Assembly (NCBI RefSeq): GCF_001854245.1
Contig: NZ_CP015381.1
Span: 2,143,001 to 2,207,000 of the forward strand
Direction of reading: 5' to 3'
DNA length: 64,000 bases
From: Desulfococcus multivorans
Lineage (GTDB): Bacteria; Desulfobacterota; Desulfobacteria; Desulfobacterales; Desulfococcaceae
The notes below the pieces were generated by a model that was not told the origin of the DNA, ran no database searches, and was given only the letters and a program-made list of their open reading frames with translations. This document shows, in pieces, positions 1 through 64,000 of this stretch. The position numbers were made by a program, and so were the translations under genes. Each line of letters opens with the position of its first letter. Positions within the stretch are counted from its first letter, which is position 1.

Positions 1-442
1 CCGGAGGGCGGCAAAGACGGCCGGGCTCGAAAACGTCCATTTTTGCTGCCGGGATGCCGCGACCCTCGGGAACGGAGACGAATTTGAAAGCGCCTTCGAC
101 TACATCACCGCCTTTGACGCCATCCACGACCAGAGGGACCCGCTGGCCGCTCTTGAAAGCGTCCGACGCATGCTGGCGCCGGAGGGATGCTTCTCCATGA
201 TCGACATCGATTCGAGAACCGCTCACCAGGACAACATGGCGCACCCCATGGGACCTTTTCTTTACACCGTAAGCCTCATGCACTGCATGCCGGTAAGCCT
301 GTACAACAACGGGGCCGGGCTGGGCATGATGTGGGGAAGGGAACAGGCCGTGGATCTTCTGGGTCAGGCCGGATTCGGCAGCGTCGCGGTCGTCGAGATG
401 TCCCACGACCCCTTCAACGTTCATTATTTTTGTCGTCAATAA
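1..442 (+). CDS. class I SAM-dependent methyltransferase, 3' part
   Basis: The reading frame is open from base 2 to a TAA at 440-442, so the gene begins upstream of the window and about 146 residues are visible. The visible part has the late half of a Rossmann methyltransferase: an acidic strand 'YITAFDAIHDQ', a 'PLAALESVRRMLAPEG' helix as in motif III of class I enzymes, then a strand 'CFSMIDID'. The C-terminal half, with a Met/His-rich stretch 'SLMHCMPVSLYNNGAGLGMMWG', resembles methyltransferases whose C-terminus covers the substrate site. The substrate cannot be deduced. The ATP-grasp gene follows after 41 bp and may be co-transcribed. Confidence 0.75.
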   Translation, partial: RRAAKTAGLENVHFCCRDAATLGNGDEFESAFDYITAFDAIHDQRDPLAALESVRRMLAPEGCFSMIDIDSRTAHQDNMAHPMGPFLYTVSLMHCMPVSLYNNGAGLGMMWGREQAVDLLGQAGFGSVAVVEMSHDPFNVHYFCRQ

Positions 443-483
443 GGCGGGAAAACCTCAGCCCGCGGCTTCGAAAGGAATCGCCG

Positions 484-1644
484 ATGAACGTCGTTTACCT
501 GTCACCCCATTTTCCCCCCAATTATTATCTTTTCTGCGTCCACCTGAAACAGGCGGGCGCCAACGTTCTCGGGATCGGTGATACCGCCTACGATCAACTC
601 CGGCCGGAATTGAAGGAGGGCCTGACCGAGTATTACCGGGTGGACGATATGTCGGATTACGATCAATTGCTCAGGGCATGCGGCTATTTCACCCATATCT
701 ACGGCAAACTGGATCGGGTGGCGTCCAACAACGAACATTGGCTCGAAAGCGAGGCGGGGCTGCGAACCGACTTCAATATTCAAGGCCTGAAGATCCATCA
801 GATTTCGCGGCTGATCCTCAAGTCGGAGATGAAAAAACAGTTCCGGAACGCCGGGGTTGCCGCGGCGCGGGGAAAAATCCTGAAGCGACCGGCGGATGCC
901 CTCCGATTTATCGAGGAGGTGGGATATCCGGTGGTTTTCAAGCCCGATCGCGGGGTAGGGGCGGCCCATACCTTTCGCATCGACAATGAAAGGGATCTGG
1001 ACCGGTTTTTCGAGGTGAGGCCTGCTGCCCGGTATATCATGGAGGAGTTCATCACGGGGACGGTCTGCTCCTTCGACGGCCTCGCCGACCGAAACGGCAC
1101 CATCGTTTTCCATACCGCGCACGTCTTCAGTCAGGGGATCATGGAGACGGTTAACCAGGATATGGACATCTTCTACTATTCCTTGCGGGAGATTCCGGAG
1201 GACCTCGAAATTGCCGGGAGGAGCATCGTCGGGGCCTTCGATATCCGCGAACGTTTTTTCCATGTCGAATTCTTCCGGACGCCCGAGGGTCGACTGGTCG
1301 CCCTCGAAATGAACGCGCGGCCGCCGGGAGGCCTCACCACGGACATGTTCAACTACGCCAACAACATCGACATCTATGCCGCCTGGGCGGCCGTCATGAC
1401 GGGTCAATCCGTGAATCTCGTCTACTCGCGTCCCTATCACTGCGCCTACATCGGCCGGAAGCTGAACAAGAACTATGTCCACTCCCATCGCGAAATCATG
1501 CAGGAGTACGGATACATGATCGTTCACCACGGCCCCATCGATTCGATCTTCAGCACCGCCATCGGCAACTACGGCTACCTCGTCAATGCGGAAAGCATCG
1601 AAAGTATCGAGGCGGCGGCGGGGTTTATTCAGGAAAAGATGTGA
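484..1644 (+). CDS. ATP-grasp domain carboxylate-amine ligase-like protein
   Basis: This is a 386-residue protein. The ATG at 484 was preferred to the longer upstream open frame because it follows a purine-rich 'gaaaggaatcg' and the family's N-terminal strand (MNVVYLSPHFPPN) starts there. The N-terminal preATP-grasp Rossmann part is followed by 'KSEMKKQFRNAGV', the ATP-grasp lysine strand 'GYPVVFKPDRGVGA', the adenine-contact strand 'YIMEEFITG' and the metal-binding 'VALEMNARPPGG', where the E and N are the usual Mg ligands. Such enzymes form an acyl-phosphate and join it to an amine or thiol. No substrate is indicated. It is cytosolic, with no signal peptide or membrane segment. Confidence 0.8.
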   Translation: MNVVYLSPHFPPNYYLFCVHLKQAGANVLGIGDTAYDQLRPELKEGLTEYYRVDDMSDYDQLLRACGYFTHIYGKLDRVASNNEHWLESEAGLRTDFNIQGLKIHQISRLILKSEMKKQFRNAGVAAARGKILKRPADALRFIEEVGYPVVFKPDRGVGAAHTFRIDNERDLDRFFEVRPAARYIMEEFITGTVCSFDGLADRNGTIVFHTAHVFSQGIMETVNQDMDIFYYSLREIPEDLEIAGRSIVGAFDIRERFFHVEFFRTPEGRLVALEMNARPPGGLTTDMFNYANNIDIYAAWAAVMTGQSVNLVYSRPYHCAYIGRKLNKNYVHSHREIMQEYGYMIVHHGPIDSIFSTAIGNYGYLVNAESIESIEAAAGFIQEKM

Positions 1645-1649
1645 TAAGG

Positions 1650-1775
1650 TGTTAAGGGCGTTAAGGTGTTAAGAGTGTTAAGGTTTTAAGGTTTTAGGGA
1701 TTCAGGGGGTTAGCGGTTAAAGCAAAAGTCCCTCGTCCCCTAAAACCCTAAAACCCTAAAACCCTAACACCATAA
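1650..1775. repeat. Low-complexity TTAAGG / CCCTAAAA repeat, two arms in inverted orientation
   Basis: The first arm (1650-1707) is a degenerate run of TTAAGGTGT/TTAAGGTTT units. The second arm (1737-1772) is a run of CCCTAAAA units. The two arms are roughly reverse complements and could fold into a long A/T-rich hairpin just after the ATP-grasp stop codon. The same octamer family recurs at 34850-34900 and 36421-36490. Confidence 0.7.
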
Positions 1776-1782
1776 AATCATT

Positions 1783-1885
1783 ACGATCCGCGCCCCTTCA
1801 GTGGCACTTGAACGAAACCGCGTCGGGCGCGGTCCCTTTGCATGAAGTTCCGACACTTGAAGAAACCGAGAAGACCGACAGCGGC
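1783..1885. repeat. Fragment of the dispersed palindromic element
   Basis: The stretch 'cacttgaacgaaaccgcgt' followed by a cggg/cgcgg-rich segment matches, on the opposite strand, the left half of the element at 8938-9178 and the copy at 33788-33875. Only one end is recognisable, so this looks like a decayed copy. The rest of 1776-1930 holds no convincing gene. Confidence 0.5.
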
Positions 1886-1931
1886 TGATGATTTCGGGGT
1901 CCAATACCCAGTTGGCCCCGCAGCGTAGGGG

Positions 1932-1980
1932 TTGACAAGCTGTCTCCTTAAATGTACATTCAACTGTACATTTAAGGAGA
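1932..1980 (+). promoter_or_regulatory. Toxin-antitoxin promoter with overlapping operator palindrome
   Basis: TTGACA at 1932-1937 and TACATT at 1955-1960 are separated by 17 bp. A perfect 16-bp inverted repeat (1943-1958 and 1965-1980, 6-nt spacer) covers the -10 and the start site and ends 7 bp before the antitoxin ATG. The right arm ends in AAGGAGA, so the palindrome also contains the ribosome binding site. This is the expected place for autorepression by a Phd-type antitoxin or antitoxin-toxin complex. Confidence 0.8.
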
Positions 1981-1987
1981 TTTTGAT

Positions 1988-2221
1988 ATGAAAACTGTAA
2001 CGTTTACCGATTTTCGAAAAAATGCTTCTGTTTTCATTACTGAAGTGGAACAGGGTGAGACCCTTATTATTTTACGACACGGGAAACCAGTGGCGGAAAT
2101 TTCTCCATATCCTGATGAAGTTCCCCGAAAACCCTCATGGAAGAAACCCGGAATCCGATTGGAAATGAAGGGAAGCGATCTTTCTTCCGCTATTCTGGAA
2201 GAACGTGAAGGTGGCTCATGA
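1988..2221 (+). CDS. Phd/YefM-family antitoxin
   Basis: This 77-residue protein has the classic Phd/YefM N-terminus 'TFTDFRKNASVFITEVEQGETLIILRHGKPVAEISPY', a DNA-binding dimer fold. Its C-terminal tail is basic and acidic and would wrap the toxin. The start is fixed by the AAGGAGA site 7 bp upstream. Its stop overlaps the toxin ATG by 4 bp (ATGA), giving translational coupling. The base composition is clearly lower in GC than the neighbouring genes, consistent with acquisition by transfer. The palindromic operator immediately upstream suggests autoregulation. Confidence 0.9.
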   Translation: MKTVTFTDFRKNASVFITEVEQGETLIILRHGKPVAEISPYPDEVPRKPSWKKPGIRLEMKGSDLSSAILEEREGGS

Positions 2222-2646
2222 AGCTGCTTGTTGATTCTTCAGCTTTTGCCAAAAGATATGTCCGGGAAGTTGGAAGCGAAAAACTGGATGATATTCTTCA
2301 GAATGCTTCTGAATTGGCTTTATGCGTCATTTTGTTGCCGGAGATCATTTCGGGTCTGAACAGGCGGTTGCGAGAAGGTGCTTTAACCGGTAAGGATTAT
2401 CAAAAAGCAAAAAAATTCCTGATGGATGATGTGCATGATGCAACAGTGCTTCAACTGACCCCGGCAGTCATTTCACAAGCGCTCAAGCTTCTTGAGGATA
2501 ATTTATTGCGCGCTATGGACGCCTTACATGTAGCCTGTGCTCTTGAGTGGAATGCGGAATTATTTGTCACATCAGACAGAAGGCAATTCGATGCAGCTGT
2601 AAATTCGGGGCTTCAGACCGAATACCTTGGTCAACCAATCGCTTGA
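2218..2646 (+). CDS. vapC: PIN-domain toxin (VapC family)
   Basis: This 142-residue PIN nuclease has the first acidic residue in 'LLVDSSAFAKRYVREVGS' (Asp6), a glutamate in 'LLPEIISGLNR', a central aspartate in 'RAMDALHVACALEW' and a terminal 'FVTSDRRQFDAA' aspartate. Together these form the Mg-binding quartet of VapC RNases. By family analogy it cleaves tRNA or rRNA when freed from its antitoxin. It is coupled to the Phd-type antitoxin through an ATGA overlap. All key acids are present, so it looks intact. Pairing a Phd-fold antitoxin with a PIN toxin is common. Confidence 0.9.
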   Translation: MKLLVDSSAFAKRYVREVGSEKLDDILQNASELALCVILLPEIISGLNRRLREGALTGKDYQKAKKFLMDDVHDATVLQLTPAVISQALKLLEDNLLRAMDALHVACALEWNAELFVTSDRRQFDAAVNSGLQTEYLGQPIA

Positions 2647-2841
2647 GTGGACGCGAAGGATCATGTTTCGCGGTAGGTTGCCGAACTTCTGAATGAGTGA
2701 AACGCATATACTCAACTTTCACCCCCCGTCACTCCCCCTCCTTCAGCCTTCAGCCTCCAACCCATAACTTTGGGTGGATTTCGAAATGGTTTTATGCGAT
2801 ATTATGCAATATAACCAGAGAAGGAAAAACGCGAATCGATC

Positions 2842-3534
2842 ATGGGCATTTCGTGCCGGAACATCAGCTACCGCTACCCCAACACGAACGGGTTCATCTT
2901 CAGGGATCTCTCCTTCGAAATGCCGGCGCCCGGCTTCAACGCATTCTTCGGTCCCTCGGGGGTCGGCAAGACCTCTTTCGCCAAAATTCTCTCCGGAAAC
3001 ATCCAGGGATACACCGGTCGTGTCGAAATGAAAGGCATCGAGCGTCTGGCCTATTCCTACAACCTCGAACGCCTCCCGGGATGGTCGACGGTGGGGCGGC
3101 ACCTCGACAGGATCGTTCCGGCGAACCGACATGCCCTGATGCATGAACTGATCCCGGTCTTCGGCCTCGAGGCCTGCCTGGATCAACGGTTTTCCCAGCT
3201 CTCCCTCGGTCAGAAGAACCGGGTCAACCTCATCCGGTATCTGCTTCAGGACTTCCAACTGCTCATCCTCGACGAAAGCCTCGCCAACGTCGACGAGATG
3301 ACGCGGGAGCGGATCATCCTCAAGATCAAGGAACATTTCCCTGAAACGTATTTTATCTATATATCCCACAATGTTGTCGAGGTGTCCAGATTCTGCCGGG
3401 AAATTCTCGTCTTCCGCGGCCTCGACAAACAGCCGTCGTCGGTGGTCGTCACCGGTCAGGATCTGGCGGCGGGAAAGGCTCTCGACAAGGCGGCCTTCGA
3501 GAAGACCGTTCTGGAGATCATGAATGCTGTTTAG
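2842..3534 (+). CDS. ABC transporter ATPase, nitrate/sulfonate/NMT1 type
   Basis: This 230-residue cytosolic ATPase has Walker A 'GPSGVGKTS', signature 'LSLGQ' (in place of LSGGQ), Walker B 'LLILDES' with the catalytic Glu, and the switch His in 'IYISHN'. The Walker B is followed by Ser instead of the usual Pro, and the signature is a variant, but all catalytic residues remain. It overlaps the permease gene by 11 bp, and the substrate-binding protein follows, so it is the motor of the importer encoded at 2842-5303. The 195 bp upstream contain one short TTCAGCC heptamer run (2738-2757) and no gene. Confidence 0.85.
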   Translation: MGISCRNISYRYPNTNGFIFRDLSFEMPAPGFNAFFGPSGVGKTSFAKILSGNIQGYTGRVEMKGIERLAYSYNLERLPGWSTVGRHLDRIVPANRHALMHELIPVFGLEACLDQRFSQLSLGQKNRVNLIRYLLQDFQLLILDESLANVDEMTRERIILKIKEHFPETYFIYISHNVVEVSRFCREILVFRGLDKQPSSVVVTGQDLAAGKALDKAAFEKTVLEIMNAV

Positions 3535-4273
3535 GCGGATCTATCAATTCCTTATCATCTATTTTCTCGGGATTCTGCTGCTCTTCGCCCTGAAGATTCT
3601 TCTGAACCTTTCCGATTACGTTATCCCCGGCCCGCTGAGCATCTGGCAGACCTTTCACCGGGAGTTCAACCGGTTTCTGTTGAACGTGCTGAACACCCTC
3701 GGCGTCGCCGTCGTCGGTCAGGTGGCATCGGTCTGCATGGCACTGGCGGTGGGCATTATCGGCCGCCAGGCCACCTGGTTCGGCTCGTTCGTCAAGGTGG
3801 CGGCCTACAACATACAGGCCTACCCCATCGTGGCCATCGCGCCCATCATCTTCATCCTGATGGGGGACGGCTTTGCCTCACGCCTCCTCATCGCCGCCAT
3901 GATCTGCTATTTTCCGCTGCTGTTGTCGATGGTGGGCATCATGTCGGAGCCCATCGAGGATATCGAGCACTTCTACCGGGTTACCGGACGGATGCGCTGG
4001 CAGCTCGAGGTCAAGATCCGCGCTTTCGAAAATCTCAGCAAGCTCACAACGGTCATCTCCGGCAGCGCTACGCTGGCCATGGCCGGGACGATCGTGGCTG
4101 AATTCATCGCGGCCAATGCCGGGATCGGTTACAGCATCCGCATCGCGCTTTACCAGAGCGATCTCTCCAAGGTCCTGGTGGCCCTTTTTTTGATCGGCAT
4201 CACCCTCTCGGTGTACCAGGGGCTTCTGGAATGGGTGGGACGCTGGGCGAAAAACCGCTGGGCGAGTGCCTGA
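3524..4273 (+). CDS. ABC transporter permease, SsuC/ThiX type
   Basis: This 249-residue inner-membrane protein has about six hydrophobic segments and the BPD-type permease EAA-like loop. The later part, 'VAEFIAANAGIGYSIRIAL', matches the conserved region of nitrate/sulfonate/taurine and hydroxymethylpyrimidine-type permeases. It overlaps the ATPase gene and is followed 46 bp later by the binding protein. The substrate is inferred only from the partner binding protein. Confidence 0.8.
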   Translation: MLFRRIYQFLIIYFLGILLLFALKILLNLSDYVIPGPLSIWQTFHREFNRFLLNVLNTLGVAVVGQVASVCMALAVGIIGRQATWFGSFVKVAAYNIQAYPIVAIAPIIFILMGDGFASRLLIAAMICYFPLLLSMVGIMSEPIEDIEHFYRVTGRMRWQLEVKIRAFENLSKLTTVISGSATLAMAGTIVAEFIAANAGIGYSIRIALYQSDLSKVLVALFLIGITLSVYQGLLEWVGRWAKNRWASA

Positions 4274-4319
4274 CGACAATTCCGGGATGGATGTTCCCTG
4301 AGACGACAAGGAGGAAATC

Positions 4320-5303
4320 ATGACCCGAAAGGCGATGATAATATTGATGGCGGGAGGACTGCTCTGGTGGGCCGTCGCCCTGAATCCGGGAAGCCTCGCG
4401 GCGGAAACGCTCAACTACCGCCTCAAGTGGCTTTTCAACACGAGCACGGTGGGGGACATCTACGCCGATGCCCACGGCTATTTCGAACGCGAGGGACTGG
4501 ATGTCGCCGTCAAGGCCGGCGGACCCGAGCGCGACGCCATCCGGGAGCTGGAGCTGGGCTACGCCCAGTTCGGGGTCGCCTCGGCGGATCAGGTGATCCG
4601 GGCGCTTTCCAAGGGGGCCCGGGTGGTGGTCCTGGCCCAGCTCTTCCAGGTCAATCCCCTCCAGTGGATCCACCGGCAGACGGCACCGCCCATTCGATCC
4701 CTGTCGGACCTCAGGGGCCGCGTCATCGGCATCACATACGGGGGCAACGATGAAACCATCATGAAAACCCTCCTGGCCAAAGGGGGACTTTCAGAGCAGG
4801 ACGTCTCCTTTTTCAGCGTCCGGTATGATTTTACCCCCTTCTATACGGGAAAGGCCGATCTGTGGCCGGTCTATCGCAATTCCCAGGGGCCCGTTCTGAT
4901 GAAAAAACTGGGGGAGGCCGGCGAGACGATCTCGTTTTTTGACCCGTCGGCGTTCGGGGTTCATTTCGTGGCCAACTCCGTGGTGACCGCCGAGCGGATG
5001 ATGAAGGAGCGTCCGGAGCTGGTCCGGCGCTTCACCCGGGCGCTTCTGTCGGCGTGGCGGGACGCTCTCGATCCCGACAACGCCGCCGGGGCGCTGACCG
5101 TGCTTGCACGGTATGACAGGGAAACGCCCCCGGACATCCTGAAAGCGCAGCTGGATCTGACCCGCGACCTCATCGTCAACAAGGAAAACGGCACGGTCGG
5201 CGGGATCGACGCCGAGGCATGGCAACAGACCGAGGCCGTCATGCTCGACCAGGGGCTCATTCCAGGACCCGTGTCCGTGGAGAAGGCGCTGAGCCCGCAA
5301 TGA
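4320..5303 (+). CDS. ABC transporter substrate-binding protein, NMT1/THI5-like
   Basis: This 327-residue protein has a signal peptide ('MIILMAGGLLWWAVALNPGSLAAE'-type, cleaved near residue 28). It then has the THI5/NMT1 signature start 'LKWLFNTSTVGDIYADAHGYFEREGLDV', where family members read 'W.pn..h.giyvA...G.fe..GldV'. The family binds pyrimidine thiamine precursors, but relatives bind sulfonates, nitrate or taurine. An AAGGAGG site lies just before the ATG. It belongs to the operon 2842-5303 and is followed 57 bp later by the EFR1 protein. The closeness of two further thiamine-type systems favours a thiamine-precursor role. Confidence 0.8.
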   Translation: MTRKAMIILMAGGLLWWAVALNPGSLAAETLNYRLKWLFNTSTVGDIYADAHGYFEREGLDVAVKAGGPERDAIRELELGYAQFGVASADQVIRALSKGARVVVLAQLFQVNPLQWIHRQTAPPIRSLSDLRGRVIGITYGGNDETIMKTLLAKGGLSEQDVSFFSVRYDFTPFYTGKADLWPVYRNSQGPVLMKKLGEAGETISFFDPSAFGVHFVANSVVTAERMMKERPELVRRFTRALLSAWRDALDPDNAAGALTVLARYDRETPPDILKAQLDLTRDLIVNKENGTVGGIDAEAWQQTEAVMLDQGLIPGPVSVEKALSPQ

Positions 5304-5360
5304 CAACCCAGAACCCGACGCTTTCGCGAGGCGAATGCGTCAACACGCAACGGAGGTGAT

Positions 5361-6203
5361 ATGGTTCAAGCTCTTATCGTCTATTGCTCCCCGGCGGGGT
5401 CGACCCGCCGCGTGGCCCATGTCATGGAGACGACCCTGAAGGATCTCGATATACCGTGCACCACGGCGGACGTCGGCACGTCCGGCGGTCGCGAAGCCGC
5501 TGCCCGTGCGGTTCAGGACATGGGGAAATCCACCTGTCTTTTTGTCGGTTCCCCCGTCTACGCCAACCATCCCGTTCCGCCGATATCGGCATTCCTCGAG
5601 CGCCTGCCCGAAGGCACCGGTGCGGCCGCCGTGCCGTTTGTCACCTGGGGCGGTGCCAGCAGCGGCGTCGCCCTCTACGACATGGGATCGATTCTTTCGG
5701 CCAAGGGGCTTCGCCTGATGGGTGCGGCCAAGGTCATGGCGGTTCACTCGCTCATGTGGCGTGCGGAAAACCCCGTGGGGGAGGGACGCCCCAACGAGGC
5801 GGACGACCAGAAGATCCGGGAGTTGACAGCGTCGGTCATTCGGAAGATGACCGACGGGGATCACGGCAAAGGCATCCCCCTTGGGGATCTCGATTACCAA
5901 CCGGCTGAATTCCGTGAGGAACTGGCGGCGGCGAGCCTGGAAAAAGCCAGGGGACACATGCCCCAACGGACGGTTCACGAAGACCGGTGCACCCAGTGCG
6001 GCCTCTGTGTAGAGGTTTGCCCCACGGAGGCCGTTGAACTCTCGCCGTTTCCCGTCTTCAGCGACCGATGCATCTTTTGCTTCAATTGCGTGAAGGAATG
6101 TCCCGAGGATGCCATTGTCGCCGATATGTCGAAGTCGGAGAAGATGGTCCGGTCGCGCGCCGAACGCTTTGACGAGCGTCCGCGGACCCGGATATTCCTG
6201 TAG
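5361..6203 (+). CDS. EFR1-type flavodoxin/ferredoxin fusion protein
   Basis: In this 280-residue protein, residues 1-170 are flavodoxin-like ('ALIVYCSPAGSTRRVA' as FMN phosphate loop, 'VGSPVYANHPVPP' and 'VTWGGASSG' loops). Residues 205-250 carry two 4Fe-4S clusters: Cys 210, 213, 216, 220 and Cys 237, 240, 243, 247. It is probably a cytosolic FMN/FeS electron carrier. The family is widespread in anaerobes and has no agreed function. An AGGAGGTGAT site precedes the ATG. It is probably the last gene of the NMT1-type ABC operon, which suggests reductive processing of the imported compound, but that is inference from position only. Confidence 0.85.
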   Translation: MVQALIVYCSPAGSTRRVAHVMETTLKDLDIPCTTADVGTSGGREAAARAVQDMGKSTCLFVGSPVYANHPVPPISAFLERLPEGTGAAAVPFVTWGGASSGVALYDMGSILSAKGLRLMGAAKVMAVHSLMWRAENPVGEGRPNEADDQKIRELTASVIRKMTDGDHGKGIPLGDLDYQPAEFREELAAASLEKARGHMPQRTVHEDRCTQCGLCVEVCPTEAVELSPFPVFSDRCIFCFNCVKECPEDAIVADMSKSEKMVRSRAERFDERPRTRIFL

Positions 6204-6274
6204 GACGGCTGTTTTCACGCCGGTCCGGTCCCTGCGGGGGAAGGCCCTATTGCCTGTCCCGCCATACCGGCCGG

Positions 6275-7216
6275 CTATTCATCGAAATTCCGGAGCAGCG
6301 AGGCGCCGTTCACCGGCTTCCCGATCAGCTTGTACTGCAGGGCGAAATCGGCAAACGCCTGCCATCGCAGCGGATCATGGTTCTGGTTTGCGGCAAAATA
6401 GGGCAGGGTGAGGCGGAAGGCGTCGGCTTCGGTCTCGGGGTTCGCCTCGGGTACCGCTTTCAGATACTCCTGAAACGCCCTTTCCGGGTTGCTGCGGACC
6501 TGGCCGATGGCCACATCCACCGCACGGATGAATCCTTTCACCGCTTTTTCCTTCAGGTTCAATGTATTCCGGCTGCAGACGAAAATCAATTCATCATAGT
6601 CGGGGATGCCGTATTTTTCCAGCTCGAAATAGCCGACATCATAGCCGCGGTGGGCCATCTCCACCGTTTCGTAGGTCTTGAAAGGCCCCATGACCGCATC
6701 GACCCTGCCGGCCGCAAGGGACTGCAGGACGGCAAACCCCACGTTCACCGACGTGTAATCCCGGACCCCGTTCAGGGATGCAAAGGCATGGAGCATCACG
6801 TCCATGAGCCCGGGAACGGTGTAGCCGATGCGTTTTCCGGACAGGTCAGGCGGGGCCTCGATGCCTTTTCCTTTGAGGAAAAGGAGCGTCGTAAGGGGAT
6901 GTTCGATGAGACGCCCCACGGCGATGACATCCATACCTTCGGCGGCTGCGATTACGGTCTGGGGCTGGTAGGAAACAGCCAGATCCACCTGTCCCGAGAC
7001 CGCCAGCTTCAAGGCGTCGGCGGTTTCGGAGGGGCTCACGATCCTGACGTCGATCCCGGCCATCTCGAAAAGCCCCCGATCACGGGCCACATAGATCGGC
7101 AGATGATCCACATTGGGAAACCAGTCCAGCATCAGGGTGAGTTTCTCCGCGGCTGACGCCGTGGAAAAGAGCATCAGAACGGCGGCGATTGCCGGCATGA
7201 TCCATTTCTTTCTCAT
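6275..7216 (-). CDS. ABC transporter substrate-binding protein, ThiY/NMT1 family
   Basis: This 313-residue protein has a signal peptide (MRKKWIMPAIAAVLMLFSTASA, cleaved before AEKL). The mature N-terminus 'LTLMLDWFPNVDHLPIYVARDRGLFEMAGIDV' is the ThiY/THI5 pyrimidine-binding motif. The ATG at 7216 was chosen because the signal peptide begins there and GGAGAGAG lies 6-8 bases upstream, although the frame runs open further. It is the last gene of a minus-strand operon (ATPase, permease, binding protein) and converges on the EFR1 gene with 71 bp between stops. The likely ligand is N-formyl-4-amino-5-aminomethyl-2-methylpyrimidine or hydroxymethylpyrimidine. Confidence 0.85.
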   Translation of the reverse strand: MRKKWIMPAIAAVLMLFSTASAAEKLTLMLDWFPNVDHLPIYVARDRGLFEMAGIDVRIVSPSETADALKLAVSGQVDLAVSYQPQTVIAAAEGMDVIAVGRLIEHPLTTLLFLKGKGIEAPPDLSGKRIGYTVPGLMDVMLHAFASLNGVRDYTSVNVGFAVLQSLAAGRVDAVMGPFKTYETVEMAHRGYDVGYFELEKYGIPDYDELIFVCSRNTLNLKEKAVKGFIRAVDVAIGQVRSNPERAFQEYLKAVPEANPETEADAFRLTLPYFAANQNHDPLRWQAFADFALQYKLIGKPVNGASLLRNFDE

Positions 7217-7290
7217 TTCTCTCTCCTTCGAATTCTCTTGTTGCGTGAAAACGACCGAAAAACACGCCAAAGTTCGGCGCTCCTCGCAGG

Positions 7291-8040
7291 CTACGCTTTT
7301 TTGACTTTCCAGGCCACGGCGCGCCTGCCGATGGCGTCCACGGCGGCCCACAGTCCAAGCCCCATGACGGACAGATAGAGAATGGCCGCAAAGACCAGGT
7401 CCACGCGCAGTCGGGCGTTGGCCTGGATCATCAGATAGCCGAGCCCATGCTGGGCCCCCACCCATTCGCCGATCACCGCGCCGATGGTGGCCACGGAGAC
7501 GCCCACCTTGAGGCCGGTGAAGAAATTCGGCAGGGCCCACGGCCACCAGAGGAGGCGAAGGGTCTGCCGGAAACCGGCGCCCATCAGCCTGAAAAGGATG
7601 CGATATTCCCGGTCGCACCCCTTGAACCCCTCGAGGAGGCTTACGGTGATGGGGAAAAAGATGATGACGGCGGCCATCAGGACCTTGCTGACGATGCCGT
7701 AGCCGAACCAGACCACCAGCAGGGGCGCCACGGCAAAGACGGGTACGGCCTGGGAGGCAACCAGAAGCGGCGTCAGGGAGCGCTCGACGGCGGGGTGTGA
7801 AAACATGGCCGTCGCCACCGGTACGGCGACCGCCACCGAAAGCGCTATGCCCAGAAGAATCTCCAGGAGCGTCGTCCCGGCATGGGACAGCAGCAATGGG
7901 GCGTTTTCCACCGCGACGATGCCGATCCGGGACGGCGCCGGGAGGATAAAATCGGGAACGGCGAGGTATCGGCATGCCGCCTCCCACACCGCCAGAAAGA
8001 CGACGATCAAAGCCGGGGGTACAAGCCTACCGGGGGTCAT
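7291..8040 (-). CDS. ABC transporter permease, ThiX-like
   Basis: This 249-residue protein has about six membrane segments. The permease motif region reads 'FRLMGAGFRQTLRLLWWPWALPNFFTGLKVGVSVATIGAVIGEW'. The following 'QHGLGYLMIQANA' is typical of SsuC/TauC/ThiX permeases. It overlaps the upstream ATPase gene by 14 bp and lies 74 bp from the binding protein. Together they make a complete ThiXYZ-type importer in the inner membrane. It shares the family with the permease at 3524-4273 but differs greatly in sequence, so it is a separate system rather than a recent duplicate. Confidence 0.85.
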   Translation of the reverse strand: MTPGRLVPPALIVVFLAVWEAACRYLAVPDFILPAPSRIGIVAVENAPLLLSHAGTTLLEILLGIALSVAVAVPVATAMFSHPAVERSLTPLLVASQAVPVFAVAPLLVVWFGYGIVSKVLMAAVIIFFPITVSLLEGFKGCDREYRILFRLMGAGFRQTLRLLWWPWALPNFFTGLKVGVSVATIGAVIGEWVGAQHGLGYLMIQANARLRVDLVFAAILYLSVMGLGLWAAVDAIGRRAVAWKVKKA

Positions 8041-8797
8041 TGTTCAATTCCCGGTCCAGCCGCGCCATCACGGCGGTTTTGGCCCGGATCAGCTCGGGAT
8101 CGTCGGGCCGCCGGGGTTTGGGGGCCTTGAGGCGGCAGCGGCAGAGGACGTTCATGGGCATCTGCGACAGAACGTAGAGGTCGTCGGCCAGCAGGAGTCC
8201 TTCCTCGATGTCGTGGGTGATCATGAGCAGGGTTCTGTGAAAGGCCTGCTGAAGCATCAACAGCAGGCCGTGGAGGCTTCGCCGCGTGATGGCGTCCAGG
8301 GCGGAAAGGGGTTCGTCCAAAAGCACCAGCTCGCGTTCGAACATGAGGGTCCGGACCAGCGCGCACCGCTGGCGCATCCCCCCGGATATCTCACCCGGGA
8401 GGTAGGCTTCGAATCCATGGAGTCCCATCCGTTGGAAAAGCGCAGCGGCTTTTTCCCGGGAGGCCGCAGGATCCGCCCCTGCAATGGTCGTCGGCAGTAA
8501 TGCGTTGTCCATGAGCGAACGCCACGGCAGGAGCAGATCCTTCTGCTGCATGTAGGCGGCGACCCGCCCCGCGTCGGGAATGACGTCACCCATCCAGGAG
8601 ACGGTTCCCGCGTCCGGCGACACCACGCCCGTCAACAGATCGAAAAGGGTGGTCTTGCCGCAGCCCGACGGGCCGATCAGGACCGCGAAACTGCCGCGGG
8701 GGATCTCCAGATCGAAACCGTCCAGGACATCGAGTTCGTCGAATCGTTTGACCAGTCGCGAAATTTTCAGCACGGCAGGCTCCCGCCGTTCGGACAT
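8027..8797 (-). CDS. ABC transporter ATPase, ThiZ-like
   Basis: This 256-residue ATPase has Walker A 'GPSGCGKTT', Q-loop 'YMQQKDLLLPW', signature 'ISGGMRQR', Walker B 'LVLLDEPLSALD' and switch His in 'MITHDIEEG'. The 'QQKDLLLPWRS' Q-loop is characteristic of the nitrate/sulfonate/thiamine-precursor branch. It is the first gene of the minus-strand operon 8797-6275. No TPP riboswitch could be seen in the ~150 bp upstream on this strand; the only TPP element points the other way, at thiW. A TTGACA-like box (reverse strand, 8878-8883) upstream has no convincing -10. Confidence 0.88.
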   Translation of the reverse strand: MSERREPAVLKISRLVKRFDELDVLDGFDLEIPRGSFAVLIGPSGCGKTTLFDLLTGVVSPDAGTVSWMGDVIPDAGRVAAYMQQKDLLLPWRSLMDNALLPTTIAGADPAASREKAAALFQRMGLHGFEAYLPGEISGGMRQRCALVRTLMFERELVLLDEPLSALDAITRRSLHGLLLMLQQAFHRTLLMITHDIEEGLLLADDLYVLSQMPMNVLCRCRLKAPKPRRPDDPELIRAKTAVMARLDRELNNDPR

Positions 8798-8937
8798 CCG
8801 TTTGAAAACGCCGTTGTCATGTTGACCCCGCTGGGTTTGGAAAAAAGATGCTAGGATTTAGTTCATATCCCCCCCGTTGTCAATCCGCCGCACCCGGGAA
8901 ACCCTTTATAACCCCATAACCTCATCATCACTTAATC

Positions 8938-9178
8938 ATTCAACTTTCGACTTTCGACTTTCATAGGCCGGTGCCGAGAGGATACGGCCCTCGCCCCACG
9001 CGGTTTCGTTCAAGTGCCGCTAAAGCTTGCTCCGGGCGGCCCGGAAACTCGCTTGCGCTCAAACAGTCCGGGCCGCTGATCCGCCGCGGCGCTTAAGCGG
9101 CACTAAAACTCACCGCTGAAGGGGCGCGAACCGTATCCCCCCGGCACCTCTATCCGGCCATCGCATGAAAGTCGAAAG
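8938..9178. repeat. Long palindromic mobile-like element, complete copy
   Basis: The outer ends are inverted 'CTTTCGACTTTCAT' (8940s-8963) and 'ATGAAAGTCGAAAG' (9164-9178). Inside these, CCGGTGCCGAGAGGATACGG and its near reverse complement form the next layer, then a GC-rich core with further inverted stretches. The whole 240 bp can fold into a cruciform and codes for nothing. Shorter copies with the same end sequence lie at 33788-33875 and, decayed, at 1783-1885 and 24568-24655. The element is flanked by AACCACTT-type octamer repeats (8908-8940, 9181-9232). The remaining bases of 8798-9366 show no gene. Confidence 0.7.
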
Positions 9179-9366
9179 TTGCATTAACCACTTAACCACT
9201 TAACCACTTAATCACTTAACCCCATAACCCCGTCCAAAGTTCAGGACTTGATTTTATGCACCAACCCTGATAACACCCCCCAACAGACGGCAGGAAAAGG
9301 GTCGTAACCGCCGAAAGCGACATGCCATCGCAAGTCGATTCCATCCGATATCCTGCCGTCCATACA

Positions 9367-9456
9367 TCCGAATAGGGGTGTTCCGAGCCTGGATGCCGGA
9401 ACTGAGATAATACCCTTTGAACCTGATACAGTTCGTACTGTCGTAGGGAAATCGGA
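9367..9456 (+). promoter_or_regulatory. TPP (thiamin pyrophosphate) riboswitch
   Basis: The two most conserved THI-box segments are both present and correctly ordered. The first is 'ggggtgttccgag...ggaactgagataat' (9375-9410). The second is 'acccTTTGAACCTGATac' (9411-9431), followed by a variable P3-type stem with the loop 'cagttcgtactg' and the closing 'tcgTAGGGAAatcgg'. P1 can pair around 9368-9373 with 9451-9455. It lies 110 bp before the thiW ATG and should shut off the ECF operon when TPP is plentiful. The expression platform was not resolved. Confidence 0.93.
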
Positions 9457-9565
9457 GACGGAACCCGGCGCCGCCGTGATCACGATAAGTTCACCGCGCC
9501 TCCCGCCGCGACAAACCCTGCCCAGACATCGACGGTATCCACCAACATCGCGGGAGATCGACAAC

Positions 9566-10087
9566 ATGCTTTCAAAAGGATCGGCCGTCAAAAGAACGGA
9601 CACACGCAAGACCGCCTACGCCGTCATCTTTGTCGCCATGGGCGTCGCCCTGGCACCTTTCACCTCCATCCCCGTCGGCATTGCCAGGATCAATCCGACC
9701 CAGCATTTCGTCAACATTCTGGGGGCCGTCATTCTCGGACCCTGGTGGGCGGTCATGATCGCCGGGGTCATCGGGCTCATTCGCAACATCACGGGGATGG
9801 GCACGCTTCTGGCCTTTCCCGGCGGGATGATCGGCGCTTTCCTGGCGGGGATCGTCTATGCCGGGACCCGAAACCTCTATCTGGGAGCGGCCGGCGAGAT
9901 CATCGGCACCGGCCTGATCGCACCGGTGGTGAGCGCGCTGCTCGTGGCGCCGTTTCTCATGGGGCAGGCCATTCCGCTCCTGGCCTTGATCCCCTCCTTT
10001 CTGGGCAGCACCCTTGCGGGGTCGGTGCTGGGGGTCATGGCCGTGAAGCTGCTTCATCGGGCCGGCATCATCGAACTCGGGGCATGA
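9566..10087 (+). CDS. thiW: ECF transporter S component, ThiW family
   Basis: This 173-residue integral membrane protein has about five hydrophobic segments. The family motif 'FTSIPVGIARINPTQHFVNILGAVILGPWWAV' and the conserved 'GLIRNITGMGTLLAFPGGMIGAFLAG' match ThiW, the TPP-riboswitch-linked substrate-capture subunit of energy-coupling-factor transporters. The ATG at 9566 was chosen over the longer open frame (from 9476, which runs close behind the riboswitch) because the family starts near 'RKTAYAVIFVAMG'. It overlaps the ATPase gene by 4 bp. The ligand is a thiamine precursor, probably the thiazole or pyrimidine moiety; the riboswitch supports this. Confidence 0.88.
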   Translation: MLSKGSAVKRTDTRKTAYAVIFVAMGVALAPFTSIPVGIARINPTQHFVNILGAVILGPWWAVMIAGVIGLIRNITGMGTLLAFPGGMIGAFLAGIVYAGTRNLYLGAAGEIIGTGLIAPVVSALLVAPFLMGQAIPLLALIPSFLGSTLAGSVLGVMAVKLLHRAGIIELGA

Positions 10088-11649
10088 CGCGCAGGGAAAG
10101 CTTCATCGCCGTCGCGGGCCTCCGGTACGCCTATGGAAAAGAGACGCCCTGGATCCTGAAGGACGTCGATCTGGAAATCCCGCCGGGTGAGCACCTCCTG
10201 GTCGCCGGCGCCAGCGGTTCAGGGAAGTCGACCCTGGCCAGGACCTTGAACGGCCTGATTCCCCATTTTTACGGGGGGCGCCTGGAAGGTGAGGTGCGGG
10301 TCGGCGGGGAGTCGACCCGTGATCGCACCGTTGCCGACCTTTTCGACCAGGTGGGGATGGTGTTTCAGAATCCCGAGGCCCAGCTGTTCAATCGAACGGT
10401 CCGCCGGGAGATCGCCTTCGGTCTGGAGAGTCTGGGGCTTCCCCGCCGGGAGATGCTGCGCCGTATCGACGGCATCGCGGCGGAGACGGGCATTGGGCAT
10501 CTGCTCTCCCGGGCCCCGCATCAACTCTCCGGAGGGGAACAGCAGATGGTCTGCATCTCGGCCGTGGCCGCCCTGAAACCGAAAATGATCGTTCTGGACG
10601 AACCCTTTGCCAACCTCGACGGAGAAAACGTCGCCAGGATCCGGAAAACGCTGGTGCGGCTTGGAGAAAAGGGTACGGGGGTGATGGTCTGCGAGCACCG
10701 CCTCGGGTATGCGGGTTACGACGCCGCACGGATGGTGGTCCTGGCGGACGGCCGAAAGGTCCTGGACGGACCCGCGAAAGCGGTGCTCAGCCGGGATCTC
10801 GGCGTCTACGGGCTCGAAGCCCCCACATGCGGGCAGGCTTCCGGTCTCGGGGCGTCCGGTTATGAAATCCGCCCGGAGGCTCCCGGCCGGGGTGCCGCGG
10901 GGGACAGGCAGCCCATCATCGAACTGGACGGCGTTTCATTTGAGCGGGGGGGGCGCCGGATCATCGACAACGTCAGCCTTTCCATCGACAGAGGGGAGTG
11001 CGTCGCCATTGTCGGCCCCAACGGCGCGGGCAAGACCACGCTGCTCAAGCTCTTCAACGGCCTTTTCCGACCGGTGTCGGGGAGAGTCCTGCTGAACGGG
11101 AAAGACATCCGCAAGGAAAAAGTCTCACGCCTGGCCCGGCATGTGGGCATGGCTTTCCAGAACCCTTCGGGCCAGTTTTTCAAGCTGACGGTATGGGACG
11201 AGATCACCGTAGCGGCGAAGACCCTGAACCGCTATGATCCGGAATGGATCGATACCCTGATCCGGCTTTTTCGTCTGGGCGATCTGGTGACGCGCCCCCC
11301 GTACCGCCTGAGCAGCGGCGAAAAAAAACGGACGGCCTTCGCGGCGGCCCTCTCGGCCCGGCCCGACATCCTGATTCTGGATGAACCCACCTCCGGCCAG
11401 GACCGGCACTTCAAGAATGCCCTGAGCGGTTTTCTTGCCGAACTTCAGGAACAGGGACAGACGGTGGTTCTGGTCACCCACGATCTGGGGTTCGCCGAAA
11501 CGTGCGCTCCGCGCTGGCTTTATCTTGACGGCGGCCGCATCATTGCACAGGGGGCGCCCCGGCGGGTGTCGGCGGGCTCATGTCCCCCGGTTTACGGCGC
11601 CGGATCGGAGGCGGCGGGCCTTTGTGGAGGGATGGGTGCCGGTGCTTGA
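10084..11649 (+). CDS. ecfA: ECF transporter ATPase, two ATP-binding domains fused (EcfA-A')
   Basis: This 521-residue protein contains two complete ABC modules. The first has Walker A 'GASGSGKST', signature 'LSGGEQQ' and Walker B 'MIVLDEPFANLD'. The second, from about residue 275, has Walker A 'GPNGAGKTT', signature 'LSSGEKKR' and Walker B 'ILILDEPTSGQD', and ends in 'VTHDLGFAE'. In ECF systems two ATPases work as a pair; here they are one chain. It is coupled to thiW by an ATGA overlap, and its last codons overlap the start of the T component. Its role is ATP-driven uptake of the thiamine precursor held by ThiW. Confidence 0.9.
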   Translation: MTRRESFIAVAGLRYAYGKETPWILKDVDLEIPPGEHLLVAGASGSGKSTLARTLNGLIPHFYGGRLEGEVRVGGESTRDRTVADLFDQVGMVFQNPEAQLFNRTVRREIAFGLESLGLPRREMLRRIDGIAAETGIGHLLSRAPHQLSGGEQQMVCISAVAALKPKMIVLDEPFANLDGENVARIRKTLVRLGEKGTGVMVCEHRLGYAGYDAARMVVLADGRKVLDGPAKAVLSRDLGVYGLEAPTCGQASGLGASGYEIRPEAPGRGAAGDRQPIIELDGVSFERGGRRIIDNVSLSIDRGECVAIVGPNGAGKTTLLKLFNGLFRPVSGRVLLNGKDIRKEKVSRLARHVGMAFQNPSGQFFKLTVWDEITVAAKTLNRYDPEWIDTLIRLFRLGDLVTRPPYRLSSGEKKRTAFAAALSARPDILILDEPTSGQDRHFKNALSGFLAELQEQGQTVVLVTHDLGFAETCAPRWLYLDGGRIIAQGAPRRVSAGSCPPVYGAGSEAAGLCGGMGAGA

Positions 11650-12304
11650 TCCCAGAACCAAACTGATTCTGGCCGTCTTTTTCGCAGCCGCGACAGCCGT
11701 TCTCGAGCCGGTCCGGCTGGTAGGCGCGGCCTGGGCGATCCTGATCCTGACGCTTTCGATTCTGGGGTTTCTGAAGGCCTACGGCCGATGGCTGATGCTG
11801 GTCCTGCCCATGGCGGTCATATTCGGCGGGGTGACCGCGTGGTCGGTGCATGCGGCCGCCGGCATGATGGCCGCCCTGAAACTCCTGACCCTGACCACGG
11901 TCTTTTTCATCTTTTTTTCGACAACGCCGGCGGAAGACCTGGCCAACGCCCTGGTCAAGGCCGGTCTGCCCTACGGCATCGCCTTCATCATGAGCACGGC
12001 GTTGCAGTTCGTGCCGGTTATCGGCCGGAAAGCCGGAGATGTGCTGGATGCACAGCGGTCCCGGGGGATTCCGGTGGAGCCGGGGTGGGGGGCGCTGAAA
12101 CATTATCCGGCCTTTTTCATCCCCCTGCTCCTCCAGTCCTTTCAACTGGCCGAGGAATTGGCGGAGGCCATGGAGGCCCGCGGCTTCGGCCGACCGGGCC
12201 GGACCTTTCTCGCCGAATATCGCCTCAAGGCCGCGGATTGGATCGCGCTCGGGGTATCGGGCATCGCCCTGGCCGGATTTCTGTTCTGGAAGCTGAGCCG
12301 TTAG
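11636..12304 (+). CDS. ecfT: ECF transporter T component (EcfT)
   Basis: This is a roughly 222-residue membrane protein with 4-6 hydrophobic segments, the N-terminal 'LDPRTKLILAVFF' start typical of EcfT/CbiQ, and the coupling-helix motifs 'AQRSRGI' and 'AMEARGFGRPG' (A-R-G boxes) that bind the ATPase grooves. No ATG fits: GTG at 11636 (GGAGG at 11626-11630) is used here, with GTG 11624 or 11642 as alternatives. The start lies inside the ATPase gene, so translation is coupled. It completes the ThiW-EcfA-EcfT complex. Confidence 0.85.
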   Translation: MPVLDPRTKLILAVFFAAATAVLEPVRLVGAAWAILILTLSILGFLKAYGRWLMLVLPMAVIFGGVTAWSVHAAAGMMAALKLLTLTTVFFIFFSTTPAEDLANALVKAGLPYGIAFIMSTALQFVPVIGRKAGDVLDAQRSRGIPVEPGWGALKHYPAFFIPLLLQSFQLAEELAEAMEARGFGRPGRTFLAEYRLKAADWIALGVSGIALAGFLFWKLSR

Positions 12305-12423
12305 CCTGCCCGATTCCCGGTTGTCGCATCGATTTTTCGACCGCCGGCCTGAAGAGCCCTTGAGATCTTTGTGGATTTCTGGGATAATGGCGGAAAAATT
12401 CCGAGACGGGGAGGGAACGCAGC

Positions 12424-14943
12424 ATGACGATCCGATATCTTGACAAGATGTTCAAGCCGGCGTCGATGGTCCTGATCGGCCCCGGTCCCATGCCTGGGAC
12501 CGTCGGAAACGTCGTGCTCCAAAATGTCCTCGGGTCCGGTTTCGAGGGGAAAATCTTCCGGGTCGATCCCGGGCCGGAAACGCCGGCATCCCCGGCGACG
12601 GACATACCGACGTACGCGCGGATCTCCGAACTTCCCGAAGTACCCGATCTCGCGGTCATTCTGAGACCGCCGGCAGCCGTCCCCGGAATCCTTCGGGAAC
12701 TGGGGGAGAAGGGCACCCGCGCAGCAGTGGTCATGATGCCGGGGCTGTTCGAAAAACACCCGTGGACGCGGGAGCGCCTCGGCCGGGAGATGCTGGCCGC
12801 TGCAAAGCCTTACGGCCTTCGCATCATCGGACCCGGCTCCCTGGGGATCATGTCGCCGTTGGCCTTTCTCAATGCCGGTTATGCCCACATCCACGCATTG
12901 TCCGGATGGCTCGCCTTTGTCGGGCAGTCCGACAATATGATCGCTTCCGTTCTGGACTGGGCGACCCACCACCGGATCGGATTTTCCCATTTCGTTTCCC
13001 TGGGCGACTCGGCGGACGTCGACGTCGGGGATATGCTCGATTATCTTGCCAACGATCATCACACCCGTGCCGTCCTGCTCTATGTCGAAACCGTCGCCGA
13101 TGCCCGGAAATTCATGTCGGCGGCCCGGGCCGCATCCCGGATGAAACCGGTCATCGTTTTCAAGGCAGGCAGGGCGGGGCCCATCGTTCCGGACGGTGTT
13201 TCCCATGTGGAATCCGACGCCGTTTACGACGCCGCCTTCCGCCGTGCCGGGATGCTCCGCGTGAGCAGCATCCAGGCGCTTTTCGACGCCGCCGCCACCC
13301 TGGCCGCTCTTCAATCGGTGACCGGCAGCCGGCTGGGGATTCTCACCAACAGCAGCGGCGCCGGCGCCCTTGCCGCGGACAGCCTCATCGCCGGGAATGG
13401 GCGCCTGGCCGAGTTCACCTCCAAAACCGCCGCCCGACTCCGGCGGATGCTTCCGGCAACGTCCCCTCCGGCAAATCCCCTCAATCTTGGAGAGGACGCC
13501 GATCCCGACCGATATGCCGCCGCCCTGGAAATTCTCCTGGAGGATCGACACACCGATGCCGTACTGGTCCTCAACTGCCCCCATGCTATTGTCTCCGGCA
13601 CTGCGGTCGCACGAGCCGTTATCGAGGTCTTTCGGTCGAAGCTGGATCCCTATGGAAAACGCCATACCCTGCTGACCAACTGGATCGGCCGGGGGGCGGC
13701 CGTGGGACACGGGCGGCTTTTTGCAGAAAACGCCATCCCCACTTACGAAACCCCGGACGACGCCATACGGGCGTTCATGCGGATGGTCCGCTACCGGCAC
13801 AACCAGGAAATGCTCATGGAAACCCCGCCGAGCATCCCCGACGCCTTCTCGCCCGTCGGCGACACCCCGCGGAAGATCATCGGGACCGCGCTTGCCCGGG
13901 GCCGTGATCGGCTTACCAAAGCCGAAGCATCGGCCCTTCTCGAGGCCTACCGCATTCCGACGGCAAAAATGGGCGGGCTCGCGGATGCGGAAAGGGCGGA
14001 AGTTGAGGTGAACTGCCGCTCCAATGCCCATGAATTGATGATCGGGATGACGGAGGATGCCCGATTCGGCCCCGTCATCCGTTTCGGGCACGGGGGGAAC
14101 GCCGTCGACATCATCGACGACCAGGCCCTGGCCCTGCCGCCGCTCAACCTGCACCTGGCCAGAGAGGTCATGGAAAGAACCCGTATCTTCAAGCTGCTGA
14201 AGGGATACGGCGACACGCCCGCCGCCGATCTCGACGCCGTTGCGCTGGTTCTGGTCAAGGTGTCTCAATTGATCTGCGACATCGCGGAGATCCGCGAACT
14301 GGTCATCAACCCGATTCTGGCGGACCCCGACGGGGTGACGGTTATGGACGCCGCTTTCCGGATCTCGCCCTCGGAAAGCCCGCCGGAAGCGCGTCTGGCC
14401 ATCCGTCCATATCCGAGGGAACTGGAGGCGGCGGTCCGGACGAAGGACGGCCGGGGCCTCCTGGTCCGTCCCATCCGACCGGAGGATGAACCTGCGTTCT
14501 GCGACCTGTTTGACAGCATGTCCCGGGAAGAGGTCCGCCTCCGGTTTTTTCGGTACATGAAAACGATCTCCCACACCCTGGCGGCCCGTCTCACCCAGAT
14601 CGATTACAACCGTCAAATGGCCCTGGTACTGACGGACATGCCGGAACCCGGGGCAACGGCGTCGATTTACGGCGCGGTGCACGTCAACATGGATCCCGAC
14701 AACGTATCCGCGGAGTTCGCCGTCATGGTCAGAAGCGACATGACCGGCATGGGGTTGGGCTCTCTCCTGATGCGGCAGGTCATGCAGTACTGTCGGCGTC
14801 GCGGGGTTTCCGAAATCTTCGGCGACGTTCTGGCGGACAATACCGCGATGCTGGCACTGGCCCGATCCCTGGGATTCCAGGTGGAACGCCGGCCGGAGGA
14901 TCCGGCGGCGGTGGTCGTCCGCCTGCGCCTGGACGACGCATAG
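12424..14943 (+). CDS. Degenerate ADP-forming acyl-CoA synthetase fused to GNAT acetyltransferase (Pat-like)
   Basis: This 839-residue protein is paralogous over its full length to the one at 16944-19652 (both begin MTIR-LDKMFKP). The CoA-binding glycine motif is altered (GASDTPG becomes GPGPMPG), and the loop after the catalytic His is shortened (SHTGAMAGSD becomes SHVESD). Some 63 residues of the ATP-grasp domain, including the 'VVLKILS' lysine strand, are deleted. The C-terminal GNAT domain is intact, with 'DMTGMGLG' for acetyl-CoA binding. Bacterial Pat/PatZ has this architecture with a dead synthetase half and acetylates acetyl-CoA synthetase. Here it stands just before that gene, so it is probably a regulatory lysine acetyltransferase. 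Confidence 0.8.
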   Translation: MTIRYLDKMFKPASMVLIGPGPMPGTVGNVVLQNVLGSGFEGKIFRVDPGPETPASPATDIPTYARISELPEVPDLAVILRPPAAVPGILRELGEKGTRAAVVMMPGLFEKHPWTRERLGREMLAAAKPYGLRIIGPGSLGIMSPLAFLNAGYAHIHALSGWLAFVGQSDNMIASVLDWATHHRIGFSHFVSLGDSADVDVGDMLDYLANDHHTRAVLLYVETVADARKFMSAARAASRMKPVIVFKAGRAGPIVPDGVSHVESDAVYDAAFRRAGMLRVSSIQALFDAAATLAALQSVTGSRLGILTNSSGAGALAADSLIAGNGRLAEFTSKTAARLRRMLPATSPPANPLNLGEDADPDRYAAALEILLEDRHTDAVLVLNCPHAIVSGTAVARAVIEVFRSKLDPYGKRHTLLTNWIGRGAAVGHGRLFAENAIPTYETPDDAIRAFMRMVRYRHNQEMLMETPPSIPDAFSPVGDTPRKIIGTALARGRDRLTKAEASALLEAYRIPTAKMGGLADAERAEVEVNCRSNAHELMIGMTEDARFGPVIRFGHGGNAVDIIDDQALALPPLNLHLAREVMERTRIFKLLKGYGDTPAADLDAVALVLVKVSQLICDIAEIRELVINPILADPDGVTVMDAAFRISPSESPPEARLAIRPYPRELEAAVRTKDGRGLLVRPIRPEDEPAFCDLFDSMSREEVRLRFFRYMKTISHTLAARLTQIDYNRQMALVLTDMPEPGATASIYGAVHVNMDPDNVSAEFAVMVRSDMTGMGLGSLLMRQVMQYCRRRGVSEIFGDVLADNTAMLALARSLGFQVERRPEDPAAVVVRLRLDDA

Positions 14944-14975
14944 GCCCGTGTGGGAGGCAGGGCGGTGATGGACGC

Positions 14976-14990
14976 TTTACACGCTGTAAA
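14976..14990. promoter_or_regulatory. Short palindrome before acetyl-CoA synthetase gene
   Basis: TTTACA-CGC-TGTAAA is a perfect 6-bp inverted repeat. It sits in the 202-bp gap between the Pat-like gene and acsA, about 155 bp before the acsA ATG. It could be an operator half-site pair. No promoter could be placed with confidence, and a chance palindrome of this size is possible. Confidence 0.3.
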
Positions 14991-15145
14991 AGGGGCCGAC
15001 GTTTTGCGGAGCCTCGTCTTCCGGTCCGGCGCCGGGCGCTTTACCGGAAACGACGGGACGACACGGTGCCGGGAAGGACCCTGACGGTTCGGCACGGGCG
15101 TTGCTTCATACACATCGAGGCGTTGCTGTCGCCTTTGGGGGGAAC

Positions 15146-16843
15146 ATGACGAAAGACCACACCGACACAAAAAGCCCGGGATTCTCCTGGGATGCGGTAC
15201 AATCCGCCCTGGCCGGGCTGCCGAACGGCGCCGGCCTCAACATCGCCCATGAAGCCGTGGACCGGCATGCCGCAGGTCCCCTTCGGGATCGCACGGCCTT
15301 TCGCTGGATCGGCGAGGACGGTGATCCGCAGGACCTCTCCTATGGGAAGCTTTCGGCCCTGACCAACCGGTTTGCCAACGTACTCGAGGCCCTCGGCGTT
15401 GAAAAAGGGGACGGGGTCTTTGCCTGCGCCGATCGCATTCCGGAGCTCTACATCGCGGCCCTGGGCGCTTTCAAGCACGGCGCCGTTTTCTGCCCGCTCT
15501 TTTCCGCATTCGGTCCGGAGCCGATCCGTCAACGCCTCGAGCGCGGCAAGGCCCGGGTGCTGCTCACCACCGGCCGCCTGTTCCGGCAGAAGATATCGGC
15601 GCTGACAGAGCAGCTTCCCGACCTGAGGCACGTCATCCTCACCGACGCCGTCACGGCGGACACCCTCGCCTATCCGGATCTCATGGCGGCCGCCGCCGAC
15701 ACCTACGCCATCCCGCCGACGGATCCGGAGGACAGTGCCCTGCTGCATTTCACCAGCGGAACCACGGGGATGCCCAAGGGTGCGATTCACGTTCACGGCG
15801 CGATCCTGGTCCACCACATCACCGGAAGGCATGTGCTGGACCTGAGGGACCCGGATGTTTTCTGGTGCACCGCCGATCCCGGCTGGGTGACCGGCACCAT
15901 CTACGGCATCATCACCCCCCTTCTCATGGGCGTCACCAGCATCATCGACGAAGGGGCGTTTGACGCGGTGCGCTGGTTCGAGATCCTGGCCTCACAGGGG
16001 GTGACGGTCTGGTACACGTCGCCCACCGCCATCCGGCGTCTGATGCGCGTCCCCCCGGAGGAGATCCGCCGGTACGACCTCGGGCGTCTGCGGCATATCC
16101 TGAGCGTCGGCGAGCCCCTGCCCCCGGATGCGATCCTGTGGGGTCGGGCGGTTCTCGGCCGCGACATTCACGACACCTGGTGGCAGACGGAGACCGGCGG
16201 CATCATGATCGCCAACACCCCGGCCGTGACCATCCGGCCGGGATCCATGGGAAAGCCCATTCCCGGCGTGACGGCCGCCGTCCTCGAACGGCGGGAAGAC
16301 AATACCGTCGCCGTCATCGAGGCGCCCGAAACCGTCGGGGAGCTGGGGCTTGCCGTGGGATGGCCGTCCATGTTCCGGGGATACCTCAACGAGCCCGAAC
16401 GCTATGCGCGATGTTTTTCAGACGGCTGGTACCTGAGCGGAGACCTGGCCTGTCGGGATGCCGACGGCTATTTCTGGTTTGTGGGGAGACGGGACGACAT
16501 CATCAAGACCTCCGGCCAGATGGTCGGGCCCTTCGAGGTGGAGCGCCTGCTCCTGTCCCATCCCTTTGTGGCCGATGCGGGCGTGATCGGCAAGCCCGAC
16601 CCCATGATAGGGGAGGTGGTCAAGGCCTTCGTCGTGTTGAAGCCCCACATCCGGGCGGACGACGACACCCGTCGCGAACTCATGGCGTTTTCGCGGAAAA
16701 ATCTGGGGGCGGCCATCGCGCCGGGGGAGATCGAATTTGCGGACAGCATCCCCAAAAACCGCGCCGGCAAGGTCATGCGGCGGCTGCTCAAGGCGCGGGA
16801 GCTGGGGGAAGACCTGGGCGATCTATCGACATTGGAGGACTGA
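15146..16843 (+). CDS. acsA: Acetyl-CoA synthetase, AMP-forming
   Basis: This 565-residue cytosolic acyl-adenylate enzyme makes acetyl-CoA from acetate, ATP and CoA. The motifs are P-loop 'TSGTTGMPKG' (203-212), 'WQTETGG', hinge region 'SGDLACRDADGYFWFVGRRDDIIKTSG', and the catalytic C-terminal lysine in 'KNRAGKVMRR' (about Lys542). The 'AGK(V/I)MRR' site is the residue acetylated by Pat in other bacteria. At 565 residues it is shorter than the ~650 of enteric Acs, like the AcsA/AcuA-type enzymes. The ATG at 15146 follows a GGGGGGAA site and was preferred to 15101. Flanking Pat-like genes suggest post-translational control. Confidence 0.88.
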   Translation: MTKDHTDTKSPGFSWDAVQSALAGLPNGAGLNIAHEAVDRHAAGPLRDRTAFRWIGEDGDPQDLSYGKLSALTNRFANVLEALGVEKGDGVFACADRIPELYIAALGAFKHGAVFCPLFSAFGPEPIRQRLERGKARVLLTTGRLFRQKISALTEQLPDLRHVILTDAVTADTLAYPDLMAAAADTYAIPPTDPEDSALLHFTSGTTGMPKGAIHVHGAILVHHITGRHVLDLRDPDVFWCTADPGWVTGTIYGIITPLLMGVTSIIDEGAFDAVRWFEILASQGVTVWYTSPTAIRRLMRVPPEEIRRYDLGRLRHILSVGEPLPPDAILWGRAVLGRDIHDTWWQTETGGIMIANTPAVTIRPGSMGKPIPGVTAAVLERREDNTVAVIEAPETVGELGLAVGWPSMFRGYLNEPERYARCFSDGWYLSGDLACRDADGYFWFVGRRDDIIKTSGQMVGPFEVERLLLSHPFVADAGVIGKPDPMIGEVVKAFVVLKPHIRADDDTRRELMAFSRKNLGAAIAPGEIEFADSIPKNRAGKVMRRLLKARELGEDLGDLSTLED

Positions 16844-16943
16844 GCCGGAAAACATACGGCCGACGGGTGACGGTCCCGGGTGTGCCGGGACCTGATCCGT
16901 CGCCTTTTTCCGGTCTTCGGCCTCCCACCAAAAGGAGCGGACC

Positions 16944-19652
16944 ATGACGATTCGGAATCTCGACAAGATGTTCAAACCCAAGTCCATTGCGCTCATCGGC
17001 GCCAGCGATACGCCCGGCACATTGGGAAACGTCGTTACGCGAAACCTGCTCGGCGCGGGATTCGAAGGGGATATTTTCCCGGTGAACCCGAAATATGCCA
17101 CCGTATCCGGGGTTGCCGCCTATCCGGACGTCGCGAGGATTCCTTTTGTTCCGGACCTTGGCGTTATCGTGACCCCGCCGGATACGATCCCCGGCATCAT
17201 CCGTCGCCTGGGGGAAAAGGGCACTCGGGCCGCCGTCGTCATCAGCGCGGGATTCATCGACGTACAGAACCGGAACGGACGAGCGCTGCAGCAGGCCATG
17301 CTCGATGCGGCCAAACCCTACACGCTTCGCATCATCGGCCCCAACTGCCTGGGGGTCATGGCGCCGGGCGGCTTTCTCAACGCCGGCTTTGCGCACATCC
17401 ACGCCCTGCCCGGACGACTCGCTTTCGTGGCGCAATCCGGCGCAGTGATCGCATCGGTGCTCGACTGGGCTACCCATCGCCGGATCGGCTTCTCCCAACT
17501 CGTATCCCTGGGCGACATGGCGGACGTCGATTTCGGCGACATGCTCGACTATCTCGCCAATGACAGCCACACCCGCGCCGTCCTGCTCTACGTCGAGGCC
17601 GTCACCCATGCCCGGAAGTTCATGTCGGCGGCACGGGCGGCGTCGCGGATGAAGCCGGTCATCGTGGTCAAGGCCGGACGGCATGTCGAAGGGGCACGGG
17701 CGGCCGCATCCCATACCGGCGCCATGGCCGGATCCGACAGGGTTTACGACGCAGCATTCCGCCGGGCGGGCATGCTGCGGGTCAGCGACATGCAGGCCCT
17801 CTTCGATGCCGTCGGCACCCTTTCCGTCACCCAGTCGGTGTCCGGGGACCGGCTGGCCATTCTCACCAACGGCGGCGGGGTGGGGGTCATGGCTACCGAC
17901 ACCCTGATCAACAAGAAGGGGCGTCTGGCCGCCCTGAGCCCGGAGACCCTGGATCGCCTCGAGGATGTCCTTCCGTCCACCTGGTCCCACGGCAATCCCG
18001 TGGATATCGTGGGCGACGCCGCCGGCGATCGGTATGCCGCCGCCCTGGAGAACCTGTTGGGGGATCCGGAAACCGACGCCGTCCTGGTGATCAACGTGCC
18101 CACGGCGGTGGCGTCGAGTTCGGAGGCGGCCCAGGCCGTCATCGATGTTTACAAGGAAAAAAGTCGAGCCCAGTCCCGGCCCAAAACCCTTCTCACCAGC
18201 TGGATCGGCGAAGGCGCCGCCGCGGGATCGCGTCAGCTCTTCACCGACAACGGGATTCCCACCTATCAAACTCCGGATGATGCCGTCCGGGCGTTCATGC
18301 AGATGGTCCGTTACCGGCACAGCCAGGAGATGCTGATGGAGACGCCGCCCAATGTTCCGGAACAGTTCAGGCCCGATCCCGGGGCGGTGAGGGCGGTTGT
18401 CGGGAAGGCCCTCTCGGAAGGGCGCGAGTGGCTCTCGGAAGCCGAGGCCAAAACGGTGCTGGGCGCCTACGGAATTCCCGTCGCCGAAACCCTGACGGCC
18501 GAAACCCCAGAAGCGGCCGAGCGTGTCGCCGCGGACATGGGGCTTCCCGTGGTCCTGAAGATTCTCTCCCGGGACATCACTCACAAATCCGATGTGGGCG
18601 GCGTCGCCCTGGATCTCGAGTCCCGGGCGCGGGTGCGCGAAGCGGCGGCGGCCATGCTGGGCCGGGTCCGGGAGGCCTTTCCCAAGGCGGTCATCGAGGG
18701 CTTCACCGTCCAGCCCTACATTAAGAAGCCCCACGCCCACGAGCTCATCGTCGGCATGACCGAGGACGAGCAGTTCGGACCCGTGCTCCTTTTCGGCCAC
18801 GGCGGCACGGCCGTGGAGGTCATCGACGATCAGGCGCTGGCCCTGCCGCCGATGAATATGCATCTGGCTCACGAGGTCATGTCCCAGACCCGTATTTACC
18901 GGCTGCTCGAGGGCTATCGGGGAACCCCGCCGGCTGACCTCGAGGCCGTGGCCCTGACCCTGGTGGAAGTCTCCCAGTTGATCTGCGACATTCCCGAGAT
19001 CAGGGAACTCGACATCAACCCGCTTCTGGCGGACCATGACGGCGTTATCGCACTGGACGCCCGGATGCGCGTGGCGCCTGTGGAAGATGCCGCGACGGAT
19101 CGGCTGGCGATTCGACCCTATCCCAAGGAACTGGAGGAGATTATCCGGCTGCCCGACGGCCTGGAATTGATGCTGCGCCCCATCCGGCCGGAAGACGAAC
19201 CGGGCTTTCAGGATCTCTTCACCCAGCTCTCCATGGAGGAGATCCGCCTTCGCTTCCTGCACTATATGAAGATACTTTCCCACTCCCTGGCGGCGCGACT
19301 GACCCAGATCGATTACGATCGTCAGATGGCCCTGGTGCTGACGGATCCGCCGGACCATGAAGGCAGGAGGGAGCTTTACGGCGCGGTGCGCATCAGCGCC
19401 GACCCGGACAACGAGCGGGCTGAGTTCGCGATTCTGCTGAGGGGCGACATGACGGGCATGGGCCTCGGCCCCCTGCTCATGCGGCGGATCATCGACTATG
19501 CCGGAAAGCGCGGGATCGGTGAGCTGTACGGGGACGTCCTCGCCGACAACAAATCCATGCTGACCCTCGCCCGGGCCTTCGGGTTCAGGGCCAGGCCCGA
19601 TCGGGAGGATCCCGGGATCATGATCGTGACCCTCCCGCTTTCAAAGGACTGA
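16944..19652 (+). CDS. ADP-forming acyl-CoA synthetase (alpha+beta) fused to GNAT acetyltransferase
   Basis: This 902-residue protein has four parts. They are a CoA-binding Rossmann domain ('LIGASDTPGTLGN'), a succinyl-CoA-synthetase-like domain with the phosphohistidine loop 'ASHTGAMAGSD' (His257), an ATP-grasp domain ('GLPVVLKILSRDITHKSDVGGV', then 'GHGGTAVEVIDD') and a C-terminal GNAT domain with 'DMTGMGLG' acetyl-CoA loop. All catalytic residues of the synthetase half look intact, unlike the paralog at 12424. It may both interconvert acyl-CoA and acyl acid plus ATP and acetylate lysines. It starts 100 bp after acsA. An AAAGGAG site sits before the ATG. Confidence 0.85.
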   Translation: MTIRNLDKMFKPKSIALIGASDTPGTLGNVVTRNLLGAGFEGDIFPVNPKYATVSGVAAYPDVARIPFVPDLGVIVTPPDTIPGIIRRLGEKGTRAAVVISAGFIDVQNRNGRALQQAMLDAAKPYTLRIIGPNCLGVMAPGGFLNAGFAHIHALPGRLAFVAQSGAVIASVLDWATHRRIGFSQLVSLGDMADVDFGDMLDYLANDSHTRAVLLYVEAVTHARKFMSAARAASRMKPVIVVKAGRHVEGARAAASHTGAMAGSDRVYDAAFRRAGMLRVSDMQALFDAVGTLSVTQSVSGDRLAILTNGGGVGVMATDTLINKKGRLAALSPETLDRLEDVLPSTWSHGNPVDIVGDAAGDRYAAALENLLGDPETDAVLVINVPTAVASSSEAAQAVIDVYKEKSRAQSRPKTLLTSWIGEGAAAGSRQLFTDNGIPTYQTPDDAVRAFMQMVRYRHSQEMLMETPPNVPEQFRPDPGAVRAVVGKALSEGREWLSEAEAKTVLGAYGIPVAETLTAETPEAAERVAADMGLPVVLKILSRDITHKSDVGGVALDLESRARVREAAAAMLGRVREAFPKAVIEGFTVQPYIKKPHAHELIVGMTEDEQFGPVLLFGHGGTAVEVIDDQALALPPMNMHLAHEVMSQTRIYRLLEGYRGTPPADLEAVALTLVEVSQLICDIPEIRELDINPLLADHDGVIALDARMRVAPVEDAATDRLAIRPYPKELEEIIRLPDGLELMLRPIRPEDEPGFQDLFTQLSMEEIRLRFLHYMKILSHSLAARLTQIDYDRQMALVLTDPPDHEGRRELYGAVRISADPDNERAEFAILLRGDMTGMGLGPLLMRRIIDYAGKRGIGELYGDVLADNKSMLTLARAFGFRARPDREDPGIMIVTLPLSKD

Positions 19653-19701
19653 GGCCGGATCCCTGAACGCGCTCTCCGACAGCGGCGGGAAGGGCGCCCG
19701 G

Positions 19702-20679
19702 TCAGGGAATGAGCACCGAGGATCCCACGGTTTTCCGGTCCTCCAGATCCCGATGGGCCCTGGCTGCCTCGGCCAGGGGATAGGTGTTCCGAACCGCGAT
19801 GGTGACCGCGCCCCGGCTTACCACATCGAAGAGGTCCCCGGCGTGGGCCGTCAGGTCCTCCCGCCGGGCGGTGTAGGTCATCAGGCTGGGCCGCGTCAGG
19901 AAGAGCGACCCCTTTGCCGCCAGGACGGCGGTGTCCAAGGGCGGAACCGGTCCTGAAGACTGGCCGAAGCTGACCATCGTTCCCATGGGTCGGAGGCAGT
20001 CCAGGGACTTCATGAAGGTGGCCTGACCGACGGAGTCGTAGACGACGTCGACCCCGCGGCCCTCCGTGACGGCCTTCACGCGTTCGGGAAAGTCCTCGGT
20101 CTTGTAAAGGATGGGATGGTGGCACCCGTTGGCCCTCGCCAGTTCGGCTTTCTCCTCGGATCCCACCGTTCCGATGACCGTGGCGCCGAGATGCCGGGCC
20201 CATTGGCAGACGATGAGCCCCACGCCGCCGGCCGCGGCATGGATGAGGATGGTGTCTCCGGCCTTGACGGGATAGCACCCCCGCAGCAGATAACGGGCGG
20301 TCATGCCCTGCAGCATCATGGCCGCCGCCTGGGTGGATGAAATCGTGTCGGGGAGGCGAATGAGCCGGTGGGCCGGGATACGGCGTTTTTCCGCGTAGGC
20401 CCCCGGCGGCAGTCCCGCGTAGGCGACCCGGTCTCCCACCGCCGCCTCGGTGACGCCGTCGCCGACGGCTTCGACGATCCCGGCCCCCTCCATCCCGATG
20501 ACGCCCGGGAGGCTTGGGAGCGGATAGAGGCCGCTGCGATGGTAGACATCGATGAAGTTGAGCCCCACGGCCTCGTGCCGCAGCAGGGCTTCCCCGGGGC
20601 CGGGCGCGCCCGGATCGAATTCCTCCCAGCGCATGACCTCGGGTCCGCCGGTTTCGTGAATGACGATGGCTTTGGTCAT
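19702..20679 (-). CDS. NADPH:quinone oxidoreductase, zeta-crystallin type
   Basis: This 325-residue medium-chain dehydrogenase/reductase lacks the zinc-binding cysteines. Features seen are 'GLNFIDVYHRSGLYPLPSLPGVIGMEGAGIVE' (N-terminal GroES-like fold) and the NADPH loop 'HAAAGGVGLIVCQWARHLGATVIGTV'. The start at 20679 (MTKAIVIHETGG) follows AAGGAGGTATGAG. The ATG begins one base after the acyl carrier protein stop (TGAGATG), so translation is coupled. It is the last gene of the operon that starts with the chimeric protease. Its 3' end faces the synthetase-GNAT gene across 49 bp, where a G/C-rich hairpin (about 19660-19708) may terminate both. Confidence 0.85.
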   Translation of the reverse strand: MTKAIVIHETGGPEVMRWEEFDPGAPGPGEALLRHEAVGLNFIDVYHRSGLYPLPSLPGVIGMEGAGIVEAVGDGVTEAAVGDRVAYAGLPPGAYAEKRRIPAHRLIRLPDTISSTQAAAMMLQGMTARYLLRGCYPVKAGDTILIHAAAGGVGLIVCQWARHLGATVIGTVGSEEKAELARANGCHHPILYKTEDFPERVKAVTEGRGVDVVYDSVGQATFMKSLDCLRPMGTMVSFGQSSGPVPPLDTAVLAAKGSLFLTRPSLMTYTARREDLTAHAGDLFDVVSRGAVTIAVRNTYPLAEAARAHRDLEDRKTVGSSVLIP

Positions 20680-20680
20680 C

Positions 20681-20938
20681 TCATACCTCCTTTTGACGGT
20701 ATTTGGGCCCAAGATAGGAGAGGCATCCGGAAAGGGAGGCCAGGAGGGGACATTCCGTCTCGGGGATTCGGATCCCGAGCCGTTCCTGAAGCTTGATCGA
20801 GAAGTTCAGAAAGTCCACCGAACTGAACTCGAACTGGTCCCGGAACCGGGTATCCGGATCGAGTTCGGAAAGGTCCGCTTCCGGCGCAATGTCCCGGATG
20901 ATCTCCAGGATGATGTTTTTGAGTTCGTCTGATGTCAT
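20681..20938 (-). CDS. Acyl carrier protein
   Basis: This 85-residue acidic four-helix protein has the phosphopantetheine site at about Ser40 in 'FEFSSVDFLNF'; the usual D-S-L reads S-S-V here. The first helix is 'DELKNIILEIIRDIAPEADLSELDPDTRFRDQF', typical of stand-alone ACPs of secondary or specialised acyl systems rather than the AcpP of fatty acid synthesis. It lies between the chimeric AAA protease and the quinone oxidoreductase on the same strand. No ketosynthase or acyltransferase is near, so the acyl group it carries is unknown. AAAGGAG stands ahead of the ATG. Confidence 0.85.
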   Translation of the reverse strand: MTSDELKNIILEIIRDIAPEADLSELDPDTRFRDQFEFSSVDFLNFSIKLQERLGIRIPETECPLLASLSGCLSYLGPKYRQKEV

Positions 20939-21019
20939 AATATACTCCTTTTGAGGACAATTGAAAACAGCCGGGGACGCAAGGCCGGCGGACAGCGTCT
21001 ACGGCCGTGGGCACGGCCT

Positions 21020-23458
21020 TCAGTCTCCCTTCATCAGTACATCCAGCTCAGCGCCGTCGACGATCTCCTGTTGAATGAGGACGGACGCCAGATGTTCGAT
21101 CCTGTCCCAGTGCTTTTCCACGAGCATCCCGGCCTTGGCCGAGGCATCGCCGATCCAGTGCTGGATACGCTTCTCCAGTATCCCCTGAAACATGGTTTTT
21201 TCCACATGGTGCTGGAGGGTATCCACATGGACAAACCCGATCTCTTCGTCCATGCCCATCCCCGCGACGGCCGAATAGGCAAGTTGCGTGGCCTGCTCGA
21301 GGTCGATTCCCGATCCGCTGTCCATGCCGCTCGGGCCGAATTTCCGGATCTGGGCGATCCTTCCCGAGAGCATCACACAGATATTGTTGAAGATCTCCTC
21401 TTTGGTGAAATTGTCGTCGAAATCCTCGCCGGTGTAGGCGACAAACCCCAGGGTGTTGGATCGGGGCGTGATGGTGACCTGCTCGATCTTGACGTGGGGC
21501 AGGAGGGTCTGGGAAATCACCGCATGGGCCGCCTCGTGGATGGCGGTTTTCCTGAGGTCTTCCTCGATGTTCCGAATGTGTTTCCGGTCGAGCTTGCTCC
21601 CGTACTTGATGGTGTTGATCTGATCGATGAGGATCTCTTCGGTGATGCAGTCCAGATCGTTGCGGATGGCGTAAAAGGCCGCCTCCTGACCGATGCGTTC
21701 GAGCTCGTATCCGCTCATCCCCGAGATATAACGGATGACCTTGTCGACGTCGATGTTGCCGTCGTTGGGTTTTTCGAGGATTTTCTCGATGAAGAACCGC
21801 CGGGCCTCACGATCGAGCTCCGGAACCTCGACGGAAATGTCGATCCGGCCGGGGGAGACCAGATCGGGGTTGACGTCCTCCCGGTTCTGGGCCGTGACGA
21901 TGGTGAAGACGAACTCGGCGGGATCCGAGGAGACGGCTTCCAGCTCCATCAGGATCTGTTCCACCGATATGGGGGTGAGCGTCCCCTCCACGACGCCCTT
22001 GATGTCGATTTCGTCCAGAAAGACGATGCTGGGGGCGAACACCCGGGCCTTCTGGTAGACCTGCCGGATAAAATTGGGATCGAAAAGGTCGCTTCCCGAG
22101 ACATAGACCAGGGGCAGGTTGGCCTCCCTGGCGAATGCCTTGCCCAGGAGGGTCTTGCCGACGCCCGCGGGACCGTGAATGAGCATGCCCTTGGGCATCC
22201 CGATCCCGAACGCCTTGACCTTGTCCGTCTTTTTCAGGATCGAGATGATCTCCCTCAGATGCTTCTTGACGGGTCCGTGGCCGGCGACGTCGTCGAACCC
22301 CGTGGCGGAGAATTTGATTTCGGGAAGATCGTCCTGGAAAAGCGGCTTCGCGGGCGGCAGCTGTTTCCGGGCGACCCGGGCCAGGGTAAAGGTCACGGCG
22401 TCGTCGCCGGTCTCGACATCCCAGCCGAGCTCGATGGTCTCGTTCCTGATGAAGAGCTGCTGGGAATGGGTGATGCTCAACCGGTAGTGGCGCTTCAGAA
22501 AGGTGCCGGCCGCTTTCGAGATCCTGAAAACGGCCTTCCCCGGTATGGGATGTCCCTCCCGGACGTATTGGGTGATCTGCCCGAGAAGCAGATCCGGCAG
22601 CCGTTTCTGAATGCGGCGCGTGTTGATGTAGGGTGCGAAGGAGAGCACCAGCAGCTTGACCATCGGGACAAAACCCTCGAACACCAGCTCGATGCCCGTG
22701 GTTCTGGAAAAATGACGGGACAGGGTCTTCAGTGTGGTTTTGCCGATTTTCACCACGGCGTCCAGGGAGAGCCGCCGGAAAATCACCAGGTATGCCTGGG
22801 ACATCACCGAAAGCAGCTTGGTGGAGATGACGGGCTGAACCGTCTCGAGCCCCATCTTTTTTTCCTTGGAGACGGCATCCATGATCAGGGCCTGGGCCTG
22901 GAGGCGGTTCTCCCGGACCGCCGTCATGAAGGCGCGACTCTGGTACATGGCGCTGCCGAGGGTGGAGGTGAAAATCACCAGCACCTCGCTGCAGTCGAGG
23001 CCGGTTTCCTGGGGATCGCCGGTGAGGATCTCAAGAAGGGCGTTCTGGAGCCGCGTGTCCGCCTTTTCGATCTCATTGAACAGGAGGATCGACCGGGGCC
23101 GGCTCCTCAGAAAGACCATCAACTCGCCGTCCTGACCGCCGTCGTAGCCCACCTGCCCCAGAAGCCGGGTCTCGTCCTCGGGGGTGGTGTACTGTCCCAT
23201 GTCGAACTGCCGAAAGGCGGTGTAGTCATCCATGAGGGCGGCCAGGGATCGGGCCAGATAGGCCTTGCCCACGTAAGGCGGTCCGATGAAGGTGAAGATG
23301 GCCCTGGGTGGAGACTGGACGGGTTTGCAGGCCATGTGGATGAAGGCGTCGATAACCTCGTCGATGGCCTCGTCCTGGTCGTAGACGAGCTTTTTCAACT
23401 TCCGCCCCAGCTTTTCATATTTCTGAAACACGTTTTGCCGAGCCTCGGTCGGCTTCAT
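21020..23458 (-). CDS. Chimeric AAA+ protease: degenerate Clp-like AAA domain plus FtsH-like AAA and M41 peptidase
   Basis: In this 812-residue protein, residues 20-300 match a ClpA/ClpB second AAA module: 'VYDQDEAIDEVIDAF', Walker A-like 'GPPYVGKAY' (59-67), 'GYDGGQDGEL', Walker B-like 'LLFNEIEKA' (D to N), sensor-1 'IFTSTLGSA' (Asn lost), and the Clp small-domain 'SFAPYINTRRIQKRL'. Residues 390-610 are an FtsH-type AAA with Walker A 'GPAGVGKTL' (429-437) and Walker B 'IVFLDEID' (478-485). Residues 635-800 form the M41 peptidase with 'HEAAH' (641-645) and the third ligand Asp in 'GIDLEQAT' (719). The FtsH membrane anchor is missing, so it should be soluble. It leads the operon with the ACP and oxidoreductase. 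Confidence 0.85.
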   Translation of the reverse strand: MKPTEARQNVFQKYEKLGRKLKKLVYDQDEAIDEVIDAFIHMACKPVQSPPRAIFTFIGPPYVGKAYLARSLAALMDDYTAFRQFDMGQYTTPEDETRLLGQVGYDGGQDGELMVFLRSRPRSILLFNEIEKADTRLQNALLEILTGDPQETGLDCSEVLVIFTSTLGSAMYQSRAFMTAVRENRLQAQALIMDAVSKEKKMGLETVQPVISTKLLSVMSQAYLVIFRRLSLDAVVKIGKTTLKTLSRHFSRTTGIELVFEGFVPMVKLLVLSFAPYINTRRIQKRLPDLLLGQITQYVREGHPIPGKAVFRISKAAGTFLKRHYRLSITHSQQLFIRNETIELGWDVETGDDAVTFTLARVARKQLPPAKPLFQDDLPEIKFSATGFDDVAGHGPVKKHLREIISILKKTDKVKAFGIGMPKGMLIHGPAGVGKTLLGKAFAREANLPLVYVSGSDLFDPNFIRQVYQKARVFAPSIVFLDEIDIKGVVEGTLTPISVEQILMELEAVSSDPAEFVFTIVTAQNREDVNPDLVSPGRIDISVEVPELDREARRFFIEKILEKPNDGNIDVDKVIRYISGMSGYELERIGQEAAFYAIRNDLDCITEEILIDQINTIKYGSKLDRKHIRNIEEDLRKTAIHEAAHAVISQTLLPHVKIEQVTITPRSNTLGFVAYTGEDFDDNFTKEEIFNNICVMLSGRIAQIRKFGPSGMDSGSGIDLEQATQLAYSAVAGMGMDEEIGFVHVDTLQHHVEKTMFQGILEKRIQHWIGDASAKAGMLVEKHWDRIEHLASVLIQQEIVDGAELDVLMKGD

Positions 23459-23501
23459 ATGGGCTCCTTTTGAAGGCGGTCGGAGGGGACGCCGCGGTGT
23501 T

Positions 23502-24539
23502 TCACCCTCGCCGGCCGGGTTTGAGGGAAGGATCCGTTACGATGATGAAGGTGTCGCCGCCGGCCGCGGCAGGGTCGAAGGCCGGAAACGAGGACAGGGA
23601 AAGCACCGTCACCGTCACGATCGAGACATCCTTACGGTACTCCCGGAGGTGTTCCGGAATGCCCAGCCCGGATTGGCTGTGGAATTTGCCGTTGACGTGG
23701 AGCGCCAGGGCGCCGGGGTGACGCGCTAAAGCCTCCGAGAGGTGAAAGGCCATGCCGGCATCCCACAGGGATTGGGCCGCCAGGAGGCGCTCGAAGCGCT
23801 CTTCGATTTCCGCTGATGCCGCGGCCTCGGAAGGGGCGTCCATGGGCGGCGCCGGGATTGCGGGTCCATGGGGAACGTTTCCCACCTGGGTTTCTTCCCA
23901 GAAATTCCTGAATTTTTCGCGATAGGCCGCCGAGGCTTCGCCGTAGGGCAGCGGCGGGAGCCAGGCCCTGGACGCCGGAAAGAGGGGATCGAGAGCCGAA
24001 CGGCCCAATCGGGCGACGCGGTTGACGTACCGGCTCGGCGCGTTGGCCGCGACGACGGGGATGCCGTTGCTTCTGGCGAATTCGATCAGGGGGCGGTAAT
24101 CGGTCGGATATCCCGGCCACGGTCTCGCGGCCTTCAAAAAGTGACGTTCGGTGATCAGGTCCGCGAGATATTCATCCACGACCGTTTGAACGTCCGCCTC
24201 GAACATTTCCAGGGAAAGAAGAACGGGTCTTTCCCGCCCGGAAGGGCCGCCGGATCGGCAGGCCTCGAAGAGCCGCTCGAGAAGGTTCGATTCCAGAAAA
24301 TGGGCCGCCGGATCGTCGTGTTCCTCTCCGATGAAAACGACGTCCGCCGCGGCGGCCGCCGAAACGATATCCTCGAGGGTCGCGGGGGCGCCGACGCCGT
24401 CGTAGACCCGGAAATGTCCGGGGGTGACGGCGGGGGCTTCGGGCGCGCGCATTCTCCCGTGGGGGGAGCGGATGCCGCATCCGGCGGCGAGCAGCAGCAC
24501 GCCGATGCAGATCAGAGGTCCTATGGTTTTGGTGATCAC
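23502..24539 (-). CDS. ChaN-family lipoprotein
   Basis: This roughly 345-residue protein starts at GTG 24539. A short lipoprotein signal ends in the lipobox 'LLLAAGC', so it should be lipid-anchored after export. The body is the ChaN/Tiki-like fold: 'DVVFIGEEHDDPAAHFLE', 'LSLEMFEADVQTVVDEYL', 'YRPLIEFARSNGIPVVAANAP' and C-terminal 'VNGKFHSQSGLG' with the conserved HxNG-like strand. Family members bind heme or are suspected membrane-linked peptidases or hydrolases. The start is weakly supported because no ATG and no strong ribosome site are present. It is 43 bp downstream of the protease gene's promoter side and on the same strand. Confidence 0.75.
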   Translation of the reverse strand: MITKTIGPLICIGVLLLAAGCGIRSPHGRMRAPEAPAVTPGHFRVYDGVGAPATLEDIVSAAAAADVVFIGEEHDDPAAHFLESNLLERLFEACRSGGPSGRERPVLLSLEMFEADVQTVVDEYLADLITERHFLKAARPWPGYPTDYRPLIEFARSNGIPVVAANAPSRYVNRVARLGRSALDPLFPASRAWLPPLPYGEASAAYREKFRNFWEETQVGNVPHGPAIPAPPMDAPSEAAASAEIEERFERLLAAQSLWDAGMAFHLSEALARHPGALALHVNGKFHSQSGLGIPEHLREYRKDVSIVTVTVLSLSSFPAFDPAAAGGDTFIIVTDPSLKPGRRG

Positions 24540-24567
24540 GTCTGGCTCGCTTTCTTTGGGTTCGGAT

Positions 24568-24655
24568 GCATTGTCATTCAACTTCCGGTGTTCGAGGCCG
24601 GTGCCGGCAGGGGAGGGCCTACGCGGTCTGGAGTCGCCGACACGGCACTGAATGT
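24568..24655. repeat. Decayed copy of the palindromic element
   Basis: 'ggccggtgccgg', an 'acgcggt' block and a terminal 'cattcaact...' resemble the element at 8938-9178, but with many changes. It lies in the gap between the ChaN-like gene and the histidine kinase gene. Confidence 0.35.
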
Positions 24656-24690
24656 CAAACCGACGACTGAATCCTACCATACCCTCTCGA

Positions 24691-25767
24691 TCAGAGGATG
24701 GGAAGTGCAAAACTGAAAATGGCACCGGATCCGATCCGGCTCTGAACGCCGATCCTTCCGTTGTGCGCCTCGACGATTTTTTTGGCGATGGCGAGTCCCA
24801 ATCCCGTACTGGCCTCTCCGTCGGTGGGCGGGCTCCCGAGCCGCTGGAACTCCCCGAAGAGCCGTTTCTGGTCCTCGCTGGAGATGCCGGGGCCCTGGTC
24901 CCTGACAAAGACCCAGGCCTTCCCGTCTTTTCGCTTCAGGAACACCTGCACGAGACTGCCTTTGGGGGAATACTTGACGGCATTGCTGATGAGGTTGTCG
25001 ATGACCTGGCTGATGCGGTTGGGGTCGAAGGAGAAGGGCGGAATCTCCTCGATTTCGGTCTGGATGGTAATCTGCTTCTTGGCCGCCAGGTGCTCGGCAA
25101 ACTGAATCCTCTGCGTCAACAGGGTGTTGAGGGAGGTCGCCGCCGTGGAGAGTTTGAGATGGCCGCTCTCGATGATCGACACGTCCAGAAGATCATTGAC
25201 CAGAGAGAGCATGTGCCGGGCGGACTGATCGATTCTCATGAGCAGATCGTCGCCCTTCTCGGGAGACTCCCGGAGAAGTCCGGAGCGCAGCACCTGGGCG
25301 ATGTTGATGATGACCGCAAGGGGGTTTCTGAGATCGTGGGCCGCGATCCTCAGGAATTTGTTCTTGATCTCGTTGGATTCCCTCAGCTTGTCCTGCGCCT
25401 CGACGAAACGCTTTCCGACGGCGACGCGGCTGCGGAGTTCGTTGACGTAAAAGGGTTTGGTCAGGTAATCGTGGGCCCCGCTGTCCAGGGCGTGGACGAT
25501 GCTCTGTTTTTCCGTTTTGCTGGTCAGGAGGATCAGGTAGATGAATCGCTCGTCGGCATGATACTGCATGCGTCGGCAGATCTCGACGCCGTCCGGCTCC
25601 GGCATGACCCAGTCGAGTATGGCCAGCCGGGGCGGATCCTCCGAGGTCAGCGCCGACCAGGCCTGGACCCCGTTCACCGCCTCGATGATGTCATACCCCC
25701 ACTTGGCCGCGATATGCTTGAGGTAGGCGCGAATGGTCGGGTCGTCATCAGCGATGAGCAGCTTCAT
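24691..25767 (-). CDS. Response-regulator receiver fused to histidine kinase
   Basis: This 358-residue soluble protein has an N-terminal receiver (acidic pocket 'IADDDP', phospho-Asp52 in 'AILDWVMPEPDG', Lys in 'YLTKPF') followed by an HisKA domain with His144 in 'IAAHDLRNPL'. It then has an HATPase domain ('DNLISNAVKYSPKG', 'DQGPGISSED', 'STGLGLAIAKKIVE'). There is no sensor or membrane segment, so the receiver is the input, as in hybrid kinases that take a phosphate from an upstream kinase. The output regulator is not encoded nearby. An AAGGAGT site lies ahead of the ATG. It is probably monocistronic. Confidence 0.9.
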   Translation of the reverse strand: MKLLIADDDPTIRAYLKHIAAKWGYDIIEAVNGVQAWSALTSEDPPRLAILDWVMPEPDGVEICRRMQYHADERFIYLILLTSKTEKQSIVHALDSGAHDYLTKPFYVNELRSRVAVGKRFVEAQDKLRESNEIKNKFLRIAAHDLRNPLAVIINIAQVLRSGLLRESPEKGDDLLMRIDQSARHMLSLVNDLLDVSIIESGHLKLSTAATSLNTLLTQRIQFAEHLAAKKQITIQTEIEEIPPFSFDPNRISQVIDNLISNAVKYSPKGSLVQVFLKRKDGKAWVFVRDQGPGISSEDQKRLFGEFQRLGSPPTDGEASTGLGLAIAKKIVEAHNGRIGVQSRIGSGAIFSFALPIL

Positions 25768-25784
25768 CGATACTCCTTCACCTG

Positions 25785-26226
25785 AGGCGGAACGCGGATC
25801 AGGGCGGGGTTAGTAAAGGATCAGGCTGAAGACTGAAGGCTGAAGGGGTGCGTGTGTGACGGCCGCGACACTTTGCGGCGTGATCTGCAATTCATAATTA
25901 TGAATTTTGAATTATGAATTTTGAATTAACAGTTACTGACCCCATAACCACTTAATCACATAACCCACTATCCCCGAACCAACAAACAATCCGTTTAAAC
26001 CCTTTCAGCCTTCGGTCTTCAGCCTTTAGCCTTCAGCCTTCAGCCTTTAGCCTTCTGTACTTTAGCCTTCAGCCTCCAAATATAATTTTTATTATACACC
26101 GAATCAACGGATTGATCAAGAACGGTGTTTTTCCGGGAAAACGCTAACAATGGTAAAACGGCAAGACAAGGGAAAAATTGACAATTTTGGCGGGCTCTGA
26201 TAAACCCTCCGTCATTCGATAGGCTG
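25785..26226. repeat. Gene-free spacer packed with heptamer and octamer repeats
   Basis: No gene is seen here. The spacer holds a GGCTGAAG-type heptamer run (25828-25850, ending GGGGTGCG) and direct repeats of 'aattatgaattttg' (about 25893-25925). It also has an AACCACTTAATCACATAACC block (25938-25968) and a long inverted run of TTCAGCC/TTTAGCC heptamers (26006-26074). The first and last heptamer runs are reverse complements and could pair across about 200 bases. Confidence 0.7.
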
Positions 26227-29070
26227 ATGGGCATCCGGTTTCTTATCTTTCAATGCTTAGCCCCTGTTTCGCCAGTGTTCAATTCTTTTACCGACATCAT
26301 CAGGAATGTGGCTTTCATCTTTGTCCACGCCGGCAGGCCGCCCGTCGACGGGCGGCGCATCTATGCCGTTGCCGCGGCCGTCCTGGAACCGGGGGGCGGG
26401 CGGAAAACCTTCACGTCCCTGATCGATTACCCCCGCATGACGGCCCGTGAGCGCTACGCCTCCGGTGTTTCCCGGGAAATGACGGCGGCGGCGCCTTCCG
26501 CCGGGGCGGTCTCCCGGCAGCTTCAGGCATTCCTCGACGGAACCCCTTTCTTCATGGCCCTGGATGACTACGGCGTCATCGATGAACTCTCGGCCCTCTC
26601 AGGGACGGCGCGTTTCGTCGACGTCGGCTTTGCGGCCGAGTTCTTCGTACCCGAGCTGCGGTCCCACACCCTCAAGAGCCTGTGGGAGTACCTGACGGGA
26701 AGGGAGCGGGACACGGTCGGCTTCAGCCCGGAGGAGGGCCTCGACCTCTGCATCGATCTGGCGCGGCACATATCCGGGTCCTGCCTTGCCGACGATCATA
26801 CGCCTTACGCGCCGGTGCTTCGCCGGTTCATGGCCAGAAGCGGCACCCTTTTCGGGAGCGCCTGGATAGGGCTTCATCGCCGTTTTAAGGATTATTTCGG
26901 CGAAGGCGTCAACCCCTCGAAAGAGTTCGACACCGCCGACTGGCGACGGTTTCTGGAACGCGTCGAAAAAGCGGCGGAAAAGCCCAAGGCCCGACGGCCC
27001 CTTGGCAGGATCTCACGGGAAAATCTCGAGAACCTGTACCGCGATCTTTCGGCGTCGGCGCCGGGGTTCACATACCGTCGGGAACAGGTCCAATTTGCCG
27101 GCCATGTGGCCGATGCCCTCAACGACGCCGCCGTGTTGACCATCGAAGCCGGAACCGGGACCGGAAAAACCCTCGGGTATCTCCTGCCGGCCATGGAATA
27201 TCTCAGGCTGAACCCGGGTGAGCGGATCGTGGTCTCCACCTACACCAAGAGCCTCCAAGAGCAGTTGTTCCACAACGAGATCGCCTTCATCCGTCAGACT
27301 TTGCCGGTCTATCCCGACATCCGTATCGTCCTGCTCAAGGGGAAAACCAGTTACGTCTGCGTCGAAAAACTCGACAACCTGTACGACGACGCCCTCACCG
27401 GCGAAGACCTTCTCTCCTGGCTCTATTGCCTTGTCACCGCGTTTCGCTTCAGGCAGGCCGAGATCGGCACGGTGGGGGTGCGGATTCGACGCTATCTCGA
27501 CGCCGGAGGACGGTTCGGCCGGATGTTGAGGGACGTCTCCGCCGGCAGCGGATGCCCGCCGTCCCACACTCGATGTCCGGCCCAGGTCGTCACGGCCCAG
27601 GCCGGGGCCGCCGACCTCGTCATCACCAACCACCACAAGCTGGCGCTCCTGGATCGGGATCCGCTTCTCGGGGGATGCTTCGACAATTATATCATCGACG
27701 AGGCCAACCATTTCGAGCCGGCTGTCCGGAATGCCTTTGCCCTGGCGATCCATTCCCGGGATATCAAGGCGGCGGCCGACGGCCTGGCCCATCGCCTTCG
27801 ATCGCTTCCGGACGGGATGCCGGAGACGAACACCGCCGCCGCGGGGATCACGGCCGACCTTCAATCCCTCCGGGAGGCCCTTGCGGATTTCAGGGACGGC
27901 CTGCTTTCCATCGATTCCGCCGCTGCCCGGGGCGCTGTTCACACCCTCCACCACGATCATCCGGTCTTTGCGGACGACGGGCTGAGGTGCCGCGTGGAGA
28001 CCCTTCACGCCGCCGTGGAAACCGTTGTCCGCGGTTTTGCCTGGGTGAAGGACGACACGCTTTTCGACGCGGCGAACCTGGACCGAAAGACCCGGCGACA
28101 CATGGCGATCCATCTCGAGCTGCTGGAAGAGTGTGCGGGAACCCTGAAGGGAATTCGGGAGGCCGTCGTCTCGGAAAATACGGTCACGGTCTATCGGATC
28201 TTCCGGAAGCACTGGTTCGTTGCGGCCCACCCGGTGGCGGTGGGGGACCTGATCCGCCGTCAGATTTACGGCAGGAAGCGATGCATCGTCTACACGGCGG
28301 CCACTCTCTGCCATCGGGATCGCTTCGAGAGCTTCAGGGATATCACCGGCATGGCCCCGTCGCCGACCATCGAGGAAGCCGCCGCCCCCAGGGCGTTCCG
28401 CTTTGAACGGATTCCCTCCCCATTTCCCGGGGATGCCGCGGAGATCATCGTCCCGCCCGGCGCGGCCAGTGGAAAATACGACAACAAGGCCGCCTGGGTG
28501 GCGGCGGTCTCGAACGCCCTGCCGGAGCTTATCCGGGCCAACCAGGGCCGGACCCTGGTTCTTTTTTCGAGCTACCGGGATCTCGAGCAGATCCTCGACA
28601 ACATCGGCGGGGCGTTGGAGGCGCTACCGTACCCGCTGCTGGTCCAGCGGCCCGGCGAGCCCACCGCGGACCTCTGCGACGAATTCCGGGCCGTCAGGGA
28701 GAGCGTGCTTCTGGGGGTCGACACCTTCTGGTACGGGGTCGACTTCAAAGGCGACACCCTCACCCAGGTGATCATCACCCGCATTCCCTATCCCCCGCCC
28801 AACGACCCCATCCAGACGGCCCGAAAGCATCTCCTGCCCGCCAGGGACTTCTGGGAGAGATATCGCTACGACACGAACATCAAAATGAAGCAGGGCATCG
28901 GGCGCCTGATCCGCTGCGAGACCGACCGGGGGAAAATCGTCGTCCTCGATTCGCGGTATCGGCCCCGGCGGCTGCGCCCGCCGTCAATCCCTCGCCTTGT
29001 TGACGCACCGGAAGGCCGCGAAGAAAAAGATCACCCCCAGGCCGAGGAGAATGCCGTAGCCGACCGGTGA
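26227..29070 (+). CDS. DinG-like XPD-family helicase with degenerate exonuclease N-domain
   Basis: In this 947-residue protein, residues 20-200 show the outline of a DnaQ/DEDD exonuclease ('FIFVHAGRPPVDGRRIYAVAAAVLEPGG', 'AFLDGTPFFMALDDYG') but the D-x-E catalytic motif reads V-H-A, so it is probably inactive. Then follow a superfamily 2 helicase core: Walker A 'EAGTGTGKT' (307-315), possible FeS cysteines 378, 401, 443 and 450, DEAH-like 'IIDEANHF' (about 490), and helicase motifs 'GVDTFWYGVDFKGD' and 'QGIGRLIRCETD'. It likely unwinds damaged or structured DNA 5' to 3'. The last 87 bp overlap the convergent ABC permease gene. Confidence 0.82.
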   Translation: MGIRFLIFQCLAPVSPVFNSFTDIIRNVAFIFVHAGRPPVDGRRIYAVAAAVLEPGGGRKTFTSLIDYPRMTARERYASGVSREMTAAAPSAGAVSRQLQAFLDGTPFFMALDDYGVIDELSALSGTARFVDVGFAAEFFVPELRSHTLKSLWEYLTGRERDTVGFSPEEGLDLCIDLARHISGSCLADDHTPYAPVLRRFMARSGTLFGSAWIGLHRRFKDYFGEGVNPSKEFDTADWRRFLERVEKAAEKPKARRPLGRISRENLENLYRDLSASAPGFTYRREQVQFAGHVADALNDAAVLTIEAGTGTGKTLGYLLPAMEYLRLNPGERIVVSTYTKSLQEQLFHNEIAFIRQTLPVYPDIRIVLLKGKTSYVCVEKLDNLYDDALTGEDLLSWLYCLVTAFRFRQAEIGTVGVRIRRYLDAGGRFGRMLRDVSAGSGCPPSHTRCPAQVVTAQAGAADLVITNHHKLALLDRDPLLGGCFDNYIIDEANHFEPAVRNAFALAIHSRDIKAAADGLAHRLRSLPDGMPETNTAAAGITADLQSLREALADFRDGLLSIDSAAARGAVHTLHHDHPVFADDGLRCRVETLHAAVETVVRGFAWVKDDTLFDAANLDRKTRRHMAIHLELLEECAGTLKGIREAVVSENTVTVYRIFRKHWFVAAHPVAVGDLIRRQIYGRKRCIVYTAATLCHRDRFESFRDITGMAPSPTIEEAAAPRAFRFERIPSPFPGDAAEIIVPPGAASGKYDNKAAWVAAVSNALPELIRANQGRTLVLFSSYRDLEQILDNIGGALEALPYPLLVQRPGEPTADLCDEFRAVRESVLLGVDTFWYGVDFKGDTLTQVIITRIPYPPPNDPIQTARKHLLPARDFWERYRYDTNIKMKQGIGRLIRCETDRGKIVVLDSRYRPRRLRPPSIPRLVDAPEGREEKDHPQAEENAVADR

Positions 29071-29721
29071 CGGCGTATGGCCGAAGGCGGAGGCCCGGAT
29101 GGATCTGGCGGCGTGGGTAAGGGGCAGGAAGGCCAGGAGCTTCTGCGCCCACATCGGCAGACGCTCCACCGGGAAGAAGGTGCCCCCCAGAAAAGCCATG
29201 GGAATGATGACGAAGCTGTTGATCATGGCCTGATCCGCATGGGACTTGACCAGCATCGCCAAGGCGACGGCCAGGGAGGCGAAGACGAAGCTGTTCAGGA
29301 GGACGGCGGCCCAGAACAGGGGGGTGTAGGAGAGGAAAACCCCGAAGAACGCCCCCAGAACGAGGATGACGCATACGGCCATGAGGGCCCGGGTCATCCC
29401 CGCCAGCACCTCTCCGGTCACGTAGGCCATGTTGCTGATGGGAGCGGCCTGGAATTCCTCGAAAATATGCCAGTAGAACCGGGCGATATTGATCTCGCTG
29501 GCGATGCCGAAGGCCTGGGTCATGCTGCTCATGGCCACCAGGCCGGGGATCAGAAATTCGGTGTAGGCCCGGCCTTCCACGTGGATGTGCCCCCCCATGG
29601 CATACCCGAAGGCGATCAGGTAGAGCAGGGGCGACACCGACATGGAGGCGAGCATTCGCCACAGGCGCCGCTTCAGGATCAGAAGCTCCCGGTAGTAGAC
29701 CGCATGCCATCCCCGGATCAT
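28984..29721 (-). CDS. ABC-2 type exporter permease
   Basis: This 245-residue protein has six hydrophobic segments and the ABC-2 motif 'FLGGTFFPVERLPMWAQKLLAFLPLTHAARSIR', as in NodJ/DrrB/YadH permeases. The N-terminal cytosolic helix 'YYRELLILKRRLWRMLAS' is also typical. It overlaps the ATPase gene by 4 bp (ATGA) and forms a two-gene exporter for an unknown substrate, perhaps a drug, lipid or polysaccharide. Its 3' end runs 87 bp into the convergent helicase gene. Confidence 0.85.
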   Translation of the reverse strand: MIRGWHAVYYRELLILKRRLWRMLASMSVSPLLYLIAFGYAMGGHIHVEGRAYTEFLIPGLVAMSSMTQAFGIASEINIARFYWHIFEEFQAAPISNMAYVTGEVLAGMTRALMAVCVILVLGAFFGVFLSYTPLFWAAVLLNSFVFASLAVALAMLVKSHADQAMINSFVIIPMAFLGGTFFPVERLPMWAQKLLAFLPLTHAARSIRASAFGHTPSPVGYGILLGLGVIFFFAAFRCVNKARD

Positions 29722-30554
29722 TTGACTTTTTTCCCCGTCAACGCCAGAAAGGCATCCTCCAGGTTGACCCGCCGCAGACTGAAGCTGTCTTCCTGATGGG
29801 CGACATGGTTTTTGGCCGCCTCCCGGGTGTTGAAATAACGCGTTTCCATCTCTCCCTCCCGCACGCGGTCGACGGCCCAGACCCCGATCCGCGAGATGAG
29901 CCGCGGGGGCGTGTCGATGGCTACAATGGCGCCCTCGTCCAGAAACGCCACGCGATCCGCCAGGAACTCGGCCTCCTCGATATAATGGGTCGTGAGGAAG
30001 ATCGTGGTGCCCCCCTGTTGAATTTTTTTGATCAGCGCCCAGATCCGCCGGCGAATGCCCGCGTCGAGGCCCACCGTGGGCTCGTCGAGAAACAAAATCC
30101 GCGGCGAGTGCACCAGGGCCCGGGCGATCATGATCCGGCGCTTCATTCCGCCGGAGAGCTGTTTGGCCGGGGTCCGTTTCCGATCCAGGAGATCGATGTA
30201 CCCCAGGAGTTCGTCGATTTTACGCCGCCGCTCCTCGCGGGGCATGTGAAACAGCCGGCCGTGAACGTCGAGGTTCTCGAATACCGTGAGTTCCTGGTCC
30301 AGGTTGGCCGACTGGGGAACGAGCCCGAACTGTCTCTTAGCGGCGAGGGTCTCTTTTTCGATGTGGAACCCGTTCAGGAAGGCCGCCCCTCCTGTGAGCC
30401 GGGTGAGTCCCGTCAGAATCCGGATGGTGGTGGTTTTTCCCGCGCCGTTGGGCCCCAGATAGGCGAAGAGTTCGCCCTCGGGAACATGGAGGGTGACCCC
30501 CTTCAGCGCCTGAACGTTTTTGTAGTCTTTTCTCAGGCTTTCGATTCGGATCAT
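29718..30554 (-). CDS. ABC-2 exporter ATPase
   Basis: This 278-residue ATPase has Walker A 'GPNGAGKTT', Q-loop 'FGLVPQSANLDQELTV', signature 'LSGGMKRR', Walker B 'RILFLDEPTVGLD' and switch His in 'FLTTHYIEE'. The sequence is close to the NodI/DrrA/CcmA-type exporter ATPases. The C-terminal 80 residues ('GVWAVDRVREGEMETRYFNTREAAKNHV') form the usual small accessory domain. It is the first gene of a two-gene operon with a good promoter 118-146 bp upstream. Confidence 0.9.
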   Translation of the reverse strand: MIRIESLRKDYKNVQALKGVTLHVPEGELFAYLGPNGAGKTTTIRILTGLTRLTGGAAFLNGFHIEKETLAAKRQFGLVPQSANLDQELTVFENLDVHGRLFHMPREERRRKIDELLGYIDLLDRKRTPAKQLSGGMKRRIMIARALVHSPRILFLDEPTVGLDAGIRRRIWALIKKIQQGGTTIFLTTHYIEEAEFLADRVAFLDEGAIVAIDTPPRLISRIGVWAVDRVREGEMETRYFNTREAAKNHVAHQEDSFSLRRVNLEDAFLALTGKKVK

Positions 30555-30671
30555 TGAAACCTCTCTAGGGGTTTTCCGGACTCAGGTTCGGGAACCGGTC
30601 CGGCGCACCGGCGCCGTTCGTTCGGCCGGCCCGGCAAGGGTGTCTCCCCGGGCCCTGCATGAAGGTGAGGG

Positions 30672-30700
30672 ACTATATGCGATGCCGGACCCCTTGTCAA
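30672..30700 (-). promoter_or_regulatory. Sigma-70 promoter of the ABC-2 operon
   Basis: On the minus strand TTGACA (30700-30695) and TATAGT (30677-30672) are 17 bp apart. The match to consensus is excellent. Transcription should start near 30664 and give a leader of about 110 bases before the ATPase ATG at 30554. Confidence 0.8.
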
Positions 30701-31363
30701 TGTGGTGCCGCTTCAGGCAGGGAAGGGGTTTTGAAAATAACGGAGGCGGATCGTTACAGAGGATCTGCAAAAATTATCATCTATTACATATGGTATGGTT
30801 CTGAACAATGCATTTTTCACCAAAAGGACGTAGAAAAACGGGTAATTTTTCACAGATTTTTCTTATGATTCATCTAATACCCCATAACTGATTAGAATTC
30901 ATGAGGATTAAATTTCTTGATTTATCGGCCTTAACAGGATAAAAATCTATACTTTTTTTAAAAGGCTTTATTCAACTATTTATTTTTGAGACGCTCTTCG
31001 GGAAGCCGCGTCGGCAGGGTATGGCTGCCGAGCACCAAAAGTTGAAGAATTATTGAAATTCTCGATTCGACTTTCATAACGGCGGCGGAAAGCCGGAGAA
31101 GACCGAATGGGCGTCTTCAACCTTCCGAACACCGAAAGTCGATTGAAATTTTTTTTTAATTTGAGAGGACCCAGATTTTTGCGGGGCGCCGGAAACAGAG
31201 CATCCTGAAACCGTTTTCCCGCCCCGGATGTACGACGGAAAATCGGCAACTCACTACCGTCACGGGGTTTTGCCGGGATGACTCCCGCTTCGAATGCCGC
31301 CGCCCATATTCGGACGGCCGCATTGTTTTCGGGAGGCAACCACGCTGCACGGCAAAGCAACCG
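30701..31363. repeat. AT-rich spacer with a second palindromic repeat (31050-31150)
   Basis: No gene can be supported in this spacer between two divergent transcription units. At 31050-31072 'ctcgattcgactttcataac' faces 'ccgaaagtcgattgaaattt' at 31127-31148, a CGACTTTC-ended inverted repeat related in its ends to the element at 8938-9178 but with a different GC-rich core. The rest (30760-31040) is AT-rich with no recognisable signal. Confidence 0.5.
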
Positions 31364-31381
31364 ATGGCAAGGAGGAACCTT

Positions 31382-32008
31382 ATGACATCATCATCTGAAC
31401 CTTCAGCGTCCGATACAGGAGGTATTTCACATTCACCCCCGAAAAAATTATGGCTGCTGATCTTCTGCATCGCAACGGCATGTTTCTTCACTGAAATTCC
31501 CAGTGCAAAAGGCCGTCCCTTCTCCGCCGCCGATCCCACCGTGAACCATCGCGATGCCGGCACGAACACGGCATCCATCACCATCGCCAGGAAGACGGAA
31601 AACGCCTACGACAAGATCATCCTGGAGGCGGCCCATCGCCACGATGTCCACCCGGCGTTGATCAAGGCGATCATCAAGGCGGAATCCAGTTACAACCCCA
31701 GGGCCGTTTCCAGGAGAGGCGCCCGCGGGCTGATGCAGCTGATGCCGGGAACCGCCCGGGCCATGGGGGTGAAAAACAGCTTCAATCCCAAGCACAACAT
31801 CCACGGCGGAACCAAGTATTTCAGACATCTCCTCGATCAATTCAAGGGCAATATCCGGCTGGCCCTTGCCGCATACAACGCCGGCATCGAACGGGTCAGG
31901 CATTACGGACGGGTTCCGCCCTACAAGGAAACCCGCAGCTACATCAACAAGGTCATGTCCTATTACCGTGAATACCGTTCGGAGATGCGGATGATGGCCA
32001 GGAGTTGA
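31382..32008 (+). CDS. Lytic transglycosylase (SLT family)
   Basis: This 208-residue protein has one hydrophobic signal or anchor at residues 22-40. The SLT domain shows the catalytic glutamate in 'IIKAESSYNPRAVS' (about Glu101), the 'GARGLMQLMPGTA' motif, 'NIHGGTKYFRHLLDQF' and 'ALAAYNAG'. It cuts peptidoglycan glycan strands in the periplasm. The start at 31382 is favoured over 31364 because AAGGAGGAAC lies between them. It is a small MltE/Slt-type enzyme. The next gene starts after 33 bp, so the two may be co-transcribed. Confidence 0.88.
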   Translation: MTSSSEPSASDTGGISHSPPKKLWLLIFCIATACFFTEIPSAKGRPFSAADPTVNHRDAGTNTASITIARKTENAYDKIILEAAHRHDVHPALIKAIIKAESSYNPRAVSRRGARGLMQLMPGTARAMGVKNSFNPKHNIHGGTKYFRHLLDQFKGNIRLALAAYNAGIERVRHYGRVPPYKETRSYINKVMSYYREYRSEMRMMARS

Positions 32009-32041
32009 TGCCGCTCTGAAAATCCCCATGGTGTCGTTACG

Positions 32042-33373
32042 GTGAAACGTGTCCGTTGGTACGCCTATCCCGTCGCAGCGGTCGTCGTCGGGGTGCTGAT
32101 CATCTGGGGGGTCGCCGGGTACGCGGCGGAGGCCCTGGGCCCCCTGCGGTGGATCCTCTGGCTTGGCGGGGTATCGGCCCTGGCAGGCGCCTTTTTCTTC
32201 AAAAGAGATCTGACGGCGGAGGAGATCCGTACCCTTGACGATCGCCTCGAACTCATGGACGAAAAATCCAGGTTCGAGAGTGCGAAAAAAGCCATGGAAG
32301 CGGACCTGGACCGCCGGTCCCAGGTGATCCGGCAGCGGGAGGCCGACCTTTTCCAGAAACTCATGACCTTTCACGAGTGGATGGAGTTCCCGGAGGGGCT
32401 CGCCGTTGAAAGCCGGCCGGCGGCCCCGGACGATACGTCGTCGGAACATCTGCAGAAAGACCAGGCGGTGCTGACGCTGATTCGGGAACGGACCGAGCAG
32501 CTTTTCGACGACATCAAAAACAAGGCCTACATCAAGGACGGTCACTTTGAAAAAGGTCGCCTGACCCTGGACATGGCGGTCCTGATGGAGTCGGTGGCCC
32601 GGATCTACCGACCCGATTCCGAAAACCCCCTCCTCGAAACCAACATCGAGCTGCTCTTGAGGGCCGTCAACCGCATCGCCCTCCAGATGCTGGTGGTGTT
32701 GGAACAGCTTCCCCTCGATATCAAGAGCTACAATATCCGGAACATTCACGACAGCGTCCAGACAGGGCTCAGGATCTACGGGGCCTACAAGGCCGCCAAC
32801 CCCTACTGGCATTTTTTTCGGCCGGTCTACTACCTGGGGCGCTACGGCCTGGGCGGGAACCCTGTCACCCTGGGCGTGACATGGGCCCTGGGGGAGCTGG
32901 CCAAGTCCGGCGCGAAAAAGCTATCGTCCCATGTCGCCAACCGGTATGCCCTGGGGTTGCTCCACGACATGGTCTTCATCGTCGGGAGCGAGGCCGCGGG
33001 GATCTTCGGCGGCGACTTTCGCTATCGGGAGGCCAACTGGGTCTTCGGCGCCGAGCTGACGGAGATGGTCCGGCGGTTTCCCTTCTCCGAGGCCACCCTT
33101 CTGGCGGCCCTCAACGAGATCGGGCGCCTCCGGCTGCGGAGTGAATACGACCGCATCTTCCTGTACCGATGCCTGGCCGCCCGAAAAAGCGCCGGCCCCG
33201 GGCGCGTGGACCCCCGGAAATGCCTCTCCGGAGCCGAGCGCCGTGCCGTGGGGGATCGTCTGGCGGCGTTTTTCAACAGCCACATCACCCAGTACGGATC
33301 CCGCAAGGCCCGCCGATGGCAGGCCGAAGCGGAGGCCCGGCTGGGCGTCGGGATCTCCGTCAAGACCCATTGA
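32042..33373 (+). CDS. Membrane protein of unknown function
   Basis: This 443-residue protein begins at GTG. Two hydrophobic segments lie at residues 8-30 and 38-55, then a charged cytosolic region with coiled-coil tendency (residues 60-115, 'LDDRLELMDEKSRFESAKKAMEADLDRR'). Residues 230-320 hold a glycine-rich segment 'YYLGRYGLGGNPVTLGVTWALGELAKSGAKKL'. This last part is reminiscent of, but not clearly, the DUF697/YcjF-like membrane families. I do not recognise the family and assign no function. It is followed 43 bp later by a small protein gene. Confidence 0.7.
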   Translation: MKRVRWYAYPVAAVVVGVLIIWGVAGYAAEALGPLRWILWLGGVSALAGAFFFKRDLTAEEIRTLDDRLELMDEKSRFESAKKAMEADLDRRSQVIRQREADLFQKLMTFHEWMEFPEGLAVESRPAAPDDTSSEHLQKDQAVLTLIRERTEQLFDDIKNKAYIKDGHFEKGRLTLDMAVLMESVARIYRPDSENPLLETNIELLLRAVNRIALQMLVVLEQLPLDIKSYNIRNIHDSVQTGLRIYGAYKAANPYWHFFRPVYYLGRYGLGGNPVTLGVTWALGELAKSGAKKLSSHVANRYALGLLHDMVFIVGSEAAGIFGGDFRYREANWVFGAELTEMVRRFPFSEATLLAALNEIGRLRLRSEYDRIFLYRCLAARKSAGPGRVDPRKCLSGAERRAVGDRLAAFFNSHITQYGSRKARRWQAEAEARLGVGISVKTH

Positions 33374-33416
33374 CGCCCCTCACGGCTTTCTTCCAGGCCT
33401 TTGGGAAAGGAGCGAC

Positions 33417-33659
33417 ATGCCGAACACCGATCATCTGAAGCGGATCGAGGTCCACTGTTATGCGGGGTACCGGGGCGAAGAGACGCCCCGATGGTTTCGC
33501 ATCGGCGACCATGCCGTCGCCGTCCGGGAGATCCAGGATCGCTGGATGGGGCCGGACCATCGCTATTTCAAGGTGACCGGCGATGACGACGCCCTCTATA
33601 TCCTCCGCCACGATGTGTGCGGCGGGTTCTGGGAACTCGTTTTCTTCAAAAGGCGATGA
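33417..33659 (+). CDS. Small conserved-looking cytosolic protein, unknown function
   Basis: This 80-residue protein starts at ATG 33417 with AAAGGAG upstream. The sequence 'HCYAGYRGEETPRWFRIGDHAVAVREIQDRWMGPDHRYFKVTGDDDALYILRHDV' is beta-rich, without membrane segments or cysteine pairs. It resembles small delta-proteobacterial proteins with an 'ehRyFkV' strand that often stand alone, but no function is known to me. It may share an operon with the preceding membrane protein. Confidence 0.7.
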   Translation: MPNTDHLKRIEVHCYAGYRGEETPRWFRIGDHAVAVREIQDRWMGPDHRYFKVTGDDDALYILRHDVCGGFWELVFFKRR

Positions 33660-33787
33660 AAAGGCGGAGGATCCCGGCGGCGTCTTGACGGGAATCCCTG
33701 AATTGGGGTATCGAACAATGTGTGGTTTCAGTATACGCTCCCGCGTGGGTTCGTCCCGGGCAGGGGCATCTGTTTTTATACGCATTT

Positions 33788-33875
33788 CAACTCTCGACTT
33801 TCATGATGGTGAACGAAACCGCGTGGGGCGCGGGCCGTATCCTCCCGGCACCGGCCTATGAAAATCGAAAGTAGA
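33788..33875. repeat. Short copy of the palindromic element
   Basis: 'actctcgactttcat' at the left and 'ctatgaaaatcgaaagt' at the right are inverted ends. Between them, 'gaacgaaaccgcgtggggcgcgg' and 'ccgtatcctcccggcaccgg' match the end segment of the element at 8938-9178 closely. This copy lacks the core. It lies directly before the znuA-like gene and could influence its transcription. The remainder of 33660-33901 shows no gene. Confidence 0.65.
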
Positions 33876-33901
33876 GCACTCATCTCGAGAGGTGTGCCTT
33901 C

Positions 33902-34855
33902 ATGTTGCATCGCGCTGTCTTCATGGTTTTCATGGCCGTCGTCGGATCAATGTCGACCGCTTTCCCGGCCGGATCCGAAACCGCCGTTTTTGTCAGCATC
34001 CTGCCCCAGAAATATTTCGTGGAGCGGATCGGCGGAGATCTTGTCGACGTCCACGTCATGGTCCCGCCCGGTGCCGGCCCGGCCACCTACGAGCCCAAAC
34101 CGCGTCAGATGGCGGCCCTTTCCCAGGCACGCATCTATTTTGCCGTGGGCGTACCCTTCGAAAGGGCGTGGCTCGACAGGATCGCCGCCGCCAACCCCGG
34201 CATGCGGATCGTCCACACCGACGCGGGCATCCAAAAAATCCCCATGGCGGCCCATCATCACGAGGGGGAGCACGGCAAGACGCCGGACGCCAAGGGGCGC
34301 CATTCCGGGGTCCATGGCTCGGACCGGGCGCCTGAACCCGACGCCCACCAACACGAGGCCGGCACGTCCCTCGACCCCCATGTCTGGCTATCGCCGCCGC
34401 TGGTCAAGATCCAGGCCCGCCACATTCTCGAGGCCCTCTCGACCGCTGACCCCGGGAACGCATCGGTCTATGCCGCGAATTACCGGGCCTTCCTGGAAGA
34501 GATAGAGGCCCTCCATCAGGAGCTCCTCACCGTTTTCAAGGATCGGCAAGGGGAAGCCTTCATGGTGTTTCATCCCTCGTGGGGATATTTTGCGGCTGCT
34601 TACGGCCTCCGGCAGATCGCCATCGAACTTGAGGGGAAGGCGCCCAAGCCGGCCCAGGTGATGGACCTGATCGCAACCGCCAGAACCGCCGGCGTCAAGG
34701 TCATCTTCGTCCAGCCCCAGTTTTCCACCAAAAGCGCCCGGGTCATCGCAAACGCCGTCCAGGGCGAAATCGCCATCGCCGACCCCCTGGCCGAAAACTG
34801 GCCCCAAAACCTCCGCACCCAAGCCCAAAAATTCCAACAAACTCTAAAACCTTAA
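33902..34855 (+). CDS. znuA: Zinc/manganese ABC transporter substrate-binding protein, ZnuA-like
   Basis: This 317-residue exported protein has a signal peptide at residues 1-24, then 'VFVSILPQKYFVERIGGDLVDVHVMVPPGAGPATYEPKPRQM', the cluster A-I (ZnuA/PsaA) beginning. A histidine-rich loop (about residues 115-150: HHHEGEH, HSGVHG, HQHEA) and 'DPHVWLSPP' plus 'FHPSWGYFA' supply metal ligands; the His loop is typical of zinc-specific members. No ATPase or permease gene adjoins it, so it depends on a transporter encoded elsewhere. A ribosome site GAGGTG is close to the ATG. It may respond to zinc, but no Zur box was identified. Confidence 0.85.
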   Translation: MLHRAVFMVFMAVVGSMSTAFPAGSETAVFVSILPQKYFVERIGGDLVDVHVMVPPGAGPATYEPKPRQMAALSQARIYFAVGVPFERAWLDRIAAANPGMRIVHTDAGIQKIPMAAHHHEGEHGKTPDAKGRHSGVHGSDRAPEPDAHQHEAGTSLDPHVWLSPPLVKIQARHILEALSTADPGNASVYAANYRAFLEEIEALHQELLTVFKDRQGEAFMVFHPSWGYFAAAYGLRQIAIELEGKAPKPAQVMDLIATARTAGVKVIFVQPQFSTKSARVIANAVQGEIAIADPLAENWPQNLRTQAQKFQQTLKP

Positions 34856-34905
34856 AACCCTGAAACCCTAAAACCCTAAAACCCTAAAACCCTAAAACCC
34901 TACCC
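34856..34905. repeat. CCCTAAAA octamer repeat
   Basis: Six to seven tandem copies of ACCCTAAA (34850-34900) follow immediately after the znuA-like stop codon. The motif is the plant-telomere heptamer with an extra A, but here it is an interstitial bacterial repeat related to the run at 1738-1772. The bases 34906-34980 are C-rich with no other signal. Confidence 0.75.
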
Positions 34906-34990
34906 ACCACCAACCCGAAGGGCCCCCTTTCCCCCCTTTCGCACCACCCCCCCACCTTTATGCTATTGAGATCCCTGTCGACCGTACGTC

Positions 34991-35018
34991 AGGGTCGGAA
35001 AGTTCCCCGACCCTTTTT
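34991..35018 (+). terminator. Intrinsic terminator
   Basis: GGGTCGG (34992-34998) pairs with CCGACCC (35007-35013) across an 8-base loop and is followed by five T. It lies about 140 bp after the znuA-like stop and directly before the phage-type genes, separating the two units. Confidence 0.65.
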
Positions 35019-35081
35019 CCCGGGCCCTGCCTGGGCCCGCAACCTTGTCTCGGGGCACGCCGGCCCCGAAGGAGGCATCCT

Positions 35082-35954
35082 GTGAGAAACGAAAGCTGGA
35101 TCAAGGTGTATCGGAAGCTGTTGGACAAACCCATCTGGAAGAATTCCACGCCGGAGCACAAAACCGTTCTGATGACGCTCCTGTTGATGGCGAACCACGA
35201 GACTGGGGAGTGGGAATGGGCGGGAGAAGAGTTCGATGTCATGCCGGGGCAGTTCGTGACCTCCCTTTCCGCGATCCAGGAGCGGGCCGGCCGCGGCATC
35301 AGTCTGCACAATGTTCGTTCCGCGCTCCGAAAATTTGAAAAACTCGGATTTGCCGCAAGCGAAAGCACACGCTGCGGACGGCGGATTACCATTTTAAAAT
35401 GGGAGACTTATCAGGGGCCTTCCCCTGCCGTGCGCAAAGCTTCCCGCAAAGCAGGCGCAAACCTGCCGCAAACCTGCCACAAAGCAGGCGCAACTAACAA
35501 GAATAACCAGAATGAGAAGAAGGATCAGAAGGGAAGAATTCTCTTTGGGCTCCGCCCTGACGCCTTCGATCCCGGGGACGACGTGATCCTTACCGTTCCG
35601 CTCCGGGCCGGGGACGGGTTTGCCGGCATCACCCAGGCAGGGGTGGCGGATCTCCAGGCCCGTTTTCCGGACGCCGACGTGGCATGGGAGCTCTCCCGCC
35701 TCCGGGACTGGAACATCGCCAATCCCGACCGCCGCAAGAGCCGGGTCGGGTTCGGCCGCCACGTGAACTTCTGGCTCACCCGAAGCCCGAAACGGGGACC
35801 CGTGTCCCGTCCCGGGGCCGGGCGGAAGGCTGGGGTGGTAACCCTGCCGGACGGCAAAGCCGTGAGCCGGGCCGGGTATCAGACCGCCCTGGCGGGCATG
35901 CGGGTGGCGCAGAAGCTCTTCGGCGGGGGCGGGGAACAGGGAGCCGAGCGATGA
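35082..35954 (+). CDS. Phage replisome organizer-like protein (DnaD/O-type N-domain)
   Basis: This 290-residue protein starts at GTG 35082 with AAGGAGG 7 bp upstream. Residues 1-110 ('SWIKVYRKLLDKPIWKNSTPEHKTVLMTLLLMANHETGEWEW...GQFVTSLSAIQERAG...RSALRKFEKLGF') match the winged-helix N-domain of phage replication initiators. The lysine- and asparagine-rich stretch (140-165) is a linker, and the C-terminal part is basic. No other phage structural, integrase or repressor gene is near, so this is likely a replication-module remnant or satellite piece. It overlaps the next gene by 4 bp. Confidence 0.7.
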   Translation: MRNESWIKVYRKLLDKPIWKNSTPEHKTVLMTLLLMANHETGEWEWAGEEFDVMPGQFVTSLSAIQERAGRGISLHNVRSALRKFEKLGFAASESTRCGRRITILKWETYQGPSPAVRKASRKAGANLPQTCHKAGATNKNNQNEKKDQKGRILFGLRPDAFDPGDDVILTVPLRAGDGFAGITQAGVADLQARFPDADVAWELSRLRDWNIANPDRRKSRVGFGRHVNFWLTRSPKRGPVSRPGAGRKAGVVTLPDGKAVSRAGYQTALAGMRVAQKLFGGGGEQGAER

Positions 35955-36445
35955 GCCCGACGGATTTCGATCGGTTCCACGCGGCCGTGACCACCCTGGC
36001 CGTGGAGCATGACCGGGAGATGTCGGTCCAGCAGATGGAGATCTGGTGGGCCGAGCTGCGGCGCTACCCCATCGCCGCGGTGGAGGCGGCCCTGCGGCAT
36101 CTGTTGCGCACCCAGCGCTTCTTCCCCAAGCTGGCGGAGATCCTCGCGGCGGTGGAGGGAAACCAGAAAGACCGGGCCCTGGCGGCGTGGGAGACGGTCT
36201 ACGCCCTGGTCAAGGCCGGAAAGAGCGCCGAGGCCGCATCCATGCCCTTCGACGACGACGGCATCCAGACCGCCGTCCGCAGAATCGGCGGCTGGTCCCG
36301 CCTCCGCATGATGAAGGAGGACGAGGTCCCCTTCCGCCAAAAGGATTTTGTCACGGCGTATGAGGGGGGGGGTGGGGGGGAGAGGGTTCGGAGAATTGGA
36401 GGGGGGGAGGGAGGAAGAAAGGGGGTTAAGTGTTTAAGTGATTAA
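35951..36445 (+). CDS. Phage replication accessory protein, probably truncated by G-rich repeat
   Basis: This 164-residue protein is read from an ATG that overlaps the previous stop (ATGA). The N-terminal 120 residues are helical and look like phage replication-loader proteins ('FHAAVTTLAVEHDREMSVQQMEIWWAELRRYPIAAVEAALRHLLRTQRFFPKLAEILAAVEG'). The last 35 codons run through a G-tract and encode 'GGGGGERVRRIGGGEGGRKGV', an unnatural tail. The true end has probably been replaced by the low-complexity DNA. I do not recognise a specific family. Confidence 0.6.
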   Translation: MSPTDFDRFHAAVTTLAVEHDREMSVQQMEIWWAELRRYPIAAVEAALRHLLRTQRFFPKLAEILAAVEGNQKDRALAAWETVYALVKAGKSAEAASMPFDDDGIQTAVRRIGGWSRLRMMKEDEVPFRQKDFVTAYEGGGGGERVRRIGGGEGGRKGVKCLSD

Positions 36446-36500
36446 GGTTTTAAGGGTGTTAGAGTGTTAAGGGTTTTAAGGGGTTCAGGGTTTGGTGCTT
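36365..36500. repeat. G-rich tract and TTAAGG/TTTTAAGG repeats
   Basis: 36365-36424 holds four or more runs of 4-9 G (GGGGGGG, GGGGGGG, GGGGGGGA) and could form a G-quadruplex on the plus strand. 36425-36490 repeats TTAAGTGTTTAAG / TTTTAAGGGTGT units, the same octamer family as at 1650-1707. The rest of 36500-36877 has no gene that I can support. Confidence 0.6.
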
Positions 36501-36877
36501 GGGGTTTGGAATTTTATCAGGGGGGTGGGTGTTGCCCTTGAAATCAGGGTTGATGACGAGGCGTTTTGAATATGTGGCAAAGATCTTGCTTTTCTTTTAC
36601 GGTCAAACGGCGCTAAAATCCACACACTGCAATCGCAAAAAAGTTTGTTCGGGTGAAAAGCAATGGAATACAGCGCCATTGTCATCGGCGGTCAGCGAAC
36701 TCCATGTTGATGAATTCTACCAAAAAGGCATCATAAAAAATTGCAGAACGCCAAAATTCGTCATGAATTGCCAAAAATTGTTGAAAATTTTCCCATAAGG
36801 ATGCAGACTGCGTTGCGTTTTCAACACGGAGAAGTTTCAGGTATGAACCTGCACGCGTTCGATCCAAAAGCACGCCT

Positions 36878-37852
36878 ATGAAAATATCCATGATTATCCC
36901 TGTTTTCAATGAAGAGGCCGCGATTCCCTGTTTTCTGGATACTGTTTATCCCATCCTTGACGCGGAATCAGCCTACCGATTCGAGCTCATCTTCATCAAC
37001 GACGGCAGCGAAGACAACACCCTGGATATTCTGTTGGAAGCGCGAGACGCAGACCCCCGCATCAAGATCATCGATCTGGCGAGAAACTTCGGCAAGGAGC
37101 TTGCCATGGCGGCGGGGTTCCAGGCGGCTTCCGGCGATGCGGTGATCCCCATGGATGTCGATCTCCAGGACCCGCCTGAAATCATCGTCGATTTTCTGCG
37201 CAAGTGGGAAGAAGGATATGACGTGGTGCTGGGCGTCCGGCGGCGGCGTCATGCCGATACGCTGTTCAAACGCCTCACGGCGGATTTGTTCTACAGGATT
37301 TTCAACGCCCTTTGCGGCAAACGGCTCACCCCCAATGCCGGCGACTTTCGACTGATCAGTCGACCGGCACTCGACGCCCTGAACAATCTTCCCGAACGGG
37401 TTCGGTTTACCAAGGCGCTATACGCCTGGGTGGGATTTCGAAAGACCGCCGTCGAATATGACCGGCCGGCACGTATGAACGGCACATCGAAATGGAACAC
37501 CTGGAAACTCTGGAATTTCGCTCTTGACGGCATCACCAGCTTCAGCACCCTCCCGCTGCGCATCTGGAGCTACCTGGGCATGCTGATCGCCTTCATCGGC
37601 TTTGCCTATGCCGCCTTTCTGACCTTCCGAACGCTCATTTTCGGCCGGGATGTCCCCGGTTATACGTCGTTAATGGTGGTCATGCTGGTTCTGGGGGGGC
37701 TCATTCTCATCTCTCTCGGCGTCATCGGCGAATATCTGGGGCGCGTCTTTGAAGAGACAAAGGGGCGACCGCTCTATATCGCCAGAAATTATATCGGGTT
37801 TGACGACGTTCCAGAATCCTGTCGTCTCTCACGGAAGATCGGCAAGATATGA
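36878..37852 (+). CDS. gtrB: Family 2 glycosyltransferase, GtrB-like
   Basis: This 324-residue protein starts at ATG 36878. The GT2 core has 'SMIIPVFNEEAAIP', the nucleotide-sugar loop 'IFINDGSEDNT', the DXD-like 'PMDVDLQDPPEI' and the 'DFRLISRPAL' region. Two membrane helices at about 230-265 and 265-300 anchor it in the inner membrane. GtrB/DPM-type enzymes move a sugar from a nucleotide donor to undecaprenyl phosphate on the cytosolic face. It overlaps the GtrA-like gene by 4 bp, so the two form the classic GtrA-GtrB pair. Confidence 0.87.
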   Translation: MKISMIIPVFNEEAAIPCFLDTVYPILDAESAYRFELIFINDGSEDNTLDILLEARDADPRIKIIDLARNFGKELAMAAGFQAASGDAVIPMDVDLQDPPEIIVDFLRKWEEGYDVVLGVRRRRHADTLFKRLTADLFYRIFNALCGKRLTPNAGDFRLISRPALDALNNLPERVRFTKALYAWVGFRKTAVEYDRPARMNGTSKWNTWKLWNFALDGITSFSTLPLRIWSYLGMLIAFIGFAYAAFLTFRTLIFGRDVPGYTSLMVVMLVLGGLILISLGVIGEYLGRVFEETKGRPLYIARNYIGFDDVPESCRLSRKIGKI

Positions 37853-38340
37853 TTGTCGGGAAAGAAACATCGCTGCAGGCGTTTCGATATTTCCAGGCCG
37901 CTGTGGCCGGAACACTCGCCAATTTTTTCTCGCGTTTTCTTTTTGCGGAATGGATGGAGTTTGGATGGAGCGTTATCATTGCGAATTATGTGGGGATGAT
38001 CATCGTTTTTCTCTTTTCCTACAAGAGGGCCTTTGGTGCAGCCCAGGTAGACGGATTGATGATCGGTAAATTTGCACTTGTTGCCCATGGAGGGCTGTTG
38101 CTGGTGTGGGGCGTATCCACCGGCACGTTCCAGCTCGTAGAGAATATCTTTCCCATGTTGTTGTCGCCCGAAACGGTCTATCCGGCCCTGAACGAAACAG
38201 CAGCCGTCAATTGGGGGCAGATCATCAAGACAGGGACCGAAGGCTGTTGTCACGGCATCGGTATTTCAGTTGGGTTTTTGGCGAATTTCATCGGACACAA
38301 ACGATTCAGTTTTGCCGCGGGCCAGTTCGGGATAACCTGA
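37849..38340 (+). CDS. gtrA: GtrA-like flippase protein
   Basis: This 163-residue polytopic membrane protein has about four hydrophobic segments. The family signature lies in 'FQAAVAGTLANFFSRFLF' and in the C-terminal 'GISVGFLANFIGHKRFSF', where an 'FlgNRryvF' pattern is expected. GtrA-like proteins are thought to flip the lipid-linked sugar made by GtrB. It begins inside the gtrB stop codon (ATGA) and is followed 14 bp later by a large membrane protein. At 163 residues it is longer than many GtrA (about 120-130). Confidence 0.8.
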   Translation: MIVGKETSLQAFRYFQAAVAGTLANFFSRFLFAEWMEFGWSVIIANYVGMIIVFLFSYKRAFGAAQVDGLMIGKFALVAHGGLLLVWGVSTGTFQLVENIFPMLLSPETVYPALNETAAVNWGQIIKTGTEGCCHGIGISVGFLANFIGHKRFSFAAGQFGIT

Positions 38341-38354
38341 TTCGGCTGTGATGC

Positions 38355-40025
38355 GTGAATATTGAAAACCAGTTACATTTTCAGCCTGGCAACGACGATA
38401 CTGCACCACAAGAGACCCTGGAGAGATCATTGAACTGGAAAAAAATTTCACCCTACCTCATTCCCTCGATTACAAATGTTTTTTTTATTTCCCTGTTTAT
38501 TGTTTTATCGGTTTTCCCGGAAAATGGGCTTTTGAATGACGGAGATACCGGATTTCACATTCGCATCGGCGAATACATCATGGAAAACCTCGCCATCCCC
38601 AAGAACGACCCTTTTTCATTCATATCTCCACCCCTTTTTTTTACCGCCCATGAATGGCTTTCCGCCGTCATTATGGAAAGCATCCATAGCATTGCCGGGC
38701 TCACCGGGGTGGTGCTGTTCTTTGCATCGATCATATCCTTGACTTACAGTCTGTTGTTTAAACTGTTTGTTGCCGAAAACGATAACATATTCATTTCCGT
38801 AGCCCTCGTATTGTTACTGACCGTCTCTTCCGCGGTCCATTGGCTGGCCAGGCCTCATGCTTTTACCCTTTTGTTTACGGTGATCTGGTATTATTTGCTC
38901 CACAAACACCAGGAATCCCCGGACAGAAACTTGTCAAGCCTCTGTTTCATGCCCTTGATCATGGTGTTCTGGGTCAACCTGCACGGCGGGTTTCTCGTCG
39001 GCTTTATCCTGAACGGCATTTGTATACTTGGAAACCTCGTGGAATATGTGCGGATGTCGGGAGAAGATCGGAACATTTTACGACAAAAAATGATCGATCT
39101 TTTTTCTGTAACCCTTTTCTGCGTCCTCGTCTGTCTTATAAATCCCTATGGTTGGCACATCCTCATTTTTCCTTTCCAACTGATCTCACAAGACTTCATG
39201 ATCAATTATATCGGTGAATTCCAGTCCCCGAATTTTCACACCGTGCTGCTTTCATTTTTTAAATATTCGGTTCTGTTATCGATCACGCTCATAGCGCTTT
39301 CCAAAAACAGATTGAAACCCTATGCATTAATTTCGATTCTGGTTTTTTTGAGCATGTCGCTGACGTCGGTCAGGCATGTCCCATTGTTCTGTATCATTGT
39401 TTTTCCCATTTTACTTGGCCTGGTCAGACCGATGATTGAAAACCCCAACAGCAAGATCGGCATCTTTTTCCATACGAGATCGGCACGCTGCCGGCAAACA
39501 GACGCCCAGGCCAAAGGGGCTTTATGGCCCGTCATCGTTGTCATCCTCGTAATAACCGCCGCCGGTTCGGAGCGTCTAACCCATGGTTTCGACCCTGAAC
39601 TCAAACCAATGAACGCCATGGCATTCATCAACTCCGAAGACATTCCCGGCAATATGTTCAATGAATATGAAACAGGCGATTTCATCATTTATTCCACTTG
39701 GCCCAGGTACAAGGTCTTCATCGACGGTCGGGCGGATATGTATGGAGAAGATCATCTCAAAGCGTATGATACCGTGATTAAAGCCAAACAAGGCTGGCAG
39801 GACATCATCGAAAAACACGATATCACCTGGATGATGGTGAATCCTTCGTCGCCGATTTCTTCTTTGCTGTGGGAAATGCCGGGTTGGCATTTGATATACG
39901 CGGATAAGGTATCGCATGTTTACGTCAGGAATATTCGGAATAACCAGAGACTGGTCGAAAAATATCAAAATATAGTGCCGGTTGATACCCGGACCGATGA
40001 ACTCACGGCGGCTGTTTCCTTATAG
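38355..40025 (+). CDS. Large polytopic membrane protein, GT-C-type glycosyltransferase candidate
   Basis: This 556-residue protein starts at GTG 38355. It has about 11 hydrophobic segments, an early acidic loop 'NDGDTGFHIRIGEYIME' of the position where GT-C enzymes hold their catalytic Asp, and a soluble C-terminal domain with 'YETGDFIIYSTWPRYKVFIDGRADMYGE'. This fits a GtrC/ArnT-like sugar transferase that uses the lipid-linked sugar made by GtrB and GtrA. It has lower GC than the flanking regions. The acceptor (O-antigen, lipid or glycoprotein such as pilin) is unknown. Confidence 0.65.
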   Translation: MNIENQLHFQPGNDDTAPQETLERSLNWKKISPYLIPSITNVFFISLFIVLSVFPENGLLNDGDTGFHIRIGEYIMENLAIPKNDPFSFISPPLFFTAHEWLSAVIMESIHSIAGLTGVVLFFASIISLTYSLLFKLFVAENDNIFISVALVLLLTVSSAVHWLARPHAFTLLFTVIWYYLLHKHQESPDRNLSSLCFMPLIMVFWVNLHGGFLVGFILNGICILGNLVEYVRMSGEDRNILRQKMIDLFSVTLFCVLVCLINPYGWHILIFPFQLISQDFMINYIGEFQSPNFHTVLLSFFKYSVLLSITLIALSKNRLKPYALISILVFLSMSLTSVRHVPLFCIIVFPILLGLVRPMIENPNSKIGIFFHTRSARCRQTDAQAKGALWPVIVVILVITAAGSERLTHGFDPELKPMNAMAFINSEDIPGNMFNEYETGDFIIYSTWPRYKVFIDGRADMYGEDHLKAYDTVIKAKQGWQDIIEKHDITWMMVNPSSPISSLLWEMPGWHLIYADKVSHVYVRNIRNNQRLVEKYQNIVPVDTRTDELTAAVSL

Positions 40026-40102
40026 GTTCCAGTTTAACGTATTGATTAACTTATTCATTTTATAGATTCCTGTGGAATGAAAAACATATTGAGAACATTT
40101 TA

Positions 40103-40493
40103 ATGTTTCGACCGGATGAACCAAATTTTAACCCCCTGAGATTTTTTGATGCCCAAAAGGCGGCAAATGCTCGATTCTGGATAACCGAGAAAATTCCTCT
40201 AATCACGCGTCTTCCTTATGGCTTATGGGAAAATTCAAGGAACACGTAATGAAAATGTTCAGTATATCGAACTTCCATCTACTATCCTGAATATTTTGGG
40301 TCACCCTGTTCCAGAGTGGATGGAGGTCCGTTCGCTCTGTGAGCCTCCGTGCACGGAACTGCGGCCGATTTTGAGCGTACAACCTAAAGAGAGGAAAACG
40401 ATTGTTGGCGAATGGAAAAACGTCGATCGATATGCGCCGGCATTAATAATTTTGGAAATTTTGTCAATTGAGCTGAGTTTTCGTTGGTTTTAA
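40103..40493 (+). pseudogene. Possible broken remnant of a sulfatase-type gene
   Basis: Two short frames make up this stretch: 40103-40249 ('MFRPDEPNFNPLRFFDAQKAANARFWITEKIP') and 40218-40493 ('VQYIELPSTILNILGHPVPEWMEVRSL'). The latter resembles the 'D..PTLLDLAGIPVPE...GRSL' segment before the C-terminus of arylsulfatases. They could be one gene with a frameshift around 40215-40250. No active-site part is present. The call rests on one weak motif. Confidence 0.3.
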
Positions 40494-40500
40494 TAAAAAT

Positions 40501-42069
40501 ATGAGAAAATTATTAATAAACAAATACCGATATGCGCTTTTTATTTTTATCAGCATACATTTTTTACTTATCTTCCTGACGGGAGTGTTCCGATACTGGG
40601 GAAATCTCACATCGATAAATGACCTTGGCGTTTTTGATCAGGCTGTTTGGGGAGGACTGCATGGAGATCTTTTTCTGAATACGAGTCAATTGAACGAAAG
40701 AATCAATTGGCTCGCTTTTCATTTCCATCCAGTACTTTTGATATTTATTCCATTTTATTATTTAATTTCCTCCCCGCTTTGGTTTGTTTCGACGCAAGCC
40801 TTGGCGATATCATTGACAGCATGGCCTATTTACCTTTTGGGGAAAAGGATATTCAACACCGAAAAAGCCGCGGTAATATGGGCTATGATTTATTTGGTAA
40901 ACCCTTTTGTTCTGAATGCCGCAGCCTGGGATTTTCATCCTATCTCTCTGGCTGTTCCCTTTGTGGCTCTGGGAATGCTGTCGGTGGAGACAAAAGATTT
41001 CAGGCTGATGCTTCTATCGGCTTTCATTCTTTTGTTATGTAAAGAACATCTGGGTATCATGGTTGCCGGCTTTGGTGTCCTGTGGTGGATCAAAAACAGG
41101 CAGTGGATACCTGGGATGACTTTGATCATTGCAGGTATAGGCCATTTTTATCTGGTGCTTAAAATCATTATGCCTGCGCTTTCGCCTACCGGACAACATG
41201 TCATGGTCAGTGATGGGCTTGGACAGTTGAGCCGTTATGCCTGGCTCGGTCAATCAGTAGGTGAGATCATTGCTTTTGTACTACTAAACCCGGTCGATGT
41301 GATCGGTACGGTTCTTTTTAAAATGGGTGGTCTTATCTATTTGCTTTCACTTCTCATTTCGTTTTTGGGCTTTCCTCTTCTATGCCTTTTTATGCTTTTT
41401 CCCGCGGCGGCAGACTTGGCAACCAATCTGCTTTCAAGCAACCCCATGCCTCGAGCTTCCATTGCCTATCACAGCGTCACCCTCATTCCGATTTTTACGG
41501 CTGCGTCTATTTACGGGATAAAAAATACTGCAAAATGGATCCAGAGGTTTTCCGTAATAAAGTTGTCGGGCTTGGTTCTTATTGCCAGTATAATTTTAGG
41601 GTACTGTTCAGCGCCCCTTCCTTTGCCCTGGGCAAGAAATTTTTGGGCTCCGGTTTCTTTCGTAAGTCTTCCTGATCCAAGAATACATGAGATTGGTTTG
41701 GGCGTGGGACAGGAGGCCTCGATTTCAGTACAGGCAAATGTCGGGTCACATTTTTCCCAACGTAAAGAAATTTATCGGTTTCCCAACAAACTGGACGAGG
41801 TGGATGCGGTGGTTCTATGGATAGATACTCCCACGAAAAAAGTTCATATCGATTCTGAAAAGCGGCGGTACATCATAGGAACGTTGGATCAACATTTGCA
41901 GTTAGATAGAGATGATTTCATTCATTCAGTGGAAAGGCTTCTAAAAGATGATAATTTTAAGGTGCATTACTGGAACGATCCTTGGCTGGTTTTCAAGAGA
42001 GGTTACGGTATTCAACAGGATATTTCCGAAATTAAAAAGAAGATAGAAGAATTGGAACGTGAGTGGTAA
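40501..42069 (+). CDS. DUF2079-type polytopic membrane protein
   Basis: This 522-residue protein has about 12 hydrophobic segments. The N-terminal 'NDLGVFDQAVWGGLHGD', 'HFHPVLLIFIPFYYL' and 'AWDFHPISLAVPFVALGM' match DUF2079, a family with a GT-C-like fold (Asp in the first loop, the 'HFHP' histidines). It is a candidate glycosyltransferase that could use the lipid-linked sugar made by gtrB-gtrA. AT-rich codon use sets it apart from most of the window and suggests transfer. It has a weak ribosome site. Confidence 0.75.
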   Translation: MRKLLINKYRYALFIFISIHFLLIFLTGVFRYWGNLTSINDLGVFDQAVWGGLHGDLFLNTSQLNERINWLAFHFHPVLLIFIPFYYLISSPLWFVSTQALAISLTAWPIYLLGKRIFNTEKAAVIWAMIYLVNPFVLNAAAWDFHPISLAVPFVALGMLSVETKDFRLMLLSAFILLLCKEHLGIMVAGFGVLWWIKNRQWIPGMTLIIAGIGHFYLVLKIIMPALSPTGQHVMVSDGLGQLSRYAWLGQSVGEIIAFVLLNPVDVIGTVLFKMGGLIYLLSLLISFLGFPLLCLFMLFPAAADLATNLLSSNPMPRASIAYHSVTLIPIFTAASIYGIKNTAKWIQRFSVIKLSGLVLIASIILGYCSAPLPLPWARNFWAPVSFVSLPDPRIHEIGLGVGQEASISVQANVGSHFSQRKEIYRFPNKLDEVDAVVLWIDTPTKKVHIDSEKRRYIIGTLDQHLQLDRDDFIHSVERLLKDDNFKVHYWNDPWLVFKRGYGIQQDISEIKKKIEELEREW

Positions 42070-42101
42070 ATCGCACGATACTTTGAGGGCGCAACATATC
42101 G

Positions 42102-43025
42102 CTATTTCGAATACAACATCCCCTCAACCCTCAAAATCCCCTCGATCAACCGCATCCCCGGCCTCGAAACGATCATCTCATCGATCAGGTAAACCTGATT
42201 CTCTTTTACGGCCTTGATGACGGAAAAGCCCGGCTCGGCCTTGATCATTTCCACGGTCACCGGGTTCATGGGGCCGTGCTGGGCGAGATAGACGTCGATC
42301 TCGGCGGCCTTGGCCAGGATGCGTTCCTTGCCGTAGGCGGCTATGTTGGTCTGGCGCATCTGGTCGGCGTCGGCAGCCACGTTGATGCCGCCGGCCGTTT
42401 CCACCACGAACATGGCGATGGCGTCCTTGGAAAAGGTCTTCATCTTCTGGTGGATGGCTTCGAAGTAGACCCGCTTGCGGGCTGCCGGTGGAATTTTTGA
42501 CACCCGTTCCCGAACCTCGGCCACGGCGGACTCAAAGGTCCGGACCATCTTTTCCGCTTCGCGCTCCCGTCCGGTGAGGCGGCCCAGGTCCCGCCAGTAG
42601 GCATACATGTCGGCGATGCCTACGGGCTGGAGGGAGACCACGACGATTCCCGCCTGCTCCAGCTTCCTGACGAACTCGCGATAGACCCGATCGATCAGGG
42701 GGCGGACCAGCACGAGGTCGGGCTTTGCGGCCATGAACTTTTCAGCGTCGTCATGGTAGCTAAACATCGGCTTCTGCCGGGCCTCGGCCGGATAGTTTTC
42801 GTTCCGGCCCACGCCGATGATTTCCTTGTCGAGTCCCAGCGCGAAGAGGTTTTCAGTGTGGGCACCGTAGAGTGAGATGATCCGGGAAAACGGCGTCTTC
42901 ACGTCAATCTGCCGGCCGGACCGGTCCTTGACGGTAGCCGCTTCGAGCTCATCCTGGGGGATCCCCGCGGTAACGGACAGAACAATGACAGGTAAAAGGA
43001 TGACCATTCTTGGAAGCATGCTCAC
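42102..43025 (-). CDS. Cobalamin/iron-siderophore ABC transporter substrate-binding protein, BtuF/FepB-like
   Basis: This 307-residue exported protein has a signal peptide at residues 1-24 (cleaved near LEAA) and then the cluster A-II fold: 'DRSGRQIDVKTPFSRIISLYGAHTENLFALGLDKEIIGVGRNE', 'KPDLVLVRPLIDRVY', 'TAGGINVAAD'. Such proteins bind cobalamin or ferric siderophores in the periplasm. It overlaps the ATPase gene by 4 bp. It is the last gene in the minus-strand operon with a permease, CobM and a Cys-repeat protein, which favours a corrinoid ligand. Confidence 0.85.
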   Translation of the reverse strand: MSMLPRMVILLPVIVLSVTAGIPQDELEAATVKDRSGRQIDVKTPFSRIISLYGAHTENLFALGLDKEIIGVGRNENYPAEARQKPMFSYHDDAEKFMAAKPDLVLVRPLIDRVYREFVRKLEQAGIVVVSLQPVGIADMYAYWRDLGRLTGREREAEKMVRTFESAVAEVRERVSKIPPAARKRVYFEAIHQKMKTFSKDAIAMFVVETAGGINVAADADQMRQTNIAAYGKERILAKAAEIDVYLAQHGPMNPVTVEMIKAEPGFSVIKAVKENQVYLIDEMIVSRPGMRLIEGILRVEGMLYSK

Positions 43026-43807
43026 GGCGCCGCCTTTCGCTCAAAGCTGACCCGGAGTTTCCGGGTGTAAGGGTCTTCGTGGATGTGGGACCAGACGCCG
43101 AAGACCTGTTGGATATTTTCGCGGGTGAGGACGGTCTCGGTGTTTCCGAAATCGACGATGCGGCCGTCCTTCATGAGGATCAGCCGATCGCAGTAGCCGG
43201 CCGCGAGGTTGATGTCCTGGATCACGGCCACGACCAGCTTCCGGCGGTGCCGCACCTCGTCGGCCACCAGGTCCATCAGGGTGAGGGTGTGGCGGATGTC
43301 GAGGTTGGAGGTGGCCTCATCCAGCATCAGCACCGGCGTCTCCTGGACCAGGGCCCTGGCGAAGATGACCCGCTGCCGCTCGCCCCCGCTCATCTCGGTC
43401 ATGTAGCGGTGCCGGAAGGGGAGGGTGTCGGTGCGTTCCATGATCTCCGTCACCACCGAAAGATCCCGGACCGAGGGCGGGGCGAACCGGGGCATGTGGG
43501 GGTATCGCCCCATCATCACCACATCGAGGGCCGTAAAGGGGAAGTTGATGTAAAAATTCTGGGGCACCAGGGCCAACTCCCGGGCCAGCTCCCGTTTCCG
43601 GTAGGCGGAAAGGTCCCGTCCCTTGTACCGTATCCTGCCGGCCTGAGGTTTGTGGAGCCCCATGAGAATGTCGATGAGGGTGCTCTTGCCGCAGCCGTTG
43701 GGCCCCAGCACGCCGTAAAAGCAGCCGGGTTCGAGATCCAGGGAGAGGGATTTGAGAACCGGCCGGTCCCCGTAGGCAAATGAAATGCCGTCCGCTTGAA
43801 AGGCCAT
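43022..43807 (-). CDS. Corrinoid/siderophore ABC transporter ATPase, BtuD/FepC-like
   Basis: This 261-residue ATPase has Walker A 'GPNGCGKST', Q-loop 'LVPQNFYINFPFTALDVVMMGRYPH', signature 'MSGGERQR', Walker B 'VLMLDEATSNLD' and a switch position that reads 'VAVIQDINLA'; the usual His is Gln there (VxHD becomes VIQD). The 'VVMMGRYPH' Q-loop segment is typical of FepC/BtuD ATPases. It pairs with the permease 2 bp upstream. Cytosolic. A loss of the switch histidine would be unusual; check by alignment. Confidence 0.87.
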   Translation of the reverse strand: MAFQADGISFAYGDRPVLKSLSLDLEPGCFYGVLGPNGCGKSTLIDILMGLHKPQAGRIRYKGRDLSAYRKRELARELALVPQNFYINFPFTALDVVMMGRYPHMPRFAPPSVRDLSVVTEIMERTDTLPFRHRYMTEMSGGERQRVIFARALVQETPVLMLDEATSNLDIRHTLTLMDLVADEVRHRRKLVVAVIQDINLAAGYCDRLILMKDGRIVDFGNTETVLTRENIQQVFGVWSHIHEDPYTRKLRVSFERKAAP

Positions 43808-43809
43808 GG

Positions 43810-44877
43810 CTAAACCGATGTCCTTCCCATCTGCTTTTTCCGGAAAATGTAGCAGAAGAAAGGCCCGCCGATAAGGGCGGTCAACACGCCGATGGGAATC
43901 TCGTGGGGTAGCACCGCCCGGGTCACCGTATCCGCCGTGACCATGAGGATGCCCCCTGCCAGGAGGGCGGCGGGCAGAAGCCGCCGGTTGTCCGGGCCGG
44001 TGAGGGAGCGCATCATGTGGGGAACCAGGAGCCCCACAAAGCCAATGATCCCCGATACGGAGACGCAGACGGCCGTCACCAGGGAGGCGGTGACCAATAC
44101 CGCCAGGGTCACCCGGCCGGTGTTGACCCCCAGGGAAGCTGCCGATCGGTCCCCCAGGGCCAGGAGGTTGAGGTCCCGGGAAAAGAAGAGAAAGACGAGG
44201 AGTCCCAGACAAACGAAAATGAGCGTGAACCCCACATCGCCCCAGGTCCGGGACCCGAAGCTGCCCATGAGCCAGAAGATGATGACGGAGACCTGCTCGT
44301 CGGCCACGTACTTGAGAAAGCTGATGGCGGCCGAGAGGATGGAGGCCACGATGATGCCCGAAAGGATCAGGTTGTTGGAGGAGAACCCACCCCCCGAGGC
44401 GGAGAGATAGAGCACCAGCATCAGGGTCAGGACGGCGCCGCCAAAAGCGAAGACGGGGATGGAAAAGGTTCCCATGGCCGAGATGTTCAAGAGCAGCGCC
44501 ACGGCTGCGCCAAAAGCCGCGCCGGCGGAGACCCCAAGGGTGTAGGGGTCGGCCAGGGGATTGAGAAGGATGCCCTGGAAGACGCACCCCGACAGGGCCA
44601 GGCCGCCCCCCACGAGGGCGGCGGTGAGGATCCGGGGCAGGCGGACCTCCATCACCACCACCGGGAAAGTCTCGTCCATGCCGGACAGCACCGCGCCGGC
44701 ATCCGTGATCCTGGCGGCGATGATCCGAAGGACCTCGACGGCGGAGATGGGGATATACCCCATGCCGGTGGACACCACGACGACCACCACCATAAGCACT
44801 GCCAGGGCCCCCAGGATCACCGGCCATCCGTAACCCGATCGGCCGTTCCGGGATTTGAGGGGATCGATCATCTCCAT
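43810..44877 (-). CDS. FecCD/BtuC-type ABC permease
   Basis: This 355-residue protein has about ten hydrophobic segments. 'RLPRILTAALVGGGLALSGCVFQGILLNPLADPYTLGVSAGAAFGAA' is the conserved N-terminal motif of BtuC/FecCD permeases. The C-terminal 'GIIGFVGLLVPHMMRSLTGPDNRRLLPAALLAGG' is the ATPase contact loop. It brings corrinoid or iron-siderophore across the inner membrane together with the ATPase and binding protein. The preceding CobM gene lies 33 bp upstream. Confidence 0.9.
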   Translation of the reverse strand: MEMIDPLKSRNGRSGYGWPVILGALAVLMVVVVVVSTGMGYIPISAVEVLRIIAARITDAGAVLSGMDETFPVVVMEVRLPRILTAALVGGGLALSGCVFQGILLNPLADPYTLGVSAGAAFGAAVALLLNISAMGTFSIPVFAFGGAVLTLMLVLYLSASGGGFSSNNLILSGIIVASILSAAISFLKYVADEQVSVIIFWLMGSFGSRTWGDVGFTLIFVCLGLLVFLFFSRDLNLLALGDRSAASLGVNTGRVTLAVLVTASLVTAVCVSVSGIIGFVGLLVPHMMRSLTGPDNRRLLPAALLAGGILMVTADTVTRAVLPHEIPIGVLTALIGGPFFCYIFRKKQMGRTSV

Positions 44878-44910
44878 GATTGACGCGAGGCTTGCCGCCG
44901 CGAGAATTCG

Positions 44911-45687
44911 CTAATCCTCCCCCCGACGATATTCATGGGTGAAACCCTTGTCGTAGAGGCGGGATTTGGGGCTGATGCCGGCTGATGTCTGGGCCAGGGC
45001 GTCGCCCACGATGATCAGGGCCGTCTTCCGGATGTCTTCCTGTTTCACCAGGGCTGCCAGGCCGCCCACGGTGGTGTTGAAAATCCTTTCTTCCGGCTGA
45101 CTGACGCGATAGACCACGGCCGCGGGCGCATCCGGCCCGTAGGTCTGTTCCAGCACCGCCGCCACCGACTCGATCATGCCGACGCTGAGGTAGACGGCCA
45201 TGGAGGCCCGGTGTCGGGCCAGGGACGCCAAGGCTTCGGCCTCAGGCACAGGGGTCCGCCCGGCCATTCGCGTCAGAATGAGGGTCTGGCTCACCTCGGG
45301 AAGGGTGTATTCCAGGCCCATGGCCGCGGCAGCGGCAAAGGCGGCGGTCACGCCGGGGATGACGTAAAAGGGAATATTCCGATGCCTGAGCGCTGCGATC
45401 TGCTCGGCAATGGCGCCGTACAGGCTGGGGTCGCCGGTGTGGAGGCGCACCACCCGCTTTCCGGCCCTATAGGCCTCGGCCATGTCCGCCAAGAATTCAT
45501 CCAGGTGCATGCCCGCGCTGTTCCGGATCTCGCAGGCGGGACGGGTCCACTGGAGCAGGGCTTCGGGGACCAGGGATCCGGCATAGACCACGAGATCGGC
45601 CTGCTGGAGGGCTTTCTGGCCCTTCACCGTGATCAGCTCGGGATCCCCCGGGCCGGCGCCGACAAATGCGATGGGATAGGTTTTCAT
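44911..45687 (-). CDS. cobM: Precorrin-4/cobalt-precorrin-4 C11-methyltransferase
   Basis: This 258-residue tetrapyrrole methyltransferase transfers a methyl from SAM to C11 of the corrin ring precursor. Motifs are 'IAFVGAGPGDPELITVKGQKALQQADLVVYAGSLV' (the CobM/CbiF N-terminus), 'VVRLHTGDPSLYGAIAEQ' and 'YVIPGVTAAFAAAAAMGLEYTLPEVSQTLILTRMAGRTPVPE'. The start at 45687 lies 20 bp after the Cys-repeat protein's stop. It is the only corrin-ring enzyme in the window, so the pathway must be completed elsewhere or the gene serves salvage. It shares the operon with a BtuFCD-like importer. Confidence 0.92.
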   Translation of the reverse strand: MKTYPIAFVGAGPGDPELITVKGQKALQQADLVVYAGSLVPEALLQWTRPACEIRNSAGMHLDEFLADMAEAYRAGKRVVRLHTGDPSLYGAIAEQIAALRHRNIPFYVIPGVTAAFAAAAAMGLEYTLPEVSQTLILTRMAGRTPVPEAEALASLARHRASMAVYLSVGMIESVAAVLEQTYGPDAPAAVVYRVSQPEERIFNTTVGGLAALVKQEDIRKTALIIVGDALAQTSAGISPKSRLYDKGFTHEYRRGED

Positions 45688-45707
45688 GGATTCCTCGGCA
45701 GCTTGCC

Positions 45708-46142
45708 TCAAAAGGCCCCGATCTGGCAGGGGGTGACCTTGATGGACAGGGCTTCCAATGCCGCTGAAATTTCCATCCGCGGGATCCCGAGCGTATCGGC
45801 GATGTCCCATGCTGCCTTGCAGGAAATCCGGTCGTCCTGGACCTGCTTCTGAATCGCCGCCTTGAGTTCGGGCGACACGGTCTGGGCCGGTTTGACGATC
45901 TTCTTTTCCGGGGTGTACCCAAAGAGCCCCAGCTGGCACTTGGCGATCTTGAGCTCCATCAGATCAATGGCTCTGCCGACATCGCCGGGGGAAACCCCCA
46001 GTTCCGATGCAGCGGCATGGGCGGCGGCACAGGAGACCCCCCCTTCCTGGATACGGGTTTTGAGCGCGGCGGCAATCCGGGGATCAAGGACGGTTCCCTT
46101 GGGGTGTTTGGCTGCATAGTGGCCGGCATCTTCGTGTGTCAT
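45708..46142 (-). CDS. Tandem-duplicated small helical protein with four conserved cysteines
   Basis: This 144-residue protein is built from two copies of one ~60-residue unit (residues about 17-76 and 85-144). Each holds 'SC-AA', a helix ending 'LGVSP' or 'LGIPR', a second helix 'A...L' and the end motif 'CQLGLFG' or 'CQIGAF'. The cysteines are at 38 and 69, and at 108 and 139: the same 31-residue spacing in both units, so four conserved cysteines in all. It could bind a metal or be a helix-turn-helix dimer in one chain. The first gene of the CobM-BtuCDF-like operon, it may sense or deliver cobalt, iron or corrinoid. No signal peptide. Confidence 0.75.
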   Translation of the reverse strand: MTHEDAGHYAAKHPKGTVLDPRIAAALKTRIQEGGVSCAAAHAAASELGVSPGDVGRAIDLMELKIAKCQLGLFGYTPEKKIVKPAQTVSPELKAAIQKQVQDDRISCKAAWDIADTLGIPRMEISAALEALSIKVTPCQIGAF

Positions 46143-46191
46143 TTGATTCCTCTCACCAGAATGATCTTGTTGAAAACGGTTTTGCAGAAAA

Positions 46192-46215
46192 GGTATCCCA
46201 CGCAGTCAGGATACC
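46192..46215. promoter_or_regulatory. Inverted repeat before the corrinoid operon
   Basis: GGTATCC (46192-46198) and GGATACC (46209-46215) are perfect inverted arms with a 10-nt spacer, 50-73 bp before the first ATG of the minus-strand corrinoid operon. It could be an operator. No cobalamin riboswitch (no B12 box) could be found in this 179-bp leader, so a protein regulator is a reasonable guess. No promoter elements could be fixed. Confidence 0.4.
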
Positions 46216-46321
46216 ACAGCGGGAAGTCAATACCACAATCTTTTGAACCGAAAAAGGAAAAAACGGCTGGAAACCCCGGACCTGTCCGGCGCGATGTGCA
46301 CCTTGAGCCGTGGAACCGGGG

Positions 46322-46684
46322 CTAATCGGATTGAATCCAGTTGACGGCGGACTTGAAATCCGAACGTTCGAAGTATTCGGCGCGGATGCCCCCGAAAAGG
46401 CCGAACAGGGCGATCCAGTGCTTTTTCCAGCCCTGATCCCCCAATACGGCCATCCGTTCGATGTGCGGCGCGTATTTCTTGGCAAACCCAAGGTCGTCGT
46501 AAATGGATTCGGCGCTGTTCAGGGTGGGGTAGGATTCCATGACCACCATAAGTCTGATCTTGCCGTGCTCCCGAATCCGTTCTTCCAAAGTCCGCTCGAT
46601 CTCCGCCGTCTCGCGGCTCGAGATCGCCTTGCGAACGTGCACGGCCACACAGTTGGCCAACGACGGTGGGCTGTTTTCGAGCAT
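46322..46684 (-). CDS. STAS/SpoIIAA-like protein
   Basis: This 120-residue cytosolic protein begins with AAGGAAG upstream and ATG at 46684. The core 'AISSRETAEIERTLEERIREHGKIRLMVVMESYP' and 'RMAVLGDQGWKKHWIALFGLFGGIRAEYFERSDFKSAVNWI' match the SpoIIAA-like (STAS-related, lipid-binding) family common in proteobacteria. Function in this family is unclear. It seems monocistronic and is 179 bp upstream of the corrinoid operon on the same strand; a separate control is likely. Confidence 0.8.
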   Translation of the reverse strand: MLENSPPSLANCVAVHVRKAISSRETAEIERTLEERIREHGKIRLMVVMESYPTLNSAESIYDDLGFAKKYAPHIERMAVLGDQGWKKHWIALFGLFGGIRAEYFERSDFKSAVNWIQSD

Positions 46685-46696
46685 GAGTAAACTTCC

Positions 46697-47098
46697 TTGT
46701 ATGAGAGGCTGAAGACTGAAGGCTGAAGACTGAAGGCTGAAGACTGAAGGGGTCCCAACGCGCTGTTCGTCGCAAGTTTACCCCGTCAGGTTAGGATTCG
46801 AATTCAATCTTCGGTTTTCGGGTGTACGGATAGCGCTTGAAACCTGAAAGGGACTAACCGCCCCGTTCGTCACAATTGCACCCCTTCAGCCTTCAGCCTT
46901 GATTTTTCGGGTGACCGGATAGTGCCTCAAGCCTGAAGAGAAATAACCGCCCCGTTCGTCACAATTGCACCCCTTCAGCCTTTAGCCTTCAGCCTTGATT
47001 TTTCGGGTGACCGGATAGTGCTTCAAGCCTGAAGAGAAATAACCGCCCCGTTCGTCACAATCGCACCCCTTCAGTCTTCAGCCTTCAGCCTTCAGTCT
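46697..47098. repeat. Tandem ~90-bp repeat containing heptamer runs
   Basis: 46704-46752 is a run of GCTGAAG/ACTGAAG heptamers. From about 46856 an 89-96 bp unit is repeated: start positions 46856, 46945 and 47041. Each unit begins 'aaccgccccgttcgtcac', continues through a TTCAGCC run and 'gatttttcgggtgaccgga', and ends in 'cctgaagagaaat'. A diverged earlier unit covers about 46755-46855. No spacer-like variable sequence separates the units, so it is not a CRISPR array. 47099-47260 has no recognisable gene. Confidence 0.8.
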
Positions 47099-47344
47099 AT
47101 GCTTTTATTTCTACAGACTGGGCTATTCCCTCTCCAAACCAATTTGAAAACACTGAAAGTCGCATTTAACACAAAATATAGGACCAGCTTCATCATTACG
47201 CAAGCAGCGGATAAAGGGATGCGGGTAACCGGGAAGGTGTTGCAACGGCTCTATTATCCATGATGGGCGGGATTTTGACAAATCAGCTTAATATGTTTAA
47301 TTTTATAACAAAAAGAATGCGTTCCGTGAAAGGAGGTGATGCGT

Positions 47345-47731
47345 ATGAAAAAACGGCAAAAAGAAACCAGCCACAGAACGGCTCTCTTCTGTATCTGGAC
47401 CATCCTCAACCAGGACATGCTGATTGCGCACTTCAAAATTTACGTGTTCCTGGGCACGCTGGTGGTGCTCTTCCTTCACTTGGCGGGAAAGATCGGCACG
47501 ACGGTGGCGCTGGGGGGTCTCTTCGTCGGCGGTCTTTCAATCATGATTCTCATGGCGATGCTGATCCAGGCGCGCAAAAAGAGCCTCCTCGCCATTCGCG
47601 ATCCAGAGCTGCGCGAGATCGCGCATGAGGCGATGATGGTCTATATTCACCGCAAGAAGCTGACGCCGCGCGAAAAGAAGTTCCTCATCAAACGCCTCGA
47701 AAAGCATGCCTGCACGCTGGGGCATTGCTGA
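47345..47731 (+). CDS. Small membrane protein of unknown function
   Basis: This 128-residue protein starts at ATG 47345 with AAAGGAGG 8 bp upstream. Two hydrophobic segments lie at about residues 32-48 and 55-75. The cytosolic C-terminal part is basic with 'DPELREIAHEAMMVYIHRKKLTPREKKFLIKRLEKHAC', possibly two helices. I do not recognise the family. It stands alone between repeat-rich spacers, upstream of the Flp pilin gene. Confidence 0.6.
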   Translation: MKKRQKETSHRTALFCIWTILNQDMLIAHFKIYVFLGTLVVLFLHLAGKIGTTVALGGLFVGGLSIMILMAMLIQARKKSLLAIRDPELREIAHEAMMVYIHRKKLTPREKKFLIKRLEKHACTLGHC

Positions 47732-48285
47732 GCCGCGTCCACTCGTCAACCTCCTCAATCCACAATTCGCCGTTGTCGCATCGGGTTTCCACGGCAAGCA
47801 AAAAGATAGATTGCGACAAGCGGCGCTCCTTTGCCATTTCCCAAGGGAAAGATGTTCTATGAATCAGCCTCCGCAACCGCGCGAGGCTGAGCTTTTAATC
47901 CCTCCTGAAATTTTTATAGTATATTATTTTAGATAGATACAACTCGTTATATAAAAAGTTATAGACAGGCGGATTTGTTTTTTTGTATAGATCCAACACC
48001 TATAAAAATTTGAATAGGTATTGACCTTTTTTGATGAGACCGGCAGCGGGGCAATGCAGTCAGAGGATGCAAAAGGAATGATGTCACCAAACGATATACG
48101 TTGCCGGGAGACATTTTTTGTATCTGCAGAGACAATCTTTGAAATGACGGATCCTGTTCAATGAAAAAAAATGTTGAATGCAGCCGATTGAATCGGAAAC
48201 TCTTTTCCATAACTATTTTGATTGAATGATATTTGTGCACTACCTGGTCGTCCGAAACAACAGAATCAAGAACCCGACGATTAAG
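47732..48285. other. Gene-free AT-rich spacer before the pilin gene
   Basis: No reading frame with a credible start or family match is seen, on either strand. Composition falls from GC-rich to AT-rich from about 47890 onward. No terminator hairpin was recognised. Confidence 0.5.
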
Positions 48286-48302
48286 TGGCATGATAGGTGC
48301 AT
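48286..48302 (+). promoter_or_regulatory. Sigma-54 type -24/-12 promoter for flp
   Basis: TGGCATGATAGGTGCAT has the GG (48287-48288) and GC (48299-48300) dinucleotides 10 bp apart, as in TGGCAC-N5-TTGCA; the first T of the -12 box is G. Transcription should start near 48312, about 130 bp before the pilin ATG. Sigma-54 control of pilin genes is common, but the enhancer-binding protein is not in this window. Confidence 0.5.
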
Positions 48303-48444
48303 AAGGCAGGCAATAGAAATAAAGACCAGAATGCAACGCCTAAAAAAGGGGGTGGTGCTCAAAAAAATCGAAGAGTTCGGAGGTTCTTTTTTACGCATCA
48401 ATTGAGCTGAGCCATAAATTGAACATGAATGGAGGATTTTGAGA

Positions 48445-48645
48445 ATGAAAAAACTGATGGAGAAGATTGTTGATTTTATCAAAGAAGAAGACGGTGCGAT
48501 TGCGGTTGAGTATATTTTGTTGATCGTGTTTGTCGCGTTCCTAATTCTGGCTGGTGGAAGTTATTTCGCGGATAAAGTTTCAGATAAATATAAAGACATT
48601 GGTAATAAGATAAACACCATCAATGGTAATATAGCTACAAATTAA
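48445..48645 (+). CDS. flp: Flp-type pilin precursor
   Basis: This 66-residue precursor has a leader of 18 residues with Gly before the cleavage point and the mature start 'AIAVEYILLIVFVAF', the Flp motif (Glu5, Tyr6 after the Gly). One hydrophobic segment follows, then a short hydrophilic tail. It is cleaved by the CpaA/TadV prepilin peptidase and assembled by the Tad machinery. The ATG at 48445 follows GGAGGATTTT. It lies 2.2 kb before the rest of the cluster because the IS element is inserted after it. Confidence 0.92.
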   Translation: MKKLMEKIVDFIKEEDGAIAVEYILLIVFVAFLILAGGSYFADKVSDKYKDIGNKINTINGNIATN

Positions 48646-48727
48646 TAAATTTTAATATGTTACAATACTATCAAAATTTGGTTAAACAAAGAAGATGGTA
48701 TTTTAGGTATTGATCGAGTTTATACAA

Positions 48728-50707
48728 CTTGGGTTTGATTTTTGTAGGCAGAAAACCACCCCAAATTGGCCCGCCACCACCACTCGCCCCTAATAATTAC
48801 AGGCTATTGGGTTTACCCGGCCTTCTCTCAACCTCAAAAACGCGTAGGCACACGAATTATCAATTTTCTATTGACTCAAAGGGAATAAAATGTCATAAAC
48901 GTAAACATGTATCTGCGGTCTACGAAGCGAAAGAACAAAGACGGCTCCGTGGTCGAATATTTCCAGCTGGCGCATAACGAGCGCCACCCGGATACCCGCA
49001 AGCCGGTTGCCAAAATCATCCACAACTTCGGCCGTGCCGACCAGCTCGACCGGCAGGAACTGATCCGGCTGTGCAGATCCATCGCCCGGGTATGCGGGAT
49101 AACCGTCGTCGATCCTCTCGATGATGAAGTTCTGAGCGCCACACCGCCGGGCGAAGCGGGCTTCTTCGAAGACCTGAAGATCCAGAAAACCCGCGCCTTT
49201 GGTTGCCCGATGGTCATCGAGGCCCTCTGGGAGCGGCTCGGACTGAAAAAGACACTGGAAGGCGTCGTCAACGCCAAAGGCCTGCGGGTTCCCTATGAAA
49301 GAGCCCTGATGGCCATGACCGCCAACCGGCTGTGCGATCCCGAGTCCAAGCTTGGCGTATGGGACCGCTGGCTCTCCAGGGTCTATCTCCCTTCCTGCGA
49401 CGGTCTCCAACTCAAACACATGTACGAGGCGATGGACCTGCTGTACGCCAATGCGGACAAGATCGAGGAGGCCATCTTCTTTCACGTCGCCGATCTCTTC
49501 AATCTGGAGGTCGACCTGATCTTCTATGATACGACCACCGCGTCTTTTCATGTGGACCAGGAGGACGACCCCGACCGGCACGCCAATGCCACCCTGCGCA
49601 AGTTCGGCCACTCCAAGGAGGGCACGTGGAGCCCCCAGGTGGTGGTCGCCCTGGCGGTGACCCGCGAGGGCATCCCCGTGCGCAGCTGGGTGCTGCCGGG
49701 CAACACCTCCGACGTGGCGACCGTCGAGAAGGTTCGGGCGGACCTGAGGGGCTGGAACCTGGGCCGCGCCCTGTTTATCGCCGACTCGGGCATGAACTCC
49801 GAGGACAACCGCAGGGAACTGGCCAGGGCCTGCGGCAAGTACCTCCTGGCCTGCCGCATGTCCAACGTGGCCGAGATCCGCAAAAAAGTCCTGAGCAAGC
49901 GCGGCCGCTACACCGTTTTCAAGGACAACCTCCATGCAAAGGAGGTTGTGGTTGGCGACGGCGAGCGGCGCAGACGCTATATCCTCTGCTACAACCCCAG
50001 GGAGGCCGAACGGCAGCGCAAGCACCGGGAGATGACCGTCGCCATCCTGGAGAAGGAGCTTGAATCCCACAAGGATGCATCGGCAACCGCCCAATGGGCC
50101 ATCGAGCTGCTGGCCTCCCGCCGCTTCAAGCGCTATCTGACAGTCACCAAGACCAACAAGGTCCGCATCGACCGGGCCAAAATCCGGGAGGCGAAGAAGT
50201 ATGACGGCAAGTGGGTCCTCGAAACCAATGACGACACCATCAGCCTGGAGGACGCCGCCTGCGGCTATAAAGGCCTGATGGTCATCGAACGCTGCTTCCG
50301 CTCCCTCAAACGGACTCAGATCAAGATGATGCCCATGTACCACTGGGCATCCCGGCGCATCGAGGCCCACGTCAAGATCTGTGTCCTGGCGCTCCTGATC
50401 GAGCGTGTCGCCGAGCTGGCCTGCGGCAAGCCATGGCACCAGATTCAGGCGGCGCTGGATGAGCTTCAGATCACAGAATTTTTTAATTTAAATTTTCGTG
50501 TGCTCATGCGAAACGAGCTGCCCACAAAAACCATCAACATTCTTAAATTGTTAAAGATCACTCCTCCAAAGCAGGTCATCGAGCTGGAAAAACTGACCTG
50601 AAAACAGCCCGATTTCGTAGACACACGCTGAATCTCGTTCATTCGCGCGGATGCCCGTGCGTCAAGCCTTCGCGCGATTTTGTGTTCTTACAAAAATCAA
50701 ACCCAAG
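48728..50707 (+). mobile_element. IS1634-type insertion sequence, complete, 1980 bp
   Basis: The terminal inverted repeats begin CTTGGGTTTGATTTTTGTA at 48728-48746 and end as the exact reverse complement at 50689-50707. A 5-bp target duplication TACAA flanks it (48723-48727 and 50708-50712). One transposase gene fills the inside. The intact ends and duplication indicate a fairly recent insertion. It lies between the flp pilin gene and cpaA, so it splits a Tad/Flp locus. Confidence 0.93.
48907..50601 (+). CDS. IS1634-family transposase
   Basis: This 564-residue DDE transposase has its catalytic acids at 'LIFYDTTTASF', 'LFIADSGMNSEDN' and 'VIERCFRSLKRTQIKMMPMYHWASRRIEAHV' (IS4-like Y..R..E..K region). 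The N-terminus 'MYLRSTKRKNKDGSVVEYFQLAHNERHPDTRKP' is the family start. It is full length, without stops or frameshifts, so the element could be active. It is carried wholly between the inverted repeats. Confidence 0.92.
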   Translation: MYLRSTKRKNKDGSVVEYFQLAHNERHPDTRKPVAKIIHNFGRADQLDRQELIRLCRSIARVCGITVVDPLDDEVLSATPPGEAGFFEDLKIQKTRAFGCPMVIEALWERLGLKKTLEGVVNAKGLRVPYERALMAMTANRLCDPESKLGVWDRWLSRVYLPSCDGLQLKHMYEAMDLLYANADKIEEAIFFHVADLFNLEVDLIFYDTTTASFHVDQEDDPDRHANATLRKFGHSKEGTWSPQVVVALAVTREGIPVRSWVLPGNTSDVATVEKVRADLRGWNLGRALFIADSGMNSEDNRRELARACGKYLLACRMSNVAEIRKKVLSKRGRYTVFKDNLHAKEVVVGDGERRRRYILCYNPREAERQRKHREMTVAILEKELESHKDASATAQWAIELLASRRFKRYLTVTKTNKVRIDRAKIREAKKYDGKWVLETNDDTISLEDAACGYKGLMVIERCFRSLKRTQIKMMPMYHWASRRIEAHVKICVLALLIERVAELACGKPWHQIQAALDELQITEFFNLNFRVLMRNELPTKTINILKLLKITPPKQVIELEKLT

Positions 50708-50820
50708 TACAAGGCTTTTCATAATTGCCGTCGACGCAGTCGGCGGCAATTCGAATCCTCAGTTTTCTTTGAAAATTTTAAAATGTTAAATAAATCAATA
50801 TACCTTCAGGTGTTAGCCCA

Positions 50821-51381
50821 ATGACGCATACTATAGAGAATATGATTTTGATTTCATGCTTGGGTTGCATGCTGCTCTTTGCAGCATTGATTGACCTGAA
50901 GAGTCGGAAAATTCCAAATCTGATCACTTTACCTTCGATTTTAACAGCTTTGATATACCATTCCGCAGTCAACGGCATGGATGGCTTCATCTTCGGCCTT
51001 GCGGGAATGTTTGTCGGTATCGCATTGATGATACTTCCCTATTTGTTGGGCGGAGCAGGGGCGGGTGACGCAAAACTGCTCGGAGCAATCGGCGCGGTGA
51101 TTGGCGTGCACAATGTCCTCCAGGCGTTTATCTACATTGCCTTTACCGGTTTAGGCTCTCTTATTCTACTTCTGATATTCAAAAGAAAACAATACGGCAT
51201 TTACTTCATGAGGCACATCATCATGATTAAAGCCGTGCTGTATACCGGAAAAATTTTTCACGTGCCGGCGTTGCCGGAAGAGACCCAGGCCTCCAAAATA
51301 AGTTACGGCGCCATAATCGCATTGGGAACGATTGTATACATTGTTTTTCAGGCGACCGGCAACAACCTAATAACTATATGA
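50821..51381 (+). CDS. cpaA: Prepilin peptidase CpaA/TadV (A24)
   Basis: This 186-residue polytopic inner-membrane aspartyl peptidase has catalytic Asp pairs in 'AALIDLKSRKIPN' and 'GAGAGDAKLLGAIGA'. It cleaves the Flp pre-pilin leader. It begins right after the IS element and is the first gene of the remaining Tad cluster. It probably once followed flp in one transcript. Confidence 0.9.
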   Translation: MTHTIENMILISCLGCMLLFAALIDLKSRKIPNLITLPSILTALIYHSAVNGMDGFIFGLAGMFVGIALMILPYLLGGAGAGDAKLLGAIGAVIGVHNVLQAFIYIAFTGLGSLILLLIFKRKQYGIYFMRHIIMIKAVLYTGKIFHVPALPEETQASKISYGAIIALGTIVYIVFQATGNNLITI

Positions 51382-51407
51382 AACAGTATTATTATAAGGA
51401 GTGATGC

Positions 51408-52286
51408 ATGGGCAGGACCAAAGCATTGATTCCCATGATCCTGGCGGTCCTCATTGCCGCCGTCGGGAGCTTTTTCGTCTACAACTGGCTGCGGGGGCAG
51501 AAGGCACCGATGCCGGAAATTGTGGAAAGCCGAAAACAGGAGACCCAAACAGTGGCTGTCGCCGCCGCCAACATTCCCTGGGGAACCAAGCTGACCAAAG
51601 AAATGGTCAAAGCCGTGCCGTTCCTCAAGAGCAGCATACCCGCCGGCGCGTTTATCGAACCGGACAAGCTGGTGGATCGGGTTGTACTCGTACCTGTCAG
51701 GGAGAACATCCCCATTCTGGAGTCCATGCTGGCCTCGGCCGACGTCAAGACCGGCGGCATGGCCGTTGTGGTCTCCCCCGGCAAGCGGGCCGTGGCGGTT
51801 CGGGGAGACAAGGTGCTGGGCCTTTCGGGTCTCGTCCATCCCGGCAACCGGGTAGACGTTCTGGTTTCCATTGCGGATGACAACGGCGAAGAGATTACCA
51901 AGCTGGTTCTCGAGAAAATTCCGGTGCTGGCGGCAGGGCCCCAGATGCAGTTGAACGAGAAAGGCGAGCCTATGCCGGTGGATGTCTACACCCTTGAGGT
52001 GACGCCCGAAGAGAGCGAAAAACTGGCCTTGGCAGCTACGCGTGGGCAGCTTCACTTTGCCCTGCGGAATATCCAGGACAAGGACGGCATCCTGACCCAG
52101 GGGGCCACCGTCGAAAAGACGCTTGCATCCCTTCGCGGCGCTCCGCCGCCTGTAGCGCCGGAGCCCACGCCGACGGCGGTGAAGGCGCCGAGGCCGGCAT
52201 CCCGCCGGATCATCAGAAGGGAGCCCCGCGTGACCGTGGAGGTCTACAACGGCGACACGAAGCTTGAGAGAAGATTAAAATACTAA
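51408..52286 (+). CDS. cpaB: Tad pilus assembly protein CpaB/RcpC
   Basis: This 292-residue periplasmic protein has an N-terminal hydrophobic segment (residues 8-25), then a SAF domain ('VAVAAANIPWGTKLTKEMVKAVPFLKSSIPAGAF') and a C-terminal part with 'GLSGLVHPGNRVDVLVSIADD...LVLEKIPVLAAG'. It acts with the secretin CpaC to form the outer-membrane pore assembly. The last 40 residues are rich in Pro, Arg and Ala. AAGGAGTG lies before the ATG. Confidence 0.9.
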   Translation: MGRTKALIPMILAVLIAAVGSFFVYNWLRGQKAPMPEIVESRKQETQTVAVAAANIPWGTKLTKEMVKAVPFLKSSIPAGAFIEPDKLVDRVVLVPVRENIPILESMLASADVKTGGMAVVVSPGKRAVAVRGDKVLGLSGLVHPGNRVDVLVSIADDNGEEITKLVLEKIPVLAAGPQMQLNEKGEPMPVDVYTLEVTPEESEKLALAATRGQLHFALRNIQDKDGILTQGATVEKTLASLRGAPPPVAPEPTPTAVKAPRPASRRIIRREPRVTVEVYNGDTKLERRLKY

Positions 52287-52303
52287 CGAGATGGGGACGA
52301 ACG

Positions 52304-53764
52304 ATGCATAAGCGCTGCCGAAGAACTGAAAATCGAATGGTATCATTGTGGATGGTGGTGATGATCGCGGCTCTCATGGGATTTTACGATGTTGCCCGGG
52401 CGTCAGACTTCCAGGTATTGCAATATCCGGAGCCCCAGACCCTGGATCTCGTGGTGGGGCAGACGATCATTTTGAAAAACAGGGCGCCGGTGCGGTACCG
52501 GAACCTTCGCATCAATATTACGGATCCGAAGATCGCCAAGGCCGACGTGCCCTATTCTCCGGATGAAATACTGATTACCGGAAAAAACATCGGCTCAACC
52601 GACATGAAGCTCTGGCAGGACCAGCGACTGATCGAGGTGTTTCACCTGAATGTAGGCTTTGATGTCTCCCGGCTGAAGCAGAAGCTGAACGCGCTCCTTC
52701 CCCAGGAAAAGGACCTCCAGGTCTTGTCCACCCACGATTCCATCACCCTTGCCGGCAAGGTGTCCAACCTCACCAATTTGACGACTGCGCTTTCTCTGGC
52801 ATCGGCCTACGCCCCGGAGGACAAGATTCACAACATGGCCGAGGTGGGGGGCGTGCACCAGGTCATGCTGGAAGTCCGTGTGGCGGAAATGCAGCGGTCC
52901 ATTGGGCGAGATTTGGGGATAAACTTCACCTATAGCAGGGGAAAGGATTTCTTCGGATCGGCTTTAAGTGCCTTGAACGCATCAGACTTGACAGGCTTGA
53001 ACGGTTTACTTGAAGGTAACAGCGGTAGCGGCAACGTTTTTTCACAGGCTGTGAGTACAATTTTAAGGTTCAGTTCCGGTGACTCTTTATGGACCTTTTT
53101 TTTCGATGTTTTGAAAAGCGAAGGACTGGCCAAAATTCTTGCCGAACCCACATTAATGGCCTTGAGCGGCCAGACCGCCACCTTCAGGGTCGGCGGTGAA
53201 TTTCCCTATCCCGTTCAAGATGATGACGGCATCACGATCGAGTTCCGGCCATACGGCGTGGGCCTCAATTTCACGCCCACGGTGATGAGCCAGGACAAGA
53301 TCGGGATCCAGGTGGCGCCAAGTGTGTCCGAACTTGATTTTGCCAATGCAGTTCAGGTGGGGGGTGTCTTTGTACCGGCTCTTACCACGCGCGAAGCCTC
53401 CACCACCATCGAACTGGGCGACGGGGAAAGCTTCGCCATCGCCGGTCTGCTCCAGGACAACGTCCGAAACGCCGTATCCAAGTACCCGATCCTGGGGGAT
53501 ATCCCGGTTTTGGGAGCCCTGTTCAGGAGCCAGCAGTTCCAGAAGAACAAGACCGAGCTGGTGATCATCGTGACCCCTCACATTGTCAAACCCATTCAGC
53601 AGGGCAACCCGCGTCTGCCCACGGACTTTTTCAACGAACCGGACGACGCCGAGTTCTATCTCCTGGGGGCGATGGAGGGATTTGCACGACGGCCCGTCGC
53701 CGGTGTGGGGGAGGGGACCCTGGAAGGCAGTTTCGGCCACGGCATCCCGAGTGTGGGTGAGTGA
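52304..53764 (+). CDS. cpaC: Tad pilus secretin CpaC/RcpA
   Basis: This 486-residue outer-membrane secretin has a signal peptide ending near 'VARAS' (residue 34). An N-terminal pilus-assembly domain ('DLVVGQTIILKNRAPVRYRNLRINITDPKIAKA') is followed by a BON-like segment ('LNALLPQEKDLQVLSTHDSITLAGKVSN'). The secretin domain has 'EVGGVHQVMLEVRVAEMQRSIGRDLGINF', 'LTTREASTTIELGDGESFAIAGLL' and 'DIPVLGALFRSQQFQKNKTELVIIVTPHIVKP'. It forms the pilus exit channel. It follows cpaB by 17 bp. Confidence 0.92.
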   Translation: MHKRCRRTENRMVSLWMVVMIAALMGFYDVARASDFQVLQYPEPQTLDLVVGQTIILKNRAPVRYRNLRINITDPKIAKADVPYSPDEILITGKNIGSTDMKLWQDQRLIEVFHLNVGFDVSRLKQKLNALLPQEKDLQVLSTHDSITLAGKVSNLTNLTTALSLASAYAPEDKIHNMAEVGGVHQVMLEVRVAEMQRSIGRDLGINFTYSRGKDFFGSALSALNASDLTGLNGLLEGNSGSGNVFSQAVSTILRFSSGDSLWTFFFDVLKSEGLAKILAEPTLMALSGQTATFRVGGEFPYPVQDDDGITIEFRPYGVGLNFTPTVMSQDKIGIQVAPSVSELDFANAVQVGGVFVPALTTREASTTIELGDGESFAIAGLLQDNVRNAVSKYPILGDIPVLGALFRSQQFQKNKTELVIIVTPHIVKPIQQGNPRLPTDFFNEPDDAEFYLLGAMEGFARRPVAGVGEGTLEGSFGHGIPSVGE

Positions 53765-53802
53765 CGTCAATTTTTGAATGCGATAACCACAGGAGAAGCC
53801 AG

Positions 53803-54078
53803 ATGAAAAAACGGATCGGAACCATCGGGATGATCGCGCTTGCCGCCGTGATCTGTATGGGTTGTGCTCAGTTCTACAGTACGCCTCTTGAGGAGAACTG
53901 GGGGCAGGCTTACCATTCGACCCTCCAGTCGCAGAAGGTCTATCCTCAAAAACCCGCGCCGACAGCGTCGGTCGAAGGACATGACGGCGTGGCTGCCGCG
54001 ACCGCCAAGGCAAAATATCGCGACAGCTTCAAAAAGGCCGTTCCCCCGCCGGTTTACAATATCAGCTTCGGGCTTTGA
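53803..54078 (+). CDS. Small Tad-cluster lipoprotein
   Basis: This 91-residue protein has a lipoprotein signal peptide ending in the lipobox 'ICMGC' and a short mature part of 70 residues ('FYSTPLEENWGQAYHSTLQSQKVYPQKPAPTAS'). It is 38 bp after cpaC and in the same operon. Its place matches the small accessory lipoprotein CpaD/RcpB-like slot between secretin and CpaE, but it is much shorter and the sequence has no recognisable CpaD domain. Function is unknown; possibly secretin targeting. Confidence 0.75.
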   Translation: MKKRIGTIGMIALAAVICMGCAQFYSTPLEENWGQAYHSTLQSQKVYPQKPAPTASVEGHDGVAAATAKAKYRDSFKKAVPPPVYNISFGL

Positions 54079-54194
54079 TCCGGAGAGGCGCTGCATCAAA
54101 ACGGGTAACAAGACAGCCGTGGATACGGAGACAATTGTACGGTACGCTTAGTCTCGCTGAAAAAGCGGCTTTTGGAAGATGATGAAGAGGCATT

Positions 54195-55361
54195 ATGGCG
54201 ATTCAGATGATAAAGGTAAGCATCGAGGCCAAGGACCCGGGTGTCGGCGAGACGTTTGTCAAGCTCGTCCAACTGATCGGGGGCATGGAAATTCTGTATC
54301 CCGGCGACGTTGTTCGGCCGGATCTGTTGATCTTCGAGCTCGGGGACGACGTTGACGAGGAATTCAAGGCCATCCGGACCCTCAGGGAGGCCGGGGCCGT
54401 GGGGGATTTTTTTCTGACCTCCGGCAACACCGACCCCGATATTCTGATGAAAGCCATCAAGGCCGGCGTCACCGAATTCTTCTCCCAGCCGCTGGTTGAA
54501 GAGGAAGTTCTCGAATCCCTGCGAAAGTTCAAGCGCAAATTTTCCGAAAAATCGCGCCATGAGATCCAGAAGGCCGGCAAGATCTTTCACGTTCTCGGCG
54601 GAAAGGGCGGCGTGGGCACCACCACCGTGGCGGTAAACCTGGCGGTAAGCCTGGCGGAACAGGAAGAGAATCCCTCCGTCGTTCTGGTGGACCTCAACAT
54701 GCTTTACGGCGAAGTCCCGCTGTTTCTCTCCTTTGAACCGCTCCACGACTGGAGCACCATATCCAAGAACATCTCGCGCCTGGACGCCACCTACATGATG
54801 GACATCCTTTCCGCTCCCTACCACGGCATCCGGGTCCTGCCGGCCCCCAACCATCTGAACGGCTACTACAAGCCCACGGCGGACATCATCGGCCACCTCC
54901 TGGAGTTCATGCGGGGGATGTTCGATTATGTCGTGGTGGACGGGGGGCAGTCCCTCACCGACATTTCCCTCAAGGGGATCGAGATCTGCGATGATGTCCT
55001 TCTCGTTTCCGTCCTGAGCCTGCCCTGTCTCGCCAACACCAACAAGATCTTCAAGTCCTTCACGGACCTGGGGTATTTCCCCAGGGACCGGGTCAAGATC
55101 ATCATCAACCGCTACATGAAGAACTCCGACATCTCCATCAAGGACGCCGAGGACAGCATCGACCAGAAGATCTTCTGGACCATACCCAACGACTACCACA
55201 CCACCATGGCCGCCATCAACCAGGGCAAGCCGCTCAAGGCCCTGGAGCCGAAAGGGATCATCACCAAGAATTTCAAGATGCTGGCGGATCGATTATGTCA
55301 GAAGGAGGAACTCCCGGTCCGAAAAGAAAAAAAACGCTGGTGGGGCCTGTCCGCGAATTGA
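54195..55361 (+). CDS. cpaE: Tad localisation protein CpaE/TadZ
   Basis: This 388-residue protein has an atypical receiver-like N-domain (residues 1-110) and a MinD/ParA-type ATPase (from about 130) with deviant Walker A 'GGKGGVGTTTVAVNLA', 'VVLVDLNMLYGEVPLFL' and 'DYVVVDGGQSLTDISLKG'. The receiver lacks the phospho-Asp in its usual setting, as in other TadZ. It localises the Tad machine in the cell. It follows the small lipoprotein by 117 bp. Confidence 0.9.
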   Translation: MAIQMIKVSIEAKDPGVGETFVKLVQLIGGMEILYPGDVVRPDLLIFELGDDVDEEFKAIRTLREAGAVGDFFLTSGNTDPDILMKAIKAGVTEFFSQPLVEEEVLESLRKFKRKFSEKSRHEIQKAGKIFHVLGGKGGVGTTTVAVNLAVSLAEQEENPSVVLVDLNMLYGEVPLFLSFEPLHDWSTISKNISRLDATYMMDILSAPYHGIRVLPAPNHLNGYYKPTADIIGHLLEFMRGMFDYVVVDGGQSLTDISLKGIEICDDVLLVSVLSLPCLANTNKIFKSFTDLGYFPRDRVKIIINRYMKNSDISIKDAEDSIDQKIFWTIPNDYHTTMAAINQGKPLKALEPKGIITKNFKMLADRLCQKEELPVRKEKKRWWGLSAN

Positions 55362-55396
55362 CGTGATCACCTGAACCCATAACGGGGGAAAACCTT

Positions 55397-56794
55397 ATGA
55401 GATTGACCGATTTTGCACGAAGACTCGAAAAGCAGCCGAAACAGCCGCAGCAGCAGGCACTGCAGACATTGGAACCCAAGCCCCCGGCACCGGCCCCCAA
55501 ACCGATCATTCCGGAAGAATACTTTGAACTGAAAACCCGGATCCACGACCGCCTGCTGGACCGGATCGATCTTTCGGTCATCGAAAACGTCGAAAAAAAT
55601 GTTCTCAAGGCCAAGCTGCGGTCCGTCATCGAGGAGCTGGTCCGGGAGGATGGTGCCGGCGTTCCCCTCAATTTTGCCGAACGGGAGCGGCTTTTTCAGG
55701 AGATTCAGGACGAAGTCATCGGCCTCGGCCCCCTCGAGCCGTTTCTGCAGGACCCCACGGTTTCCGACATTCTGGTGAACACCTACGAGCGGATCTATGT
55801 TGAGCGTTTCGGCAAGCTCGAACCTTCCGACGCGCGCTTCAAGGACAACGACCACCTGAAGCGGATCATCGACAAGATCGTGTCGGCGGTGGGGCGTCGC
55901 ATCGACGAATCCTCCCCCATGGTGGACGCCCGGCTGCCGGATGGATCCCGGGTCAACGCCATTATCCCCCCGCTGGCCATCGACGGACCGATCCTCTCCA
56001 TCCGCCGGTTTTCCGTGGACCCGCTGGAGATGAACGACCTGCTCTCCTACAAGACCCTGACGCCCCAGATCGCCGAGATTCTGCAGGCATGCGTCAGGGC
56101 AAAACTCAACATCCTGATCTCCGGCGGCACCGGCAGCGGCAAAACCACCACCCTCAATGTGCTCTCCCGCTACATCCCGAAGAATGAACGGATCGTCACC
56201 ATCGAAGACTCGGCCGAGCTGCAGCTCAAGCAGGATCATGTCGTCCGGCTGGAGACCCGGCCCCCCAACATCGAGGGCAAGGGCGAGGTGACCCAGCGGG
56301 ACCTGGTGAAGAACGCCCTCCGGATGCGGCCGGATCGCATCGTTCTCGGGGAGGTGCGGAGCAGCGAGGCTTTCGATATGCTCCAGGCCATGAACACGGG
56401 CCACGAAGGGTCTCTCACGACCATCCATGCCAACACCCCCCGGGACGCCCTCATGCGGCTGGAGAGCATGGTAGCCATGGCCAACTTCGACATCCCCAGC
56501 GAGTTCATGCGGCGGTTCATCAGTTCCGCCATCAACGTCATCATCCAGCTGACCCGTTTCTCGGACGGCACCCGGCGGTTGACCAATTTTCAGGAAATCA
56601 CCGGCATGGAGGGTAACGTCATCACCCTTCAGGAGATTTTTTCGTTCCAGCAGACCGGGCTGGACGACAAAGGGGGGGTCCGCGGCTGCTTCCGTTTCCA
56701 CGGCATCCGGCCGAGATTCGTGGAAAAATTCAGTGCCATCGGCATCAACCTCTCGCAGGATCTTTTCGATCCCAATCGATCCATCGAGATTTGA
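55397..56794 (+). CDS. cpaF: Tad pilus ATPase CpaF/TadA
   Basis: This 465-residue cytosolic hexameric ATPase powers pilus extrusion. Motifs: Walker A '[14 protein letters not shown]', Asp box '[11 protein letters not shown]', Walker B '[39 protein letters not shown]' and the His box within it. A proline- and glutamine-rich N-terminus (residues 12-40) precedes the CpaF N-terminal three-helix domain. The AGATT-rich start follows a GGGGGAAAACC site. Confidence 0.93.
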
Positions 56795-56803
56795 GGACGG
56801 AGT

Positions 56804-57778
56804 ATGGATTTGAATGATCTGATGATTCCTGGAATAATTTTCGTCGCCTTGTTCGCCGTGGCCTGGTTGTTGTTTTATTCTATAAACCTTTTCCTGCACG
56901 CTGATCAGGCAAACGTCAAGAAACGGTTGGCGAACTACTCTCAGACCCATTACGGCGCTACGGACGATATCCTGAAAAAGAGACGGAAATTGAGCGATAT
57001 TCCGTTACTGAATTTCATCCTCCGCATACTGCCGTTATTTGATGCAATGGATGATCTGGTTTGTCAGGCGAAAACATCCTATCCGCTGGGTTTCTATCTG
57101 CTTCAATCCGCTTTGTTGGGTATGTCGGGCTATGTCGTAGGTATCCTGATCGGCGCTCGACCGGCCTTGGCGGTATTGCTGGCTCTGGTTCTGATGGTAT
57201 CGCCATTTATGTATTTGAAAGTGAAAAAGAATGCCCGCCTGAAAAAATTCAGGCAACAGCTTCCCGAAGGGCTGGATCTCATTGCCAGGGCTCTTCGGGC
57301 CGGACACGCCTTTTCCAACGGTTTGAAGCTGGCCTCGGAGGAATTCGACGACCCTTTGGGCACTGAATTCAAGGAGACCATCGAAGAAATCAATTATGGC
57401 CTCAGCACGGCTGAAGCCCTTAAAAACCTTGCCAGGCGAGTGGACTGCGAGGATCTAAGGTTTTTTGTCATCGCTGTCATTTTGCAGCAGGAGTCCGGAG
57501 GCAATCTTTCTGAACTCATTGAAAACATTACGCGACTCATACGCGAGAGGTTCAAGTTTTACGATAAGGTGCAGGCACTTACGGCGGAAGGGCGGCTATC
57601 CGGACTCATCATCGGCATTACACCGTTTTTTTTGTTCTCCTATTTCTACTACATGAATCCGGATTATCTCGAATTGATTCTGACCCGCGATATCGGCAGA
57701 TTGATGCTGATCGTTTCCGGCGTTATGCTGCTGATTGGGTTATGGATCATCAAAAAAATCGTCGATATTGAAGTATAA
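56804..57778 (+). CDS. tadB: Tad inner-membrane platform protein TadB
   Basis: This 324-residue protein has T2SSF-type cytosolic helices ('LPEGLDLIARALRAGHAFSNGLKLASEEFDDPLGTEF', 'DLRFFVIAVILQQESGGNLSELIENITRLIRERFKFYDKVQALTAEGRLSGLIIG') and about four membrane segments. It forms the inner-membrane platform with TadC. It starts 9 bp after cpaF. Confidence 0.92.
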   Translation: MDLNDLMIPGIIFVALFAVAWLLFYSINLFLHADQANVKKRLANYSQTHYGATDDILKKRRKLSDIPLLNFILRILPLFDAMDDLVCQAKTSYPLGFYLLQSALLGMSGYVVGILIGARPALAVLLALVLMVSPFMYLKVKKNARLKKFRQQLPEGLDLIARALRAGHAFSNGLKLASEEFDDPLGTEFKETIEEINYGLSTAEALKNLARRVDCEDLRFFVIAVILQQESGGNLSELIENITRLIRERFKFYDKVQALTAEGRLSGLIIGITPFFLFSYFYYMNPDYLELILTRDIGRLMLIVSGVMLLIGLWIIKKIVDIEV

Positions 57779-57793
57779 AAGAGAGAGGCCAAG

Positions 57794-58782
57794 ATGACAT
57801 CCCTGTTTGATATGCCGGTTCTGGCATCGGCAATTGTCTTTATCGCCATTTTTCTCCTTCTTTTTGGAATTTACCAGATTTTTCAGATTATTGCACAGAA
57901 AGGTAAAGTCATCGAAAAAATTCGTTCGGCTGGAGAAAGTGTCGGATCCTCTCAAGACGAGATGTATCTTACCCTATTCCCAAACCAATCCGGAAATAAG
58001 TTTCAGAGCTTTTTTCACGTGTTGGGTTTCGTGGGTAAACGGGTGGTTGGAGAGAAAACAGACGAATACGCCCCTTCACGGATCAAATTTTTCAATGCCG
58101 GCATTCGGAGAACAAACGCCGCATCGATATTCTGGGGGGCAAAGATCGTTTGTTCCGTTGGGTTGATGTTGCTGTTTTTATTCACTCAAATGACTTTTTT
58201 ACCGGGTTGTCCTTTACATGGATCATGATGGTATGCGTTTCTCTGGCCTATGTAGGTCTGTATCTCCCTGAGATTTGGATCGATTTGAAGATAACAAAGA
58301 GAAAGGACTTGATAGCCAAAGGGCTTCCGGACGCCCTGGACCTGATGGTGGTCTGCGTGGAGGCCGGCATGGATCTCAATGCTGCGATGAACAAGGTCGC
58401 CGAGGAGATTCACCTGACCTGCCCCCCGCTCAGCGAAGAACTCAGAATGATGAGTCTGGAGATGCGGGCAGGAAAATCACGGCAGAAAGCGCTCAGGAAT
58501 CTCGGGATGCGCGTCGGGTTAAGTGCAATGGACAACCTCGTGACCATGCTCATTCAGACCGACAAATTCGGCACCAGTTCCGCCCAGGCCCTCCGCGTCT
58601 ATTCAGACACCTTCCGGACAAAGCGATTTGCCGTTGCCGAGGAAAAGGCGGCCAAGCTCGGCGTGAAGATCCTGTTTCCACTGATTTTTTTCATCATGCC
58701 GGCAACATTCGTTATTCTTGTAGGTCCGGGATTGATCAGGATTTATGAAACTCTTGGAACCAGTGTCAGGCCGATGCCATGA
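57794..58782 (+). CDS. tadC: Tad platform protein TadC, split by a frameshift
   Basis: The first frame (57794-58228) gives 135 family-like residues, then leaves the family and stops. The second frame (in use to 58782) carries the rest: 'YVGLYLPEIWIDLKITKRKDLIAKGLPDALDLMVVCVEAGMDLNAAMNKVAEE', then the 'FPLIFFIMPATFVILVGPGL' end. The frames meet at a six-T run (58195-58200), where T TTT TTA in the first frame is a -1 slippery heptamer. A shift there would give a single ~329-residue protein of normal TadC length. The last codons overlap the tadD start (ATGA). Confidence 0.8.
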
Positions 58783-59783
58783 AAAAAATACGCTCCCGTT
58801 TCTGTTTCAATATCGTTTTTATCGGCATGCTCTGTATAATATCCGGGTGCGCCAACGATCCCTCAATTTCCGGCGTCAAACCCACCCCCTATCAACTGGC
58901 GGCGACCGAGGCCCTTTCGGAGCCCGACCCGGCTGATATGGAAACCGTTGCCAATCTTTCGCCCCAGGAGCTGGAGGAGCGGGGGGACGCTGAATACCGT
59001 CGGAACAACCTGCCCATGGCCGTGGTCCGATACGAACAGGCCCTTCGGAAATCTCCCAACCGTATCTCCGCCCATTACAAAAAAGGGGTGGCCCTGGCGG
59101 CGGGCAATGCGAACACCGAGGCTATCCAGGCTTTTCAGGCGGTCATCGACCGGGATCCGGGGCATGCTCTTGCCTATCAGGGCCTGGGAAGGGCCTGTTT
59201 TCTTCAAAAAGAATACCCGAAGGCTGAAAAAGCCTTCAAGACGGCTGTTTTTCTGAATCCCGACCTCTGGAAATCCCACAATTTCCTGGGCATCATCAGC
59301 GATTATTCAGGACGCTACAACGACGCCGTCACCCACTACCTGGCCGCCGTCCGCCTCAAGCCTGACGAAGGCATGCTCTACAACAACCTCGGGGTCGCCC
59401 AGACCATGACCGGCCAACATGACGCGGCAGTGCAATCCTTCAACAAGGCCCGGGCCGCCGGGTACACCCATCCAAAGCTCTACAACAACCTCGGCATGGC
59501 CCTCGCCAATGCCGGCCGCTACGATGAGGCCCTCCAGGCATTTACCCAAAGCGGCGGCGCGGCCCAGGCATACAACAATATGGGATGCGTCTATCTGAGC
59601 CGAGGCCGGAAAGGCGAGGCGATCCAATGCTTTGAAACGGCGATCCGGCTCAACCCGGATTTCTACGAAACCGCTGCCGAGAATTTGCGGAGGGCGAAGA
59701 GCGCTCAGACAGCGCCTTCCCCGGCAACGCCGGCCTTGAAAAGCCCGCCTCAAACTCTTCTGAAACCCATGGAGATCGATTGA
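58779..59783 (+). CDS. tadD: Tad-cluster TPR lipoprotein (TadD)
   Basis: This 334-residue lipoprotein has the lipobox 'CIISGC' and six or more tetratricopeptide repeats from about residue 65: 'ELEERGDAEYRRNNLPMAVVRYEQALRKSPNRISAHYKKGVALA', 'ALAYQGLGRACFLQKEYPKAEKAF', 'NNLGVAQTMTGQHDAAVQSFNKARAAG', ending in a P-rich tail. TadD is required for Flp pilus secretin stability in other bacteria. It is translationally coupled to tadC and is the last gene of the operon. No TadE, TadF or TadG pseudopilins are found. Confidence 0.85.
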   Translation: MKKIRSRFCFNIVFIGMLCIISGCANDPSISGVKPTPYQLAATEALSEPDPADMETVANLSPQELEERGDAEYRRNNLPMAVVRYEQALRKSPNRISAHYKKGVALAAGNANTEAIQAFQAVIDRDPGHALAYQGLGRACFLQKEYPKAEKAFKTAVFLNPDLWKSHNFLGIISDYSGRYNDAVTHYLAAVRLKPDEGMLYNNLGVAQTMTGQHDAAVQSFNKARAAGYTHPKLYNNLGMALANAGRYDEALQAFTQSGGAAQAYNNMGCVYLSRGRKGEAIQCFETAIRLNPDFYETAAENLRRAKSAQTAPSPATPALKSPPQTLLKPMEID

Positions 59784-59828
59784 TTCGCGACAAATTGTGA
59801 ATAAACGGGAGGTTCGATCTCCGTGCCG

Positions 59829-60026
59829 TCAGAATGGCCGATGAAAAAATCCGGTGGTGTAGAGGTACAGACCCAGCACGATGCAAAAGACGATGAAAGC
59901 GCCGACGATCTGTTTCAGCCAATAGCCGATGGTGACGGCCACAATGCCGAACAGCATGAAAAAGGCCTTGGTCTGGAGGGTGTCGGGGAAACGGACGTAA
60001 AGATCGCTGAAGAGGTTTGACAGCAT
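59829..60026 (-). CDS. Small membrane protein of unknown function
   Basis: This 65-residue protein read from ATG 60026 ('LSNLFSDLYVRFPDTLQTKAFFMLFGIVAVTIGYWLKQIVGAFIVFCIVLGLYLYTTGFF') has two hydrophobic segments. A longer frame to 60161 exists, but this ATG was preferred because it has an AGGG-type site and because the upstream part does not look like coding. It converges on tadD. The gene call is uncertain. Confidence 0.4.
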   Translation of the reverse strand: MLSNLFSDLYVRFPDTLQTKAFFMLFGIVAVTIGYWLKQIVGAFIVFCIVLGLYLYTTGFFHRPF

Positions 60027-60185
60027 TTCAATTGCCCTGTGCTTGGGGTGAGCGCGGATGGTTCGATGATTTCCAACAAGATACCACAGCCGATTCACGG
60101 CTGTAATTATGCATAAAATCAGGCTGAAGTCCACCATTCTTTCAAAAACGATACGCAACATACTACAGCGACGTTTATGACAATG

Positions 60186-60276
60186 ATCGGAAAGCGGCTG
60201 CAGGCTGAAAGGAATACAGGCATCGTTTGGCGCGAACGCACCCCTTCAGCCTTCAGTCTTCAGCCTTCAGTCTCTA
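60186..60276. repeat. Heptamer repeat with inverted arms
   Basis: 'ctgcaggctgaaagg' at the left and 'gcaccccttcagccttcagtcttcagccttcagtc' at the right are members of the CTGAAGR family in inverted orientation, with a 'cgcgaacgcacc' linker. It fills the spacer between the small membrane gene and the MshEN-AAA gene. Confidence 0.6.
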
Positions 60277-60362
60277 TAAACCGTACGAAGCGCCGGCCGG
60301 ACCCCCCATGTACCGGCCCATAAATACCGAAAGTTGAATCCGAAAATAGAAGGAGAGGAGAT

Positions 60363-61775
60363 ATGAAAAAGGTTTTGGGGAAGCGGCTGTTGGAGGAAGG
60401 ACTTGTCACCGGCGCCGATCTTCAGGCGGCCCTTGACCGCATGCGCACCTACGGCGGACGGCTGGGCAGCAACCTGGTCGCCCTCGGGCGGATCACCGAG
60501 GCGGACCTGGCCCGTTTTTTCGATTTTACCCCAAAACCGCCCAGGAAACCGGCTGAAACCCATCTGGATGAAAACGTCCTCAGGGACCTGGTGTTGAAGC
60601 ACGCCCTGATGACCAAGAAGTTTTCCATCCAGAGCATGGTGGGCAGGACCAAGCTTCACGCGAACGTCATCGCCGAGATTGTCGGCGCCCTGAAAAATGA
60701 CGGGTTGATCGAAATCGCCAAAGGCAACACCTCGTTTTCCACGATGCTCTACGAATACAACATCACCGAAGTGGGGCTTCACATGGCCAACGGCCTTATG
60801 GAGGAGTGCCGGTACGTTGGGCCGGCCCCGGTTTCCCTGGAAGACTATCGCGAGGCCGTGGAAATCCAGACCATCAAGAGCCTCGACGTGACCGAGGCGG
60901 ATATCCGGAAATCCTTCTCGGACATCGTCGTGAGCGAGACCATGTTTCAGCGGCTCGGGGCGGCCATCAATTCCGGCAAGCCCATTTTCCTGTACGGTCC
61001 GGCCGGCGGCGGCAAGACGACCATCGCGGAGTGCATCGGCAGGAGCCTGCCCGGAGAGATCTATATCCCGTATGCCCTGCTGGTGGGCGGGCAGATCATC
61101 GTCGTGTATGACCAGGTCAGCCATGAGGCCGTCCCACAGCCCAAAAAGGACGACGATGAGGGCCACGATCAGCGGTGGATTCGTGTCAAGCGGCCGATTG
61201 TCATGGCCGGCGGCGAGATGACCCTGAAAACCCTCGACCTGGAGTTCAACCCGAATTCAAAATACTATGAAGCGCCGTTGCAGGTGAAGGCCGGCAACGG
61301 TATATTCGTTGTCGACGATTTCGGCCGTCAGCTCATCGATCCCCAGAGCCTGCTGAACCGGTGGATTGTTCCCCTGGATCGTCGGGTGGACTTCCTCTCG
61401 CTTCACACCGGCATGAAATTCGAGATCCCCTTTGATCAACTGGTTATCTTCGCCACCAACCTCGAGCCTGAAAAACTGGCGGACGAAGCCTTTCTGAGGC
61501 GTCTGCGCTACAAGATCAAGATCAACTATCCTACCCCCAGGGAATATCGGCAAATCTTCGAGGCGGTCTGCGATGCCAACCGGCTGCCTCTGGACGAGGA
61601 GGTCTTCGACTACCTCATCCGAAAATACGACGACGCCGGCATCAAGCCCATTGGTTGTCATCCCCGGGATCTGGTGGATCACATGATCGACGAGGCCTAT
61701 TTCAAGCGGAAACCGCCGGCTATCACCAGGGCAGCCATAGACTTCGCCTGGATGAATTATTTTGTCGATCTGTAG
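60363..61775 (+). CDS. AAA-family ATPase with MshEN-type N-terminal domain
   Basis: This 470-residue cytosolic protein starts with an MshEN/GSPII_E-N-like segment ('LGKRLLEEGLVTGADLQAALDRMRTYGGRLGSNLVALGRITEADLARFF'), a domain that binds c-di-GMP in some pilus ATPases. The AAA part has Walker A 'GPAGGGKTT' (212-220), Walker B 'IFVVDDFGRQ' (near 316), sensor 'LVIFATNLEP' and 'DEAFLRRLRYKIKI' as the arginine finger region. It resembles stand-alone AAA proteins seen beside Tad loci in deltaproteobacteria. It starts 580 bp after tadD and seems an accessory of pilus function. AAGGAGAGGAG precedes the ATG. Confidence 0.82.
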   Translation: MKKVLGKRLLEEGLVTGADLQAALDRMRTYGGRLGSNLVALGRITEADLARFFDFTPKPPRKPAETHLDENVLRDLVLKHALMTKKFSIQSMVGRTKLHANVIAEIVGALKNDGLIEIAKGNTSFSTMLYEYNITEVGLHMANGLMEECRYVGPAPVSLEDYREAVEIQTIKSLDVTEADIRKSFSDIVVSETMFQRLGAAINSGKPIFLYGPAGGGKTTIAECIGRSLPGEIYIPYALLVGGQIIVVYDQVSHEAVPQPKKDDDEGHDQRWIRVKRPIVMAGGEMTLKTLDLEFNPNSKYYEAPLQVKAGNGIFVVDDFGRQLIDPQSLLNRWIVPLDRRVDFLSLHTGMKFEIPFDQLVIFATNLEPEKLADEAFLRRLRYKIKINYPTPREYRQIFEAVCDANRLPLDEEVFDYLIRKYDDAGIKPIGCHPRDLVDHMIDEAYFKRKPPAITRAAIDFAWMNYFVDL

Positions 61776-61869
61776 GAGAAATCTCCGACGAAATGTGATA
61801 TGAGCAAAAAATTGGCTATAACCGAGTTCATGAAAGTGGATGACCTCAATCGCTAAAGGAACAATTCCC

Positions 61870-62859
61870 ATGAAAAAATGCCGTTACATCTCCCTGTCGC
61901 TGATCTGTGCGTTCTTTATCTGTGCCCTGTCGACCGTCACCAGCATTGCAGGCGACGCAACGCTTCTGGACTTTCAAAACGCGCTCGGCATTCAAACGGA
62001 TACCGCCTTTTTAGGCATGCCGCTCTCGGACATCAGGGAAGGGGACGTCATCGATGCCGTGGTGGTCGACGCCTCTAAAATGGGCGGGTGCAAGCCGGGC
62101 GACAGGGTCAAACTCTTTTTCATGGGAGAGGATAAGTGGATGGTCAAGCACCTGGACAGCGGCAACGCTGTCGACATTGTCACCGTCCACCAGAACGGAA
62201 CCCTGAAGTTAGCCAAAACCGGAACCTACACACCGGCGACATCCGAAACCGCGCCGGCACCGACGACTTCGAATATGGATGACAGTCGGCATTTGACCGC
62301 CGTATTCAAGGCCGGTGGCTACTTCCCCAACAACGATCTGGATGATTTTGATACGGGGTTCAACGCCGAACTTGCCTTGAACCGCTATCTTTCGCCTTAT
62401 TTCGCCCTGGAAGCGAGCATCGGGTATGCCAACACCGACGACGCCGCAAACGGGAATTTTTACGCTGTCGTAAATAATGATGTTTACACGATTCCGGCCC
62501 GAGCGGACGCCGACATTCATATCATCCCCGTAACGGCCAGTGCCAAGGGGGTGTTGCCGTTCAACCAGGGGGAGGTTTACCTGGGCGGGGGCCTGGGGGT
62601 ATATTATGTTTATGGGGATTTTGATATCCAGGTTGCCGGTTTTGAAGTTACCGCCGACGACCATGATGCCGTTCTCGGTGCGCATATTGTGGCGGGGTTG
62701 AATATCAACATCGATAAAAGGGTGTTCCTCGGTATCGAGGGAAAGCGTATCTTTACGGATGAAGCGGAGTTAAGCGATACCATCGAAGATATTCCCATCG
62801 AGGCGGAATTCGACCTGAACGGCTACACATTGACGGGTCAGATCGGATACCGATTTTAA
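61870..62859 (+). CDS. Outer-membrane beta-barrel protein
   Basis: This 329-residue protein has a signal peptide (residues 1-28, cut near SIAG). A short periplasmic domain follows (30-110, 'ATLLDFQNALGIQTDTAFLGMPLSDIREGDVIDAVVVDASKMGGCKPGDRVKLFFMGEDKW'), a TPATSE/APAPTTS linker, then an OmpW/OmpA-like 8-strand barrel ('LTAVFKAGGYFPNNDLDDFDTGFNAELALNRYLSPYFALEASIGYANTDD' to the C-terminal aromatic 'YTLTGQIGYRF'). The final Phe is the BAM signal. A start with AAAGGAAC fits. Confidence 0.82.
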   Translation: MKKCRYISLSLICAFFICALSTVTSIAGDATLLDFQNALGIQTDTAFLGMPLSDIREGDVIDAVVVDASKMGGCKPGDRVKLFFMGEDKWMVKHLDSGNAVDIVTVHQNGTLKLAKTGTYTPATSETAPAPTTSNMDDSRHLTAVFKAGGYFPNNDLDDFDTGFNAELALNRYLSPYFALEASIGYANTDDAANGNFYAVVNNDVYTIPARADADIHIIPVTASAKGVLPFNQGEVYLGGGLGVYYVYGDFDIQVAGFEVTADDHDAVLGAHIVAGLNINIDKRVFLGIEGKRIFTDEAELSDTIEDIPIEAEFDLNGYTLTGQIGYRF

Positions 62860-62870
62860 TCCCGGCCTTG

Positions 62871-62990
62871 TTGAAGGCTGAAGACTGAAGGCTGAAGACT
62901 GAAGACTGAAGGCTGAAGGGGATAAAGGCACTGGCTGTGGCCCTCGCATCCCTTCAGTCTTCAGCCTTCAGCCTTCAGCCTCTCGAATTT
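62871..62990. repeat. Heptamer hairpin: CTGAAGR runs in inverted arms
   Basis: 62871-62920 has seven GCTGAAG/ACTGAAG heptamers ending GGG; 62950-62985 has four to five CTTCAGCC/TCTTCAG heptamers, its near reverse complement. A 30-bp hairpin with a ~29-nt loop can form right after the barrel gene, which could act as its terminator. The family recurs at six other places in the window. Confidence 0.75.
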
Positions 62991-63015
62991 TTTCCTGGGA
63001 CCCCCAACAAAAAGC

Positions 63016-63044
63016 TTGACACCCTCAAACGGTTCCCGTAAACA
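63016..63044 (+). promoter_or_regulatory. Promoter of the DAHP synthase leader
   Basis: TTGACA (63016-63021) and TAAACA (63039-63044) are 17 bp apart. The -35 is perfect and the -10 weak. The start site should be near 63051, 48 bases before the leader peptide ATG. Confidence 0.6.
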
Positions 63045-63098
63045 GAGACAGTATTGCATTTTTTGTAAGTTATCATCAAAAGAGGATTATATACTTAA

Positions 63099-63176
63099 AT
63101 GAACCCCTATGCCGGCAGCGTGTATTATTTCTGGTTTTATTTTTACGGCACCGCACGTCTGCCTGGGGTTCGCTGA
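63099..63176 (+). CDS. Leader peptide of an aromatic amino acid attenuator
   Basis: This 25-codon reading frame from ATG 63099 to TGA 63174-63176 encodes MNPYAGSVYYFWFYFYGTARLPGVR. Codons 9-16 (63123-63146) spell Y-Y-F-W-F-Y-F-Y: eight consecutive aromatic residues covering all three amino acids made by the shikimate route. An AGAGGA site (63081-63086) is at 12-nt spacing. It precedes a strong terminator and the DAHP synthase gene. The peptide itself is expected to have no function; ribosome stalling on it would signal aromatic amino acid shortage. Confidence 0.93.
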   Translation: MNPYAGSVYYFWFYFYGTARLPGVR

Positions 63177-63202
63177 GGTATACACACACATAACGAAGCG
63201 AA

Positions 63203-63239
63203 AGAGCCGAGGGCAGACCCGCCCGCGGCTCTTTTTTTT
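63203..63239 (+). terminator. Attenuator terminator
   Basis: AGAGCCG (63203-63209) pairs with CGGCTCT (63226-63232), and GGGC (63211-63214) with GCCC (63221-63224), around a six-base loop; eight T follow. It lies 27 bases after the leader stop codon. A rival pairing of leader CTGCC (63159-63163) and TTCGC (63169-63173) with GGCAG (63212-63216) and GCGAA (63198-63202) would break this stem. Confidence 0.9.
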
Positions 63240-63245
63240 ACTTAA

Positions 63246-63285
63246 AAAGGCCGCGGGGAGAAAAAAACATCCCGGCGGCCTTTTT
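63246..63285 (+). terminator. Second terminator-like hairpin before DAHP synthase
   Basis: AAAGGCCGCGGG (63246-63257) pairs, with one bulge, to CCCGGCGGCCTTT (63271-63283). Five T follow. It stands 31 bases before the DAHP synthase ATG. It may back up the attenuator or be an independent control; why two lie in tandem is not clear. Confidence 0.7.
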
Positions 63286-63315
63286 CGTTTCCTTAACCCA
63301 AAAGGAGACCCGACT

Positions 63316-64000
63316 ATGAGCCCCGAAATGCAGCGCACCTACGATGTCCGCGTCAAGGAATTCGTCCCCCTGCTGCCGCCCCAGGCACTGAAGGAGGAGA
63401 TTCCCATCAGCTGGACGGCCGGCGACACGGTCATCGCCGGACGGAAGGCGATCGAGCGCATCCTGCACAAGGAGGATCCCCGCCTTCTGGTGATCACCGG
63501 CCCCTGTTCCATCCACAACGAGGAGGAGGCGCTCGAGTATGCCGAACGGCTGAATGCCCTGCGGGAGGCCGTTTCGGAAACCCTGTGCATCGTCATGCGC
63601 GTCTATTTCGAAAAACCCCGCACCAACGTGGGCTGGAAAGGCATGATCAACGATCCTTACATGGACGGTTCCTGCGACATTGTCGAGGGCCTCAGAAGGG
63701 CGCGGCGCCTCCTCCTGAAGATCACCGAGATGGGGATGCCCACGGCAACGGAAATGCTCGATCCCATTTCGCCCCAATACATTGCGGGACTGGTCTGCTG
63801 GTCGGCCATTGGGGCCCGCACCACGGAATCCCAGACCCACCGCGAGATGGCCAGCGGCCTTTCCATGCCTGTCGGGTTCAAGAACTGCACCGACGGCGGC
63901 TTGACAACGGCGGTGAACGCCATGATCGCGGCGGGGAGCCCGCAGAGTTTCCTGGGCATCGATGCCGACGGCAGAAGCGCCGTCGTCAAAACCACCGGGA
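63316..64000 (+). CDS. 3-deoxy-7-phosphoheptulonate (DAHP) synthase, class I, 5' part
   Basis: The first 228 codons are visible, and the gene runs off the window edge. DAHP synthase joins phosphoenolpyruvate and erythrose 4-phosphate, the first step to Phe, Tyr and Trp. Motifs are 'LVITGPCSIHNEEEALEYAERL' (metal-binding Cys), 'VMRVYFEKPRTNVGWKGMINDPYMDGSCDI', 'LPTATEMLDPISPQYI'-like strand and 'WSAIGARTTESQTHREMASGLSMPVGFKN'. The class I (AroF/G/H) type is certain, but the symbol is not. AAAGGAG lies before the ATG. The attenuator upstream shows Phe/Tyr/Trp-dependent control. Confidence 0.93.
   Translation, partial: MSPEMQRTYDVRVKEFVPLLPPQALKEEIPISWTAGDTVIAGRKAIERILHKEDPRLLVITGPCSIHNEEEALEYAERLNALREAVSETLCIVMRVYFEKPRTNVGWKGMINDPYMDGSCDIVEGLRRARRLLLKITEMGMPTATEMLDPISPQYIAGLVCWSAIGARTTESQTHREMASGLSMPVGFKNCTDGGLTTAVNAMIAAGSPQSFLGIDADGRSAVVKTTG

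Follow-up and report, generated by a model that had tools for sequence, protein, structure and literature searches.

A soluble protease fusing a Clp-type AAA+ ring to an FtsH-type ring and an M41 peptidase, and the decay of ATPase motifs among its relatives

M41 proteases have been described as membrane-anchored machines, in which an aromatic pore loop pulls substrates in. The protein analyzed here shares with FtsH (TIGR01241) the AAA-M41 order, the HExxH motif with its Asp, the first arginine finger and, in the 812-aa member, the Walker motifs, but differs from it in that it has no evident membrane helices, carries an extra Clp-type ring at the front, and lacks both pore loop 1 and the second arginine finger. 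That front ring resembles the second AAA ring of ClpB, Hsp104 and ClpA, both in fold (over ~300 residues) and in sequence (1.5e-20); unlike these chaperones, the fusion has one Clp-type ring and not two, has most of the hydrolysis residues replaced in it, and carries an FtsH-type ring and an M41 domain. Campylobacterota also encode a ~547-aa FtsH-like paralogue, which we take to be of the HP0286 type. It too is a degenerate FtsH relative, and occurs in a phylum where the fusion is also found, but is degenerate in reverse: its AAA domain is intact, the pore loop and the two arginine fingers included, and the HExxH is lost (two copies aligned).

Proteins with two AAA domains are known from other settings. 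In the FtsH ternary conflict systems, as outlined in Kaur et al. 2020 (PMC7159879), both AAA domains are of the FtsH type, the first is inactive, and the systems are centered on MoxR-vWA; the fusion shares with what is described there a two-AAA protein, an inactive first AAA and a conflict-system setting, but its first ring is Clp-type and keeps its P-loop Lys (44/44), and M41 is present. Cdc48/p97 also stacks two rings, and in eukaryotes aromatic pore loops are confined to one of them (PMC7226402), an arrangement that the fusion resembles; Cdc48/p97 differs in lacking a peptidase and in the order and type of its rings. We found no description of a Clp-FtsH-M41 fusion in the literature, chiefly open-access, that was searched. 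The family forms a soluble branch of M41 proteins in which the pore loop is absent from all members found, the hydrolysis motifs decay stepwise with living intermediates, and the cutting site is mostly retained. Such a natural graded series lends itself to asking what, besides pulling, an AAA ring contributes to a protease. The branch also puts an FtsH-type protease in the neighborhood of STAND-like NTPase genes, which may themselves be immune systems.

Domain layout and family of the fusion

The gene lies on the minus strand of the window, a 64,000-nucleotide stretch of Desulfococcus multivorans DNA (Table 1). An antisense open reading frame on the plus strand (20951-23473, 840 aa, open) was set aside, because the Pfam and family matches belong to the minus-strand product. 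Pfam matches above cut-off in the 812-aa protein (20 families listed) include AAA_2 at residues 53-198, AAA_5 at 57-145, AAA at 425-546 and Peptidase_M41 at 633-806; a match to AAA_lid_3 (569-608) stays below the cut-off. No profile above its cut-off spanned both halves, and the whole protein missed those of FtsH TIGR01241 (230.7 vs 600 bits), ClpB TIGR03346 (88.2 vs 1232.1) and ClpA TIGR02639 (84.7 vs 993.15).

Table 1. Coordinates of the fusion gene, its domains and motifs, and the adjoining genes, in window positions
Feature	Position	Strand	Remarks
Clp-FtsH-M41 fusion protease gene	21020..23458	(-)	812 aa; ATG start, AGGAG a few bases upstream
Clp/ClpB second-ring-type AAA+ module, degenerate	22403..23458	(-)	residues 1-352; Pfam, fold and sequence matches
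Clp-ring Walker A GPPYVGKA	23261..23284	(-)	residues 59-66; Lys65 present, Thr replaced by Ala in the 812-aa member
Clp-ring Walker B LLFNE	23072..23086	(-)	residues 125-129; Asp replaced by Asn (128)
Clp-ring sensor-1 position	22961..22963	(-)	Thr166, not Asn
End of beta-hairpin and linker	22304..22402	(-)	residues 353-385
FtsH-type AAA domain	21599..22303	(-)	residues 386-620
FtsH-ring Walker A GPAGVGKT	22151..22174	(-)	residues 429-436; intact
D460/P461 junction	22076..22081	(-)	site of deleted FtsH pore loop 1 (MFVGVG); alignment
FtsH-ring Walker B FLDEID	22004..22021	(-)	residues 480-485; intact in the 812-aa member
R538 to I541	21836..21847	(-)	first arginine finger present (R538), second lost (I541)
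Peptidase M41 domain and stop codon	21020..21598	(-)	residues 621-812
Zinc motif HEAAH	21524..21538	(-)	residues 641-645
Third zinc-ligand position, Asp719	21302..21304	(-)	
Neighbor: acyl/peptidyl carrier protein (PP-binding)	20681..20938	(-)	81 bases downstream; lineage-specific, not counted in the system
Neighbor: ChaN/Tiki-type Cofac_haem_bdg protein	23502..24908	(-)	43 bases upstream; ORF start uncertain

A sequence-only reading had proposed a soluble fusion of Clp and FtsH-M41 parts without the FtsH membrane helices, and the fusion is genuine: a Clp second-ring-type module, an FtsH-type AAA domain and M41 follow one another with no evident helix. The top 19-residue hydropathy is 1.74 in the 812-aa protein and the maximum over the fusion family 1.88, as against 2.2-3.2 in six FtsH or FtsH-like references, all by a simple scan and not a dedicated predictor. 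The motifs that had been pointed out (GPPYVGKA, LLFNE with Asn128, Thr166 at sensor-1 and HEAAH) were verified together with their coordinates. Also borne out was the view that the halves come from separate families, since sequence searches with residues 1-380 and 381-812, run apart, led to the Clp/Hsp100 type and to FtsH, respectively. Residues 1-380 matched 48 distinct PDB sequences, the best being ClpB (1.5e-20, over residues 12-171); all 48 are of the Clp/Hsp100 type and none is FtsH, if 8xon/8xoo, whose chain is labeled 'NDP-hexose 4-ketoreductase', is counted as ClpC1 from the entry title. In a structure model, residues 7-352 superpose on the second nucleotide-binding domain of ClpB (4fcv, Z 21.9, 300 residues, 4.3 Å). 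The best match of residues 381-812 was FtsH (1.2e-51).

The fusion is no chance product but belongs to a real family. This family comprises 53 non-redundant members in Desulfobacterota and Campylobacterota, and genomes above the thresholds number 13 and 39 in these phyla, with 7 of the 39 having no Clp module. Bacteroidota, the third phylum in the family-profile survey, gave 0 of 395 at 1e-110 in a run without a positive control, and phyla beyond these three were covered by a pattern scan alone, which detects close relatives only. For the seven short members (L067-L073), an HMM search of the surrounding ORFs (E up to 1e-20) returned nothing but the AAA-M41 gene at each locus; within the 11-18 kb read, a split partner encoding a Clp-like half of the family is thus ruled out. 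One of these ORFs (L070) is longer, at 639 aa, and its first 191 residues have no match to the fusion family. As to a possible Clp N-domain in front of the longer Campylobacterota members, hhalign returned a probability of 0.2%, with three control regions at 0.3-2.0%, and there was no Clp_N match in Pfam; one ClpC chain did align from residue 1, at 18.8 Å rmsd over several domains.

State of the two rings and of the cutting site

The six-residue loss at pore loop 1 runs through the whole family. Walker A-to-B spacing in the FtsH ring is 47 in 53/53 members, and 53 in all eight references (6 FtsH, 2 FtsH-like) and in 30/30 Campylobacterota FtsH, taken as the 30 best-scoring M41 loci; every one of these 30 carries an F/Y/M-V/I-G motif at the site of the gap, and in the HMMER alignment to A. 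aeolicus FtsH the same six residues, mfvgvg, fall in the gap. Substrate binding is ascribed to the Phe of the FVG motif (PMC9020784). The P-loop Lys of the FtsH ring is kept throughout (53/53) and an Arg at the R538 position in 46/53, whereas the second arginine finger is gone from all (0/53) and the Walker B DE is present in 19/53 and lost in 34/53. Asn occupies the aligned sensor-1 position in 8/53; the 812-aa member has Gln there, and in 13/53 members, this one included, Asn stands one residue further on, so that loss of sensor-1 depends on the alignment. The FtsH AAA domain had been called active-looking, which is half right: in the 812-aa member both Walker motifs and the first finger are intact, and neither pore loop 1 nor the second finger is present.

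In the Clp ring of the 812-aa member, substitutions affect the Thr of Walker A, the Asp of Walker B, the Asn of sensor-1 and the arginine finger, which leaves Lys65 and the Walker B Glu129 as the sole intact ATPase residues; a Tyr (GYDGG) is retained in the pore-loop region. Among the 44 members in the family alignment of this ring (the seven short ones, L003 and L064 omitted), the P-loop Lys is present in 44/44, the Walker A Thr in 10/44, and the Walker B DE, sensor-1 Asn and arginine finger in 7/44 each, with the full canonical set in 5/44. In these five, the pore-loop region of the Clp ring also carries an aromatic residue. In line with the earlier description, the Clp module is degenerate in the 812-aa member; it is not dead in the family as a whole.

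The peptidase site is kept far more widely: HExxH is found in 51/53 members, even in lineages with decaying ATPase motifs, and the third Asp in 52/52 with letters at that position. In L002 and L038, of the Sulfurimonas type, the first zinc His is gone; retention of the peptidase is therefore not universal.

On a tree of 51 members and eight references (L025, cut at a contig end, and L064, frame-split inside M41, were omitted), the members separate from the references; pore-loop loss takes one change, Clp-module loss one, confined to a single nested sub-clade, and loss of the FtsH-ring Walker B at least three. Five members outside a 44-member clade have canonical ATPase motifs in both rings. 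Because the outgroup branch is long, as a treekit warning indicated, it is unsure how the deepest forks are ordered and what the ancestral state was. The domains tested in 14 close pairs are under purifying selection, with dN/dS, where defined, of 0.04-0.18 for the Clp ring, 0.02-0.08 for the FtsH ring and 0.02-0.16 for M41. M41 does not stand out as the most constrained domain: among the 13 pairs with both values, the lower one falls to the FtsH ring in 7 and to M41 in 5, with one tie, and the pair of the 812-aa member (L005-L001) gives 0.156 for M41, 0.137 for the Clp ring and 0.055 for the FtsH ring. The single pair of short members tested (L071-L073) is under strong selection (0.02).

How the protein may work

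Since the pore loop is gone in all relatives and the cutting site is nearly always kept, the family probably cleaves proteins in a mode unlike that of ordinary AAA+ proteases. Our main reading, to which we give a probability of about 0.5, is that of a soluble two-ring M41 metallopeptidase, descended from an ATP-driven Clp-FtsH fusion and shedding its motors. The retained P-loop lysines and the Arg at the R538 position, as an inter-subunit finger, suggest that hexamers would still assemble; nucleotide binding would hold or gate the ring with no pulling of substrate, the Clp ring might be a cap, scaffold or docking surface, and the substrates might be disordered, short or partner-delivered chains, which could reach the M41 chamber with no need to be unfolded by force. 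The ancestral state, surviving in a few Campylobacterota, would have had complete ATPase motifs in both rings, with FtsH pore loop 1 and the second finger already gone, and its Clp ring, with an aromatic residue in the pore-loop region, may have been the puller; the Clp module would have been lost later, in the seven short members. Points against a motorless state in the 812-aa member are the Tyr in the Clp-ring pore region and the Walker B Glu. Its FtsH ring, with Walker A, DE and R538, may also still hydrolyze ATP, and ATP-driven work is thus conceivable there.

The opposite division of labor, in which an inactive Clp ring recognizes substrates or adaptors and passes them to an active FtsH ring for ATP-driven unfolding and degradation, agrees with the 812-aa protein, whose FtsH ring has both Walker motifs and R538 intact and is, of the domains in its pair, the one under the tightest constraint, and whose Clp ring is degenerate. 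We regard it as unlikely: the earlier proposal of a dead Clp module feeding the FtsH half is weakened because the substrate-gripping loop is missing in 53/53, and it has further to contend with loss of the second finger in all 53 and of the DE in 34, and with seven members that have no Clp ring at all, two of them the strongly selected short pair. If degradation instead centered on the Clp-ring ATPase and its pore-loop Tyr, the complete motifs and pore-region aromatic of the five canonical members would be accounted for, as would GYDGG and the Walker B Glu of the 812-aa member; the four substituted Clp-ring ATPase positions of the latter, named above, make this quite unlikely.

Plant FtsHi proteins have an M41 domain thought to serve assembly only. 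By analogy, the fusion might be a non-proteolytic scaffold or chaperone, as the missing zinc His in L002 and L038 and the absence of HExxH from the two aligned copies of the ~547-aa paralogue would allow; since nearly all members (51/53) have HExxH and every one readable there has the third Asp, also where ATPase motifs decay, we consider it very unlikely. An ordinary FtsH variant that merely has no membrane helices is hardly credible. The match of residues 385-804 to FtsH_fam (3.9e-68) speaks for it, but the score against TIGR01241 is far below the cut-off, the N-terminal half is of the Clp second-ring type, the members stand apart from the eight references on the tree, and canonical FtsH is also encoded in each of 7 fusion-bearing genomes (61 genomes examined).

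Gene neighbors and a possible origin

Outside the 44-member clade, genes for a DUF4062-STAND-like NTPase and TrkA_N lie near the protease in 4/7 genomes, and four of the five canonical members have these neighbors. Two of the genomes (G563 and G533) are close relatives, their proteins being 94% identical, and the remaining canonical member (G813) has no STAND-like genes in the 18 kb read, which leaves about three independent cases of the association. This setting suggests that the fusion protease originally served a conflict system as its proteolytic arm. A fuller scenario, which we hold only tentatively, runs from a motor-driven to a motorless AAA+ lineage: an arm of a STAND cluster with a Clp puller would have lost the FtsH pore loop first, then Clp-ring hydrolysis, FtsH-ring hydrolysis (several times) and the Clp ring, with the M41 site under selection, to yield soluble M41 peptidases, ATP-gated or ATP-independent, of the two phyla Campylobacterota and Desulfobacterota.

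The adjoining genes in the window are a local feature. A close homologue of the carrier protein (ACP; 1e-28 or better) was found beside or near the protease only in the window genome, G001 and G005, that is, in 3 of 49 genomes (48 and the window; at six loci one flank is < 3 kb long, so a few ACPs may be missed), and the idea of an ACP as constant companion of the fusion is rejected; the 50 wide loci include two genomes twice (L001/L098, L002/L075), each counted once. Distant ACP-like ORFs lie 3-5 kb off in L105 (1.9e-9), L112 (2.2e-9) and L082 (9.4e-5) and were not counted. The ChaN/Tiki-type gene occurs near the protease elsewhere only in G001 and G005.

On mobile carriage, searches with one fusion (L084) found no record covering 80% of it among 72,556 plasmid records (E up to 1e-30) or 50,697 phage records (E up to 1e-20), and among viral contigs an earlier alignment had two matches, both weak and partial. 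In PADLOC, the scanned proteins matched only generic AAA parts (IetA and others), and no MoxR or vWA gene was present among the six window neighbors scanned. A vWA-like ORF was noticed, by eye only, near the cluster of L116.

Domain architecture of the fusion protein

The architecture of the 812-residue protein (see table) is established by Pfam matches above cut-off to AAA_2 (residues 53-198, where AAA_5 passes as well), AAA (425-546) and Peptidase_M41 (633-806); an AAA_lid_3 match falls below the Pfam cut-off. NCBIfam scores of 230.7 bits for FtsH_fam on residues 385-804 (cut-off 600) and 88.2 bits for ClpB on residues 13-303 (cut-off 1232.1) place it in neither curated family. Searched separately, residues 1-380 matched 48 distinct PDB sequences (best 1.5e-20), all of Clp/Hsp100 type provided that the oddly labelled 8xon/8xoo are ClpC1, as their entry title states, while residues 381-812 matched FtsH best (1.2e-51) and Cdc48-type rings next, among the best 60 of 65 PDB matches. 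Each half is thus of the type assigned to it by the sequence-only reading, and the FtsH membrane helices that it noted as missing were not evident by hydropathy. In an AlphaFold2 model built from 43 family sequences (mean pLDDT 82.1, pTM 0.59), residues 7-352 superpose on ClpB NBD2 (4fcv; Z 21.9, 300 residues, 4.3 A) and residues 369-812 on an E. coli FtsH model (9a2p; Z 21.5, 437 residues, 7.8 A). Many AAA chains, including NVL and p97, score less than one Z unit apart, a normal outcome for the AAA fold.

FtsH and Clp proteins are familiar as separate families. No curated Pfam or NCBIfam profile spans both halves as a single family above cut-off, and we found no literature description of a Clp-FtsH-M41 fusion. 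The nearest published case found, the FtsH ternary systems (Kaur et al. 2020), is described there as having two FtsH-type AAA domains, the first without a P-loop, in a MoxR-vWA setting; by that description, it differs from the fusion.

Coordinates of features in the window and at related loci
Feature	Locus	Coordinates	Strand	Remarks
Clp-FtsH-M41 fusion gene, 812 aa	window	21020-23458	minus	ATG start, AGGAG close upstream
CoA-binding/succinyl-CoA-ligase/ATP-grasp/GNAT protein	window	12424-14943	plus	tandem paralogue; lacks ~60 residues of ATP-grasp part
CoA-binding/succinyl-CoA-ligase/ATP-grasp/GNAT protein	window	16944-19652	plus	tandem paralogue
Cluster with DUF4062-NTPase giants, TrkA_N and TIR genes	L079	11045-18001		beside canonical fusion
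DUF4062 protein	L079	11045-14545		no PADLOC match at 0.001
DUF4062 protein	L084	10878-15788		no PADLOC match at 0.001

Motif loss, selection and a proposed mode of action

Across the combined set of 53 non-redundant proteins, loss of the gripping loop of the FtsH ring is fixed. The spacing from Walker A Lys to Walker B Asp is 47 residues in all 53 members and 53 in all eight references (six FtsH, two FtsH-like paralogues), as well as in 30/30 Campylobacterota FtsH, taken as the M41 loci that scored highest in a 61-genome survey, each with an F/Y/M-V/I-G motif in between. The six-residue gap falls on MFVGVG in the family alignment, so that pore loop 1 is missing, and HMMER independently sets it on the identical six residues of A. 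aeolicus FtsH. A review (PMC9020784) describes the Phe of the FVG motif as binding substrate and sliding into the pore. All 53 members also lack the second arginine finger; at the first, Arg is kept in 46 and replaced by Lys in the seven short members (L067-L073), which have no Clp module. Hydrolysis motifs have been lost stepwise: the P-loop Lys is retained in 53/53, Walker B DE in 19/53 and Asn at the aligned sensor-1 position in 8/53, although 13 further members, among them the window protein, carry Asn one position later, making sensor-1 loss alignment-dependent. In the Clp ring, Walker A Lys is kept in all 44 members with the module and Thr in 10, while DE, sensor-1 Asn and the arginine finger are each found in seven. 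The complete set occurs only in L042, L043, L055, L056 and L057, so the Clp module is degenerate in the window protein, as proposed, and in most members, but fully canonical in these five. Their Clp pore-loop region carries an aromatic residue, the window protein has Tyr, and the region is shortened in several groups.

The peptidase is mostly conserved: the HExxH motif, noted as HEAAH in the window protein, is intact in 51/53 members (exceptions L002, YEAGR, and L038, YEAGH), and the third zinc-ligand Asp is found in 52/52, L064 having no letters at that position. Among 14 close pairs, with undefined values omitted and several dS above 1 (near saturation), dN/dS was 0.043-0.183 for the Clp ring (11 values), 0.016-0.075 for the FtsH ring (13) and 0.015-0.156 for M41 (14), showing purifying selection in the tested pairs and indicating that the degenerate rings are not in free decay. 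Where both values exist (13 pairs), the FtsH ring was lower in seven, M41 was lower in five and one pair was tied; for the pair that includes the window protein, the M41 value (0.156) exceeds both rings. Both observations count against the view that only the peptidase matters. The Sulfurimonas-type L002 and L038 keep the FtsH-ring ATPase motifs but have lost the first His of the zinc site and, in the Clp ring, the Walker B Glu. A mirror-image paralogue of ~547 aa in the Campylobacterota L030 and L029 is FtsH-like, with AAA and pore loop intact and no HExxH; 48/61 Campylobacterota genomes contain frames of 490-598 aa that match M41 weakly.

We propose that the fusion protein forms a hexamer in which nucleotide binding by the rings would maintain shape or control access, and the M41 chamber would cut chains that need little unfolding or arrive via a partner. 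In the sequence-only reading, a dead Clp module may instead recognise substrates or adaptors and feed an active-looking FtsH half, which would then do the pulling. Loss of pore loop 1 argues against pulling by that ring and weakens this model; it may still hold for the window protein, whose FtsH ring lacks the pore loop and second arginine finger but retains GPAGVGKT, FLDEID and R538, and may therefore hydrolyse ATP.

Distribution and history

A collection covering bacteria and archaea, scanned by pattern, yielded an uncultured Desulfococcus (81%), a full-length Sulfurimonas protein (32%), a fragment from Helicobacteraceae (40%) and a single ordinary Clp. Whole-genome searches, with thresholds above ordinary FtsH and ClpB scores that more diverged members would escape, detected the fusion in 8/96 relatives' genomes and 6/395 same-phylum genomes (13 Desulfobacterota genomes in total, the window's being common to both sets), and the family in 39/397 Campylobacterota genomes (32 with the Clp module, seven without) and 0/395 Bacteroidota genomes. 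Canonical FtsH (high-scoring M41 match, 624-714 aa frame) was found in 61/61 Campylobacterota genomes, seven of which also carry the fusion, which is thus no replacement for FtsH; the window's genome has four further FtsH-type and two ClpA/B-type matches. At L064/L086 (genome G627) the fusion gene is broken inside M41 into two overlapping ORFs (660 and 157 aa), through frameshift, assembly error or recoding.

A tree of the AAA-M41 region from 51 members and 8 references contains a clade of 44 (support 100/100). Seven members branch outside it, all with canonical FtsH-ring Walker A, DE and sensor-1 Asn (L057; L002 and L038; L042 and L043; L055 and L056); the long outgroup branch (treekit warning) leaves the order of the deepest forks unsure. 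The short members fall within the clade of 44, where the L044-L054 group is their sister (95/93), which is most simply explained by a single, later loss of the Clp module (scored without the fragment L003). Desulfobacterota members form one clade (97/95) within Campylobacterota, a single change that, for the genomes sampled, points to one transfer. The tree requires at least one change each for pore loop 1 and the second arginine finger, three for FtsH-ring Walker B and two for HExxH, one of these among references.

Gene neighbourhoods

Of the seven genomes outside the clade of 44, four (G842, G521, G563, G533) have DUF4062-NTPase genes adjoining the protease, called STAND-like from weak NPHP3_N, NACHT or nSTAND1 matches; DUF4062 gave no hit in the DNA read around the protease in the remaining 41 genomes. 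TrkA_N genes lie close to the protease in G521, G563 and G533 (as two ORFs in G533) and, with RyR, 12-16 kb off on the same contig in G842; G563 and G533 have a TIR gene. TrkA-RyR and DUF4062 proteins take part in conflict systems. The tie of canonical fusions to such systems is a lead, not a demonstration, because G563 and G533 are closely related, G813 has no such DUF4062-NTPase genes within 18 kb, and what the two loci of Sulfurimonas type share nearby is a different small gene (125-141 aa). At L079/L108, L083, L084 and L102, canonical fusions have beside them DUF4062-NTPase giants, of which some carry TPR, in clusters also holding TrkA_N proteins (some with RyR) and TIR genes; at a threshold of 0.001, PADLOC matched neither the L083 protein nor the two tabulated DUF4062 proteins, and one further protein only weakly.

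The window gene starts 43 bases past a ChaN/Tiki-type gene and ends 81 bases ahead of an ACP gene. Among 50 wide loci, representing 48 further genomes, only those of G001 and G005 have a ChaN-like gene, and a close ACP is confined to the same two; both neighbours are habits of the window lineage, and the ACP is not the constant companion it might have been. In G005 the protease and ACP are separated by an ORF that looks lipocalin-like by eye. A uracil phosphoribosyltransferase-like ORF (by eye) is beside or near the short members at six of seven loci. Elsewhere in the window, the tandem paralogues flank an AMP-binding enzyme and are identical at 508 of 835 aligned positions.
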